DNA of 64,000 nucleotides. It comes from Onchidella celtica. Its lineage: Eukaryota; Mollusca; Gastropoda; Systellommatophora; Onchidiidae. Below the pieces are notes generated by a model. It did not search any database. It saw nothing but the letters and a program-made list of their open reading frames with translations, and was not told the DNA's origin. Location of the stretch: NCBI GenBank assembly GCA_963931925.1, contig OZ007581.1:26649976-26713975 (forward strand), written 5' to 3'. Below are positions 1 through 64,000 of the stretch, piece by piece; position 1 is the stretch's first letter; each line of letters opens with the position of its first letter. The position numbers and the translations under genes were made by a program.

Positions 1-464
1 TATGAGCGTGAATGTGATAATGCACTATTGCCATGTTGAGGGGCTAGTGAACTAATAATGTACTGGTGAAATGATAATGTCTATTGAAATGATAATGTGT
101 TATTGCCCTGCTGAGGTGCTAGGGGAGTGCTAAGGTGTATGACAATAGGAAGGTGATATTGAGAGACTGCGGTGCCAGTAAATTATTAATGTGCTATTAA
201 GACCCTGAGGGGAGAGGCTGAGGCCGAAGTGCCTTTAGGAGTAACTACCGGATTGTGGATCCGAGGGAGAGTGTGTGTGAGAATAAGGCCGTTGTACGGC
301 AGTTGAGTTCAATAATATAATGTATGTAATTGCGCTATTATCTGTATAATTATGTTTAATAAATGTGTGAGTCTGATGGATTGTTCTGTTAAGTGTTAAC
401 TTGTTTGTTCGTGATTGTTGTCCTGTCATAACTTATTACATCTCCCAGTCTGGGATTTGTGACA
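1..464 (+). repeat. 5' LTR of element A, 3' part only
   Basis: The end at 464 reads GGGATTTGTGACA, and the reverse complement of the left end of the solo LTR at 31945 is the same. An AATAAA poly(A) signal lies at 358-363, and the solo LTR has its equivalent at 32046-32051. The LTR start is outside the window. By comparison with the solo copy the full LTR should be about 1.16 kb. The TATA-like TTTAAAAG seen in the solo LTR is degraded here near 232. Confidence 0.9.
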
Positions 465-465
465 C

Positions 466-478
466 TGGGGGCTCGTCC
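466..478 (+). other. Primer-binding site, tRNA-Pro type
   Basis: TGGGGGCTCGTCC starts two bases after the LTR end. It equals the first 13 bases of the tRNA-Pro primer-binding site used by gammaretroviruses such as murine leukaemia virus (established knowledge), after which the match stops. The position directly after the LTR supports priming of minus-strand synthesis by tRNA-Pro. Confidence 0.8.
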
Positions 479-1422
479 TGTTTACCTGTGGTCATTTTGA
501 CATTGTGTATTCGTTATATCTAGTTGTTTTTCTGTTGTGCTAGGAATTCGTGCTGTTGTCCTTGTTCGTGGGATGAATGGAAATTTCATGATGATATGAT
601 TTATGTATGTTTATGAATAATAATATGTATTGATGCATGTATTTTGATGAATATGTATTAATGTGTACTTAAATTTCTGCAGAGTGTGCGTGCCAGGTTG
701 TAGAGGTCAAGCAGCCAGAGCTCCGAGGAAGGGAAAAATTGAAATCTAGGGTGAAAGTTAAGTAAAAGTCAAAATTTTTGTGCCCTGGATTGTGGGCTGT
801 TCCTTTAATCTGTCTTTTTCCCTGTTTTTGCTGTTTTTGTTGTCGTTGTAGGTTATACGGGCGGTGGCGCGGGTTTGCTGTGGTGAACTTGGTTTGTCCT
901 CTTCGGGAGGTGGGCTAATCTAGGAACCGCGTTCATCACAGTGAACAGTTCTGTAGGGACCTGTATTTTTGTTTAGATTGTAGCGTTCTATCTTCCTCGT
1001 TGTTTTAGGAAGACGTCTCTCTTGTCCCTCTCTTACCTTCTGTAGATACGTTCTTTTTTTTCAGACTCTGTTCTTGTTCGTACCGTGTTGTGTAATCGGC
1101 GTAGTTAGGTTGCATTTTTTTCCATTATATTTTCTTTTGTAGAAGCTTTGTCCTAGTCTGGTTCGTTGTCCTTGACGTACTTGTGGTCCTTCTACTGTAT
1201 TTCTTCATTCTTGTCGTTTCTATTTTCTTTTATAATTAATAGCGCTATACATTTTATAGATATAGAATTAGTTGTGCTGTAAAGGTAAATTTCTGAATTG
1301 TATTTGAGACAACTGGGTATTGTTATATCTGGTGTGATCTCAGGTCTCTGGTCGTATCGTTAGTGATCATACCGACAGGTTGGTCGTTCGCATAATAGAT
1401 ACCATAACCATAAATCTGTGAA
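479..1422 (+). other. Element A 5' untranslated leader
   Basis: This leader of about 940 bases between the primer-binding site and the gag ATG is T-rich and has no long open frame. It contains pyrimidine tracts near 1040-1080 and 1200-1230. I see no convincing splice or packaging signal. Confidence 0.6.
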
Positions 1423-4089
1423 ATGGCGGAACTCCAACAACTAATGAAGTTGGGTAAGGAACTTGGCCTGGAGGGAGAAGAGCTACGCGGCTGGATTAAA
1501 GAACAGCAGGCGGATTTGCGCGATGAGCGTGCTAAGGATAGAGAGCGAGAAAAAGAGGCTAAGGCTCAGGAGCAGGAGAGAGAGGCTAAGGATAAGGAAC
1601 AGGAAAGGGAGTTTAAGTTAAAGGAGTTAGAAGCTCAGCAACAGGAGAGACAGGCTAAGGAAAGGGAGCAGGAGATAAGGTTAAAGGAGATAGAAGCTCA
1701 AGAGCGGGAGACAGACGCGCGAGTAAGAATCGCGGAATTAGAACTCAAAAAGAATGCGCCAACAGAAACAGTTGAGCGGCAGGTACACAATAAAGGTGGT
1801 GTTAGGATTAAGCTCCCTACGTTCGACGACCGGAAGGACGACATAGACGCCTTCCTTTACAGGTTCGAACTGAACGCACAATTGCAATGGGGGGAAAATA
1901 AGGAATTATGGGCCACGTACCTGGCGTCTCTATTGCAAGGGCGAGCGTTAACCTACTTTAAAGAGCTACAGCGCGAAGACGTGCAAGATTACGATAAGCT
2001 GAAGGCTTTGCTGCTTCGCCGATTTGCGCGTACCGAGGAATATTTCCGGGAGCACTTTAGGCGGGCACGTGCAGATACCAGGGAGGACTTTGCTGCCTTC
2101 GTCGCGAGACTAACGGAGTATTTCGCGAACTGGGTAGACTTGGCGCATGTGGGCGCGGATTTTGCTAAACTGAAAGACTTAATGATCCGTGACCAGCTGT
2201 ACGCGTCGTGCCATAAAGATCTGGTGGCCTTCCTGAAAGAAAACGAACCCGCGACGGTGCAGGAGGCGTCTAAGTTGGCGGAAGCATACCGTACGGCACA
2301 TCCGTCCAAACCAGTCGCCAGGGCGTACGTCCAAGATGCTGGGTACGTCGCCGTTGTCGAAGGGTCGCCGGAAGGACTTGGGGACAGGTCGCGTCAGCGT
2401 GGTGCCTATAGTGGGCAAGCCCAGGGGCAGCGTAGGGGCTATCACCAATCACCGGCATATGGATCCGGTAAGTTTGACCGAGCAGGAGGGCTAGGTCGCG
2501 GTAATGGCCGGGGGCGACTTGTGACCTTTGCCGATGACCGACGGCATAGGGACTCTAGTTCCGGTCGCGATGGGTCACGGGGACCCAGGCCTAGTGCAGC
2601 ACAGGGAGCGGAGTGTTGGACTTGCGGACGCGTGGGTCACTTTTCACGCGAGTGTAGGGCCGCGAAGTGTTGGAACTGCGGTAGAGCAGATCACATCAGC
2701 GTGAATTGCCCTGCAGGTAGGATAGCGGCGAACGCGGACAGTAGCTCCAGTCCATGTCCCCCAAAAAAATTTCATCATGCGGCTGCGTGTGTTACATCGG
2801 ACAACGGAGGCGGACAGTATTCTAAGTGTCCCAGTTGTGAGAAGTTATTATCTTCCGGTGTTTTACCTTGTGGGAGAAAGATCCCCGTTATAAATTCATG
2901 TCATACAGGAGGTGGTCTTAGGGTTTATCCGGGGTTTGTTGGGGACGAACCGGTCTCGGTTTTACGAGATACAGGATCTACCGTTGTGGGAGTGCATAGG
3001 GATTGCATTCGGGATTCACAGCTTACAGGTGAGACTGTCCCGTGCATCCAATTTTCGGGGGCCATTGAGAAATTACCCATGGCAAGAATAGTGATAGATA
3101 CACCTTTCCTTAGCGGGGAAGTCGAAGCAGTCGTTGGTTGTTTTCCAGGCGCCCAGCTCATCATTGGGAATGTATCACGGGTAGTTTCCCCTTCCGATGA
3201 GAACGTGCAAGCATGGTCGCAATCAAAAGGTATTGACTTTTGCGCCGCGGTCGAAACACGTCGACGGGTAGCTGATAAAGATAAGATTAGACCTTTGGCG
3301 ACGCCAGCGGTCAACCTAGATATCACGCCAGAGCGCTTGGCGAGATTACAAAGGGAGGATCCATCATTAAACCCATGTTTTGGGGAAGCGCGAACCGAGA
3401 AAACGAGGAGATATAAGAACGGGTCGTCCTCCTTTATTGTTCAGGCGGGCATTCTGTTCCGTATGTACGTCACAGTGGCTTCCGTTCAAAAGCAGGTCGT
3501 CGTGCCGCGGTCGTTAATTGCTACAGTATTGCGTCTGGCCCATGATGTTCCATTAGCGGGTCATATGGGAAGTGCTAGAACCAAGGAGAGAGTTCTGAAA
3601 GATTTTTATTGGCCATCGATACATAGAGATGTGCGGTTGTATTGTAAGACGTGCAGTGCGTGCCAAAAGACGACGCATAAGAGTCGTACACCCCAGACTC
3701 CTCTTCAAAGGATCCCCACGGTTTCGGAACCGTTTAAAAAGGTTTCGATAGACCTTGTTGATTTAAGAGAAAGATTATCTTCAGCGCGCACTATAGCAGA
3801 GGAAGCTTCTAGTATCGCTTCAGCAAGAGCAAAGAACTATAAAGATAGAGGGTCCAAACTGAGAATTTTTAAGCCAGGAGACAAGGTCCTATTGTTGTTA
3901 CCTACGGACCATAATAAGTTATTGATCACATGGAAAGGTCCGTATGTTATTGAGGAAATTGTTTCAAAGGTAGATTACGCTATCCACATTGATGGATCAG
4001 TAAAGGTTTTCCACGTTGATATGCTGCAGAGGTTTCATGAGAGACCAGAGTATCTGTATTATCATACTGGTATTAAAGGACATACCTAA
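1423..4089 (+). CDS. Element A Gag-protease-integrase polyprotein, internally deleted
   Basis: The frame encodes 888 residues. Residues 1-110 are a charged K/E/R/Q coiled coil. Residues 125-290 resemble a Ty3/gypsy capsid, with a C-terminal helical stretch near 255-290 that looks SCAN-like. Two CCHC zinc knuckles follow, C398 to C411 and C416 to C429. The aspartic protease motif D-T-G begins at D516. An integrase H2C2 zinc finger lies near 707-750. The frame then jumps, near base 3760, straight into the integrase C-terminal domain (about 775-875), so the DDE core is missing. The start is supported by an N-terminal pattern shared with element B (MAE, then K-x-L-G, then E-E and W). There is no stop between gag and protease here, unlike element B. 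Confidence 0.88.
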   Translation: MAELQQLMKLGKELGLEGEELRGWIKEQQADLRDERAKDREREKEAKAQEQEREAKDKEQEREFKLKELEAQQQERQAKEREQEIRLKEIEAQERETDARVRIAELELKKNAPTETVERQVHNKGGVRIKLPTFDDRKDDIDAFLYRFELNAQLQWGENKELWATYLASLLQGRALTYFKELQREDVQDYDKLKALLLRRFARTEEYFREHFRRARADTREDFAAFVARLTEYFANWVDLAHVGADFAKLKDLMIRDQLYASCHKDLVAFLKENEPATVQEASKLAEAYRTAHPSKPVARAYVQDAGYVAVVEGSPEGLGDRSRQRGAYSGQAQGQRRGYHQSPAYGSGKFDRAGGLGRGNGRGRLVTFADDRRHRDSSSGRDGSRGPRPSAAQGAECWTCGRVGHFSRECRAAKCWNCGRADHISVNCPAGRIAANADSSSSPCPPKKFHHAAACVTSDNGGGQYSKCPSCEKLLSSGVLPCGRKIPVINSCHTGGGLRVYPGFVGDEPVSVLRDTGSTVVGVHRDCIRDSQLTGETVPCIQFSGAIEKLPMARIVIDTPFLSGEVEAVVGCFPGAQLIIGNVSRVVSPSDENVQAWSQSKGIDFCAAVETRRRVADKDKIRPLATPAVNLDITPERLARLQREDPSLNPCFGEARTEKTRRYKNGSSSFIVQAGILFRMYVTVASVQKQVVVPRSLIATVLRLAHDVPLAGHMGSARTKERVLKDFYWPSIHRDVRLYCKTCSACQKTTHKSRTPQTPLQRIPTVSEPFKKVSIDLVDLRERLSSARTIAEEASSIASARAKNYKDRGSKLRIFKPGDKVLLLLPTDHNKLLITWKGPYVIEEIVSKVDYAIHIDGSVKVFHVDMLQRFHERPEYLYYHTGIKGHT

Positions 4090-4099
4090 TGTCGTGTGA

Positions 4100-4900
4100 T
4101 TCTTTGACGATATAGCATGTCATACGTCGACATGGTCTGATCATATTCAGACACTAACAGTAATTTTTCAACGATTACGTCATTTTGGGTTAACTGCTAA
4201 ACCCGCAAAGATGGATTTGGCCTGTCCAGAGATAATATTCTTAGGACATATTGTGGGTAGAGGTGTTCAGAGACCTGAAGTAACAAAAACTGACAAGTTG
4301 GTAGGGTTGCAAATCCCTAAAACAAAGAAACAAGTCAGAAGCTTAGTGGGAATTTTAAATTATTACAGAAAGTTCATTCCAAATTTTTCCTCCTTGTCAT
4401 CTTCTCTTACTGACCTTACTAAGAAGGGACAACCCGATAAGGTCCAGTGGACGTCTGAATGTCAGACATCATTTGATAATTTGGTGACAGCATTATCATC
4501 GTCACCCATTCTGATATTACCCGATTTTCGATCTAATTTTATCCTCAGAACGGATGCGTCGGACTCTGGTGTCGGCGCTTGTCTTCTACAGGAGAAGAAC
4601 GAATGTCTCCATCCTGTATGTTATGTCAGTAGGAAGTTATTGCAGAGAGAAAGAAAGTATTCTGTGATAGAGCGTGAGTGTCTTGCCATTGTCTGGTCCG
4701 TCCAGAAACTAGGACGTTATCTCATGGGACGAGAATTTTGTATCCAGACAGACCACAAGCCACTGACATTTTTGTCGAAGAATCGTTCGTCCAGCCCACG
4801 CTTGTCTAGATGGGCATTGGCTTTGCAGCCGTATACCTTCGTTATTCAACCAATTCCAGGAACCAGCAATCATATCGCCGACTACCTTAGTCGAGCCTAG
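4100..4900 (+). pseudogene. Element A reverse transcriptase 3' remnant plus RNase H
   Basis: The remnant opens just before the reverse transcriptase catalytic FDD and keeps the rest of the palm and the thumb, including the motifs F-L-G-H and L-N-Y-Y-R-K-F-I-P. RNase H follows, with an active-site R-T-D-A-S-D, the R-E-C-L-A-I segment and T-D-H-K-P-L, and the end is near the expected terminus. Everything before FDD, roughly two thirds of the reverse transcriptase, has been deleted. The frame differs from that of the upstream polyprotein and begins right after a TGA. It lies downstream of the integrase C-terminus, which preserves the unusual domain order. Confidence 0.88.
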
Positions 4901-5242
4901 GGGAAGATTTCAGGAGCTTATACATCGGAGGACAGGAACATTGACAGGATCTGTGTGAATGAGTCGACTTTAAAATATGGACATTATAAATATGATATGA
5001 AGAATGGTTGATAGGTTGATTGGTTTTTGATTCGGTATTAGGTATTGTGTTTAGTTAGCTATTGATGATGGGATACATATATGCATATTGCAGGCCATAT
5101 TGATCCCCATATTTTCCCCTGATTTCGGTATTTTATATACTAGGGGAACTGCTAGGTCATTTTTTTTTGTGTAGGTATTGCTCACGCTCACTCGTTGACA
5201 GTCATCTTGATGCGATTTGAAATTAATTGCATTAATTTTTTT

Positions 5243-5256
5243 GGGGTGGGGGATGA
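5243..5256 (+). other. Polypurine tract of element A
   Basis: GGGGTGGGGGATGA sits directly before the LTR start at 5257. Element B has GGGGTGGGGGA in the same place (56476-56489, minus strand). This is the expected plus-strand primer. Confidence 0.8.
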
Positions 5257-5570
5257 TGTCACGAGTGGAGTGAGTGCAATTAAGGGGATTGCTACAGAGC
5301 GGGTGTAGAGTAAAATTAACGCACGTAGACAAGTAAGTTAAGCGTGCTGTTGTGAGTAGTGGGAGGGTCTGAATGAGGCGAAAGCGCTGTATTACTATCA
5401 CTGCAAGTTAGAAGGTCCTACGGAACGGACCTGTGAATAAGAGCCCATCGGGCGGACATAAGGGGGGCAGTCGAGAAGACTAGTGAGAGAGTCTTTCCAG
5501 TGATGACTGGTATGTAGAACGTTGATTGATTATTATGATTGATGTATTATAATTATTATATTCGTCTATT
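5257..5570 (+). repeat. 3' LTR of element A, truncated
   Basis: It begins TGTCACGAGTGGAGTGAG, identical to the start of the solo LTR (33107, minus strand). It stays alignable with that copy to about 5570, including TTTCCAGTGATGACTGGTA near 5495. It then breaks off, so about 850 bases of the LTR are missing. Confidence 0.88.
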
Positions 5571-8140
5571 TCCAGTAAGAGTTTTTAATTTCACTTTTAT
5601 TTGATCTTATTTATAAGAATCTGGAAGCTGAAAACTACTCCAAGTAAAAACTATACTAAAATAACGAAGATAACCCTGAACGGCCCAACGTGGCTTTTAT
5701 CGTGCCGACACGCCATTTAACCAAAACTGAAACTCAAACTGAAACCGGAGCTCATTATATTTTTCGATAAAATTTCTTTTATTCTTTTGTTCAATTGTTT
5801 TATTGGGTTCAATTTTCTGTCCTGTTACATGTTGTTTTTTTTTTCTTGATGAAGATCAACCGATCAAACGCATGATTTTGTCTTCTCTTTTCCTTTGCAT
5901 TATATTATAAATTATTGTTTCGAACGTTAGGCTTTGCTATACAATGTTTTCTTTTGCTATACTTTGGCTATACTTTCCTGAGTATCCCAACTTTAAAAAT
6001 TTTTCTAAGATCTTCAGTATAAATTGCATCTTTTTAAGACGCCATGGTTATTATTTAGATACAGTGTAGAATAGCGAGTGTAATTAAATTGTATTTCTAT
6101 ATAGCTTTCAATGCACTGGAACAGCGAAAGCCCGCATATTATGACAATAGCAGATGAACATGAATTGTATCGATTTTCATGTTAATTTCATAGCACCAGT
6201 GCTTAGAAATAAAGAATGTATCGTTTCTTTTTTGTTTGCTGTGCTATTGTGTGTCTGACAAACAAAATGTATAAAATAAATATTTATTGTATTTTCTATA
6301 TTGTGTCATTTGGGTATTACTTCTTAAGCGAGGCTTTGCTATGTACATGTACAACTTTTTCCTTTTGCCAGTTTTGACTTTGGTGCCAACCAACAGTTTT
6401 TATGTGGTTGTTATCATTGCGTGTCTGTGTGTTTGTGTTTGCGTGTGTGTTTGTGTGTTGCTTGACGTCACAAAGGAAGGTGTAGGGAAGGGTTGTGGAG
6501 CTGTGTCAGGTGCAGGCACGTTGGGGGCTGGTAACGCCAGCCTATCGGAACATATTGCTACAGGGATTGCAGGGGAATGTCAGGCCTGCGTCGGATATTT
6601 GGGTCCTTTTGTTGCTTCCTCTTTTCAGTTGCTCTGACCCCAAAGGTGGTCTGGAACTTGACCTAAGCCTGTTTTGACGGTTTTCTCAAAGCGTCATGGT
6701 CGGATGAGAGTTCTGACCACTGGCTTTTTAATTTTCGCATGCTATTGCTAATGGTATCGGGAATTTTGTTCATCCCTACAAGAAAAACAACAACAACATA
6801 GCCTTACAGTATGACGCCTTATGGGAAGAATCACCGTTTTGCGATCCACAGCTTCAAGCCTCCACACATTCCCCGACGTGCTTCTCTGCAGAAATATATG
6901 TCATGACTCTCAGATAAAACCACGCATTGATTTAATATTCTATAAATATTTCATATTCTACATTTATTTGTTGTTTGATTGTTTTACAGTATCTCTTCAT
7001 TTTTCCATTTTCTTTCATTTTTTTTTGTTTTTTTGTTTTTTTTGTTGATGCTTATTTTTCTTGAGAAAAGTTTTAACCGAACTAAAAGTATTTTCTGTCT
7101 TCTCTTTTTCTTTACTTTTTATTGTATTGTTTGGGTCTTATTTCTTACGCGAGGCTTTGCTACATGCAACTTGTTCTTTTCGCCAAGTTTTGACTTTGCT
7201 CTAAGCCTTCCTGCCACCCCCACAGTTTTTCTGCAATTTTCGTACTATTTCGCCAGCTTTGATCGGGGCATCAATTTCATGTTCTCATTGTAAAACATCC
7301 AAGTTAGGCAAATCTATTTGAACTTTCTTGGTGTGATAGGAAATTTCGTTTCTCCGGACTAGCTAGATCTAGTATTATTAATATTAACACATGTATAATT
7401 CAAGTAAAAAAAAAAGACTGTACACCAATAAATGTTATATTTCAACAGATGAAATGTAGATCAACTATTGTTAGATTCACATCTATAATTATACATTTTG
7501 TTCAATTGAAGTATATCTGTGCTAAAATCAAAAAGAAAAAAATATAGTAAAATACCTGTTGGCGCACCCTAGATTGTGACAGCAGATTTTGCCCACTTTC
7601 TTTGGGGTTGTTTTTTTGTCTTTTGTTTGTTTTTATTATGAATAATGTATTTCCATGCACCAACATAATCATGACTTTGTACCATTATTTTTAGGAGAAA
7701 CCGAGACGGCAAAAAATATTTTTAAATTTTTCTCCCTTAAGGCAGTATCAGTAGGGGTTGCTAAGGTAAACAAACAATGTTGCCCCTTTGTCGACACGTT
7801 TATTCTAAAAAAAAAAAAAAAAGGAAAACTAACTCTGTCTGGTGCCGCCTTTTTCTTGTCCTACAATAGCCCTAAGGGTTATCGGCCTTGGTTTACTGTT
7901 CAGGACTATCCGATCTGATCCTGCCTTCTCTTGAAAGTTTTATACAGACAGACAGACAGACAGACGAGGGACGTACGTACGGACGGACGGACCGACGGAC
8001 AAACAGACAGATAGACATTGTGCGACATTTCCCACCGGGACTATAGGCCCTTCATTGAACCACCGAGTCGGCACTTTAAATTAATGATGCTTAATAAAAA
8101 GGAAGCGTCTCTGTACAACGCACATAATTCGATGACGTGG
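5571..8140. other. Non-coding T-rich region with a local repeat series
   Basis: I see no gene. Three imperfect direct repeats contain CGAGGCTTTGCTA or GTTAGGCTTTGCTA next to CTTCTCTTTTYC: about 5880-5960, 6285-6400 and 7090-7230. The last two also share TTTTGACTTTG and a downstream ACAGTTTTT, so this looks like an old local duplication. A GT-rich stretch lies at 6420-6455. Near 5683-5745 there is a copy of the dispersed CCGTTATCGTGCCGACGCGCC-type motif described in the findings. Confidence 0.6.
7946..8015. repeat. GACA/GACG microsatellite
   Basis: ACAGACAG units pass into GTAC and GGAC units and back to ACAG. It is a compound tetranucleotide tract with no coding potential. Confidence 0.9.
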
Positions 8141-8480
8141 AACACACACCGGAATACTGTATTACTGACCTTGTTAATTTGCATCGTTTTTAAAAATATG
8201 AATCGGCTTAGTAGCAAAACAATCCGACTCCTGATCGGAGATTGCGTGATTTGCGCTAATAATATACTTGAGTGTACGTCGATCACCAATGGCTACTCCA
8301 ACCCCTTTTCGCCTGATTAGTCAATCTGACTACCGCCCATTGATGCAAACTGACTAGACCCTCACGCTCCCAGGTCCATCTGTATATTCCATGTGTTGTC
8401 ACTTTAAATTCGTGAACACCATACCAAGTTTTGTTTCAGCAAAGCTTCACCAGTCGCGCTTTTTGGTAAACATGTTGTAC
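8140..8480 (+). repeat. Repeat family Y, copy 1 (partial)
   Basis: It shares long stretches with 16015-16530 (same strand) and 18560-19340 (opposite strand). Examples are GACCTTGTTAATTTGCAT, GAATCGGCTTAGTAGC and GACTAGACCCTCACGC. It breaks off after the shared CGCGCTTTTTGGTAAA. The repeat is unclassified. Confidence 0.85.
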
Positions 8481-8718
8481 GGATATGCACTGTCCATATC
8501 CACACAACATGTTGTACGGATATACACTTCCTAATAAAAAATATTATTTGGATCATACATAGCTGTATGTTTAAAATTTTTGGCTCCACTACCCCCGTTT
8601 TTTTTTTCCCCCTTTCATCTATGGACCGAATGTGAAAAGAATGTAAATATACTATTCGGTTTCTCCATAATAAAATCACACTTTTTGCTCCCGGCAGTAC
8701 GAATCAGATCGTTTAAAT

Positions 8719-9148
8719 CAGCCGTTCTCAACCTTTTCCAGGCAATATCCCTTAGACTATAACGTTTTCTTCATCACCCCTGCTCTTTTCCTCGACCCCC
8801 CCCCCCAACCCCCCCACCTCAAACAAAAAAAGAAACAACTGATGCATTTCACAAGCAAAGCCCCATTAATGACAATTGGCGTGGTGATTATGAATAATTA
8901 TTCATTATAAAAAAAAAGCATGTTTTATCAAATGCACTGAAAAAAGGAAAAAAAGAGGCCTTTTCTATTCATAAACCCCATCTACGCTGCAATGTCGTCG
9001 ACCCTTTCATGTTTCTCCCCCTCCCCCTCCCGTCGCCCCCTCGTCAAATTTTTCTTCGTTTTCATCCCCCTAGAAATAAAAATCGCCCCGGGGGGGGGGG
9101 GGGGGGGGCTGGGGGAGAGAGAAATATTGCCCACCTTGAGAACCACTG
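8719..9148. mobile_element. hAT-like MITE with 8-bp target duplication
   Basis: The left end is CAGCCGTTCTCAACC. The right end is the reverse complement of CAGTGGTTCTCAAGG. CAG-x-GGTTCTCAACC termini are typical of hAT/Charlie-type elements (family knowledge). The flanks are GTTTAAAT (8711-8718) and GTGTAAGT (9149-9156), matching at 6 of 8 bases, the size hAT transposases make. The 430-bp interior has no coding frame. It holds a 19-base G run (9090-9108) and C-rich tracts. Confidence 0.85.
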
Positions 9149-9156
9149 GTGTAAGT

Positions 9157-11020
9157 GAAAAGGAAAAAAACTAACGATGGTGTTCATTCAGGCATCCGAG
9201 TCAACTGATGACTTAAAAAGAGCAAATAATCCATTTTACTCGCGTAAACACAGCAAGTTTCACCCACTTGTTCACTTGAAACTACATTACCTCGGGCAGA
9301 CTTGAAATGGGCGTGGTTAGGATCAAGGGGAGGCTATCCCCATCAACAAATGCAACTTCCTGTCGACATAACCGGCATCTGATGACGCAACATCGTAGCT
9401 CCGCCCCTTGCTAGTCATGTTCCATTAGTCACGTCAGAGTGTGAGGTACGCGCTGTCTGGCCTAGCCATAACTAGGGACAGTTTTACGAGAGCAATGCTT
9501 AGCGCTACCGCGTTAATTTACAAGCAGTGTTTGGTTATGAGTAGAACGTTGGTATAGTGAGTCTCAACATTCAAGTTGCAACTAAAGTGACTCTCTCCTT
9601 CAAGTTGATGAATGAAAATCACTGAAACTTTGCTTGCAGCCTTTTTTTCGATTTGACGTATACTTTTATAACAGTATTTCATTTATTTTCATATAAATCA
9701 ACTTTAAAAAAATCTTTTCTGTTAAGGCAAATTAAAAAAAGAAAAAAAAAAGCTGTAGTCTATGCAAAGTTTCAGCAATTTCTATCCATCCATTTTAAAT
9801 ATCGTGTCATTTTAGTTGCGCCACTGATTTTGAGACTCATTGTAGTTGTTCTAAGGCATCTAAATTCGTGCAAAATTTGCAGAATTTGTAAATAGCAAAC
9901 TAAGCCAGTTTTTAGTGATTTCCAGCTTGGGGACGAATTGTAGGTAGTGGATCCACATCAAGATCTACCGAGTGTTGTTTGTTTTGTTTTGTTTTTCGGT
10001 ATTTTTGCGAGAAAATGCTACTTTCATGTTACATTTTGCATCTAAGTGGAAAAGTTTTTAACGAGGCGCAAAGTTTCAGCGGCTATATTGCGGGGGAAAG
10101 AGTTAAACTTGCATTATTACATAACTGCTTCTGTATGGATTTTAAGGAGTTGGGATATTTTTACATGTTTATGGTGGGCAGTAAACCTGGTGCCGGTCCA
10201 GAATGGCTGAATTTATTTAAGTGCCATTGAGTGAAATACTGCTGACCTTTTTTTTTTTGACAAGTCTATCTTAAGAAAAAAGCCGGAAAATATCCCAAAC
10301 AGAATTTATCATCTCTGAACTGTTCAAGTCACGAAATATCGTGAAATTCAATTTCCACTTCTTAGTTATGGGGAATTGTGGCTGACTTGAGTGAACTTAA
10401 AGAATGCCAAGACCTGAGAATAAAGTTATATTAAATTTGCTTCAGGTGTTTCGGTTGCAACGAACTTATTTTTGTTGTTGTTGTTTTGTATTTATATATA
10501 TATAATTAAATTCTTCATTTTCATATTTCACAGAAATTCAGATGTTTGAAGTAGAGGAGGTATTGTCATCTGTATGTAAATCTTACACTGGTTAAAGATC
10601 TTGTCCATTACCAATCACTAGACAGTATGCCATTACAATATCTAAAATGCTGGCCTTGTTCTAGTGGAATTTTTTTTTTCATTGCGATTGCTTTTTTTTT
10701 TTCTTTTTTTGGTCGTATATAGTTTTTTACAAGACCAGGGTTAATGCGCACATTGGGATAGATTTACTTGAAACGTATACGTGTAATCATCCATGTCTAG
10801 TTTTGTAGCGACAAGTGCCAAAATACATCTCTGGTCGATGATTTGATATTTTCCCTCTCTTTTCCTGTCTCCCTCCTTCCAGACCCTGTTTCTTATTGTT
10901 GGCCATAAGAAATATCTGATTATCAATAAAAGTACATGCATGATTTTCTGTCCTCACATTTTATGTAAACCTGTGACAAAAGAGTTTGTTTACACAATAA
11001 ACAACTTATTTCAAACTGGT
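9157..11020. other. Non-coding region
   Basis: I see no gene. The part from 9240 to 9560 is more GC-rich than its surroundings, with several CpG and the palindromic-looking GCTCCGCCCC near 9400, so it could hold a promoter, but no adjoining exon is recognisable. The rest is AT-rich with short homopolymers and TATATATA near 10495. Confidence 0.5.
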
Positions 11021-11121
11021 ATGTTAATATTTTATTAAATGTTGAATCATTAAATCAATAAAAAAAGACAACGGAATTTTGATGTTAAATATTAACAACA
11101 TGATAGCTCAGACATGCACGT

Positions 11122-11127
11122 TTTATT
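11122..11127 (-). terminator. Poly(A) signal of transporter copy 1
   Basis: AATAAA on the minus strand lies 82 bases after the stop codon of the transporter. A second AATAAA lies at 11031-11036. The surrounding 3' flank (11063-11195) is homologous to 34378-34490 beside transporter copy 2. Confidence 0.6.
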
Positions 11128-11209
11128 CCTGGACATAAGAACGATGACATTCGACAAATGAGTGCAATAATATGGTTTCATTTTACAATAGTTTGTGGAA
11201 AACCCATGC

Positions 11210-12685
11210 CTAGTCAGATATTTCAGCTTTGGGGAGGAAAAGCACCACCAGAATTAAACTCACAGCAGCAATCGAAGAACCAGTCGCAAAAACAGCAAAC
11301 CATCCGCCATACTTAAGAAGTAATAACACGATAGGCGGTCCAGCGAGATTCAGAGGAACATCCCCGGACAGGATAAGTCCTAAGTTAGTTGCGTAATGTG
11401 TCCGCCCAAAGAGCTTCAGAGCTGCCATAGCGTAAAGGAAGAAAAATCCCCAAATTAATGAACCAATGGCGGCGGTCCAAACCAAATACAACCATCGGTT
11501 TAACATTGGCGTGAAATACCAGAAAACGACGCTCAAAGACAAACCCGAGGTGAAAAAGACAATGGTGTTCTTCACTCCGAAATAGTCTACTATCAGACCC
11601 CATACAAGGCTTGTACAAGCATTGCCAACCAAAATAATAGTTCCTACATCAGCCAAAAAGTGATCATCCTTGATCCACAGCTGCCCGTATATTTTATAAT
11701 AATTTGATGTCACCATGTAAGTGAAGGATGACGTCATGACACATGACCACATGATATAAAAACGCGGAGTCTTCAGAACTTGTAATGGGGATAAATCCGT
11801 GGTATATGCAGTTTCCTCCTGAGTGGAATCATTTTTTTGTGGAGCCTGACTTTCATGGCCGCACAGACGGCTGTTTTCATCCATTTCATTACGGGTAACT
11901 TGGGATTTTTCGTGGGCTTTGTCTTGTCCGACAGGGTTGTTCTCCGTGCTTCCTCTCGCCTCTTCAGCTGAATGATCTTTGCCTTTCCTTGCTTGCCCAG
12001 CATTTTCTCCCAACAACTGCACGTATTTTACATTTCGGATAAGACAAAGTCCGATAACATGTGGAACAAACGATAGAGCGAATAGAATCAAAAACGAGTT
12101 TGGCACTCGGTCAAGAATTTCCTGCTGAGTGAAATATACATTATCTTTCAGTCTCAAATCTGGAGCTTCGTTGTCTGGATTGATGTAAAATGTTGTGCAC
12201 TGAATGAGTACCAAAGATCCAATTCCACAGCTTGATATAATAACTCCAGTACATAGTCCAATGTTTTTGAAATGACACCAACATCTAATTATGTATACTA
12301 TCTGGCCGTATAGAATCCCAAATGCCAAACCATTCACAGCTCCAGTTGTGATTACAAACGCTGCCACTGAATGATTGATGGTGATATAGCTGAGACCCAA
12401 ACCGAGGTTGTAAATGACGATAGCGATACCGAGAGTCCAGTGATTACCTAGAAACTTGCTGATGATACCACCAAATGAAACCCCCACCGTTGAGCCAACC
12501 AATGCCAGAGAAAAGGTCCACGGAGTGTCAAAACCACTGTCAGGTCCTAAGGTAGTTCTGATGTAAGAGTCCGTGTAGGCCTTGAGATTCCCCCAGTACC
12601 AAGTGATGTTTGCAGGCAAGAGGGTGATAGCGCAGCCAATGAAAGTGCAGTATCTGAAACACGTCAGTTTTGTAGATCGCTGCAT
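11210..12685 (-). CDS. Major facilitator superfamily transporter, copy 1 (OFA/monocarboxylate-like)
   Basis: This 491-residue membrane protein has about twelve hydrophobic segments in two blocks, split by a hydrophilic, presumably cytoplasmic loop of about 95 residues (roughly 215-310). After the eighth helix there is a motif-A-like G-L-I-V-D-Y-F-G-V-K. The equivalent N-terminal loop has lost the usual aspartate. Overall it resembles oxalate/formate antiporter-like and monocarboxylate-type MFS proteins of invertebrates. The substrate cannot be read from sequence. I start at the ATG at 12685, not at the in-frame ATG 8 codons upstream, because the upstream codons are a pyrimidine tract ending in TTTTAG, a splice acceptor that leaves CAAA before the ATG. 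Copy 2 has the same arrangement. The whole coding region is one exon, and a 5' non-coding exon is implied but not located. Confidence 0.88.
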   Translation of the reverse strand: MQRSTKLTCFRYCTFIGCAITLLPANITWYWGNLKAYTDSYIRTTLGPDSGFDTPWTFSLALVGSTVGVSFGGIISKFLGNHWTLGIAIVIYNLGLGLSYITINHSVAAFVITTGAVNGLAFGILYGQIVYIIRCWCHFKNIGLCTGVIISSCGIGSLVLIQCTTFYINPDNEAPDLRLKDNVYFTQQEILDRVPNSFLILFALSFVPHVIGLCLIRNVKYVQLLGENAGQARKGKDHSAEEARGSTENNPVGQDKAHEKSQVTRNEMDENSRLCGHESQAPQKNDSTQEETAYTTDLSPLQVLKTPRFYIMWSCVMTSSFTYMVTSNYYKIYGQLWIKDDHFLADVGTIILVGNACTSLVWGLIVDYFGVKNTIVFFTSGLSLSVVFWYFTPMLNRWLYLVWTAAIGSLIWGFFFLYAMAALKLFGRTHYATNLGLILSGDVPLNLAGPPIVLLLLKYGGWFAVFATGSSIAAVSLILVVLFLPKAEISD

Positions 12686-12715
12686 TTTGCTAAAAGGAGA
12701 AAAAAACAAAGAAAA
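12686..12715 (-). promoter_or_regulatory. Splice acceptor before transporter copy 1 start codon
   Basis: A pyrimidine-rich tract ending TCTCCTTTTAG directly precedes CAAA-ATG. Copy 2 has TTCTTCACCTAG before the same CAAA-ATG. Conservation of the tract in both paralogues, despite changes within it, argues for a real 3' splice site and an intron in the 5' untranslated region. Confidence 0.7.
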
Positions 12716-12965
12716 ATTACTGGTTAAACCGTTTAACGGACATATGAGAATTATTGCCTTACCGCCATATAGGCAGAGACGTTAATATCTAAGAACGCCG
12801 TTTCATGTGCAGTTTTACATTTACCTCACACATGAAAACATTGCACCTGGCAATCAAGACAAAACTTTTCAACACCTTTGTATACTTTTTTCAAGTCATT
12901 TCTTATATCAGTTTTCTTCATTGTTATTATTATGATCACTAATAGCATTAGGATTGCTATCTATA

Positions 12966-13409
12966 TCTATACTAGATCTATACTATATCTATACTATATC
13001 TATACTAGATCTATACTAGATCTATTTGTGGACTTGGGATTTTTGTGTGCGCCTATCTCAGAAACGACTGACCAGATTGAGGCCAAATTTGGCATGGAAT
13101 CTTTTTATGATTTATCGGAGGTTCTTAGCCTATTCAGATGTTCGAAACTGTTTGCATTCTACGTTTCATTTTTCATTGTTTCGCCATCATTTACATCTAT
13201 TTCGAGTCATGGTTCGCCATTTTAAGGTTTCATTATCACTTCCTGCGATATGTTCACTATCAAACACACTAACCCGTGCGGAAATCATGCTATTGTACGG
13301 GATGCGCAGGGTGTCAACTCACAAAGGCAGAGCAGTAAGACTTAATTTAAAAACTCGAAACTAATATTCAAACCGATTTATCCCGGGCAGGGCCGGGGGC
13401 CTCAGCTAG
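12966..13409 (+). mobile_element. Non-autonomous Helitron 1
   Basis: The 3' end is a GC-rich stem (CCCGGGCAGGGCCGGGGG) followed by CTCAG-CTAG and then T, the standard Helitron CTRR end inserted before T. The 5' end begins TCTATACTA, but the terminal 11-mer is present five times in tandem (12966-13020) before TCTATTTGTG. The final 240 bases match Helitron 2 at 30018-30490 closely. It has no Rep or helicase coding. It lies upstream of transporter copy 1 and I did not see it beside copy 2. Confidence 0.85.
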
Positions 13410-13739
13410 TTAATATATACTTCCACACTCTTATTATGTTTTGTTTTTTACGGTCCTTAAATGATACGATTAAAGACTGAATATTTTTGGGTGTTTTAAA
13501 GCACAGTACTAAGATAGGTGGAACGTCTGTCTGTTTGGTTAAAACATGTACACTTTTATAATGTAGGCCTAAAGTGAGGAATCACAACAGCGAGTCCAAT
13601 GCACGTGTGGATATTTATCCAGAGATATATCTGTGGATCCACTGACAGGAGTGACATAACCAAAGAGTGGCATGAGCACCACCTCAAAGGAATGACAGTT
13701 AGAAAACATGAAAAGATATTTCAAAGGAGTGATATAACA

Positions 13740-14100
13740 ACATGTTGGACTTCGACTTGGGTTTTATTGCGCGTCGGCACGATAGCGGTCACTTTACGCC
13801 TTTCACAGTATTTTGGGTACACGTTCTTTATTTATGTTTCGTATTCAGAGCTTTTAATTTAAGTTTAACATAGAATTAAATACATTCCTATTTATAATTT
13901 TAATCATATTGATAAAATTCTCAAAAGTTAAGTTGGTTTGTATGATCTGAAATAAAACTTCTGTAAATGACTATAAAAGTGTTTAAACCAAGTTGTAGAT
14001 CTTAGCCTCTCTCAGAAAGGATAAGATGCCTTGAGGGTCCACGCCAGAAAATAATTCTTTGATGGATCCGCAGATATAGTGCATGTCTTCTTCAAATGCA
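13740..14100 (-). repeat. Repeat family X, uninterrupted copy
   Basis: Read on the minus strand, this matches 43720-43890 and then continues without a break into the sequence that lies after the transposon at 46362. It therefore serves as an empty site for that insertion. It ends in the dispersed motif AAAGTGACCGCTATCGTGCC (reverse complement near 13765-13802). The family is unclassified. Confidence 0.85.
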
Positions 14101-15260
14101 TGAAGTCTACACATTCAGTTCGAATGTGTTTTATTGGCAGTTGGAAGTTGCAATGGAATTACTCTTCGATAACATGAAAAAAGAACACTTCATAACAGAA
14201 GAATTGCACTTGGATCATTTGAAAAGATATTTCAAACGATTGAAAGCTCATAGGAGTGACATACCAAAGGATTTACTCTTAGATAACATAAAAAGATATT
14301 TTACACACAAAAAAAATGATACTTAGATCATTTGAAAAGATATTTCATAGGAGTGGCAGCTACGAGATGTGACATTTTTTATATTTATAAAAAAAAGTGG
14401 CAGTTCAAAGAATCCATTTTTGTTCTTCAAAAACTCACAAGAGAGTCTATACCATAGTATAGGTGATAGAATAGATAAATGAATAAAGAGCCATCTTATC
14501 TAATCTAACCCCACATAAAATACCTTACTTTTAAAAAAAAGTTAAATAAATAATTATAACCCCCACAAAGCGCCCAGAATCCATTACAGTTCTTGTTCTC
14601 ACAACGAGAACGATGTAGATTGTCTTGGGATCATCTCTGTCTGTAGATGTGAACCCTGAATTCTCTTGTTTTGACTGCAAATTGATACTTTTTTTTTGCT
14701 CATTTGCTGCATATTTATTTCGTTCTGTAATCATTAAAACGTGCAACTACAGAAATTCAATGTTTCGTTACCTGTTTTACTATAAAAGATTAAACTGGCG
14801 TTGCATAGATGCAACAAAATATGAATATACTGAACACAAGAAATAATTGTGTGTGTAGCTTTACAAAATGTATTAGATATTAAAATGCACTACACCTAGC
14901 CTTCAAGTTAAAACGGTAACCTGTCACTGTTTCTTGAAGTTACACTGCCTCACCGATAAATGATAGTGTCTGCACATATAAAATGTAAAATACATACATT
15001 ATTATCCATTGAGGACTAGAAACGTTTGACTATCAGACTCCACCCACGCGTGATGAAGGACACCGAGAATGGGTTCTCCCGGCCGTTGTTGCAGCTGAGA
15101 ACATGAAGTCAACAATAACTTACTTCCAAGGTTTTTTCAGCTCCCGTTTTTAGTGCAGCTGGAAATCTGCCAGTTGCCACCTTTATGTTGTACTACCACC
15201 CAGCTAATAATTACAAAAGCTAAATCCTGTATCATCATTGAAACGTATGCAAATGAACCG
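14100..15260. other. Upstream flank of transporter copy 1, duplicated
   Basis: Blocks near 14580-14760 and 15105-15185 match 40435-40620 and 41030-41150 upstream of transporter copy 2, so the gene duplication included at least 2.5 kb of 5' flank. Four copies of GAAAAGATATTTCA-like sequence, often followed by AGGAGTGACAT, occur at 13708, 14218, 14288 and 14333. One more occurs at 39708 in the other copy. I see no coding exon. The implied 5' exon of the transporter may lie here. Confidence 0.6.
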
Positions 15261-15700
15261 AAGCGGCGTTTCGTCTGCGGGTTTTGTCTTTGCAAGTCGC
15301 CCCTACAAACAAGATCTGATCGATTGACAATATTGTCTTGCAAATTCAAATAGCATAACAAATATTACTAAAAAAGATAAAAGCAGTACAGATGAACCGA
15401 ATCTTTATCCCGGCATGCGGGTTGTGAATTATTTTGCATAGTCACTCCCTTGATTATATCTATTCTTCGCTACGACAATAGTCGTGTCACTTTTGGGACC
15501 ATTTTTAAGAAAGAAAACGCCACTAAATAAATAACCAACCATTTATTTCAAAATCAGCCAGAAAAAATGGTACAGAAATGATAAAAATGTGTTTTAAGTA
15601 ATAAAGATTAAGATGAGTCCATTTCAAGGAAGGAGTTCCGAACGCGTTACATGCTAAAGAGGGTTTATTTTGAGGGGGTTGAAAAAAAAAAGTGCCTAGG
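15260..15700. other. Non-coding spacer
   Basis: AT-rich sequence without recognisable genes or repeats. It separates the duplicated transporter flank from repeat family Y. Confidence 0.5.
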
Positions 15701-15744
15701 TATTTTTGGGGGGTTAATAAACGTGCAAAAACTTGTCTAGCAAT

Positions 15745-16545
15745 AAATAATTCACGTCATTTTTCGTTTTCTCTTATGTGTCTCTCTCCCCTCTCTATCT
15801 TGCTTCCATTTCATCTCGATTTCTCTGCGCTAGAAGCATCTGAAAGAGAACACATACATAATAATCATAAATCATGACAATGCTCGGATCCGCACCCACA
15901 CCCTTTCGCTCCTGAATCACATGTCTTAACCATTTCGCCACGCAGGTGAGTTAACAGATTGTCGGTAAAAATTTACTTATACTCACAGTCAGTACCTTGA
16001 CCTAAATTACGGAAAGTTACCGACCTTGTTAATTTGCATAGTTTGAAAAAATTATGAATCGGCTTAGTAGCGAAACAATCCGATTTCAGCTGCTCGGAGA
16101 TTGCATGATCTGATCTAATGAGGGCCTACTTGTGTGTACGTCGATCGCCAATGGCTACCCCAGCCCTTTTCGCCCGATTAGTCAATCTGACTACCGCCCA
16201 TTGATACAAACTGACTAGACCCTCACGCCCCCAGGTCCATCTGACCATTCCATGTGTTGTGAGTTTAAATTCGTGAACACTATATCAAGTTTTGTTTCAG
16301 TAAACCTTCGCCAGCCGCGCTTTTTGGTAAATTCTGTTACTGTGACCTCTCCCCAGTAAGTTTCAAAATGACAGCTGTTTTCGGATTTTGTCTCACTTCA
16401 GACTTTTTTCTTGGATTATACTATCTTTCTTAGCAAGTATGTTACAAATATTATTGTGAATATGAAGTGATAATTGGACATAAGGTCGGGAACAATGTGT
16501 AACAGTGAGCTTTACTTAATAACGGTAAAAATTTCATGTAACGCA
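15745..16545 (+). repeat. Repeat family Y, copy 2, with an inverted tRNA-like SINE head
   Basis: This is the plus-strand arm of a large inverted repeat whose other arm is 18549-19600. On the minus strand at 15880-15955 it carries a tRNA-like head: a box A-like TGGCGAAATGG (complement of 15930-15940) and a weak box B-like GGATCCGCACC complement (15887-15897). The arms share GAATCGGCTTAGTAGCGAAA, GACTAGACCCTCACGC and TTTCAAAATGACAGCTGTTTTC. Short apparent open frames inside it are not conserved between the copies. Confidence 0.8.
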
Positions 16546-18519
16546 AACGGAACTCCTCCCCATTTCAATTGCCTCCACGTTAGTTGGTAACTGATGGGAC
16601 AGAAAAAACATCATGTTCTACATAGCAAAATGAAACTGCAGAATTTATGAAACCAAACTAACAGGATTAGTGAACAATGGTTTTCTACATTCAAAAAATG
16701 CTTTTGAGCATTGTCACGAGCAGAGTTAGGGTCTTGGGGATGTTATGACTGCACGAGAGGCAGCTAACTCACACTCGGACACAACCACACAAGAAAAGTA
16801 TTACATAACTAGAGCGTATATCTATGTCAGGCCGGTCAGGCCATCTTATTATTTAAATATTAATAAACAAAACAAAAGACAATAGAGGTATATTCAAAGC
16901 AATAAATTCTAATTACTAACTTAATCTATGATATTCATGTAACTTTGGTTCCTTATTGGATGTACTGCAATCAATAGCAAATGGGTATATTATACGAAAC
17001 TAGATATCAATCTAAAGTGACAGTTGAGTCGCCACTGGCCAGTCGCCAGGCAAACTCTCCCTAAATCATATGGGCTTGAATGTTAGGAGAGCCCAGTACG
17101 TTCAAAGCCTACAGAAGCACTCTTCGGCTTGTAGGTAATTTAAGCAGTTGCCAAAAGACTATATATATATATATATGCACAATCACTATTCAATTCATCA
17201 ACAATGTGCTATATTACTTCAATCATACTATGGAAATAGATCTATAATACGGGCCATTCGTTCGTCGAGTGCCAGCTGGGGTTTCCTTAGACTTCCTATG
17301 AGGCGGTGGTTCTCTCTCTATCTCTGAACTTCTATTATGCTTAGACAAATAAGATATGTTACCGTTGGTCACGCCTACTGGTAGGCGCGAACATCAAAAG
17401 AGCGCAGCGTGGGCTTTTAAAAGTCAGCCCACTCAGACCTTCCTTTCTAGAGCTCAGTCAGTCCGATTAGCAAGGACTTCTAGTCTTCAGATCACACAGT
17501 TCAGGTACTGGCCAACCGGAGATACTTCACGACACGATGCTTCTGCTCGTCTGTATTCAATGAATCTGAACGTTACAAGATGTTTTATACTATCCAACTA
17601 CCCAGCAGTGCTAGTCCGCTGGCCCAGTTAGTTCAGCAATCTCATTGGCCGAAACCTCCAACCATTTTAATTGTAGTAATACGTCTGCACTATTCTACCA
17701 GCCAGTTAACGTGCAAAAACTTGTCTAGTCATACTTAACAATGTCAACTATCCCCACCTTGTTTCACCCCTACTCCATTACTTATTAATCACGAACATTA
17801 AAACCGACAAGCGTGAATCTAACAGTTTAACTTTACATTTATTTACTCACCAACTATAATTCGCGAGGACCGTTCAAGGCCACCAGCCAATTTCTCATGG
17901 CCCTGGTAAAAACCACTCACGCTCTGCGTGAGATCTAACAACATCCGAATCATGACAAGCATACAGAAAAAACATTAATAAGCAAGTTTTACTTTTAAGC
18001 ATTGTGGGACAATTAATTTGAGTAACTGACGGGACATAATCTCGGTAACTGATGGAAGGTGGTAAACATGTGCTCATTTCCAATATGTTGGCCAGGTCGC
18101 CAGGTGGAATGCTAGGAAGATAGCGCTAATCAAAAATGTTAATTTAATTACTACCGTTTACAACAGAACCATTAATTCTTTCCCTAAGAGTGGTTTGAAA
18201 ATTGGCTCTTAGGTAACATATTACGTGGAATGCCCCTTCTCTGAAACTCATCTGAACGTCTAAAGCATTGTAGGAATAATGATGTCCATATTCTGGGGCT
18301 TGATCTGTAGATATTCGAGTTCACAATTCTTACAGTTAATTTGTTCGGGATGAGTTCCAGTTGAGTTACATGATAGGGGTACTAGAAGGATGCGTCTTTA
18401 GGAACGTCCGTCGGGGGCGGGGGGTGGGGGTGGGATAGCAGGGGTCTGCGCCCTCCCTAGCGAGATAGTTCTCTTAGCCAATGTTTTGCAGTAAATGTGG
18501 GCCTCGGCGATGGACACTC
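16546..18519. other. Spacer of the inverted repeat, with an LTR-like start
   Basis: I see no gene. TGTCACGAGCAGAGTTAGG at 16712 resembles the LTR start of element A, and TGTTATGACTGC at 16741 resembles the LTR end of element B (one mismatch). A TATA-like CTTTTAAAAG lies near 17410. I could not define a second LTR boundary or a target duplication. A (TA)n run lies at 17159-17176. AACGTGCAAAAACTTGTCTAG at 17709 repeats 15719. Confidence 0.4.
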
Positions 18520-18521
18520 AG

Positions 18522-19776
18522 AGGGAGGTCTTCCGCCCGTCCGCGCCATAATTTTTACCGCTATTAAGTAAAGCTCACGGTTACACATTGTTCCAGACCT
18601 TATGACCAATTATCATTTCATATTCACAATAACATTTGTAACACACTGGCCAAGAAAAACAGTACAATCCCAGAAGAAAGTCTGAAGTGAGACAAAATCC
18701 GAAAACAGCTGCCATTTTGAAACTTGCTGGGGAGAGGTCACAATCACAGAATTTACCAAAAGCGCGACTGGCGAAGGTTTGCTGAAACAAAACTTGATAT
18801 GGTGTTGATGAATTTGGCGCTTTTTCGGTTGTTCCCACCCCAACTTACCTAGGCTATTACTAATATTAGTCGATTGTCAGATTGATATGTAACGACGTGA
18901 GGGTCTAGTCAGTTTGTATCATCGAGGCCGTAGGCCGATGTTCGTCTGGGCAGTCGTCAGATTGACATATCAGGGAAAGCCGCCGGGGTAGCTATGTATT
19001 GTTTTCACTCGGACTATGGAACGCATTCGGAAGTCCTTCCGTTAACTAAGGTCGAGGGGTGGGAACAACCGAAAAAGCGCCAGGAATTTAAACTCACAAC
19101 ACATGGAATGGTCAGATGGACCTGGGGGCGTGAGGGTCTAGTCAGTTTGTGTCAATGGGCGGTAGTCAGATTGACTAATCGGGCGAAAAGGGGCTGGGGT
19201 AGCCATTGGCGATCGACGTACACTCAAGTGGGCCCTCATTAGCTCAAATCATGCAATCTCCGAGCAGCTGAAATCGGATTGTTTTGCTACTAAGCCGATT
19301 CATAATTTTTTCAAACTATGGAAATTAACAAGGTCGGTAACTTTCCGTAATTTAGGTCAAGGGTACTGACTGTGAGTATTTAGGCAAACAAGCCTATGAC
19401 CACACCGCTACCGGGTATAAGTAAATTTTTACCGGCAATCTGTTAACTCACCTGCGTGGCGAAATGGTCAAGACGTGTGATTCAGGAGCGAAGGGGTATG
19501 GGTGCGGATCCCAGTATCGTCATGATTTATGATTACTATGTATGTGTTCTCTCTCAGATGTTTCTAAAGCAGTGAAATCGAGATGAACTGGCAGCGAGAT
19601 AGAAAGAACAAAGATACATACATACAACAAATGCCATCTATTTAAACCAACTCTTATTTCTTTCTCTCTTTCTTTGTCCCATACAAATACTAAACCCAAC
19701 CTTTTTTTAAACCCGCTCAAAAGTCCCCTCTTTAGTGTGTTTTCTTGACTGGCGCGGACGGGCGGAAGACCTTCCC
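18522..19776. mobile_element. Repeat family Y, copy 3, in a unit with 22-bp perfect terminal inverted repeats
   Basis: The arm GGTCTTCCGCCCGTCC... at 18527-18548 is repeated in perfect reverse complement at 19750-19771. Similarity extends a few bases further out on both sides. Inside lies a full copy of family Y in the orientation opposite to 16 kb, and the same SINE head on the plus strand with box A TGGCGAAATGG at 19457-19467. Apparent small open frames (for example at 18581-18838) are repeat sequence. A non-autonomous DNA transposon is possible, but I see no clear target duplication. Confidence 0.6.
19450..19530 (+). repeat. tRNA-derived SINE head
   Basis: The sequence CCTGCGTGGCGAAATGG with box A at 19457-19467 is followed about 35 bases later by a degenerate box B, GGTGCGGATCC at 19501-19511. 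The spacing fits a tRNA-derived pol III promoter. Box B has two mismatches from GGTTCGANTCC, and there is no tRNA cloverleaf end, so it is not a functional tRNA gene. Confidence 0.6.
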
Positions 19777-20675
19777 ACTCAGAACATGAAATACGTACCC
19801 AACTAAAATTCTGTAACATAATTATGCTACTCCTCCCAATTGTTCAGTCATTAATTTACACTTACCTGGTTTTTGCACAGCAAGCTTATACCAGTGAAAA
19901 GGAACTATTGCACAACACTGTAAAGAGTGACAAGATGGTCTCTGCAGGCACACCTGATTTAAAAATTCGATGGTTGTTAATTGACAGAGCACACACCTTA
20001 TTCTAGTCTCAGCCAATATAAATCGAGGGCAGCATGATAAACTATTCTTAACTCGACCTCTATTCAGAAATGTTCACCGTGTTCCACGCCTGCATAAGAA
20101 ACATTCCACTTAAACGAAAGTCCTTATTTATGAAGGAAAAATGAATTTGTTTGCTGATTAAATGTAATGAAACAGCATTTCAGTTATGCCATGGCGTGAC
20201 AAATGTGCGTGGAAAAACTGATTGCGACGTGTTGATGCATTACAAATAAACTTGGGGGGAAAATGCTTCCGTTTGTTTTGGATAGGACTACACAGTATTT
20301 TTTTTTCTTTCTATTATGAATTGAAGAGTTGCACTGTGTCAAAACTGTCTTGATTTAGTGCACTGGGTCAGGCTTTTATTCTTAATGGCGTATATAATGT
20401 AGACCTATGTTTTAATTCAGTGACAAATCGTCCCCATGGAATGACAAGAGTCTATCTCCACATTTTTGGTTGAACTGAGTTACACACTACATGCTACTTC
20501 TACGGGCCTTCTCCATTATGTGTCAAAGTATCAAGCAGATTCGGTGCATAATTTGTAAATATTACTAAAAAGAAAAGAAACAGAAAAAAAAATTATCTTT
20601 GAAAGCTATGAGCACATGCAACTTCATTAGTCAATTTCTGAAAACTTGATGGCAGAGAGAGATAAGCTTAGTGCC
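19777..20675. other. Non-coding region
   Basis: AT-rich, with no gene or strong repeat seen. Short poly(T) and poly(A) runs only. Confidence 0.5.
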
Positions 20676-20679
20676 TGTC

Positions 20680-20776
20680 ATCTTCTTCCTGGTCGTCCTC
20701 GTCTTTTTCCTGTCCGTGATTGCCATTCAGTGCAGCGTTCTGTCCATCTATTGTCATTCATCCTGCCCATAATTAT
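20680..20776 (-). pseudogene. LINE pol C-terminal remnant
   Basis: The minus strand encodes a short basic stretch with the motifs D-N-R-W-T-E-R, T-E-W-Q, R-T-G-K-R and R-G-R-P. These are typical of the extreme C-terminus of endonuclease-reverse transcriptase LINEs, where D-N-R-W-T is followed by G-R-P and usually R-W-x-D. It ends at a TGA after R-G-R-P-G-R-R. No reverse transcriptase domain remains upstream, so this is a short 3' relic of uncertain clade. Confidence 0.6.
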
Positions 20777-22160
20777 GTCAGGTCCAATTCCACTTTTGTT
20801 GTAGCATGAATTTTACAATGTCCGTTAGCTTTGTTTGTGTGCGTATTTCAGCGTGAGGAATTTTATCTTGCAGTGTGATGTTAATGAACTTACTTCTTTC
20901 CATGTACAAAATTATGTGAGTGAACAATTATTGCACTTTGTTGTAATTTTTAACAAAAAAATCCTCCTCATTAGAGACAGTAGAGAGTATTCAGGATACT
21001 TGTTTCTCTGAGAGTAATAACAGAGTGAAACATAGATCTAGATCCAGACAATCATTGTTTTAAATGAAATGAAAAAATCTACACATGTTATTTTCCATGA
21101 CATCTTAGGTTTCTAGAATATAACAGATACTCCACTCCCCCCCCCCCTTTTTTTCCCCCAAACACCAGTTTACAAATTATACACGTCATTGTGGGGCAGG
21201 ATGGTGTCTGTCGAAGTGAGTCCACGGCTCTAAAGATGAGAGTCTGGGGCTCTGCAGTTAGAAATCTCCTGGAAATTTGGGATTTGAGGGTAACACACAT
21301 GTACGGTGTAGTTAGGTGGATGGAGGGATGGATGGATGGCGTGATAGTTAGGTGGGTGGATGGATGAGTGGTCAGAGTATACAACCATGTAGATGGTTAA
21401 TGAATGGATGGGTAGGATTGTGGTGGTGAAGGGGTGGAAGGATGGATGGATGAGCAGTGGTGGACCTACGTTTTTGGGACCCTAAAGCTTGAACTGTTAT
21501 GGGCCTCTTCGCAACCAGCAACACTAGGACAACATCTGAAATTCACTCATTACAAAAAGTTTCTTCAGGGCCCTACAGGATTAGGGACCTTGAAGCTTGA
21601 ACTTCATTAGTTTCATAGTAGATCCTTCACTGTCGATGGGGTGTAGTGGAGGCACAAAAACAAGGGCAAGATACGCTTCGGGCTTATGATACACAGAACA
21701 TAATGACAATAGATGTACGCGGTCTACCATTTTGGAGGAAAGGAGAATGAAGGGGAGTGACCGCCCTCTAGTGGTCTGAACTGTTTGAAAAAAAAACAAA
21801 AAAACACACAAGCAATGACATTGCACAAGATACAGAAATCCTTTTTGTTTACAATCTGAAGTCCGTGTGAGCACTAAGCTTAGTAAGTGGTTGTAAATAT
21901 TTTTTTTCCTTTCACTTGCGGAAGACGCGGACGATATTCATAATAAAATCGGGATGAAAAGTTGAAATTTATAAATGCATGTGAATTTTGCAATTTTATC
22001 ATGCAATGTCGACGTGTTTATAAATTTAATTTTCTTTCCTATCAATATTAGTGAGGGTTCCATTCGCCGCAGGCCTTTCCTTTTCATCTTGTAAAGACTG
22101 TACAGTGTGCAGCGATTAAGAGAACCGGGAATAATTATACATTTAATTTAATCAGGGAAG
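20777..22160. other. Non-coding region with a GGAT tract
   Basis: No gene seen. Imperfect (GGAT)n lies at 21310-21460. TTGAAGCTTGAACT-type sequence is repeated at 21485 and 21590. A C run lies at 21137-21148. Confidence 0.5.
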
Positions 22161-22164
22161 AAAA

Positions 22165-22940
22165 TCACTTTATCCAGTTTAGATGCTTAGAAATTATGCA
22201 AGGAAACCAGATCAATGGGAAATTCCAGGAAAACTATGGAAGGGCTGTTGTTAGGGAACCGTAGTAGTTTACACAGTAAGCTATAGATGAGCAGTGAACG
22301 GAATTATTTTCTCTATTCGTCTTTGTAATTTGTCCACGGTCCCTTAGCAACAGGTTTTTGGAAGACAGAAAACAACACTAAAAGCAGGAGAAAATGATAA
22401 GAACAGTAAAGCAAGTGGCGACTTGTGCGGATTATCAGGAAACGTGGGTTTGAGTTTAATGGCGCCTCGGCACGTTAACAGCCACTTTCAGCATTCAGCC
22501 CCCACATATAATAACATCAAGTAACAGTGGAAATATGCAGCAGGTGTTTCATTGATTAACTTTATCTGCAGAGACCTATGGCAGGCGTTTTATAAATTTA
22601 TACAGTCTTTGTGGAAAAGCATAGACAGTAGTAAATGAACGGAGTGTTGTTTTTAAGCATGAGAGATAATGAATTGAAACAGGAAAGAAACATGAAAAAG
22701 GCAGCAGGAAGGCCAAAAAGGAAAGAGAAATATGGGTGCGAAACTGAAATAAAATACTACTGATGCATGTACACATAATTAAAACAAGTGGGGAAAAGAG
22801 AGAGGTGAACTTGCGTGAAATGCTATTATTGACTATCAGGAAAAAATGTGAGGAAAAGGAAAACAGAGAAAGTGATGAACTCATGTGTGAACTCGTGTTG
22901 TTGACAATGTTATGAATTATTCGGGACAAATTATTAAGGC
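22165..22940. repeat. Tandem duplication, unit 1
   Basis: A unit of about 780 bp that is repeated directly at 22945-23590. Shared landmarks are ATCCAGTTTAGATG, AAATTATGCAAGGAAACCAGA, CTAGCAACAGGTTTTTGGAAG-like sequence and GTGCGGATTATCAGGAAACG. It is non-coding. Unit 1 has an insertion of about 110 bases after GGGTTTGAG (about 22455-22575) that is absent from unit 2. Confidence 0.85.
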
Positions 22941-22944
22941 TCAA

Positions 22945-23590
22945 AATCATTTTTATCCAGTTTAGATGTTTAGAAATTATGCAAGGAAACCAGACCCAGG
23001 CCAAATTCCAGGAAAACTATTTTGGAAAGACTGTTGTTAGAGAACCGCAGTATTTTACACAATAAGCTATTGGTGAGCAGTGAACGCAATTATTTTCTCT
23101 ATTTGGCTTTGTAATTTGACCAAGGTCCCCTAGCAACAGGTTTTTGGAAGACAGAGAACAACACTAAAGGCAGAAGAAAATTGATAAGAACAGTGGAGTA
23201 AGTGGCGAATTGTGCGGATTATCAGGAAACGTGGGTTTGAGAATCCCCCAAATTTGATAGAGTCTTGGCGGAGAAGTATAGACAGTAGTAAACGAACGGC
23301 ATATTATGTTTTTAAGCCATGTTTTTAAGACCAGCACGAGAGATAATGAATTGAAAGTTAAAAAGTTAGTAGGAAGGCCAGAAAGGAAAGGAAAAATATG
23401 GGTGGGAAACTGAAATAAAATACTGCTGCAACAACTACTGATACATAAATGGATACATTAAAACAAGTGAGGAAAAGAGAGAGGTGAACTACTGTAAACT
23501 GCTATTGTTGACAATCAGAAAAAAAAAATGTGAGGAAAAGAAAAACAGAGAAAGAGGTGAACTTTACAATCACTATCAGAAGAAACAAGA
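22945..23590. repeat. Tandem duplication, unit 2
   Basis: The second copy, shorter because it lacks the segment after GGGTTTGAG. A weaker relative occurs at 42110-42220 (GTGAGCAGTGAACGCAATTATTT-like, then GGTTTGTAGTTAGACCA), so the unit contains a dispersed repeat. Confidence 0.85.
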
Positions 23591-23599
23591 AGAGAAGAA

Positions 23600-26500
23600 A
23601 TCAAATGTTTTGAGTTATCGGAAAAACAACAACAACAACAACAAACAAAAATTGAACAAAAAAGTGGCACGGGGACTCCAGCATACACTACCCTACCTAG
23701 CACACCGAGTGTGCCGTTTGACCATGTAGTTGCGAGAGCACTTTTCCCATGACAAGGCCACCCTGAGCACGTATGTCTCTTATACGGTGCCCCTCAGGGT
23801 CAAGGAAGTAGGTTCTAATCCGTATGTTTTGTCCGGCCTACATCCGACCTAACTCCACCCCAACTCTCAAGTCCCTTAGCAACGTGTTATGGGAGGAAAT
23901 CTTGCCAGACCCAAAGCATTAAAGGTCAGTTTGGGCATAACTGACCGTGCAAGAACCTTGGTCACGCCGGACCTTAACGTTGCATGGGAAGAGGAGCCAG
24001 TGACCACCCGAGTTTCCCCAAAGTGGCTGTTATGTACTTATAGAAGAAAACGGCCTACCTTATATACAGCATGGCCGCGGGTCGACAAAACTTGTTGGTT
24101 TGAGAAAAAATCAATTACGAGAGAATAATGTTGAATATTTACTCAATCCTTGTGCATATTTACTCCAGAACAATTTTCAATCAGTTAGATCAGTAACCTT
24201 TAGGTTTCCGTGAACTGAAAAATATATCTTGAACAACGAAAATTATCATTTTGACACGAAATAGAAGTTTGCAAGACTTTTCTTAAATTTCCGCCATGTT
24301 ATTAATGACACCCCTACAATGATATTGGTAATAACTTCCCTTGTTTGTTTGTTTTGTTTTTTTTGTTGCCACTGACAAAATACGTTTCAAAATTATTATA
24401 GCCAATGAGGTGAACTGCTTTCATGGTGTGTTTTGATTAAGTGAGACTTCAAATGTTATGAACACGTTATGAAGTGGTGATGTTTCCCATGTGTAAATGC
24501 AATGTTGTTGTGTGTTTTTTTTTACCTTTATTTTTCATTATTATTTGTCCCTCGTGTAATCGAAGCACTTGTCAAAATAACGTATGCCTAGGCATTAGAT
24601 GAAGTCTGTTTTTTTTTAGTTTGTAGGGACTTCGAGCACAATTGAGATAGTAATACAATGTATAAGTTCAAGTCTTTTTAATTCATTCAAAGAAAGTCTG
24701 AGTCAAAACCGGGGCGACAAGGACTTGATTCTGAGCTCTACCAGAGAGTATGTATAAATAGACAGGTTTCAATAATGGTCGATTTGCATTGCGAGACACG
24801 GGAGGCTCCGCGAAAAACCACTGTTAGCATGGAGCGGAAAATAGGTCGCTGCGGTAAACCATATCCATTTGTGCATTTCCAAGCGTGGTAAGAATTTACA
24901 AAAGGCTCTAAATAGTTTCAATCAGCCCAAAAAACATGACCAAACCACAGTAAACAGATATGCACTCTGTCTTTGATGAAGACGATCTCTTTCAATTCTT
25001 CAATTTCTTGTTTCCCACAGCGACTTAATTTCTCAATTTGGCGGAATTGAGGTCTCTTTATAAATACATACTCTCTGGCTCTACTAGTACTACTGTCGTA
25101 AAACAGTACTATCTCTCCTACATTGAGTGCAACATTTAAAATAACAAGAAATGAACCAGCTGTGTACATCGCACACTTATCAGCACAGACATTTTGCTTT
25201 GTTTTTTCTGTGGCATTTAGTTAATTATTATAGCACTTCATCACAGAATAATCCGAATGCAATTATGGTACAGTTTCAGGTCTTGTGGAAAATTTTCATT
25301 ATTTTTTTATTTTGTATATCTTGTGTGTAACATACATAAAGGGAAGTCTCACATAATGTTTATGTAACGTTACCACTGAGTCGCACGCAAGACATGAGGT
25401 AATGAAACGATAAGACTAACGGATGTGACTGTTGCAAACCTTTAAATGGCCACCTCCCTCCCCTCCCCTATAAAACAGCAACAACCACAACAAAGTCAAA
25501 AGAGTCACCCATAAAGTGCATGTTCGGAGAGGGAAAGGCCGGGGAGTGTGTGTGTTTGTGGAGGGGGGGGGGGGATTCCACAGCATTTTAAATATATGAG
25601 AATCTCATAGTAAGTAGTACAGTTACATTGTTGTAATACATCCAAGGAGAAAGCATACAAGTGGAATAGGGGTGGGGGTGGAGAACCAGCGTCGTGCTCT
25701 ATTCGGGGGTGTGTGTGTTTGGAGGGGGGTGGAGGGGAGGCAGGAGAGATACCTCCTACTTACTTGTCAAACTAATGTATGTTTCTGATGAAACGGTCAA
25801 ATACTTGTAGCCCAGTCATTTATATTTTTGGAACATTATTAATTGAAATGGTTTTTGTGCATTGACACTTAGATCCCTTGTAATTATAACCGCGTTGAAT
25901 GAATTGAGGGGCGTTAGATTTACAAGGGTTCTAATGGCACTTTAACCCATTCTAACTCTAATGCCTTCCATTGTTCAAAGCATTCATTGTTCATTTGGCC
26001 GTACACTCGTTAAAAGAGGGCGGTGGGGTGGGGCCAAGGCCGAGCGTATGAAGGAATACATGGAGGGAGGGGGGGGGGAGGGTGTCAAAAAATAACAAAA
26101 CACCACTACCAAGATCACGTGTAACAAGTTTGTGAAGTTTCCACTTTGTAGATGACCACAAAACAACATTGCATGAAATAATCGCAGCTCAAAAGCATTT
26201 TTAAAAGCTTTAACCTTTTTTTTTTCATAATAAAATTTAACACAATACTGGTTTTTTGTGTGTGTGTTTTTTTTTTTTTTCTCAAATTCATTTGATCTCT
26301 TGAAATAGCGAGGTCTTTGTCGGTGTGTTGATAGTGTGTTTGTTGTGAGCGATTTTCACTTATCAAAAAATCCCACACGCCTTTGTTTTTACAACGAGTT
26401 CTGACTTGTGAATGTCGCCATTAATAATGTGGCTCATTTTAAAATCCATTTGACTTCGTTCTAATGTTTGGAAGTGCTTTTCCTCATTTAGTGAAGAAAT

Positions 26501-26880
26501 TGTAAAGATATTCTGATTTGGATCTATTGTTTGGCGGCGTTTTCTTCATTTCGTGAAGAAACTGTGAAGAAATGTTTCAGATTGGATGTAAAAGTTATGT
26601 GGTGAGAATATTGTGATTTAATTTCTGTGGATGTAAAGTTATAGCCGAGTGTGTCTACTGTGTTTTGTGCTTTTGAAGTTCGTTTCGTGGATTATTGAAA
26701 CGTCACACTGTGGATTATTTGAAGCTGATGGACTACTTAAGGTAAGATGTTTTGCTTTAAACTTTTGGAAGAGTAGGCCTAGCATTTGAGTTATACAACT
26801 TTAGTCGGGCGCACATTTGATGTTCTAGATCTAAGTGCTAATCGCTGAGTCACGCATTTACTATTTTAAAAAAAACACCC
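23600..26880. other. Non-coding region
   Basis: No gene supported. A CAA repeat lies at 23627-23645, and G-rich strings at 25561-25574, 25670-25740 and 26065-26080. A GGTTCTAATCC near 23809 resembles a pol III box B, but no well-placed box A accompanies it. The sequence ATGGACTACTTAAG followed by GTAAGA at about 26728-26746 could be a first exon and splice donor. I found no partner exon. Confidence 0.45.
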
Positions 26881-26888
26881 ATCTGGAG

Positions 26889-27089
26889 CAGTGATTCTCA
26901 ACCTTTTCTGTACCCCGCATCTCTAGAAAACTTCTGATATATTCTCGCACTCTCTCCAAAAGTGTTATCTGGTTTGAAGATGAAGGAAGCGAATATATAT
27001 ATAACCAATTTGGGCAAATCCAAGTTTGGCACCCCCTTAAATATCTTATCGCACCCTCAGTAGGTGTGAACGCCGGTTGGGAACCCCTC
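26889..27089. mobile_element. Small hAT-like MITE with 8-bp target duplication
   Basis: The left end is CAGTGATTCTCAACC and the right end is the reverse complement of GAGGGGTTCCCAACC. The flanks are ATCTGGAG (26881-26888) and ATCTAGAG (27090-27097), matching at 7 of 8 bases. The 201-bp interior is non-coding and different from that of the MITE at 8719, apart from the ends. Confidence 0.85.
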
Positions 27090-27319
27090 ATCTAGAGGAC
27101 TAACTCGCATGGGAAGAGTATGGGGAGCAGAGCCCCTCTGTGACCCCCTGCTCACAGTCGGTTCTGAAGTCGCATCCTTGACATATCCTGATTGTGTGAC
27201 TCAAATGGATCGCCTTCGCTCCCAAAGTGTTTAAACCCTGCTATATTACTACTGTCTATCTGCTTGTCTGTTGAGTCTTCCACAACATTCCATACATGGT
27301 CCTGCTATTGTAGACACGT
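27090..27319. other. Short non-coding spacer
   Basis: Nothing recognised between the MITE and the CATC microsatellite. Confidence 0.5.
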
Positions 27320-27744
27320 CATCCATCCATCCATCCATCCATCCATCCATCCATCTATCCATCCATCCATCCATCGTCTATCCACCCATCCATCCATCCT
27401 TCCCTCCATCCATCCACCTATCCGTCTCTCCATCCATCTACTCACTCATTTGCCCATCCATCTATCCATCCACTCATTCATTCAACCACACACCCACTCA
27501 TGCATCCACTCATTCATTCAACCACGCACTCATTCATTCATCCATCCATCCAACGACCTATCCACTCATTTTAGCCATCCATCCATCCCTCCCTCCTTCC
27601 GTCCATCCATCCATCCTCCCCCCGTCCATTCATCCACTCACTTACCCACCCAACCACCCACTCAACTATTCAACCACCCATCCAATCATCCATCCATGCA
27701 TCTATCCGTCCATCGCCATCTGCCATTCATTCATCCATACATCT
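27320..27744. repeat. Long imperfect (CATC)n minisatellite
   Basis: About 425 bases of CATC units with CACTCATT and CAACCACC variants. It stays open in more than one frame only because the unit lacks stops. It is not a gene. Confidence 0.95.
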
Positions 27745-27942
27745 AATTGTTTTTTTTTGTGTGTATAATCTTTGCTCATTACATGCACGTATCTCCCCAC
27801 TTATGAAAGCAGATTGTAGCTAGACAACCAATGTTTTAGATCTGCACTGCACGTTAATTAAGGGAACCTATGTCTTCCCGTGTATACTGTTGCTGTGTGT
27901 TTGTGTGTGTGTGCGCGGGCGCATGCGTGTGTGTGTGTTTCA

Positions 27943-28341
27943 TCTATTATATATTTCAGTAACTTGCGACCTTTGGCATGACTAACTGACCAAACTATAC
28001 ACTCTTCAGGCCTTAAATTTGGCAGGAAGGTGGCAATTGAGATAAGGAAGATGATGACTATAATTAAAAGTCGTTTACTTCAAGCATGTATTTTTTTTAA
28101 AATGACAATGTTTATTGCTATGTAACATCTGTATTTTTGCATGTTTGTTTCGTAATATCATAGTACCGTGCATGACATAAAAAGTAATCGTATCAAGCGT
28201 TCAGTTTGGTGCATAATATTGTGGTGCGCATGAGTTCTGAAGCAAGACTGTAGTTTATTACCTTTATTACACTGGGGGGGGGGGGGGAGGGGGGGGATCA
28301 CATGATTGTTTATTCTGGGCAATGCCCGGTAGCTCATCTAG
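27943..28341 (+). mobile_element. Non-autonomous Helitron 3
   Basis: The 5' end TCTATTATATATTTCAG follows A, and the 3' end has the stem CTGGGCAATGCCCGG, then TAGCTCAT-CTAG before T. Inside the 5' end, ACTGACCAAAC and GGCCTTAAATTTGGCA correspond to ACTGACCAGAT and GGCCAAATTTGGCATGG of Helitron 1. An unusual G-rich run (28274-28296) lies just before the 3' stem. It has no coding capacity. Confidence 0.8.
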
Positions 28342-28417
28342 TATATAATATTCTACATATTGCTTACATTGCACCAAACAAAAGCACTCCACCGAATCCA
28401 ATGTTTGACCGTGTGCC

Positions 28418-28625
28418 GTCAAGAAGAAAGAGCGAGAGAGAAAGACAGAGAGAAAGAAAAGAGAGAGAAAGAGAGAGATTATGTATGTATGCATTTAATT
28501 TTAGTATGTTGTCATAGAGAGAGAGGGAGAGAGAGAGATGGGGGGGGGGGGAGAGAGAAAGAACGCGAGAGAGAGAGAGACTGTGTACATATATAGATAT
28601 AGTATACTGTGAAAGAGAGAGAGAT
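28418..28625. repeat. GA-rich microsatellite region
   Basis: GAGA and GAAA tracts with a 10-base G run near 28540. Apparent highly charged short frames are microsatellite translation. Confidence 0.9.
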
Positions 28626-28984
28626 AAGAGTTATTTCGTAGCCTATGTCTGTGGTTAGGGGAGGGTCAAGGGCTGACCAACTCAATTTTACCTGTAACGA
28701 ACGGGGCGACTAGATCTAGTTCCTGATGAGTGGAGTCCGTGCGTACACAACACATCATCAGTAACTAAGCTTATGCTTGTTCACTTTACATGATCGTGCC
28801 CAGTGTCATCGTCTAAGAGACTTATGATCCACTGCGTTATTATTTTTATCGTCCACGATCGAAACTCCTCCGGACAAGATAATTTTTAATTCACCCATGG
28901 TCTCTGTCTAGCATTTTCTGTGGGGAATGGGAGCTCTCTATTTCAGAGGGATGGCCGACAGCAAACCCCAACTCTTTCTCTCGT

Positions 28985-29115
28985 TCTCTATCTATCTATC
29001 TACTTGTCTGTTTGTCTGTCGACCTGCCTACCTGCCTGCCTACTTGCCTGCCTGCCTGCTTGCTTGCCTGTCTGCCTGCCTACCCATCCATCTGAGTATC
29101 TATCTATCTGTCTGC
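28985..29115. repeat. CTAT/CTGC tetranucleotide microsatellite
   Basis: TCTATCTA units pass into TGCCTGCC units and back. Non-coding. Confidence 0.9.
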
Positions 29116-29344
29116 CATTCTATTATTCCCTAAGCCATAAGCTATAGCCAGTATTTGGTCACACCAGTTTACAAGTGATCTCTGTCCTCTTTTCGGAAAA
29201 ATTGAGTTCAAGTCGTCAGTGAACTTTAGATCAGGCTTCTCCTGTTGATTTCAAGTCCATGTGTTGACCTTAAGTAACCACACGTAATGATATTCTAGAT
29301 ATTTTATAATTTTCATTATGTCTTTTCAGTGGTCTAGCATAAGG

Positions 29345-30575
29345 GGCGCCACAGAGGCGGTTTGCCTCTGTGAAACAGGCCAAAATATAGCCCCCCCCCC
29401 CCCCGCCCAGAATACCCCGGGTATGTTCTGGGCTAGGCCAGTTTGTACCCCGGGTATAATTTGGGCTAGGCCAGTCTTTCCACCCCCCGCCCCCGGTCCA
29501 GATTATAACCCCTGCGTTTTTTATAAAACAAGTCAAGACCACAGTTTATTTCAGTTTTAGTTTAAATTGTTCTTTATCACTGTCATCAGATATCATATTA
29601 ATAGATACATGAACAATTCTTGACACCGTACATCATAATACAATTTAAAAGAAATAATTATAACAGTTTATTTCAGCTTTACTTTAAATTGGTACATACA
29701 TACATACATTCTTGACTTCTGTAAATCATGATACATTTTAGAGGAAATAAACATGCATTAAACTGCATTGATATACAAAAAGGTTGGGTATCCGTTCAAA
29801 CGGATGTGATTAGAATTCAACATTAATTTCACGCGTGGCTGTCGATATTATTGTTATTATTTGATAATTCCTTGTCCGTGAGTAAAACATGCATTGTATT
29901 TGTATTGTATTTGTATTGGTTACAATGACGCAGAGTGAAAAGAAAAACGTAGTAATAACCCAGCTGACAGATGGTGCCATTCCATCATCCGCTATGGAAT
30001 CCAACAGAAATTAGATATCTATACTATATATATTTGTGGGCTTGAGATTTTTCGTTGCAAAAGGCTTCTGAACCACTCAACACTCAGACTTCAAATTTTA
30101 TATGGTGCATCAGAATGGATGTAAGGGTGCACAGTTTTTAATAGAAGTCTCAAATCGGTATAGTTTTTTTTTGGTGGAAATATCTTGTTTCGCCATCATT
30201 TAGATCTATTTCGAGTCATGGTTCGCCATTTTAAGGTTTCGTTATCACTTCCTGCGATGTGTTCACTATCAAACACACTAACCTGTGCGCAACTCATGCT
30301 ATTGTACGTATGCGCAGGGTGCCAAATCACAAAGGCAGAGCAGTAAGACTTATTTAAAAACAAACAAACAAAAATAAAATAAACAAATTAATAGGAACAG
30401 GCCAGATGAAGCAGGTCCATAATAACCACCCAGAACTGAAACCAATATTCAAACCGATTTATCCCGGGCAGGGTCGGGGACCTCAGCTAGTTTCACATAA
30501 AACTAACCACACACTAAATTTTTTTCACACGATGAACTCCACCTGTCCAAATCCAGTTAAAACGTTACGGAATGC
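29345..30575 (-). repeat. Repeat R, copy 1, interrupted by Helitron 2
   Basis: The inverted relative of 42425-43200. Shared landmarks are the CCCGGGTAT and GGCTAGGCCAGT strings at 29410-29480, AAGTCAAGACCACAGTTTATTTCAG, GTAAAACATGCATTGTATTT and CTGACAGATGGTGC. The match resumes after the Helitron at 30491 (TTTCACATAAAACTAA) and runs to about 30575. The R family is unclassified. Confidence 0.85.
30018..30490 (+). mobile_element. Non-autonomous Helitron 2
   Basis: The 5' end is TCTATACTATATATATTTG, preceded by A. The 3' end is CCCGGGCAGGGTCGGGGACCTCAG-type stem sequence and CTAG, followed by T. The last 240 bases match Helitron 1 apart from a segment of about 60 bases near 30360-30420 found only here. 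Repeat R copy 2 shows the uninterrupted site, with AAATA directly joined to TTTCACC. This fits insertion between A and T without target duplication. Confidence 0.9.
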
Positions 30576-31939
30576 GAACCAGTAATATACAGTAATAACA
30601 ATAAGAACACCAAATCATCATATTTAAACTTAAAAATAAAGAGAAATATCAATATTATCATCATCACCTTGGAATAATACAAAGATATTATAAGAGGGAG
30701 TATAAAAAAGACAGCGTTATAGATATCATTCACTTTCAGTATTCATTGTTCGACGGATCCCATGTTTTATTAATAACAGTAAATTGTGCCAGTTTCGTTT
30801 TTAAGGGAAATAGTTTATACAATCCGACTATTCCCATCCATAACGTGCTGTAAATTAGTTCAACTGTTACAGTTTCAAATCATGTTTAAACCATCTTTAA
30901 CGCGCCACAATATTTGGCATTTCCAACACATCGAAATAGCACCCTTACCTGTTCAAAATGGAAAACCAATGTGCGACAGCAACGTATTAAGAAATAAAAT
31001 ACGGCGTATAATATTCTAGTGTAAACTATTGCGCTACACATGACCTACTCTGAGAAAATATTAAGTATTGCTACTGTATCTAAGTGACTGCCGTACCTGT
31101 TTCATCTCAATTAATCTTACTGTCAACATCTTAAGGAGAGGAACGGTAATAATAATAATAGTAATCTTAGAATTGATAATAAATAAATAAATTATTTACT
31201 ACAATAATGGACATTTCTGTAGAACTCTTCCCTTAGACGGGGCCAGAATGCTTTATAATAACGATTATATCTCCTAACAATGAACGCCAGTTACACCAAA
31301 CATTACGAACAACTCTGCAACAGTTTAACTCATTTGCTACGGCAAGAAGAATATTCGGCTCCCGGATATTCGCTTCGCTACGGAAAGCCTAATATTCTGC
31401 TCAAGTGGACACCAATTTTTCCAACACTGCTATCTAAGCCAAATTCTCAAACTATTGAATCCCATTTTGGTTCACAGATTTTCCTTTACATTAATATCTA
31501 ATGTAGTATGTCCTGTGTTACTTTATACAGAGTGAAAGAAAAAACATCTTTGAAAGACTTTTACAGTTCAGACTGGATAGTGTTGAGAGTTCCTGTCCAT
31601 ACCACAAAAGTTACTGTAAGAAATCTTATTGTAAAAATAAAATAGTGGCGGGAGTAATTCGTTGTGGTGCAATTTCGGCCTTTTTTTTTTTGCTTGAGCT
31701 ACAGCGTAAATGACAGTTTCAAAAATTATAAAGTTAATTTTCCCAAGTGTCAACCAATTCATGCCAGTCGCTTTTGTATCGACCGATTGTGTTAATTCAA
31801 GCACCAGGTATTTTCTTAAATAAAACGTTGTAAAAATGATCGTGGTTTTGGCTCCTAGTAGTAAGCCCACCGCATCGGTAACGATGTATTCATGCGCGTT
31901 CGGTGCGCGCAATTTCCTTACCAGAAATTAGTTCCGGTG
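30576..31939. other. Non-coding region
   Basis: AT-rich, no gene seen. Short (AAT)n near 31150 and an AAATAAAT stretch near 31180. Confidence 0.5.
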
Positions 31940-31944
31940 CACAT

Positions 31945-33107
31945 TGTCACAAATCCCAGACTGGGAGATGTAATAATTATAACAGGACAACAATCACGAA
32001 CGAACACGTATAACACTTAACAGAACAACCCATCAGACTCACACATTTATTACACATAAAGATAAAGATAACAATGCAATTACATACATTATATTATTCT
32101 AATCAACTGCCGTCCAACGGCCTTCTTTCCCTCAAGCACTCTTCCTCGGGCCCACAACCCGGTAGTTACTTTTAAATACCCGTCGGCTTCAGCCTCTCCA
32201 CTCAATGTCTTAATAACACATTCCTATGACAATAACACCTGAGCATTCCAAGAGCTCCTCAACATGGCAATAGCACGTTAATAGTTCAATTCACATTAAT
32301 CTCACAATAGCACAGTCGTATATCACTATCACATGTAGTACATCTTAAGAGCACATTAACAATTATATACACATCCCTGTCTGTGGCCAGACTACCACGA
32401 CTCATGCGTTCCTCCTGTCCTGCTCGACAGCTTCACTCCACTGGCCTATGCGTAGCCTTCGGCCCTATGCTGGCCTATCCCCTGTGCTAGTTCGCTTACC
32501 GCGGGTGGCGTCTCTGCCCGACCCCGGCACCTACAAGAAGAACATTACATTGGTATAATACCATACCATTTCTAACCACTTCACCCCTCATTACAAACCA
32601 TGAAGCGTACACCCAATAGTCCACCTTTCACTCACCACACATCTTACGGTAACACACCTCCACCGTACCACACAGCACTCACTCTCGCTACGAATCCATG
32701 AACCTAACTTACATCTATCGCTCATGGCGCACATTTCTATACACAGTAATCACTGACTTCCACATTCCTCACATATACTTATTTACATCATGGTCATAGG
32801 CGAATATAATACATCAATCATCATAATTATAAATCACAGTTCAACCTACCAGTCATCACTGGAAAACACACAACAATCTCCCGACTGCTCTGATCTCACG
32901 TCTGTCCCCTGGGACCTCTTAACTTGCAGTGATTGTCAATACAGCGCTCTCGCCTCATGCCGACCCCCCCCCCCCACTCACAACATTTCACGCTTTAACG
33001 TTAACTAACAGAAGTCAATATAGGTGAGCAGCCTCACTATCCCGTGAGTCAATCCCTCACTTCCATGCCCCCGTAATCCTTGAGTCCCGCTCACTCCACT
33101 CGTGACA
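31945..33107 (-). mobile_element. Solo LTR of the element A family
   Basis: On the minus strand it runs from TGTCACGAGTGGAGTGAG to GGGATTTGTGACA, the same ends as element A's LTRs. It is flanked on both sides by CACAT (31940-31944 and 33108-33112), an exact 5-bp target duplication. It holds a TATA-like TATTTAAAAG near 32170-32180 and AATAAA at 32046-32051. There is no internal region, so it probably formed by recombination between the two LTRs of a full element. A C run lies near 32967-32976. Confidence 0.93.
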
Positions 33108-33112
33108 CACAT

Positions 33113-33580
33113 GAAGTCTGTAGAAGACTAGAATAAGCTTTCTATAGGTAGAATGCGCATATCCGCCATCTTGTCTGTCCGGACCCACGCTTCACCAGCG
33201 AACCAATCGGAGACGAGCTGAAAATAGTTAGCTACAGCAAACAATGGCACCTGTGTTCATGCACATGGGAGACGTTCGGTCAATTCTTTCACTTCCCTTC
33301 CATTGTTTGCACCGATGGCAGGGAATCTGACCAGCTTGGATCCATCCATTCCACCCTTGTCATAACAGCCAATTGCAATGCAACCAGCAGGCATTTTAAC
33401 CGCTTAGACATATCTCGAAATTACCTCGTCTGCTGATCCACCGGCCATCTTGTTTGGCGGAAGAACAAAACCAAAATACTCTGTGACGTCAGGCACATTC
33501 TACCCATACCAAAGGGAGAGAGAGAGAGACAGAACAACCGGTTCACAGGCTTCTCCCGATTGTGCGGGAACCTCATCTAG
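33113..33580 (+). mobile_element. Orphan Helitron 3' end
   Basis: The sequence TCCCGATTGTGCGGGA forms a stem and is followed by ACCTCAT-CTAG (33577-33580) and T. This is the same design as Helitron 3 (GCTCAT-CTAG-T). I could not find the matching 5' terminus. The solo LTR just upstream may have been inserted into it. The left limit given is simply the LTR flank. Confidence 0.5.
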
Positions 33581-33584
33581 TGAG

Positions 33585-33998
33585 TTAAAAAAATTCCATA
33601 CACTTGTACAGACGTATTAGCTAAAAAATAATTAGCAAAAACATGAGACAAGTGGGTAAAATAAAAAAAAAATAGCCGCGGGCCAGCAAAAATTAATACG
33701 CCTAGTGTTTCAAAGCATGTCCAGGACCATATTAAGTATCAATGTCTCTTAGATAAACTTTGATTCCTAGGTATGTCTTTGGCATTGAAACAGTAGATGA
33801 TGTCTCAAAAACTACATCAATGACCAGCACTCATCTCTGCCCCCAATATTCCTTTCCGCGTTCTATCCCTCCAAAACACAGGTATGTGTTGTTTCGAAAC
33901 ATGATTTGAACAATTTTAATAAAAAGTCATTCATTCATTCATGTTACCTCCCTTACCAATATTATTGGCGCGTAGTCTGATTTCGGTAGCTTTCAAAA
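33585..33998. other. Non-coding spacer
   Basis: Nothing recognised. ATTCATTCATTCATG near 33930. Confidence 0.5.
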
Positions 33999-34130
33999 GG
34001 ACTGTTTGCTGGCTAGCCATCAAAATGGCTGTTTGTTTGCTAGCCCTCAAAGGGCTTTTGTTCGCTAGCCCTCAAAAGGGCTGTCTGTTTGGTAGCCCTC
34101 AAATGTGCTGTTTACTGGCTGGCCCCAAGA
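33999..34130 (+). repeat. Short tandem repeat, unit about 27 bp
   Basis: Five imperfect units of the type GGCTGTTTGTTTGCTAGCC followed by CTCAAAAG. They lie in an open frame, but that frame has no other gene-like property. The tract ends about 250 bases before the homologous 3' flank of transporter copy 2. Confidence 0.75.
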
Positions 34131-34377
34131 GGTCTTTGTTTTTCTTATGCAACTGGCGGAAGTGTTTTGGAAGGATTTCTGCCCTTAGCATTTGCACTTC
34201 TCTTTTTCTGGTTTATATTATTCTTGTTCTTGTTTTTGTTATTGCTGTTTTCGTTGTTCTCTTTCTGGGCCCTCATAAGGGCTCCCTGATGGGTTGCTTT
34301 TTGTTTTTACTTAAGCTGGATCCAGAGCAGAGCTTTAAAGAAAGCAAGAAGATACAGACTTCCTAAGATGGCAAGTG

Positions 34378-34490
34378 ATGAGAAACGAAATTTTGATGTC
34401 AAATATCAACAACAAAACTCACATTAACGCGGTAGATCCTTGGAAATGATAACGATGGAGTTCGACAAGTAGCTGCAATGATATAATATT
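34378..34490 (-). repeat. Displaced 3' flank of transporter copy 2
   Basis: GAAATTTTGATGTCAAATAT, GATAACGATGGAGTTCGACAA and GCAATGATAT correspond to 11063-11175 downstream of copy 1. In copy 1 this flank adjoins the stop codon. In copy 2 it is about 2.85 kb away, which defines an insertion between about 34490 and 37348. Confidence 0.8.
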
Positions 34491-35565
34491 TATTTATACA
34501 TTTATTTCGTATCTTTTCTTGGCGGTATCCAATAATATTTGAATATCAAAGTAATGACCAAAGGTCTCAAAATTCCAGGAGCGCGTTGAAGATTCACTGA
34601 CGACGAAAGAGTATCATTCTATCATGTAAAGCTTAATGTTGTTTGAAACTGCATTGTCATCTGGGTCTGCCCCCAGAATTGCCATCAGTTGGAACACATG
34701 CGATAACGCAAATAATTACACACCTGACCTCTTGAATTTGGATGACAAAACCTTGTTAGTATTTTAACTGAAGTTGTATTAACAAAGTGTGCATACAATT
34801 GTTGTAGACAACCTGTGTTTCCTGAAGAAATAGCTGAGGCTTCCGGTGCCGTTCCACATACCAGCCGACCAGCGCAAAATAAATCTTGCAAATATTCCAT
34901 GTACCAAGCCCAACCGTATATCTAGATCTAGGCTACATTAAAATGGCATTTGGATTCGGTGCAAAGACTAATAGAACTTACTGTTACACCACCATTTCAC
35001 TTAGAAAAATACACAATATGTGCTTACGCTGAATTTAGGCTAAAAGTGTGTAAAGAAAGGTCAAGGACGCAATTTCCGGTCACAAGTTTCGGTTCTATCT
35101 GTTTGTGCGACTCCAAAAAAGTTAACATAAATAATAGCAAAGACTGATTTTTTGTTTAAAATGAATGTGTCCATGTAGTTCTTCGTCCAAAGTTGATGTA
35201 GTACACCAAGTTTCATAATTTTTTATGGCGTAGTGGCCCAGTTTTAGCTGCCTACAGGTTCACTCTCTAGCTCAATAATAGTAAGATACCTGGTTTTCCG
35301 CCGCCCACTCTTTCTGTGTGCACCCCCTCCCCCTCCCCCAACTCCCTCGCTCTAGATCAACATCGTGCGTATTAATGCCCCGCGCAGGCTGTCCTTGTGG
35401 TTGAAAAGCGCAACGAATTGAAAGCTCTTAAAAAGCAATCAAATGTAAGCTAACAGTAACAGATGGCAGGCTAAAAATCGGTCGAGCTGCCAAACATCAC
35501 AAATCCTAACATTTTTCATTCTTTAGTGATAAACGCAGTGCCCACACAATTGATCAGTTCAAAGT

Positions 35566-37092
35566 AAATGTCTCGCGACCAGTCAAAATGAGACGTTTGT
35601 CGATTTTTACTGTATCTGAGCTTTTGGTGTCAAAAGAAAGCTTATTTATTGTACTTGCATGTGATGAAAACATTTTTGAGCTAGCTTAATTGTAGCCCGA
35701 GATATAGCAGTTTAAAGAGACGGGGGGTGGCCTCCATGCAATGGCGGAAATTCCGAGAAAATCGCGATTAAAGATCGGACATGTTCAGACCAGGTTTTTC
35801 CTTAGCAACCATGCATAAAAGTGTGAAAGTTGAAGTTGAACTGCTAAAGTAATATATTTACTAACTGATTTTCAGCATTGGCAGTATAAATCACCATTCA
35901 CACCTTAAAAAGCAAAGCAAAATTGAGAGTACCCCTTCCCCCTGTCCATCCATTTTCTAATGGTAAAATTGAGGAAAAAAATAGAGGATGCAGACCACCT
36001 TGGTAGTAGTAAACTATAGTAGTTAGCAAAGCATGATAAAACAATGATCCAATATAGAGTAGATTTAAAGGGATTTAAATGCTAAAAGGGATCGCAGTTT
36101 TGTCAACGCGCAATGTAAGTAACGCAGGAAGAGGACGAAAGGTGGAAGATTAGTGCAAGGGAAAAGGGAAGGGGGAACAATGAAACACTAAAAGATGCAG
36201 ATGTAGGAAACAAAGTACTACTTGCAGAACTTAAAAAAGTAATAAAAGTAGATCCAACTTACCCCTCAGTGAAAAACACCTCAGGAAGTACACAGCAGTA
36301 ATTACAAACTCCAAAATCCAAGAATTTACATTCTCACCACCAACGTGAGTTAAAGATCATTGAAATAGCACAGTAGTTTCACCAACAGTGTAAGTTAATG
36401 ATTATTAAAATTACTGTCCTCATTCCCAATGACTGATAAAGTCAACAGTTTGGCTATCGTCTTCTCACGTGAGGCCATGATCAAATTCGATAAAATAAGT
36501 AAGAACGTATACAATAAGTCGTGTCGCAATGAATGAAATGACTGAATGTGGGTGAAAACAAACCCGAAACAGTGGAGCGGAAGTGGTCAAAACGAAAAGG
36601 ATTGGAACTCTTCTTGGTCATGTGACACGATCCAGCCAATCAAAGATCGCGTTGCTAGGGCAAAGACCCAAGGTCCTTGCTTTTTGTTTACGCTATAAAA
36701 TCGTTTTCCATTGGCTGGATTTGAACTTGGCTCCTTAACAAAGCCAATAAGACGAAAGTACAGTAAATAAGCTTTCCAACGATACCCGTTGTGTTAGGGT
36801 AGCGGATATATGAATATCGAATACAGCTGATTGAAATGAGTCAAAATGACGGCAAAAATGAACAGTTTGGCAACACTAGGAGTCATACTTACCTCAGGAA
36901 AACCTTAATTTAACCAATTTATAGTCATAATTCGCCAACAAGATTAACATTTTCTTGTTCAGAAATGATTGTACTTTTCATTTCGAGAATAAAAAAAAAT
37001 TCGATATCTGACTCCTCCATTATGTTTATCTCCCGATTCCTCCATTCCAGACCAGCGACTTACGTCTCATAGTCACTGGTCGCAAGACAAAT
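35566..37092. mobile_element. Possible non-autonomous DNA element inside the copy 2 insertion
   Basis: The sequence at 35569-35597 (GTCTCGCGACCAG ... GAGACGT) recurs in reverse complement at 37062-37089 with about 23 of 27 bases identical. Each arm is itself partly palindromic (GTCT ... AGAC). The 1.5-kb interior has no open frame. GATCCAGCCAATC near 36630 and its complement near 36710 form an inner inverted pair. I could not identify a target duplication, and the arms may be subterminal. Confidence 0.45.
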
Positions 37093-37323
37093 GGATTTTT
37101 CCGAACTACGGAGCTGGAAATGCTTTTTCTATTTATGACCTTGATCCACTTCGCTCACTCAGTTCCCCTGCTGTTTTCCTTGGTACAGCCAAAAAGCTTT
37201 TGCTTTTGTCCGACGTTCGATATCGACAATCAAACTAGCACAAATGGTCGGCATTTTCCATAGTATTTACTAATGCAATGGCGGGTTGAAATAAACAAAG
37301 CTCGCGTATGACGTCATGTTCGT

Positions 37324-38856
37324 TCAAGGCAAGTCATTGCATTCGTTCTTTTTTATAATAGTTTGTTGAAAACAGTCAGATATTTCTGCTTTGGGCAGGA
37401 AAAGTACCACCAGAATTAAACTCACAGCAGCCATCAAAGCGGCCGTGGCAAACAGTGCAAACCACCCGCCATGGGTAAGAATTAATAACACGATAGGCGG
37501 TCCAGCGAGATTCAGAGGAATATCCCCAGATAGAACAAGTCCTAAATTAGTTGAGTAATGAGTCCGTCCAAATAGCTTCAGAGATGCCATGGCGTAAATA
37601 AAGAAAAATCCCCAAATTAATGTACCAATGGCGGCGGTCCAAACCAAATACAACCAACGGTTTAGCATGGCCGTGAAATACCAGAAAATGACGCTCAAAG
37701 ACAAACCAGAGGTGAAAAGGACAATGGTGTTCTTCACTCCGAAATAGTCTACTATCAGACCCCATACAAGGCTTGTACAAGCATTGCTAACCAAAATAAT
37801 AGTTCCTATATCAGCCAGAAAGTGATCATCCTTGATCCATAGCTGGCCATAAATTTTGTAATAATTTGATGTCACAATGTATGTGAAGGATGTTGTCATG
37901 GCACACATCCACAGGATATAAAAGTATGGAGTCCTCAGAACTTGTAATGGGGATAAATCAGTCGTATAATATGCAGTTTCTTTCAGAGTGGAATCGTTTT
38001 CTTGTGGAGCCTGACTTTCATGGCCACACAGACGGCTGTTTTCATCCACTCCATTACGGGTAACTTGGGATTTTTCATGGGCTTTGTCTTGTCCGACAGG
38101 GTTGTTCTCTGAGCTTCCTCTGGCCTCTTCGGCTGAATGATCTTTATCACTGTCTTCCATTGACTGCCCAGCGTTTTCTCCCAAAAGCTGCACGTATTTT
38201 TCATTTCGGACAAGACAAAGTCCGACAATATGGGGACCAAGTGATAGCACGAGTATAATCAAAAACACGCTTGGCACTCGGTCAAGGATTTCCTGCTGGG
38301 TGAAATATATACTGTCTCCCAGTCTCAAATCTGGGACTTCATTATTTGGATTGATGTAAAATGTCGTGACCTGAATCAACACCAAAGACCCAATTCCACA
38401 AAAAGATATAATAATCCCAGTGCATAATCCAATGTTTTTGAAATGACACCAACATTTAACTATGTGCAATATGTGTCCGTATAGAATCCCATATGCCAAA
38501 CCATTCATAGCTCCAGTTGTGATTACAAACGTTGCCACTGAGTCGTTGATTGTGAAATAGCTGAGACCCAAACCGAGGTTGTAAATGCAGACAGCGGTTC
38601 CGAGCGTCCAGTGATTACTAAGATACTTGTTGATGCAGCCGCCAAGTGAAACCCCCAATGTGCAACCCACCAATGCTAGGGAAAAGGTCCACGGAGTGTC
38701 AAAACCACTGTCAGGTCCTAAGGTAGTTCTGATGTAAGAGTCCGTGTAGACATTGAGATTCCCCCAGTACCAAGTGATGTTTGCAGGCAAGAGAGTCATA
38801 GCGCAGCCAATGAAAGTGCTGTATCTGAAACACGTCAGTTTTGTAGACTGCTTCAT
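37324..38856 (-). CDS. Major facilitator superfamily transporter, copy 2, C-terminally extended
   Basis: 510 residues from the ATG at 38856, chosen because the same splice acceptor (CACCTAG, then CAAA-ATG) precedes it as in copy 1. The longer in-frame start 17 codons upstream would translate the pyrimidine tract. It has the same twelve-helix plan, central hydrophilic loop and G-L-I-V-D-Y-F-G-V-K motif. By my rough count it differs from copy 1 at about 20% of residues in the N-terminal half but only about 12% in the C-terminal half. Copy 1 ends at P-K-A-E-I-S-D-stop. Here a small deletion removed that stop and the frame continues for 16 residues through former 3' untranslated sequence into inserted DNA. 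Both copies keep full-length frames, so both may be functional. Confidence 0.87.
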   Translation of the reverse strand: MKQSTKLTCFRYSTFIGCAMTLLPANITWYWGNLNVYTDSYIRTTLGPDSGFDTPWTFSLALVGCTLGVSLGGCINKYLSNHWTLGTAVCIYNLGLGLSYFTINDSVATFVITTGAMNGLAYGILYGHILHIVKCWCHFKNIGLCTGIIISFCGIGSLVLIQVTTFYINPNNEVPDLRLGDSIYFTQQEILDRVPSVFLIILVLSLGPHIVGLCLVRNEKYVQLLGENAGQSMEDSDKDHSAEEARGSSENNPVGQDKAHEKSQVTRNGVDENSRLCGHESQAPQENDSTLKETAYYTTDLSPLQVLRTPYFYILWMCAMTTSFTYIVTSNYYKIYGQLWIKDDHFLADIGTIILVSNACTSLVWGLIVDYFGVKNTIVLFTSGLSLSVIFWYFTAMLNRWLYLVWTAAIGTLIWGFFFIYAMASLKLFGRTHYSTNLGLVLSGDIPLNLAGPPIVLLILTHGGWFALFATAALMAAVSLILVVLFLPKAEISDCFQQTIIKKNECNDLP

Positions 38857-39360
38857 TTTGCTAGGTGAAGAAAAAAACGGAAAAAATGTCTGGTTAAACC
38901 GTTTCATAGACTAATGAACACTATTGCCAAACCTTTCAATAGGCAAATACAGTATAGTGTAAGTACACTGTTTAACCATCAAATCGTATTTCAACACAGA
39001 TTTCTATAGTAACATTTGACGAATTATGATTATTATGTGAAAAGAAACTGTTTTCCTATCCATACAACAAGCAAGGACATCGTCTTGCAGACTCATTTAT
39101 TTGCAAATGGGTATTACAATCACGACGTCTAAAATTTACAGGTCCCATTCTATCATTTCAAAACTTGCACCAACTAACAGTAGGAAAAACTGCAAATTGT
39201 GGTAATAACTGTATGGTCTTGAAAAAATAGATCTTGATCTAAATGTGATGCTTACAATGCTTTTCTGTGTATTCAATAAGACAAAAATGGTTTTGCTGAA
39301 AATAACTGGCATGAGGTTTACATTATTTTTGTTCTCTTTTATTTTTTAACAGTTTACCCA
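38857..39360. other. Non-coding upstream region of transporter copy 2
   Basis: It begins with the splice acceptor tract. GAAACGGTTTAACCAG is shared with copy 1 (12722-12740). I see no exon in the remainder. Confidence 0.5.
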
Positions 39361-39361
39361 A

Positions 39362-39640
39362 GGGACAAGGTGGTCTAGAGGCAAGGTGCTCGCCTATCGT
39401 GCCAAGGGTACCGGGTTCGAAACCCGAGCCGTGCAGGCATGTTGGAAATTGGGATTTTTCTTATATTTTCGTGTCCCTGATCCTATTGGGGGGTAGGATC
39501 GAGTACCTAGTCTTCTCGGATAAGGACGAAAAATTCGGAGGGCCCGTGTGCACATTGCGCACGTTAAAGATACCTTGGCAGTTGGAAATCGTAAAGAGCA
39601 GACCGAACAGGCCGCTGCCCGGGCAAAATTAAATTAAAAT
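39362..39640 (+). mobile_element. tRNA-derived SINE
   Basis: The 5' head has a perfect-looking box A, TGGTCTAGAGG (39371-39381), and box B, GGTTCGAAACC (39414-39424), at tRNA spacing. After the head the body contains GTGCACATTGCGCACGTTAAAG and GGCAG, followed by CCCGGGCAAAATT, and a short AAATT tail. The GCGCACGTTAAAGA-type block resembles conserved 3' domains reported for molluscan and other metazoan SINE superfamilies. I cannot assign the exact family. Confidence 0.8.
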
Positions 39641-39699
39641 TCATCTCTACCAAAGGCTTGACAACTCAAGGAAGTGGCGCAGCATAGGATTAACACTTA

Positions 39700-41200
39700 G
39701 AATTTTGAAAAGATATTTCATGCACATAGGAGTGGTCGTCAGATCATACGAAAAGAAAAATGGTTTCAAAGCAGTGACATAGCAAAGAAGTGGCAACTCA
39801 AAACATAAATAAACGTACATTGTCTAACCTCTTTAAAAACAGCATTTAAAAATGAATTGTATTATAGATAAATACAGCCAGAGTATCTAACCTCATTTCT
39901 CAAAAATAGCATTTTAGAAAGACTGCTGTTAAACAATACATTTAAAAAATACATAAATAAATACATAAATAGACGCACTTTGCCTAACCTCATGACTTAA
40001 AAACAGCATTTAAAATATAAAAATGTTAAAAAATACTTTAGATAAATATACAAAAAAAAGCTTTTAAATTCAATGATAGAGCTACGTTATCTAATTTTCT
40101 TTCCTTAAAAGCAGTGTTTAAAATCAATTGCTTCTAAAAAATAATTTAAATAAATACATAAAGAAACGCATATATATGCGCATAAACATAGCTTCATTGA
40201 CCAACCTCAGAAGTTAAGAACAGCATTTAAAATAAATGACATAAAAATTAATTAAAATAAACAGAGAGAAGATAATTCTATCTCTCTGTCCTCATTACTG
40301 AAAAACACCATTTGAAATAAATCCATTTTTTTAAATTCTGAAATTAAACAAGTAAAAAATAAATAAATAAATAAATAAATAAATACAGCTATTTTCATCT
40401 CCCCCTCATTACTTTAAAAGACCACGGAGCACTGTAGAATCAGGAGGTTCTTGTTCCCGTAACCAAATCAATGAAGGTTGTCCTGGGAGCGTCCCTGTCT
40501 GTTAAACTGTCCTCTGAATTCTGGCTGGTCTTTATTAATGTCTGACTCCAAATCGATACATGTATTTTTTGTTGTTGTTCATTTGCTGCATATTTCTGTA
40601 ATCATTAAAATGCTCACATGCACCAGTGTAATATTTCTGTTACAATGAATATAAAACTGAATTAATTGGCAAGGTGACAGTTCGTGCATCCTTCATTCGC
40701 ATGACATGACCAGGCCAGGCGTAAAAGGGATAAGCCAGTCCAATTCAGGAATGTAAACTACGCAGAAATTTAAACAGACATGCCATTATAAGAGATCACT
40801 AAGTATAACCTCGCATTCACGTAACAGTTCTTTGAAGTGAAAATACACCATTGATAAATGATAATGCCTGGGCACTTAAAAATGTACCTATACAATGGCC
40901 CACAACGTTGTGCATTACATCAATGAAAAGTGCATACTAGTCCATAATGGACGACAATGTTTGAAGATCAAACTCTACTACATGTCGTGAAACACGCAGA
41001 CATTTTGTAATTTTGGCTGTATTTAGAGCTGAGAGCACACTTACTCAAAAATAACGTACTTCCAAAGTTTCCCCCCCCCCTTTTTTGGGGGGTTTGGGGG
41101 GGGGGGGGTGCACCCGGAAGTTTGCCAGCTGCTCTCTGTTTTACCAGCCGTCTAAACAATTCTAAAACTAACGCAACCAACATCGTTGAAAAGCATCATC
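39700..41200. repeat. Upstream flank of transporter copy 2, duplicated
   Basis: Matches blocks of 14.2-15.2 kb: the GAAAAGATATTTCA/AGGAGTG motif at 39708, TTGTCCTGGGAGCGTCCCTGTCTG at 40475, CATTTGCTGCATATTT at 40583 and ACGTACTTCCAAAGTTT at 41055. In between are repeated AACAGCATTTAAAAT-type strings and an (AAAT)n run at 40364-40385. No coding exon seen. Confidence 0.65.
41070..41108. repeat. C-run/G-run inverted tract
   Basis: Ten C, a short T run, six G, three T and fourteen G lie in a row, so one strand can fold on itself or form a G-quadruplex. The homologous place in copy 1 (about 15130-15150) has no such tract. Confidence 0.85.
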
Positions 41201-41209
41201 ATATTATTA

Positions 41210-42260
41210 AAAGAAGTAAGACATCCAATAATCATGAGAGACCTTTTTTTAACGGCTGAGCCTTGAGTTCTGCAAAATATTATATTACACATAGAAAGGC
41301 GTAAAGGTGAAGTTGGCATGTTTTAAAAGGTCTAGAAGTTTGCTATATTTTTAATAATTTTGTTGATTCTGCGCCACAACTGAGCTGAACAGGCCGAAAA
41401 AAAAAAGAAAAAAGGAAGCAGTTTGTTCGAGTAGAATTAAAACGTATGACCGGAAAATTTGTTTTTGCGCCTCAAGTAGAAAACAAGATTTTGGGGGAAA
41501 AGCCAGGCAGTTGAATGTGGGTGAGCCATTAAATTGAGTGGTGAGTGAGTGGAGAAGGTGAGGTAAACAATTTATTGGCCATAAGTAAAGCTCAGACTAC
41601 TCCTATCAACTGACTTGTACGAACTGCAATGTTTGTCTCTCTTAAGGGCAAGGTTAATGTCACAGAATTTTGGAATTTTTTGGTAAAATTGAAGCCTATT
41701 TGCACAGTGGTGATCGAAATTCAACTTTAAAAATCCCTGCGTGAGTGGGCTAACATTATCATAAAGGGGCATCAAGGCCTCCAATAATCATGAAAGGCTT
41801 TTTAACCGCTGAGCCTTAAATAGTATACAATAACATATTGCCCATAGAAAGACGTAAAGTTGTGCGTGGGTGTATTTTAAAGGCCACCATTATCGGCAAG
41901 GTGCCTTGCGGATCCAAGGTACAAGCGTTATCCGCAAGGTGTTGGCGGTTTTTTTTTTACCGCTCCCGCGTGCGGCAGCAGTTTGCCGCGACTAGTATGT
42001 CACTACACTAACTTTGCTTCCGTGTTCCACGCACTCCATTCTGCATCCCACGCCGCTTCCCCCCTGTTGTCGGTATAGGGGTATTGTTGCAGGACATGTT
42101 CTGCATTCTCTGGGTAATTTCTACATAAGTATCTCAGTTGAGCAATGAACACGTTCAATATTTTCTTTATTCGGGTTTGTAGTTAGACCACTATCCACTA
42201 GTAATAAACTTTCCAAAAACTCTGTGAAAAAAAAACACCACCAACGCACCACAAGGAAGG
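41210..42260. other. Non-coding region
   Basis: No gene. AATCATGARAG-CTTTTT-AACSGCTGAGCCTT is repeated at 41232 and 41787. The stretch 42110-42220 is a diverged relative of the tandem unit at 22.2-23.6 kb. Confidence 0.5.
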
Positions 42261-42265
42261 GAGGG

Positions 42266-42325
42266 CAAGGTCACGGAGTGCAAGGTCACGGAGTGCAAGG
42301 TCACGGAGTGCAAGGTCACGGAGTT
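42266..42325. repeat. 15-bp tandem repeat
   Basis: Four head-to-tail copies of CAAGGTCACGGAGTG, the last with one change at the end. GGTCA half-sites recur at 15-bp spacing, which recalls nuclear-receptor half-sites. That reading is speculative. Confidence 0.9.
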
Positions 42326-42424
42326 CACTCTGGCGAACGTCAACAATAAAATGAAAAAAGAAGTGAACACATGCTCAGTCACCAGTATAACAAGCAACGG
42401 GGAAGGGCAGGGGGGGGGGGCAGC

Positions 42425-43200
42425 TGGTTAGCATTCTAACGTTTCAAGTGGATCTGGACTAGTGGGGCTCATCAGGGGAAACAATTAAAAGTGCCCATTT
42501 AGTTTTAGGTGAAATATTTAATGTCTGCTGGATGATGGAAGTGCACCATCTGTCAGTTACGTCGTTATTTTTATGTTTTGTTATTGTTGTGTGTGTTCTT
42601 TTTCCGGCCTTTTCTCTCTGCACCATTGTAACAAAAAATACAATGCATGTTTTACTCATGGACAACCAATTATCAAAATGATAATAATGATAATAATATC
42701 AACAGGCACGAGTGAAATTAATGTTTAAGTCTAATCATATCAGTTTGAATGGAAACTCAACCCTTTTGTATATATCCATGCATTTTGGTGCATGTTTATT
42801 TCCTCTAAAATGTATCACGATTTACTTAGGTGAAGAATATATGTATGTATGCCAATTTAAACTAAGGCTGAAATAAACTGTTTATTATTATTTTATCTAA
42901 ATTTTATTATGGTTAACGGTTGTCAAGAATGTGTTCATGTATGTATTAATATGATATGTGATGACAGTGATAAAGAACAGGCTGAAATAAACTGTGATCT
43001 TGACTTGTTTTGTTTTTTTTTAAAGTAGGGGGTATAATCTGGCCTGGGGGGTATAGTCTGGCCTAGCCCAAAGTATACCCGGGGTATAAAACTGGCCTAC
43101 CCAGAATATACCCCTGGGTATATTCTGGACTAGGCCAGTTTAACCCCGGGTATAGTCTGGGAGGGGGGGGGGATATATTTTGGCCTATTACACCGGGTTA
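42425..43200 (+). repeat. Repeat R, copy 2 (uninterrupted)
   Basis: The inverse of 29345-30575 without the Helitron. It ends in several near-palindromic GGGTATA/TATACCC strings at 43025-43165 (TATACCCGGGGTATA, GGCCTAGCCC, GACTAGGCCAG). It keeps the intact Helitron target (AAATA-TTTCACC, complement near 42510). Confidence 0.85.
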
Positions 43201-43204
43201 AGAC

Positions 43205-43560
43205 CTTTAAATGGCCTAGGCACGTAAAGGATTATGTTGCCCCAATATACTGTATATATAATTCAAAATATAAACAAATATAAAAAAAGAAATCATAAAT
43301 AAATTTTCAGTTTTAGAAATGAAACAAAACTTGCGGTAAGATGGAAATTTAAACTTTTTTTTTTGTTGGCATTACTTCCACTTTATTTTTATCTCAAATG
43401 TTTCATCCTACTTTTTTTATTGCAAAGTCTTTGATCAAATCCTCAAAACTAATCTTACATAACACATCTGCTTCTATACTGAGTAGAGATTAAATTGGCA
43501 GTTTTTTTTTGTTTTTTTTAAATTTCAAAAAAATAAAAAAAGCGACTCTTATACGCTTTT
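43205..43560. other. Non-coding AT-rich spacer
   Basis: T-runs and A-runs only. Nothing recognised. Confidence 0.5.
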
Positions 43561-44488
43561 TTGTGGACCCATGTTCAGCTGCACCTTGCAGTTTTGCACT
43601 ATTGTCCATGGTAAAACCGGCCCCTCTTCCCCTTCCCTTGATGCACTAAGACGTGCTCATTTTTGGTTAATGGTGAATCCAGCCTTGTCTCTGTGTCAGT
43701 GTGTGAAGTCTACACATTCATATGCCAGTGGATTCATGAAAGAATTATTTTCTGACGTGGAACCGCAACGTATCCTGTCCTTTCTGAGAGAGGCTCAGAT
43801 CGACAACTTGGTTTAATAACTTTTATACTCGTTTACAAAACTTTTTCCAGATGTATACAAAACAACTTTTTAAAAATTATACCAATGTGTTAGAATTATA
43901 TCGTCATGGTGCTTCCAATATTGCCTAAGTCAGACTTAGGCAAAAATGGAATAAGGCCATTTTTAGACAAAGCTCATCTTCCCGCTCCTTCTGATAAAAA
44001 AAATTTTGTAAGGTGCCGCGCCATTTTTGAAAAAACCGCCATTTCTAATATTGCCCAACATAAACAATGGAGTTAGGCAGTCTTAACCCCAGAGCCAATA
44101 CTGCCTAACTATGAGTTAGGCAGTATTGGCTTCAGTGTTGATTCTGCCTAACTATGAGTTAGGCAAGATTGACCTGGTGCCAATATTGCCTAAGTCTTTG
44201 TTAAGCAATATGAGGTCAGAGAAGAGCACCGTGTTTTGAACTCTTCGGACTCTAAAGTTTCGCTTTCGTTTTGTTCTTTGTTTTTTTTTCTTTTTGTTGG
44301 CAGGAGGACCTGCTTTTTTGTGTTAAGATCCTGATTTTTATTTTAGATAATTATAGGCTAATGAAATTTTGATCTAGGACTCCTGCATCAAGAAATCTAG
44401 GTCTAGATCTAGGACTCTTGAATCAAGAATTCTAGATTGCAGAGAACATTGAGATTCTAGATCTACTACACTCTAGGCCTAGTCAAAA

Positions 44489-44639
44489 ATGGAGCAAAAA
44501 GAAAGTGCAAGCAAGGCAAAAAGACCAAGACTATTAAGCGTTGCTGAAGTAATGAAATGTGTGTTAAATCACGACAGTAATCTATCAGATGCAAATTCTA
44601 CAGATTTTGAGTCTGATCACAACTTAACGGCCAGTTCAG
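44489..44639 (+). pseudogene. First exon of the transposon gene at 43898-46361
   Basis: It opens with ATG (MEQKESASKAKRPR...) and encodes about 50 residues with a basic patch, then an acidic serine-rich stretch. It ends at a good splice donor, TTCAG followed by GTAAGG. Exon 1 with an acidic N-terminus is also seen in the related gene at 47381. The middle of the protein is missing between this exon and 44668. Confidence 0.6.
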
Positions 44640-44667
44640 GTAAGGATGAATAGGTTACATAGCTGTT

Positions 44668-45255
44668 TCCAAGGTTGTTATTTGGAGTGATGGCTGTGGC
44701 TATCAAAATAAGTCCACAACAATAGCCAACAGTTTGTTGCACTTAGCCATGGAAAAAAATGTGCCAATTGAGCAAAAATTTCTCACTCCAGGCCACACCC
44801 AAATGGAGTGTGACGCTATGCATAGCCTTATTGAAAGGAGGACCAAGTGTGACATCTTTACGCCCAGGGAATACATGCTGGCAATGGAAATGGCCAGAGA
44901 GACTCCATCTGCCTACAAAGTGACTGAGGTCCTGTTTTCTGAGGTTAAGAAGTTGTCGGGTGACTATGTGAAATCTGTTCGTCCAGGAAAGAAGGCAGGT
45001 GACCCCACGGTGTCAGATGTTTGTGCCTACAGATATTCATTTGATGATGCAGGAGCACATATCTTCTACAAACTGGAATGGTTGGACGACTGGCAGGAAC
45101 TACCAAACAGACTTACTGCAGACAGGAAGCGTTGGATACCTCTTTTTACAGAAAGACGGGCCATCACAAAGAGAAAGTTCCAAGATTTACAAGCTATGAA
45201 ATCAGTCATGCCAGAAAATGTCCACCATTTCTTTGACAATTTACCCAATGAATAA
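44668..45255 (+). pseudogene. C-terminal part of a GxQNK-family transposase-like protein
   Basis: The frame reads through W-S-D-G-C-G-Y-Q-N-K (near 44683-44712) and then P-G-H-T-Q-M-E-C-D (near 44790), followed by about 150 residues to a stop. In animal proteins of this poorly described family the order is an S-D-x-C-x-G-Q-N block and then a G-H-x-x-x-E-x-D block (my recollection of the family). The conserved D and H/E/D residues are plausible catalytic residues of a DDE-type nuclease. The N-terminal half found in the relative at 53215-54853 is absent, so this copy is internally deleted. The last exon frame itself is undamaged. Confidence 0.7.
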
Positions 45256-45548
45256 ACAGACTGGAAGCTATCAACAAAGTGCCTGTGTACTTTCTGGGTT
45301 TTATTTTAAGTGATAGTTAAAGTTACGGTACTTACTCGTAATGTTGTTCAAGAAGTTTAAGTTACTTCGTGTTATTCGTCACTTTCTGTGTTTAATTAGA
45401 CGCCAAGTTAAGCGTTAAGTTAAAGTGATTTCATTTTATTCACATATAAAGCTACTTCATGTTATTCACGACGTTAAAGTTACTTCACCTTAATTTACGA
45501 AGTTGTAGTTACTTCATGTTATTCAAGAAATGTTATAGGCTACATATT

Positions 45549-45851
45549 TTATGCCTGCAAATTTATGTGCCGTTGTTGTTTTTCATACTTTTTTAAAAGG
45601 TAGCGTAGTTCAGCCAAAGTTATTTCTTTTTCTAATTCTTCCTTTTGATCGGCTGTTAATTTTGGCATGTTGTCATAACTGATATTTTCGTCACTAATTT
45701 CATTCGTATTTTGCACTGGGTCTTTATTTGTGTACAGCTGTCCATAATAGTTTTTAACTAGGAAAAGGATTGGCTGCCTATGTAAATTCAATTTTTGTAA
45801 TTTGTTTATTTCTGATTGAATGAAACTGGTTGTTCTCGAACATTCTCTCAT
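45549..45851 (-). pseudogene. LINE (L1/Tx1-like) fragment, linker before the RT domain
   Basis: A 100-residue open stretch includes F-L-V-K-N-Y-Y-G-Q-L-Y-T and K-L-T-x-D-Q-K-E-x-L-E-K-E-I-T-x-x-E-L. That is the usual connection between the endonuclease and reverse transcriptase of L1/Tx1-type LINEs. The expected N-N-K-S-P-G-x-D-G that should follow is missing. It lies inside the DNA transposon, so it was inserted there or captured. Confidence 0.6.
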
Positions 45852-46510
45852 TTTACGTAAAATGGTGTTTAATAATGGACATAGATGGAAAAGAATAAGA
45901 GCAAAATGGAAGACTCCTTATGTGCATTGTTTTATTAAAAGAATTAAAATGTTTTCAAAATATGTTGGCTTTGTCTGGGTGATGCCTGTATGTAAGTGTA
46001 TGTGGTCAAAATAAACATAATTAATGAAAATTGTGTCCTCTAAAGTACTCTGCAAAGTCAACAAAAATGTTGCCTAACTCAGATTTTGTGTGTGTCAAGA
46101 TTGCCTAACTCATTTTCGTAATAACCAATTTTGCCCAACTCAGGTTTTTCATGTGCCAAAATTGCCTAAATCATATATATCCCATAATTTTGAGGAGAAA
46201 TAAAAAAATAGTATGCACATAGTAGTATTATGGTTGTTAAATAGGAACAAGCCTATATTTTGGTTTAAATGTTTAGTTTTGTGGCTGTCAATCACTTAAA
46301 TTTGATTTTCTCAAAAAGTCAAAAAATGAGTTAGGCAATATTGGCAGCACCATGACGATATGAATGTATTTAAGTCTATGTTAAACTTGACCGCTATGAG
46401 CACGGAACATAAAGAAAGAAAATGTACCCAAATAGACCGTGAAGGGCGGAAAGTAGCCGTTATCCTGCCGACGCGCCGGTAAAATCCAAATTCAAACTCT
46501 TTAATAGCGT

Positions 46511-47380
46511 CCGCGTCACGATGAAATCATGGGCTCGTCAAGTTGAGGCCAAGCGAGGTATCGTGAGTTTATGGACGGCGGGCGAATTTTCAACGTTTTT
46601 TTTTTTTTTTTGCCACGAAACCCTTCTAGATCTATGTCCACTTAAAAGTGTATTCCATATAAAATTTGATGAAATGTGTAGATTAAAGGTCCAAAAATTG
46701 AAATTTAGTGACCTAAACCAGCGTGGGGATGAATCAGGACAACAAAAAATGATCGAAAATGCCATCATCCTTACGACCATATTATTACCTGACCAAAAGT
46801 ATAGAAACATGGTATCGAATGAAAGCTTGGCATCTCATCTTTCTGTCTATTGGTTCTACTGTAGAGGGTTCTTTCAAGTAAACCAGTAGAAAGGCGTTTT
46901 CTATGGTAAACAAACTTTCGTATGAGCATCGAGTGCCCCTTTTATTGGGCATTCTGATTGGCCAGGAGCCCTCAAGTGACCTAAGCTTGACAACGCACAA
47001 ATTTTCCTGCGTGATTTCTTTGGCCAGAAAATGTTAATGACAAGTTTTCTCCCTAAAGTACTAACTTTGTCATTCTAACTTTATCATTCTGTAAGTTGTC
47101 AAAAAAAAATACAAATCAAAATATGTTTTTTATTCTGCTTTTTCCTGGAATAAAATTTATACAAATAATATTTTGAGCCAAATATGGTGACAATTTGGTT
47201 TTACACACGCGCCGGAAGTTAGTATGCCAACTTTCAGTTTCATTCATCTCCTTACCGATACAATGCTGCGTTTTTTTTACATTCGAGTCCATTCGTGGGT
47301 CACTCTTTGTCTGGAACGCTTCCTTTGTTTCGCAAACAACGTGGAAATTACCTTCACTGAGGAACATTCCCCTTGTCAGC
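46511..47380. other. Spacer with no supported gene
   Basis: This mixed-composition region lies upstream of the DUF7869-type pseudogene. Short open frames occur on both strands but are not convincing. It may contain the promoter of the following gene. Confidence 0.45.
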
Positions 47381-50300
47381 ATGGATATTCCAATAATCAT
47401 GTCCTCCAGTGGAATGATAAGGAGAGCTCTCAACAGTGTCAGAGGGTCTAACATTGTTGGACATGACTCTGAGTCTGAGCTCGACGAGGTTGTGAGAGAG
47501 TATGTTTTGGATGACGAGGGCACATCCGATCGGGAAGATGCTATAAATTATGCATCAGACGAATATGAAGACGACCCTAACCTCCAATCTCCGTCTGTTG
47601 ATACTGATGATGTCAATAAAGACAAAGTTCAGGACAATGACGATGGTAAGTTTTCAAATCACTAAATCTAATCTAGATCTAGATCTAGTGGCCTACTTAG
47701 ATTAGATTAGAATCAACACTTTACTAGACTTTGGCTTAGGTCTCATTATTTTAAGTAGATCTAGATCTAGTGACTTGTTTTTAGCTTCAGCCTCTATTAA
47801 TTTACTTAAGGAACCCACTGCGAAGACGTTGCGACTGAGCGGACTTAAGTCCAGAAGTTTAGTTGCAAATGCTGATCTGTTAAGTCTGTGAATGGCGCTG
47901 GAAGTGGTGGGAGGTCAGGATGCTGCACCCAGTTTGACGTGGAGGAAATTGTGAACACACGCCTTGGCTGGAATGTCGAGCAGTAAGAAATTTAACCAGT
48001 ATTATTAATTTTGTTACTTAAGTGACATACTTCATAATACGAAGATGATCAAATAATACAAGTAAACGATCCAGGATTTGATTGATAGCTCCCATGATTA
48101 TATTATATGGTAGGGCTTAGAAATAAGTTACAATTTCAAATTTGTGATTCTCTTGGATAGTCCAGATCTGAATCCAATTCAGTAATTGTGTAGGCTATCC
48201 GGAAATGTTTAGCCATTATGCTACATTCTTCGTTTCCCTGTTTAACTAAAAAAAAAAATTTGTATTTATCCAAATTTTGACCATTTATTTAGTAATTTAT
48301 TTGACGCAAAGCATTTATTTTTCCCTTTTGTTTCGAGGTAGGAAAGATGATGTCTTGATGGGCCTAATCGGCCGGACATTTCACCAGGGATACGGTGCCG
48401 AAGAGAGCAGGACAGGACGGGCCAGCAGCTCGCAAAATTATAAAGACCAGCTACTCTTACAAAGGCAGGGTCGTCTGCCGTAACATGCTCCAGTCCCTTG
48501 TCTGGTAGGTAAATTTTGGTTGATGTCGTTCTATCGATTTTTTTTCTTCGCATGAGTTTAAGTCACCGCATTTATTTATAATTTTTTTTTTTTAATAGAA
48601 AGTAGGTTCAGTCGTTGGTTGTGTAAAAATTGTACTATCAATGTTGTATCATTTAAATGCAGAAAATAGTTTTCGACATTTTCCAATTACATTTATATAT
48701 AATTATCTTTAGAAAATATGTTTTTTTATATGTTTTTTTTTATCAAAGGTGCATGTCGGCTAAAAATATACCAAAGCATGACAACTTTATTTTCTACTCT
48801 TATCATATCCAGGGACAAGTTTTATGCTGTTAAGAAGCCTGTCCTGGAGAATGGCGTAGCAGAAAGGACTAAGCGCACCAGGGCACCAGGGAAACATGCA
48901 CTGGCGGCAGAAGATGCGCAGCGAATTGTTGTGTTCCTCCAGTTCTATGCAGAGGACCCTGTCCTTGTATTGCCGGACAGAGCGCAGGGATTCTCCCGCA
49001 CTGACATTCGGTTGCTGCCATCCAGCCATACCAAGCACTTTGTTCACCAGCAGTACTTGCGCTCCTCGGCTGGTTCTGGTACGATATTATGCTTATTTTA
49101 AAAATTGGTCGGATGGAAGTGAGGCTGTGATGGGGAGAGGCGTTTTTTAAACATTATTTTTTATAATAGTATTACTCAGTAAGAGTCAATACCTAGTTTA
49201 CAAGTACGGTAGCGAAGAAACTCTTGAATAACAATTATTACATCGGTAGTTCAATATCTGCCCTTGGTTTATTCTTGTTATCTTTTATAATCAGTATTTG
49301 CTGGGGCTTTTTATCATCAGAGGGCTATGCTTTGCCTTCACATTTATTACATGTTACCATTATTGTGTTATAATGTCTTTATCATTATTTAATGATAATG
49401 ATAATGAAGATCATTAATAGCGCCTAATCCAAAGGAGTTTGCTTTAGGCGCTTTACAGAAAGTCTTGTTCTCTCGATTTGCATCTCTCTCACTCTCTCTT
49501 TCTTTCTCTCACTCTCTCTATCTCTCTCTATCTCAGAGCAAATTGTTATTATTTATAATGCATGATCTTTTTTTCTTTCCAAACAGGAAAAATTACAGTT
49601 GCACTCACAACTTTCAAAAATGAGTGGAAGCGCTACTGCCCTGAGATTGTAGTGACCAAACCTGCAACTGACCTCTGTTGGGTGTGCCAGGACAATAACA
49701 CTAAAATCCACAGGCCATCCAACAAGTCGACATAAGAGAAAGCAGTCCTGGTCCAGAGGCAAGACAGCCACCGCGCTGCTGCTACAGCAGAAAGGTGCCT
49801 TGTATAACCACATCATCAGAGAGTGCAAGGATACCCTTGGAAGGGCACTCCAGCCAGTCACACTGCAGCCACGTGAACCGAACTCGGGAGATTTCACTAT
49901 GTACTACAGCTTTGACTTCGCCTAGCAGGTGCATCTCCCGAGTAACCCAACGCAGCCAGGGCCCATCTACTTCCTTACTCCCAGGAAGTGTGCAATTTTC
50001 GGAGTCAACTGTGAGGCCCTCCTGCAACAGATTAACTTTCTAATTGATGAGGGTATGGCGGCTGGAAAGGGAAGTTCTGCAGTGATATCTTACCTCCACT
50101 TTTTTTTTTTGTTGAAAACTTCGGCCTGGGAGAACAGAGTGTGGAGCTTCACTGTGACAACTGTGCAGGCCAGAACAAGAATCAGTACCTGCTACAGTAT
50201 CTGGCCTGGAGAACCATGACTGGCCTCCATACTGGTGTCAAGGTACACTTTATGCTGCCCAGACACACTAAGTTTGCCCCAGACTGGTGCTTTTGGCTGC

Positions 50301-50527
50301 TGAAGAGAAAATTCCGCCGCACCGAAGTGTCCTGCCTAGAGGAGATGGCTGCTGTTGTATTAGAGAGCACCCACCATGGCATCAACCGTCCTCAGCTGGT
50401 GGGAACAGAAGGTGTGCCCTCATATGACTGGCAGGCTTTCTTCGCTGGGTACGGGTTAAATAACTTGAAAAGAAGTATTTGGTCGGTTGAGCAGACTTTT
50501 AATGACTTGACTCATACGTCACAATGA
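47381..50527 (+). pseudogene. Multi-exon DUF7869-type (CDNCAGQNKN) gene, decayed
   Basis: Exon 1 (47381-47645) starts with ATG, encodes an acidic D/E/S-rich N-terminus and ends at GATG followed by GTAAGT. Exon-like segments follow: 47879-47984 (glycine-rich, C-C-T-Q-F-D), about 48341-48501 (frame broken near 48440), 48813-49079 (bounded by CCAG and GTACG, with K-H-A-L and L-L-P-S) and 49588-50527. The last holds V-T-K-P-A-T-D-L-C-W-V-C, F-L-T-P-R-K-C-x-I-F-G, L-H-C-D-N-C-A-G-Q-N-K-N and R-H-T-K-F-A-P-D-W-C-F. This is the pattern of the animal DUF7869 family as I remember it. Damage includes a TAA near 49732, a TAG near 49923 and a frame change at a T-run near 50101-50110. The final 129 residues from 50141 are open. 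Confidence 0.72.
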
Positions 50528-50772
50528 TGGAAGTCTGTGTAATACAAAATGACAATATGTGAACAATAACGTAACAATGTATCTATATAACTCATAATAA
50601 TAACGATAGTAATATATTTCTCTATGCCCCCCGAGTCTTTAATATGAGTGATGTTAATGGTTATTCATGAACGTTAAAGGCTTAAAGTAAACAAGACATG
50701 TGAAGTTAATTAAATTTATAAGAAAGGAGAAGAATGAATAAAATGCAAGCAAAACTACATCTGGTGAAAGAA

Positions 50773-52068
50773 TCAAGTTTCCTTCTGTTTTGCGCTTGAT
50801 CTGGTGATTCGTTTCCCTCCTGGAGGTACAGTAGTCTCTGTTTTTCCTTGTTTGTTGTAGGATTGTAATCTGAGTATTGCTTTCGGAATGCCTGTTGGCA
50901 CTTCCAAAGGCGGCCCATTATTTATTTGGGGGCCCTGTTCTGGAGGCAACGGTGGTGGGGATCGGGCTAACGGCATTTGTTCCTTTTCTGGAGGCAACAG
51001 TGGTGGGACTGTTGGTGGGGATTGGGCTAACGGCATTTCTTCCTTTTCTGGTGGCAGAAGCATTGGGATTGGTGGTGGCGATTGAGTAGGTGTCCTCAAT
51101 TGTGGTGGGTTCCTCGCTGGAGTGCTTCTGATCCCTGTGTCATTATCGTAAGAAGTGCTGTCTGCTGGGTATGCAGCTGTTTGTGGAGGGGGTGCATATT
51201 TGAATATACTCGTCTCTTCAGGTGGAGTAGCAGGGACATAATGGCGCAGATATTTTCTGTTCCGTAAAGTAACCCTACCTGATCCGCCCATTTTCACAAG
51301 GTATTGATCGAATTGGCGCACTTCGATGATGGTCCCAGTTTTGTCCCATTTTGTGGGGTGAGGTCCAGTTTGATTCTGAATCCTAACTTTGTCTCCGACT
51401 TTAAGTGGAGGCAACCTCTTTGTGTGTTCTGTCAGTCTCTCTGCCATTTTCATGTGGCGGTTCCTTAGGGCTTCTTCCCTGGCAAGCAGAGTCTCTCTCC
51501 AGGTTGGGTGGGGCTCATATCTTCCAGGATGTATGGGTACGAAGTCCCTGATTGGTCTTCCAAAGATACACTGAGCTGGAGAGATGCCAGTTTCCTTGTC
51601 TGGGGTGTTCCTATACTGTAGCATAGCTCTGTGGAAAGCATCAGTGTCAAGGGTTCCAGAAGGGCCTGTGTTGTCCATTAGGAGACGTTTGACAGTCTTA
51701 ACAGCGATCTCTGCTCTGCAATTGCTATGAGGATAGGCCACAGAGGAGGTTCTGTGGTAGACTCCCCAGTCTTTGAGGAATTGCTCAGTTTGTGAGGCTG
51801 CAAATTCTGGACCGCCATCAGACGTAAGTTCCTCACTGATACCAAAGGTAACAAAAAATTTTCTGAGGCACGTTATGAGACCACTGGCTCCTTCTTTTGC
51901 TTTGTCAACGATTGGCCACTTGCTGTATCTGTCCACAGTGACGCAATAGTACTGACCACTGTAGTGGAAGTAATCCACACATATTGCTTGGAATGGGTAT
52001 ATTGGAACCTTTGGTGGGGTGGGAGGTGGATTCGGCTGTGATGGTGCAATGGATAAATGGAGAGTGAG
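50773..52068 (-). CDS. Ty3/gypsy integrase fragment with proline-rich tail
   Basis: Counting from the V-D-Y-F-H-Y block at 51978, the integrase core keeps D16 (V-D-R-Y-S), D54 (S-D-G-G-P-E-F) and E90 (N-C-R-A-E), with 35 residues between the last two, the canonical DD35E spacing. The C-terminal domain follows (V-G-D-K-V-R-I-Q-N-Q-T-G). A long proline-rich tail then carries P-P-x-x-P repeats. The open frame extends upstream to a TAG at 52069-52071 and so includes a proline-rich segment before the core. The H2C2 zinc finger and all reverse transcriptase sequence are missing. There are no LTRs nearby. It is not closely related to elements A and B. It is probably a 5'-truncated retroelement, though an intact catalytic frame leaves room for a captured gene. 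Confidence 0.82.
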   Translation of the reverse strand, partial: LTLHLSIAPSQPNPPPTPPKVPIYPFQAICVDYFHYSGQYYCVTVDRYSKWPIVDKAKEGASGLITCLRKFFVTFGISEELTSDGGPEFAASQTEQFLKDWGVYHRTSSVAYPHSNCRAEIAVKTVKRLLMDNTGPSGTLDTDAFHRAMLQYRNTPDKETGISPAQCIFGRPIRDFVPIHPGRYEPHPTWRETLLAREEALRNRHMKMAERLTEHTKRLPPLKVGDKVRIQNQTGPHPTKWDKTGTIIEVRQFDQYLVKMGGSGRVTLRNRKYLRHYVPATPPEETSIFKYAPPPQTAAYPADSTSYDNDTGIRSTPARNPPQLRTPTQSPPPIPMLLPPEKEEMPLAQSPPTVPPLLPPEKEQMPLARSPPPLPPEQGPQINNGPPLEVPTGIPKAILRLQSYNKQGKTETTVPPGGKRITRSSAKQKET

Positions 52069-52660
52069 CTAGGTGTTAGGTTTGCCTTAAGGGAAGCTTT
52101 GTACGTTCAGGATACATTTTAAGCATTGGATAAATCGTCGGGTGCATCCCCAACGGGACCATCCCAGAAAAGCCAACTTTTCAGGAGAGCGATTTAAAGT
52201 TTGTGATATTTTTCAGAGCAATGTTGACATAGTAATATGTTTACCAAATGGGTCCAAACTTGAACATAACCATTTGACACTATTCGACTGCAACCTGAAT
52301 TCTGTTTTGTCTTCATCTGACACCCGGTTTGCCGTTAATTATAGCCTAAAGACATTAAACCTGGATAGCCCCCTTGGCGAAACAACTTATCAGTCCTATC
52401 GCGGTAGCGAAATTGGATCCATCCGGGATAGCCCTGTTGGCGGAATCTTGATCGCTGAGTTCTAGGTGTAATTTATAGGTTGTGTGCTATTAACAATGTG
52501 GTCAAAGCATGATAGAATGGTCTTTTTATCACAATACACTAAAAGTACACACAATGGTCAAGTTATTACATTTTATTGAAACACTGACGAGCATGGAATA
52601 TAGATCTAGATCTGCAGCCTGCTGTTATTGCTACTACCACCACCAACCCCCTTTCTTCAT
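52069..52660. other. Non-coding spacer
   Basis: A short open stretch (52142-52465) with GATAGCCC-type repeats (near 52365 and 52430) has no recognisable domain. I do not call it a gene. Confidence 0.45.
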
Positions 52661-52939
<279 letters not shown>

Positions 52940-53214
52940 CGGAATGTTTATTATGTAATCAACACAAGCTTCTGACCGTCTATAGTAACACGATGAACTA
53001 AAACATAAAGAATTCAGTGGGGGAGGTTTCTGTAAAAGTTTTGAGCATCTATAGTTCGTATAACTGGAGTCATACCACTACAAAGTGCCAACAGATCGTT
53101 GTATTTCCCTTCCGACGGGGGAGGAGGATGCTCGTGAGCATAAGGAATCACAGATGTACATGTTTGGGTTGTTCTTCTTGCTAGCAATGTTAGAGAATTA
53201 AATTCTTTTTCCAA

Positions 53215-54853
53215 GTGCGAATTTTTGAAGAAAATTTTCTCTGAGAATTGTTTAGCGACTTTGACTTGTTTGAATGACGTCCATTATTTGATGTCATCAC
53301 CAGTGACTGCAACACGGACACGAAGTATTCCAAGGTTCTGACTATACTTTTTCCAGTCATTTACATCTGATGTTTGTATTTCATTTAATTATATACGGCA
53401 ATTTCTTTGCTGCCAAGGAAATTATTGCAGCTAGCTGAGCTGGCAACATAATGTCACGAGTTCTTTTAACAGCTGCTTCCACAACACTGTGCATACTGTC
53501 GGCTGATGTCTCACCGTGGTTAGTTTAAAAAAAAGTGGAGTGTTATGTTTTGGACACGTTTTGATGTTGCTAAGAAATATTTTAACATTGCAGGAACCAC
53601 TGAATTCTTATTCTGTCCGGAACAGCCATCAGAGAAACAAAATAACATTTTGTATGTCTCGATCGTCAAGCATTTTAAGAAATGCATGGAGGCATGTTGC
53701 TATTTCATTTGGGCCTCGCCCAGCGATGCATTCATGCCAATAAAAGCAGTGTCCTTGTTTAGAGATGCTTTCAAACACAGTAAAATTGAAACATGATAAT
53801 CTTCTTTTATAAAAAATTTCATCTCTGTCTGATTTTGGCAAGTATAGTACTTTCTCCAAGTCAAAATCTGAAACATGTAACGAAGGGTCAGTCTTGGATT
53901 GCTCACAAAATCCTGACCAAAGACTTCGTGCTTTTTGTTTTTCAGCGATGTGCCTTTCATACTGATCTTTCATTTCTAAAGATGGCTGTTTTTGTTGCCT
54001 GAATGTTTCACAAATTCCACACAAATCTTTTTTTTGATTTATGAAATTTGGGTTTCATGCTATTGAATACATGTCTGTATAATCCAATTTTAGCTAAAGG
54101 GCCTGTTCCCATCTCCTTCTGATACATTTTATACATTTGAGACACTGTAAGATCACATGAGAAATATTGACAGGTTGCTGAATTCCTGCAGTAATGGCTC
54201 TCTACTCTAGGAAATTTATTGATATGATTGACAATACCAGCACGAAGCTGTTTGTCCGGTTTCTGCTGTGCTGCTTGTCTACCGCCTCTGTGGTCTCCGT
54301 CAACTACACCTGTATTTTCATCCCTTTTGGACAATGCAGTCATCACATGTTTACGACTGATGCCAAGAGTATTCAGGAACATGGTTCTGCAGACTTGCAC
54401 CTGGCTATCTCCATGCAGCAAAAAAATATTGCATTGTCCTTTTTGTCTGTGATGCTTTCGTATTCTCTGGATCTATTAAACACCTCTACGTGTCTCAACG
54501 CCCATTCTCTCTGTAGTCTTAGATCACTTTGATCCCAATAAGCCATTTGAATCACAGTCCAGATATCTTCTGCTAAAATATCACAGTTAAGTTTTCTCCA
54601 TTGGCATTCGGAACTTGAACATGTTGGCAGCTTTAACCTTTTGGAACCGAGCTCTTTCCCATTTCGTGAGATGTATGGAAACAGCGGTTAGTGTGCTCAT
54701 TTTCAAATTGTATTGGTCGCTTTGTGGTTGCTATTCTAGCTAGAGGAATACTATCTTCTACCTCATAGCTACTCCCTCCCAAGAATTCGGTATCAATGAT
54801 TTTGCCTTGATAATATCAGAGATCTGGATAGAAAACAGTTTAGATTTATCCAT
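53215..54853 (-). pseudogene. GxQNK-family transposase-like gene, nearly full length, frameshifted
   Basis: It reads from an ATG at 54853 (MDKSKLF...) without evident introns. Recognisable blocks in order are C-S-S-S-E-C-x-W, V-C-R-T-M-F-L-N-T-L-G-I, D-G-D-H-R-G-G, F-P-R-V-E-S-H-Y-C-R, D-L-C-G-I-C, W-H-E-C-x-A-G-R-G-x-N-E-I, then D-G-C-S-G-Q-N-K-N (about 53600-53626) and H-G-E-T-S-A-D-S-M-H-S. Frame breaks occur near 54650, at the T-run near 54425-54432, at the A-rich site near 54025 and near 53629. Stops follow after 53500. This is the longest family member here and shows the N-terminal half that is missing in the transposon at 43898. The protein otherwise resembles widespread uncharacterised animal proteins. 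Confidence 0.72.
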
Positions 54854-55190
54854 CTTTCGTAGATCTCGCGTATTGACAACGTTTAGTGACCCGTTGTAGT
54901 CCCATTTTAACAAAATTAAGCGAATAACTCGGACCCTACAGATATCCAGCGGACTGAGAAAGGTCCAAAAGTAAGGACAAAATTATATAGGAAGAAAACG
55001 CGCCAAAAAAGAGGTGTGCAAAAAAGTATTAGTCATTGTTATTGTTTACTGGCGTTTACTGTCTCTTATTGAGATGCCAAGATGGTTTATGGACTACACG
55101 AGACAACCTGTATTTTGATACTGAGGTTGCGGCTCTCAGATACTGTCATGGGTACTGTATGTTACGAGTTGGGTTATAAGGAATTATTGG
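54854..55190. other. Spacer between the pseudogene and element B
   Basis: Nothing recognised. TGTATGTTACGAGTTGG near 55155 is mildly similar to the LTR end that starts at 55191. Confidence 0.5.
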
Positions 55191-56475
55191 TGTTACGACT
55201 GCATTTAAAATATCGAGAGGTTTTTAGGAATTATTCTTCCATACCATGCCACATATACTAATAACAATTCGAATAAGTTTTATCAAGGACCTGCAGGGCC
55301 ACAAATTTATTTACTTTAAAATCCCTAACAAATTTCGTCTATCTCTTACATATTAAAAGGACAACATCAGCAGCATCAAATGAAAATTCAATAAAATATC
55401 ACTAGAAGTCTCCTCTAGATTCCTAAAAGATTATATCATTCTGACTCATTCACAATTTAATTATTACTTATCTATCTTCCAGATATAGTCTGCCTACTAT
55501 CTAACAAATAATATTCTAATGTCTCAGACGACAATGTTAACTCAGTTATTTGTGCCTACCGCTTATAAAGGATCAAACTCGTCAATACAACTGACGTAGT
55601 TAAGTTAGATCTAGATCTACTCTAGGATGGGCTGGCAATCCCCAGCCTCATCCAGACACATCAATTTCAATTTATAAATGTGTATACCAGACATTCATGC
55701 TAGATCTAGTTGCAAGTTAAAATACATTGTAGTCTTGCATTCTTCGGTAGCACTTCTACTGGAAAATTTAAGGTCAGCTTCACGTTCATCGTTGAATCAA
55801 TAGACAAACACTTACACTTGGTCCCTGATACGAGATCAGGGAGCCGGAGATAATAGCAGTAGATAATTTGTGGGAAGCGTATGGTCTCATTCCAATGTCT
55901 ATCAAGGTCATAGACATGACTATAACAATCTTCTGATTCTCTCTGGCTGAATCACGCCGACTGCCTTCACAGAAGGATATTTCTGCATGGAGTAGTGAAA
56001 CATAGGACTGGCTCCGCTTATATACTGCGCGGCCATCTGCAAATCCCCAGCCAACTGCCCAAATTTGATTGGTGCATCCATTTCGAGCTCAGCTCGTAGT
56101 ATTAATAGATTCTGCATGGAAATCGGTCACGGCCTTGCACTGGTAACAGCCAAGGTCAAATTAACATATCAAAACCCTTACTAAAGTCTCCAACCCTCTA
56201 CGTTTTATGTACGAATTTACTATTTCCCTTTTTCTCACCCCTTCTCTTCCCTGTTAGAATTCATCAAAATCACGGGGTCGAGAACTGCACCGTCAATGCT
56301 AACCCATCCATTTATTCTATCTTGCCCCACTTTCTTTCCATCTCTAAGAAAAAGCGTTACAAAAACAAACTGTCCACGAGAATAGTTCAAGGACATTTGC
56401 ACTGGCTAAAATCAACGAGACCATGAAATAAACAAGCCGTGACCCAGCACGACACTTCTAGTCCTAACCCTGACA
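55191..56475 (-). repeat. 3' LTR of element B
   Basis: The minus strand starts TGTCAGGGTTAGGACTAG directly after the polypurine tract. The best candidate end is TGCAGTCGTAACA at 55191, giving TG...CA termini and 1285 bp. The end is inferred. Its support is the near-identical TGCAGTCATAACA (complement at 16741). The sequence differs from element A's LTR. Confidence 0.65.
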
Positions 56476-56489
56476 TCCCCCACCCCAGT
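56476..56489 (-). other. Polypurine tract of element B
   Basis: ACTGGGGTGGGGGA precedes the LTR start without a gap. It matches the element A tract in ten consecutive bases, although the two LTRs differ. Confidence 0.8.
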
Positions 56490-57155
56490 GAAAATTTTAA
56501 TAAAAATTTACACGATAGGATCCAAGAAATCCCAAAGTTATTGTGGTAGGGGTTTAAGTACTACTGTAGAAAAACGAGCCTTAAGCTTGAGACTAAAAAA
56601 AAATCTAACTAAGAACGTGCATATTGGATGGACAAAAATCCTACAATTATTGATGTCACGTTCTATAGAATGTATTAAATCGAAACATTCTTACTGCACC
56701 CAATCAAACTTCTCAGGAACATCTATAATAACAAATGAGTATATCACTGTATACTGCTGGATTAAAGTATAACCATTATCAAACAATGAAGCCTTACTGA
56801 AGGAATAGGCTCATAATTATCTAGTCAACACACATAATTGCTGCTTATATACACATTCACACACAATATATTGTTAATTAAAATACTGTGGTATCCAATG
56901 GCAGCAGTAGCTCTGGTAGCTTGGTTTGCCATGTCTCCATCTCATTGACCCGCTGACAAGGGCGTCAGGTTTGTCAGAAGTTCAGGTCACAGTCAGGAAT
57001 GACGCTGGTGGAAAGAGGATATTCACAAAAAAGGATTGTAAAACTGGTTCATAAAGTAATGAACAAGATAAATGTGAATCCATCCACCGTCTAGAATTGA
57101 GGGGGACAAGCACTATCCAACCCCAATACAAGACACAACACTCTTTAATAGGAAA

Positions 57156-60100
57156 CTAAATTAGACGTGACAAAATATCAGCTTGGGAATTGTCACCGCC
57201 AGGGATAGCCCGGATAACAAACCGGTATTCCTGGAGTGCAAGACTCCACCTCGTTAATCGAGCATTTTTAGCCCTGTTAGCCTTCAAGAATAACAACGGA
57301 CGATGGTCCGTTTCAATTATAAACTCGGACATGAGTAGATATCGCGAAAATGCGTTTACAGCAAAAATGATAGCGAGGCACTCTCGCTCGATAATTGCAT
57401 AGCGGCATTCCCTATCTAGCAACTTGCGGCTGGCGTATAGACATGGCCGCAAGGTATCGTCTCGTTCCTGTAATAACACAGCTCCCAATCCCTTGTCCGA
57501 CGCATCAGTGCGGACAATAAATATTTGGTTTATATCTGGCAGTATGAGAATGGGGGAAGTGGAAAACAGTTGTTGAACGGTACGAAGTGTATCAGCACAT
57601 TCGGTTGTCAATTTCACTTTATTAGGAAAATTCTTTCTTGTGAGGTCCGACAACGGAGCTGTAAGCGAAGAAAAATTTGGAATGAATTTCCTATAATAGT
57701 TAAGAAAGCCCAATAAACTACGAACTTCTTTCTTAGTTCGAGGGGGTTGGAGCTTTAAGATGGTAGTTATCTTCTTGTCATCAGGAGTCTGAACGCCGTG
57801 GGCAATTGTATGGCCCAGAAAATTAATTTCATTATATCCTAAAAACACCTTACTGGGTTTCGCCGTAAGGCCAGCTCGACGAAGAGCAATAAAAACTTGT
57901 CGTAGGGCTGCGAGGTGTCCCGACCAATTGGTTTCATAAATACAAATGTCGTCAAAATACGACAATACGGAATTCATACCCTGGAGCAATATGGTCATCA
58001 TACGGGCGAAAGTGGCAGGGGCTGTAACTAACCCGAAAGGCATATAGCGCCACTGCATAAGACCCAACGGAGTCTGAAAAGCGGTATATTGCTTGCTATT
58101 CTCATCAAGCGGAATTTGCCAATAGCCTTTGGAAAGGTCAATTTTAGAAAAAATCGTTGCCCTCGCTAACTGAGCAAAAAGATTCTCCTGGTTGGGAATC
58201 GGTTCAGCGTCATATATCGTAACCTCATTAAGTTTACGATAGTCAATACAAAAACGCACCGTATCATCTTTTTTTTTCACTAAGACGATGGGTGAGTTAT
58301 ATGGGCTCGTCGATCGCTCTATCACTCCCAGGTGAAACATGTTACGTACCTCGGATATTATAGTCTCCTGTGCGTGCAGCGGACGCGGGTATGGTTTAAC
58401 AAAGACGGGTATATCCGTCTTTAATCTTATAACATGCTGTACCAAAGAAGTATTACCTGGTAGATCAGTAAAGACTGTAGTAAACTCGTTATGCAAATCT
58501 CTTATATCTTGTCTTTGCGATTCAGATAAATCTGGATTTATATTTACATCCGAAGTGTTTTCAGAAGATCGAAGTGCGGGGATTGAATTGTCTATTTTAA
58601 TAGGATCATCATCGTCAACTGAAACCAAGGCCGCATTGGCCTGAGCAACCACATTTCGGCGATTATTATGTCGATTATCCTCGTCGGACAGGTACTGCTT
58701 TAACATATTTATATGGAAGACTTTGTCCTGTCCCCGAATCTTGATAAGATAATTTACTCGAGAAAGTCTCTTTAGGACTTTAAAAGGTCCTTTCCATGTA
58801 AGAAGGAGTTTATTTTTCGTCTCCGGAAGGAGAACAAGAGTTTGGTCTCCGACGGCCAAGGTTCGCAATCGGCTACCTTGATCACGATATAGTTTATAAA
58901 GACTAGCATGCGCAGCTGAAGATTTTTGTGCGAGCTGACATGCGTTAAGAATTCGATGCCGCAAGTCTACAACGTATTGATATGCAGACCGCGTATCGTT
59001 GTCGTCGGTGTCTGATCCGGCGAATAAATCATGGAGTATGGCCATTGGACCACGCGGCTTGCGACCATACAATAATTCGAAGGGGGAAAAACCCGTCGAT
59101 GCGTTCGGCAGTTCTCGATATGCAAAAAGAATAGCGGGGAGTTGTCGATCCCAATCACTCGGCTTGTCGGCGGAAACTCGCGCAAGCATAGTTTTCATGG
59201 TAGCATTCCACCGTTCACAGCAGCCATTAGACTGTGGGTGGTATGGAGATGTCAATCTTTGTTTAATCCCGACCAATTCCAAGACTTTCTTAAAAAGCTC
59301 AGAGGTAAACTGTGGACCTCTGTCCGATAGAATTTCAACCGGAAACCCAAGACGCGAAAAAACAGTAATACGGGCCTCAGCAACATGATCGGCTGAAATG
59401 TCTTTTAGCGGAATGGCCTCTGGCCAACGGGTTGCGTAGTCAATGACAGAAAGTATAAAACGATGTCCTCTGTCTGACTTGTGTAGGGGCCCAACTATAT
59501 CTACGGCAACGCGCTCAAATGGTCTGGAGACCATAGGCATCTCCTGCAGAGGAGCCCGCGATGCTCTTCCTTTAAGAGTACGTCTCTGACATACGTCACA
59601 TGTTGATACGAACCGGTTTACATCTGCGTAAATACTGGGCCAAAAAAATTGCGATAGTATTCGAGACTTAGTTCTGGCCTTTCCCTGGTGACCCGCCAAG
59701 GAAGTGTCATGCGCGAGACGAATAATGTCGCGACGAAAAGATCTCGGTACTACAAGCTGCATAACGGCCTCTCGCTTACTCCGAAAATTACGATATAATA
59801 AGTCATCTTTAATAAGAAACTTAGAGGTATCCGGCGCGGTAGGATCAACCTTAGCAAACAAATGTTTCAATGTGGGATCTGAATGTTGCTCATCATGAAA
59901 TGCACTAGACGTTATGTTCACTTCAATAGTAGGATTACTCAATGGACTGTCTGCTCGTCGACTCGATTGTAGGCGTGTTGTCGCACAAGCAACACTCTCA
60001 TCCTCAGTCCAAATTTCCAAGTTACCGATAGGAAACTTATTTACTTGAGGTACATTGCCTATGATTATATCAGCCACCGGATTAGGCAGTACACATGCGG

Positions 60101-60335
60101 TAACAATACCTGTGAGAAAAGGTGTATCAATATAAACTTCTGCAAGACGGAATCGCTCTACAGATCCGCCAAAAGTAATACAAGTTACATCCTTGTCCAA
60201 AAATTGTGTTGGACGGACTAGTGACTGTCGAACGCCGATAGTCGTGCATCCGGAGTCACGTAGAACAGAAGCGCGAATGGCGTTCACGCGGCCCTGGTAA
60301 AATGTTAATTCACCCAGTTCATGTAGGGCGGACAT
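57156..60335 (-). CDS. Element B Pol: protease-integrase-reverse transcriptase-RNase H
   Basis: 1059 residues from the first ATG. The true start is probably upstream, through the gag TGA. Protease: D27-S-G. Integrase zinc finger H-x7-H ... C-x2-C near residues 205-260. DDE core near 270-430, with V-D-I-V-G-P, S-D-R-G-P-Q-F and N-G-C-C-E-R. Integrase C-terminal domain near 480-550, ending V-F-H-I-N-M-L-K. Reverse transcriptase near 620-830, with I-D-L-S-K-G-Y-W-Q-I and catalytic Y-F-D-D. RNase H near 900-1059, with R-T-D-A-S-D, R-E-C-L-A-I and T-D-H-R-P-L. All catalytic residues I can check are present and there is no stop or frameshift, so the enzyme could be functional. The integrase-first order is shared with element A. 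Confidence 0.93.
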   Translation of the reverse strand: MSALHELGELTFYQGRVNAIRASVLRDSGCTTIGVRQSLVRPTQFLDKDVTCITFGGSVERFRLAEVYIDTPFLTGIVTACVLPNPVADIIIGNVPQVNKFPIGNLEIWTEDESVACATTRLQSSRRADSPLSNPTIEVNITSSAFHDEQHSDPTLKHLFAKVDPTAPDTSKFLIKDDLLYRNFRSKREAVMQLVVPRSFRRDIIRLAHDTSLAGHQGKARTKSRILSQFFWPSIYADVNRFVSTCDVCQRRTLKGRASRAPLQEMPMVSRPFERVAVDIVGPLHKSDRGHRFILSVIDYATRWPEAIPLKDISADHVAEARITVFSRLGFPVEILSDRGPQFTSELFKKVLELVGIKQRLTSPYHPQSNGCCERWNATMKTMLARVSADKPSDWDRQLPAILFAYRELPNASTGFSPFELLYGRKPRGPMAILHDLFAGSDTDDNDTRSAYQYVVDLRHRILNACQLAQKSSAAHASLYKLYRDQGSRLRTLAVGDQTLVLLPETKNKLLLTWKGPFKVLKRLSRVNYLIKIRGQDKVFHINMLKQYLSDEDNRHNNRRNVVAQANAALVSVDDDDPIKIDNSIPALRSSENTSDVNINPDLSESQRQDIRDLHNEFTTVFTDLPGNTSLVQHVIRLKTDIPVFVKPYPRPLHAQETIISEVRNMFHLGVIERSTSPYNSPIVLVKKKDDTVRFCIDYRKLNEVTIYDAEPIPNQENLFAQLARATIFSKIDLSKGYWQIPLDENSKQYTAFQTPLGLMQWRYMPFGLVTAPATFARMMTILLQGMNSVLSYFDDICIYETNWSGHLAALRQVFIALRRAGLTAKPSKVFLGYNEINFLGHTIAHGVQTPDDKKITTILKLQPPRTKKEVRSLLGFLNYYRKFIPNFSSLTAPLSDLTRKNFPNKVKLTTECADTLRTVQQLFSTSPILILPDINQIFIVRTDASDKGLGAVLLQERDDTLRPCLYASRKLLDRECRYAIIERECLAIIFAVNAFSRYLLMSEFIIETDHRPLLFLKANRAKNARLTRWSLALQEYRFVIRAIPGGDNSQADILSRLI

Positions 60336-60353
60336 GACTGGAATAGCCTTGGA

Positions 60354-60359
60354 TTGTCA
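60354..60359 (-). promoter_or_regulatory. In-frame TGA-CAA between gag and pol
   Basis: The stop codon of gag (TGA at 60359-60357) is followed by CAA TCC, and pol continues in the same frame eight codons before its first ATG. A stop followed by CAR-YYA-like sequence is a known readthrough context, as in tobamoviruses, and gammaretroviruses join Gag and Pol by stop readthrough. Element A is fused in this region. A simple point mutation is the alternative. Confidence 0.5.
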
Positions 60360-61676
60360 TGAAGATTCAGAATGACCGTCAGTCTCATAAGGTGTAGATT
60401 TAACCGAGCAGGCATTTGTTGATTCCATTTTCACGTTACAAAATTTTTGTATGTGACCTACCCTATTACATCTAAAACACATAATACGATTAGGATCGTT
60501 TCCACGATAAGGAAGACTCTGCGGTCTATCATAATCATGATTATTATCAAAATGCACTCGTCGCGGCGGTCCCTGAGGCCGGTTATATTGTTGGCCTGGA
60601 TAGTTGCCACGATAATATGGGCGAGGCTCGTAAAAAGAGTAAGTCTGGTATCCTCGACGCGGGGATACATTACTTCGATTCGGGAAATCCCTCTGTCTAA
60701 AAAAAGGTGGCTCTGATTGAGAGCGCGGATTTGGGGCCTGACGACGAGTCGGCCTTGAACGATCGTGTCCGGTTGGCGCTCCTTTGCCGACGTTGGCATA
60801 ACACGGTGCTGTAGTTGAAGGCTTTGCCAAAGGACGATTTGGGTGGGCGGACGCATAACGTTCCGCGCACGATGTGATTTCTTCAGAGGATGTCGGTGCC
60901 CTCTCTTTAAGGTGGGCAACCAAATCGGAATGACATGCCGTATAGATTTGGTCTTTTAAGACCAAATCATAAAGTTGAAGATAATTTCCGGTAGTCACGT
61001 TCGCGAGCTCGATCCAGCGATCTAAGTAATGTTTCAGCCGATTCACATAAGTTGAGAAATTTTCAGATGGCTCAGGTTTACATGTGCGAAATCTCTGATG
61101 AAAGCCATCCTCGGTATGCTGGAATCGCTTAAGCAGTGCTGTTTTAAGCTTGTCATAGTCGTTGGCATCCTCTACTTTGAGGCTATGAAATACTTCCAGA
61201 GCCTTACCTGTTAGTAAATTAGACAGGCATGAACTGTACATCGCCTGCTGCCATCCGACGCATTTAGCGTGTAGCTCGAACCGATGTAAATATGCGTCGA
61301 TCCGGTCGAGTTTTTCATTAAACGTCGGCAGCTTTGGTTTGGTAGCATAAGTATTGGTGGCAGTAGTGGGGGTCACAAGCGATTCTCGCTCTAACTTCTT
61401 TATTGCGAGTTCATGCTGCCTTTCCTTTTCTCTCTCTCTTTCTTTTTCTTTTTCTCTTTCTCTTTCTTCTTTTTCTCTTTCTCTTTCTCTTTCCTTTTCT
61501 CTCTCTACTTCTTTTTCTCTTTCTCTTTCTTCTTTTTCTCTTTCTCTTTCTCTTGCTTCTTTTCGATCCTCACGATCTCGGTCTTGTTGTAATTGTCGTT
61601 CGCACCACGAGGCGCGTTCTTCTTCTGGTATACCCAGAACTTTGGCAGATTCAATGTATTTAAGAAACTCGGCCAT
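60357..61676 (-). CDS. Element B Gag
   Basis: 439 residues. The N-terminus (MAE, K-x-L-G, E-E, W) matches element A and supports the start. A long E-R-E-R-E-K coiled coil spans about 30-100 and is encoded by a GA-rich repeat. A capsid-like region at about 112-285 has F-x-x-R-F-E-L-H and the C-terminal block D-L-V-L-K-D-Q-I-Y, which is SCAN-like. An R/P/Q/Y-rich linker follows, and one CCHC knuckle (C-F-R-C-N-R-V-G-H-I-Q-K-F-C) lies near the end, where element A has two. The protein should package element RNA in virus-like particles. It ends at the TGA discussed for readthrough. Confidence 0.9.
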   Translation of the reverse strand: MAEFLKYIESAKVLGIPEEERASWCERQLQQDRDREDRKEAREREREKEEREREKEVEREKEREREREKEEREREKEKEREREKERQHELAIKKLERESLVTPTTATNTYATKPKLPTFNEKLDRIDAYLHRFELHAKCVGWQQAMYSSCLSNLLTGKALEVFHSLKVEDANDYDKLKTALLKRFQHTEDGFHQRFRTCKPEPSENFSTYVNRLKHYLDRWIELANVTTGNYLQLYDLVLKDQIYTACHSDLVAHLKERAPTSSEEITSCAERYASAHPNRPLAKPSTTAPCYANVGKGAPTGHDRSRPTRRQAPNPRSQSEPPFFRQRDFPNRSNVSPRRGYQTYSFYEPRPYYRGNYPGQQYNRPQGPPRRVHFDNNHDYDRPQSLPYRGNDPNRIMCFRCNRVGHIQKFCNVKMESTNACSVKSTPYETDGHSESS

Positions 61677-62000
61677 GATATGTTAAAGTCTGTAATTAGT
61701 AAGTATTTACCTACTGTTAAGGTATATCGCGGTATCAATTATATTATTTATAACAGTTATTCTCTGTTAATATTAATTCAGTGTCTTACGTTAGCACTGC
61801 TTCGCGAAAAGAACGTTGTATCTCTCTCTGTAAATTGCAGGCAGTGTGTCTTCCACTGCAAAAACTTTATCTTTCTCTCTCTGAATATAAATTCTAGTAA
61901 GGCAGTGCCGTCTATCCGTTGCTCCCACTGCAATAAAATATATATATCGAGAGGTAGACGAATCGAATGTAAACTGTGTTGTATCCATTTTGCTTACCTC

Positions 62001-63285
62001 TCTCGTCACCCAATGCTGAGAGGTACACAAATTGAAACTGGTTGCACTGTGTGGGGACTCTAAGACGTTGCATGATGCAAAGGTGAACAGTTAAACTTCA
62101 GCTGGCTGTCTCCTGTCCTTTGCGGGGCACTGGTACGGTACTGCAGTGTAGAGGGTGCGCATAAATAATTCTCTAAATATTTAAAATAGTTACAGTGTAA
62201 GGTTTACTCATATTAAATATAAACCAGGCAGTGGTCTAGACAAGGAAAATTAGAAAGCCGCTGCAGTGTTGGAACTAGTACCGGTACCGATACCACATCC
62301 AGGTGTCGGAGTCGTGATGTGATGGTCAATATCTGAGGAGTCGACACTGGAGTCGGAACCGGGGCCCAGCACTAAATAATGGCTACCTTAGTCTGTGGGA
62401 CTGATAGGAAAGGAAGAAAAAAAATGTTAGTTATTCACTTTAGAAACATCTAGACCAGTATTAATGACTGTTTTATCGCAACTTTTATTTTCGCAACAAG
62501 AAAGTCACATAACTATGGAGAACATGGAATAACTCGTTCCTTTCTATGTGGTGGTTCCCCTTGTGGCGAACTGTGAAAATCCGTAGGAAATAATGTCAGG
62601 AGACAAAATCAGATTTGCCTGAGATGGAAATGACACCCCTGTCCCCTCTACCTCAGCCCTCCCCCGTTTAAGGCACTGCCCCGCCTTCTTCATGAAAAGA
62701 AAAATCCTGCAAATGGCTGTCGACCTGAGTTTGGCGCCTGTTCATTTTGACCTCCATCTGTGTCTAAAAATAAAACAAAGAAAAAGGGCACCAGAATAAA
62801 AGTTGACAGTAAATATCATTTCAAAGAAAAACAAAAAATTGAATCTAAAACTGTAAATCCTTTGCCTTTTTAAGAGAATTTAAAATCCCCCTCAGGGGCG
62901 GATCACAGGAGAAAGAAAGTGGGAACCAATTTTCCTGTCATTGTATTGAAGGCGGTATCGCCTGTTTGGGTTTTTTTGTGTTGTTATGGAATTCAGGATT
63001 GAGCAGGAATTTGGTAGGCACTTAACGAATTCATGTCTGCTGTCCAGCTAGCGCTGTGCATAGGGTCAACAGTGCAATTTCCTCCAAATGTCCAGGGAAA
63101 GGAAATGGATTGTATATTGCGATAAAACAAGAAATCGGAGCCTTGCCCTCCCAGATCCTCCCCAAAAAGAGCTATTTGGAAGAGGGGAGATGAAACGTGT
63201 TCTATACGATGATTTCTGTAGGTGGTTTTGAGTGCTTATGTGTTTAAAATGGGACTTGACTGTAAAATGCATTCTTGGTCACAGC
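62001..63285. other. Non-coding region upstream of element B
   Basis: No gene and no LTR recognised. GGTACCGATACC-like short palindromes lie near 62280. The remainder is unremarkable AT-rich DNA. Confidence 0.5.
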
Positions 63286-63966
63286 AACCCGGAAGTGGGT
63301 CAAATGAGGTCTAATTGGAAGGTGCGTTAATTTCAAGGCGAGTTGAAGGAAGGGGATAAGAAGGCAAGAGCGCTCTTTCACTGTTTGATCAGAGTGACAT
63401 CATTGTAATTAGGTCATCCGATAGCCAGGTCAGGCTCACATGTTTTACATCCCTGTTGGCATTGACATGAGAATTTCTGTCGATTTGATTGGTCATTCGA
63501 TCTTTTAATTAATTAAGGAGTCCACACATCATTCAGTAACGCAGCGTCTTACAATACATGCCGCGGCAGTGGGAATTTATTTTCTTCTTTTTGAAGGCGT
63601 AAAACATTGGCATGGGTGGGTTAGGGGGAAGGGACTGAAGCCAAGTGGGTGAAAACTGAGTAAGTGGGGTGGACGGAGGGGTGGGGGGTTAAGAATCTAT
63701 AAAAATCGAACATGCGTATTTTCGGATGGTCCGTAACAAATTTGTACTTTATTTTTAGGCAGTCCACCCGGAAGTGGGTCAAATGGGGTTTATTGGAAAT
63801 GGGCGTTAATTTCAAGTCGAGTTGAGTTGAAGGAAGGGGAAAAGAAGGCAAGAGTGCTCTTCACTGCCTGATCAGAGTGACATCATTGTAATTGTGGAGT
63901 GGACGGGGGGTGGGGGGAAGGGGGAGGGGAGTTAAAAGTATATAAAAATCAGACATGCGTACTTTA
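63286..63966. repeat. Local direct duplication, one copy interrupted
   Basis: CCCGGAAGTGGGTCAAATG to TGACATCATTGTAATT is present at 63288-63413 and again at 63768-63892. The next segment (GTGGRGTGGACGG to ACATGCGTA) follows directly in the second copy. In the first it is 245 bases away, at 63665-63720. So either an insertion split copy 1 or copy 2 lost the segment. Non-coding. Confidence 0.85.
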
Positions 63967-64000
63967 CGGGTCATCATCATCATCACTGAGTGCCCTGCCC

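Follow-up and report, generated by a model that had tools for sequence, protein, structure and literature searches.

The question raised by this locus is whether the unit at positions 43898–46361 of the window (the whole 64,000-nt stretch of Onchidella celtica DNA analyzed here) is a transposon and, if so, whether the protein encoded by the gene remnant in its interior, which carries a GxQNK signature, is the transposase. A sequence-only reading of the window had proposed a transposase function for proteins with this signature and had interpreted the unit as non-autonomous and derived by deletion from an active family. We conclude, with high confidence, that the protein, which is of the DUF7869 type in Pfam, is the transposase and that the unit in the window is its defective derivative.

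Organization of the unit in the window

The following features were identified (window positions):

13757–14069, minus strand: paralogous uninterrupted site, 78–81% identity to the two flanks of the unit
43898–43901: left target site duplication, ATAT (exact 4-bp repeat, which is also present in 15 of the 16 other two-ended loci)
43902–43932, plus strand: 5' terminal inverted repeat, CGTCATGGTGCTTCCAATATTGCCTAAGTCA (inverted-arm alignment)
43921–44208: TTGCCTAACTCA-like motifs arrayed in the 5' subterminal region, in both orientations and some in back-to-back pairs (10 of the 15 sites with at most 3 mismatches)
44489–44639, plus strand: remnant of a 5' exon, MEQKESASKAKRPRLL..., adjoined at 44640 by the donor-like sequence gtaagg (read from the sequence; putative splicing)
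44660–44662: approximate internal deletion junction; the equivalent of positions 289–1346 of the L033 element is absent
44668–45255, plus strand: 3' part of the DUF7869-type transposase gene, with the second and third catalytic D kept and the first absent
46070–46173, plus strand: 3' subterminal array of four TTGCCTAACTCA-like motifs (motif count)
46327–46357, minus strand: 3' terminal inverted repeat (inverted-arm alignment and locus comparison)
46358–46361: right target site duplication, ATAT (4-bp repeat across loci)

The transposon proper, which starts with CGTCATGG at its 5' end, occupies positions 43902–46357 between the two ATAT repeats. When these are included, the inverted arms (43898–43932 and 46327–46361) are 35 bp long and 94% identical, in agreement with the terminal inverted repeats of about 30 bp that had been recognized from the sequence. 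The clustering of a subterminal motif, also part of that reading, is borne out by the counts of TTGCCTAACTCA, which occurs within 1 mismatch at 8 sites in the 2,464-nt unit vs. none elsewhere in the window (61,536 nt); the respective counts are 11 and 4 if 2 mismatches are allowed, and 15 and 47 if 3 are allowed. The two blocks noticed in the gene remnant, SDGCGYQNK and GHTQMECD, are indeed in frame at 44668–45255, and the MEQKESASKAK frame of the 5' exon remnant is also read in two other copies, L031 and L032, where it is fused to the gene body. Downstream of the gene, within the transposon, there is an imperfect 29-bp tandem array of 4.1 copies (45417–45529; AAGTTAAAGTTACTTC...).

The uninterrupted paralogous repeat that had been placed at 13.74–14.1 kb was found at 13757–14069, where it matches both flanks and aligns across their junction as if the unit were excised, so that the insertion is real; given that this paralogue has diverged at the junction, the empty site alone does not fix the length of the duplication. 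Two similar long frames on the minus strand (11210–12709 and 37324–38907) appear by eye to be paralogous multi-pass transporters. A transposon flank and the empty-site paralogue lie within a few kb of these transporter-like frames, which raises the possibility that a local duplication includes the uninterrupted site. Elsewhere in the window, Gypsy-like retrotransposon gag/pol frames with zinc knuckle, integrase and reverse transcriptase-like sequences were recognized by eye (1423–4900, plus strand; 50773–51978 and 57156–61676, minus strand). No tRNAs or Rfam families were found in the window.

The fact that the flanks sit in a duplicated region (13757–14069) would be in line with chance or segmental duplication, with no mobile unit involved, but we consider this explanation practically negligible. 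Genome-wide, 607 termini match ATATCGTCATGGTGCTGCC within 2 mismatches, compared to none for the reversed pattern, and the copies are embedded in different flanks, with different exact duplications. Most of the ATATCGTCATGGTGCTGCC-matching places listed carry the slightly different terminus of a group of 340-bp elements (L046–L050). These elements have the CGTCATGGTGC tip in common but differ in the subterminal word, which is GACCTTTTGGCCTAAGTCA in some of them, suggesting that a second, related family drives short elements of this type along with the approximately 600 termini.

Target site duplications and internally deleted copies

The searched genome assembly comprises 1.14 Gb in 43 contigs, and the copy counts given for this family (hereinafter family 1) are lower bounds because 40 of 349 candidates were scored. 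Target site duplications could be assessed in 17 of the 21 loci examined, L037, L041, L044, and L045 being left out because an end is missing or truncated; 5 of the 17 are the approximately 340-bp elements L046–L050, the termini of which are related but not identical to those of family 1. In L031, the left end can be placed at either of two sites; we chose the placement that closes the element, and the duplication is ATAT with both.

An exact 4-bp direct repeat is located directly outside CGTCATGGTGC...GCACCATGACG in 16 of these 17 loci, that is, in 11 of 12 belonging to family 1 and in all five related short elements. The repeat is ATAT in 10 of the 16, whereas ATAC, AAAT, AGCT, CTAT, AATG, and TTAT were each found once, so the composition is mostly but not exclusively A/T. 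Because ATAT is palindromic, a duplication and a part of the inverted repeat could not be told apart from the window copy by itself; the non-palindromic repeats (ATAC, AAAT, CTAT, AATG, and TTAT) show that these are target duplications. The sole locus with unmatched flanks, L040 (G000:C1:82062340-82064653; ATAT vs. AATG), is possibly a recombinant of two copies. Thus, the duplication anticipated in the sequence-only reading exists and has a fixed length, but this length is 4 bp rather than 5 bp. The GAATT/GAATG pair originally taken for the duplication lies outside ATAT, and at that position, only the window copy among the 17 loci shows a match with at most 1 mismatch; an exact 5-bp match adjoining the CGTCATGG ends was found in none of the 17, and the 5-bp duplication was accordingly rejected.

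Mapping of the copies revealed at least six internal deletion structures with both ends among the 40 scored candidates:

about 2.46 kb: window copy and L042
3.04 kb: L033–L036; L037 is of the same type but lacks the first 47 bp
about 2.77 kb: L032; the related L031 is interrupted by about 5 kb
about 1.73 kb: L038 and L039
about 1.71 kb, with a different junction: L040
0.9 kb: L043; L044 has the same junction but lacks the 3' end

A further deletion is represented by L041, in which the 5' end is missing. The common 3' segment (533 nt; 440 nt in L044) is 98.5–99.8% identical to the window copy in 14 of the 15 other loci, the remaining one, L045, containing none of it; the 5' end is more diverged in L043 (94%) and L044 (85%). 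These structures support the proposal well that the unit is a non-autonomous deletion derivative, and the near-identity of the copies is the basis on which the family can be taken to be active. The window copy and L042 are particularly informative in this respect: they have one deletion in common and are 99.7% identical, but differ in the flanks and in the duplication (ATAT and AATG, respectively), which implies that a defective copy was moved. A complete copy of family 1, in which the 5' exon is combined with the entire gene, was not encountered among the 40 of 349 candidates that were scored. The open frames are intact in other copies of the gene family, and the pooled pN/pS of family 1 is 0.53 (five copies; 3 of the 10 pairs have no synonymous changes).

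The approximately 5-kb interruption of L031 (G000:C5:37071300-37081299) is accompanied by an inverted duplicate of the 5' end and reverse-complementary outer flanks; this arrangement is an inverted duplication or an assembly artifact.

Two additional families with distinct termini

A search of the genome for the protein, in which 128 of 824 candidates were scored, produced at least 128 matches; many of these have long open frames, and two additional gene families were delineated among them. The frame of family 2 spans 769 codons and is 97.0–99.5% identical in the six copies compared, with a pooled pN/pS of 0.43 (1 of the 15 pairs above 1). The ends of this family are CGTCGGCCGGCTGATGAAACCG, the duplications are exact in both copies that were read at both ends (ATAT and ATAA), and the 3' end has at least 40 matches in the genome at 93–100% identity (40 of 56 candidates scored). 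Family 3 has a frame of 834 codons, present in 17 rows among the matches listed, and ends of the form CGTGGGCGAC...; a comparison of two of its copies over 1,192 nt revealed no difference. In this family, too, the duplications are 4 bp long in both loci read at both ends, with ATAT on both sides of the copy on C1 and CAGT on both sides of a 3.5-kb locus on C10 that was assigned to family 3 by its ends. Separately, a stretch of C1 (G000:C1:74949788-75123744) contains nine family 3-like termini, about 20–27 kb apart, all with the same one-base variant, and is perhaps a tandem array of a larger unit.

These families bear directly on the possibility that a different enzyme mobilizes the element and that the DUF7869 gene was captured as a passenger. 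The gene is broken in the window copy, which taken alone would be compatible with such capture, and the terminal sequences of the relatives differ, the very observation by which the sequence-only reading proposed to recognize a passenger. The termini do differ, but the gene is not found with haphazard ends: in each of the three gene families, it comes with paired ends and the same 4-bp rule. Different termini combined with one integration rule and one common gene is the pattern expected if that gene encodes the transposase, and the differing ends fit diverged transposases, as expected, rather than captured passengers. Furthermore, in the 3.9-kb family 2 locus L060, the DUF7869 frame is the only one longer than 250 codons in a scan that began after the first 0.7 kb of the element, the frames appear to be constrained (albeit with pN/pS values that scatter between pairs), and the protein is predicted to adopt a transposase fold. 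We therefore regard passenger capture as very improbable.

The DUF7869 protein

Among the 62 aligned relatives, 53 match the Pfam model PF25273 (DUF7869) with E-values of 0.01 or lower (the best being 7.4e-10), with part of the model covered; the window fragment, the L033 protein and the relative P0033 score 21.1, 19.4, and 24.5 bits, respectively, against the Pfam cut-off of 26. The name and description of the Pfam entry give no function. Structure prediction combined with the alignment points to an RNase H-like fold of the transposase type and to a D-D-D triad (D289, D368, and D409 or their equivalents) that is almost invariant, in line with the D/D/E fold suggested for follow-up and with the identification of the signature proteins as transposases, for which families 1–3, with their own ends and the same duplication length, also argue. 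The whole-model TM-scores in the Foldseek comparison are low (about 0.2), with Argonaute in the fourth row, the structural match being confined to one domain. In the L033 protein, matches to YdaS_toxin (E = 0.009) and HTH_Tnp_1_2 (E = 0.15) give a mere hint of a helix-turn-helix near residues 108–161. Single matches of relatives to the Kdo and Pox_D5 models were taken as chance.

None of the 62 relatives matches a known transposase family in Pfam, the two proteins scanned against NCBIfam gave only chance-level matches, and in the sequence search of PDB, the fragment produced four chance-level matches and the profile none. The sea slugs Elysia and Plakobranchus supply the best named relatives. 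One search detected 475 relatives with E-values of 0.01 or lower. Among the 120 of these 475 that were listed, 26 are named, and the word transposase appears in none of those names. The family thus deserves the epithet "obscure" only in part: many members are deposited as uncharacterized or hypothetical, but it has a Pfam entry, is widespread in animals and is possibly already known as Sola2.

Two database records call for separate comment. A DUF7869-like protein of Sarotherodon galilaeus (P0041) bears the deposited name "RISC-loading complex subunit TARBP2", which is probably an erroneous annotation of a transposon, and an 872-aa DUF7869 protein (P0184) is filed under a bacterial metagenome bin (Sedimenticola sp. 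MAG) on a 4.9-kb contig, probably reflecting animal contamination. Searches with two strict patterns yielded 34 matches in the IMG/VR viral contigs and 32 in prokaryote genomes, and DUF7869 was confirmed in none of either, a weak negative result given the strictness of the patterns. The name DUF7869 does not occur in the literature searched, and no description of these elements was found in the publications on new transposon superfamilies and slug genomes.

Relationship to described transposon superfamilies

Mariner transposons duplicate TA, whereas the duplication here is 4 bp long, so Mariner/Tc1 was rejected; the comparison with the Mariner element Mos1 and the transposase domain of SETMAR differs in the same way, and the profile had no sequence match in PDB. 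Kolobok and piggyBac resemble the present elements in the length of the duplication, and the D409-x-x-H412 string of the protein is reminiscent of the C/DxxH signature ascribed to Kolobok and others; the duplication of Kolobok and piggyBac is TTAA-specific (PMC9587614). In contrast, the 16 duplications found here are ATAT, ATAC, AAAT, AGCT, CTAT, AATG, and TTAT, with TTAA in none, so that Kolobok was rejected, as was piggyBac, which additionally has no Pfam match among the 62 relatives.

The closest described kind, by analogy and as the best fit, appears to be Sola2. We lean slightly toward equating DUF7869 with the transposase of Sola2, a group already described within the Sola superfamily, in which case the novelty would be limited to connecting the Pfam label with the transposon name. 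The triad here is D-D-D, and Sola transposases, in the work of Bao and colleagues in 2009, are reportedly DDD as well. In Dictyostelium fasciculatum and Polysphondylium pallidum, Sola2 elements are flanked by AT-rich duplications of 4 bp, of the form AWWT (ATAT, AAAT, and ATTT), and have inverted termini of 12–21 bp and, in one case, an 888-aa transposase, and they carry Fanzor1, with internally deleted copies also occurring (PMC3627910). ATAT, AAAT and similar duplications, short inverted termini, internally deleted copies and a long transposase (frames of 769–834 codons compared to 888 aa) are all likewise found here. Nevertheless, the published examples considered here are amoebal and contain Fanzor1, and the likeness is by description rather than by sequence. 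Some of the duplications found here, namely AGCT, CTAT, AATG, ATAC, and CAGT, do not consist of A and T alone, and no dictyostelid is named among the 120 of the 475 relatives listed. A further argument against Sola2 comes from a profile survey of Sola1–3 in which Sola is reported among molluscs in bivalves only although Lottia gigantea was included (PMC10294476), yet a DUF7869 relative (P0133) is present in the gastropod Lottia; this argument is weak because the survey excluded frames that are shorter than 300 codons or lack a methionine start (PMC10294476).

Alternatively, DUF7869 could be a separate superfamily of 4-bp-duplicating DDD transposons, falling outside the 20 superfamilies with a DDD/E transposase in Repbase, a reading that we hold to be possible but the less likely one. 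It would account for the lack of matches to known transposases in Pfam (62 relatives), in NCBIfam (two proteins) and, by sequence, in PDB, for the absence of the DUF7869 name from the literature searched, and for the 26 named relatives among the 120 listed, none of which is named a transposase. We know of no Sola model in Pfam, however, so that the absence of a Pfam match means little; moreover, the Sola2 duplication pattern fits, and the source names of two relatives, "DDE Tnp4 domain-containing" (P0026) and "Integrase catalytic domain-" (P0120), point to a transposase or integrase domain. In its fullest form, which we put forward only tentatively, DUF7869 would be a transposase superfamily of its own, distinct from Sola1–3 and all others described, widespread in animals, with CGT...ACG ends and ATAT-preferring 4-bp duplications, and still active. 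If true, this would place a single superfamily in molluscs, insects, crustaceans, fish, corals, and priapulids and explain hundreds of uncharacterized animal proteins. The safe statement is that these are DDD transposons with Sola2-like integration, the comparison with Sola2 being by description.

Proposed mechanism and implications

Dispersed inverted-repeat copies, a duplication of fixed length (4 bp in all tested loci but one) and a predicted RNase H-like fold with a D-D-D triad are features of cut-and-paste-type DDE/D DNA transposons. Comparison of the copies establishes, at the level of sequence, paired CGTCATGGTGC-starting termini, ATAT-preferring 4-bp duplications and movement of deleted copies. 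By what route could these elements transpose? We propose that the intact enzyme would use its N-terminal cysteine/helix-turn-helix region to bind the TTGCCTAACTCA repeats in terminal and subterminal positions and would cleave next to the CG ends, which would then be joined across a 4-bp stagger in AT-rich, ATAT-like targets. Deleted copies that keep their ends would borrow the enzyme; having lost the first catalytic D, the window copy would depend on an enzyme supplied by another copy.

A Pfam domain of unknown function with 475 relatives (E-values of 0.01 or lower) thus becomes a probable transposase for which the ends and the target are defined and an active site is proposed. Since many DUF7869 proteins are deposited as uncharacterized or hypothetical, transposons are probably being counted as genes in the catalogues for insects, fish, and molluscs. 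The identity of the family 3 pair over 1,192 nt and the 98.5–99.8% identity of family 1 in the common segment suggest recent movement, and such near-identical copies make these families candidates for a working transposition system.
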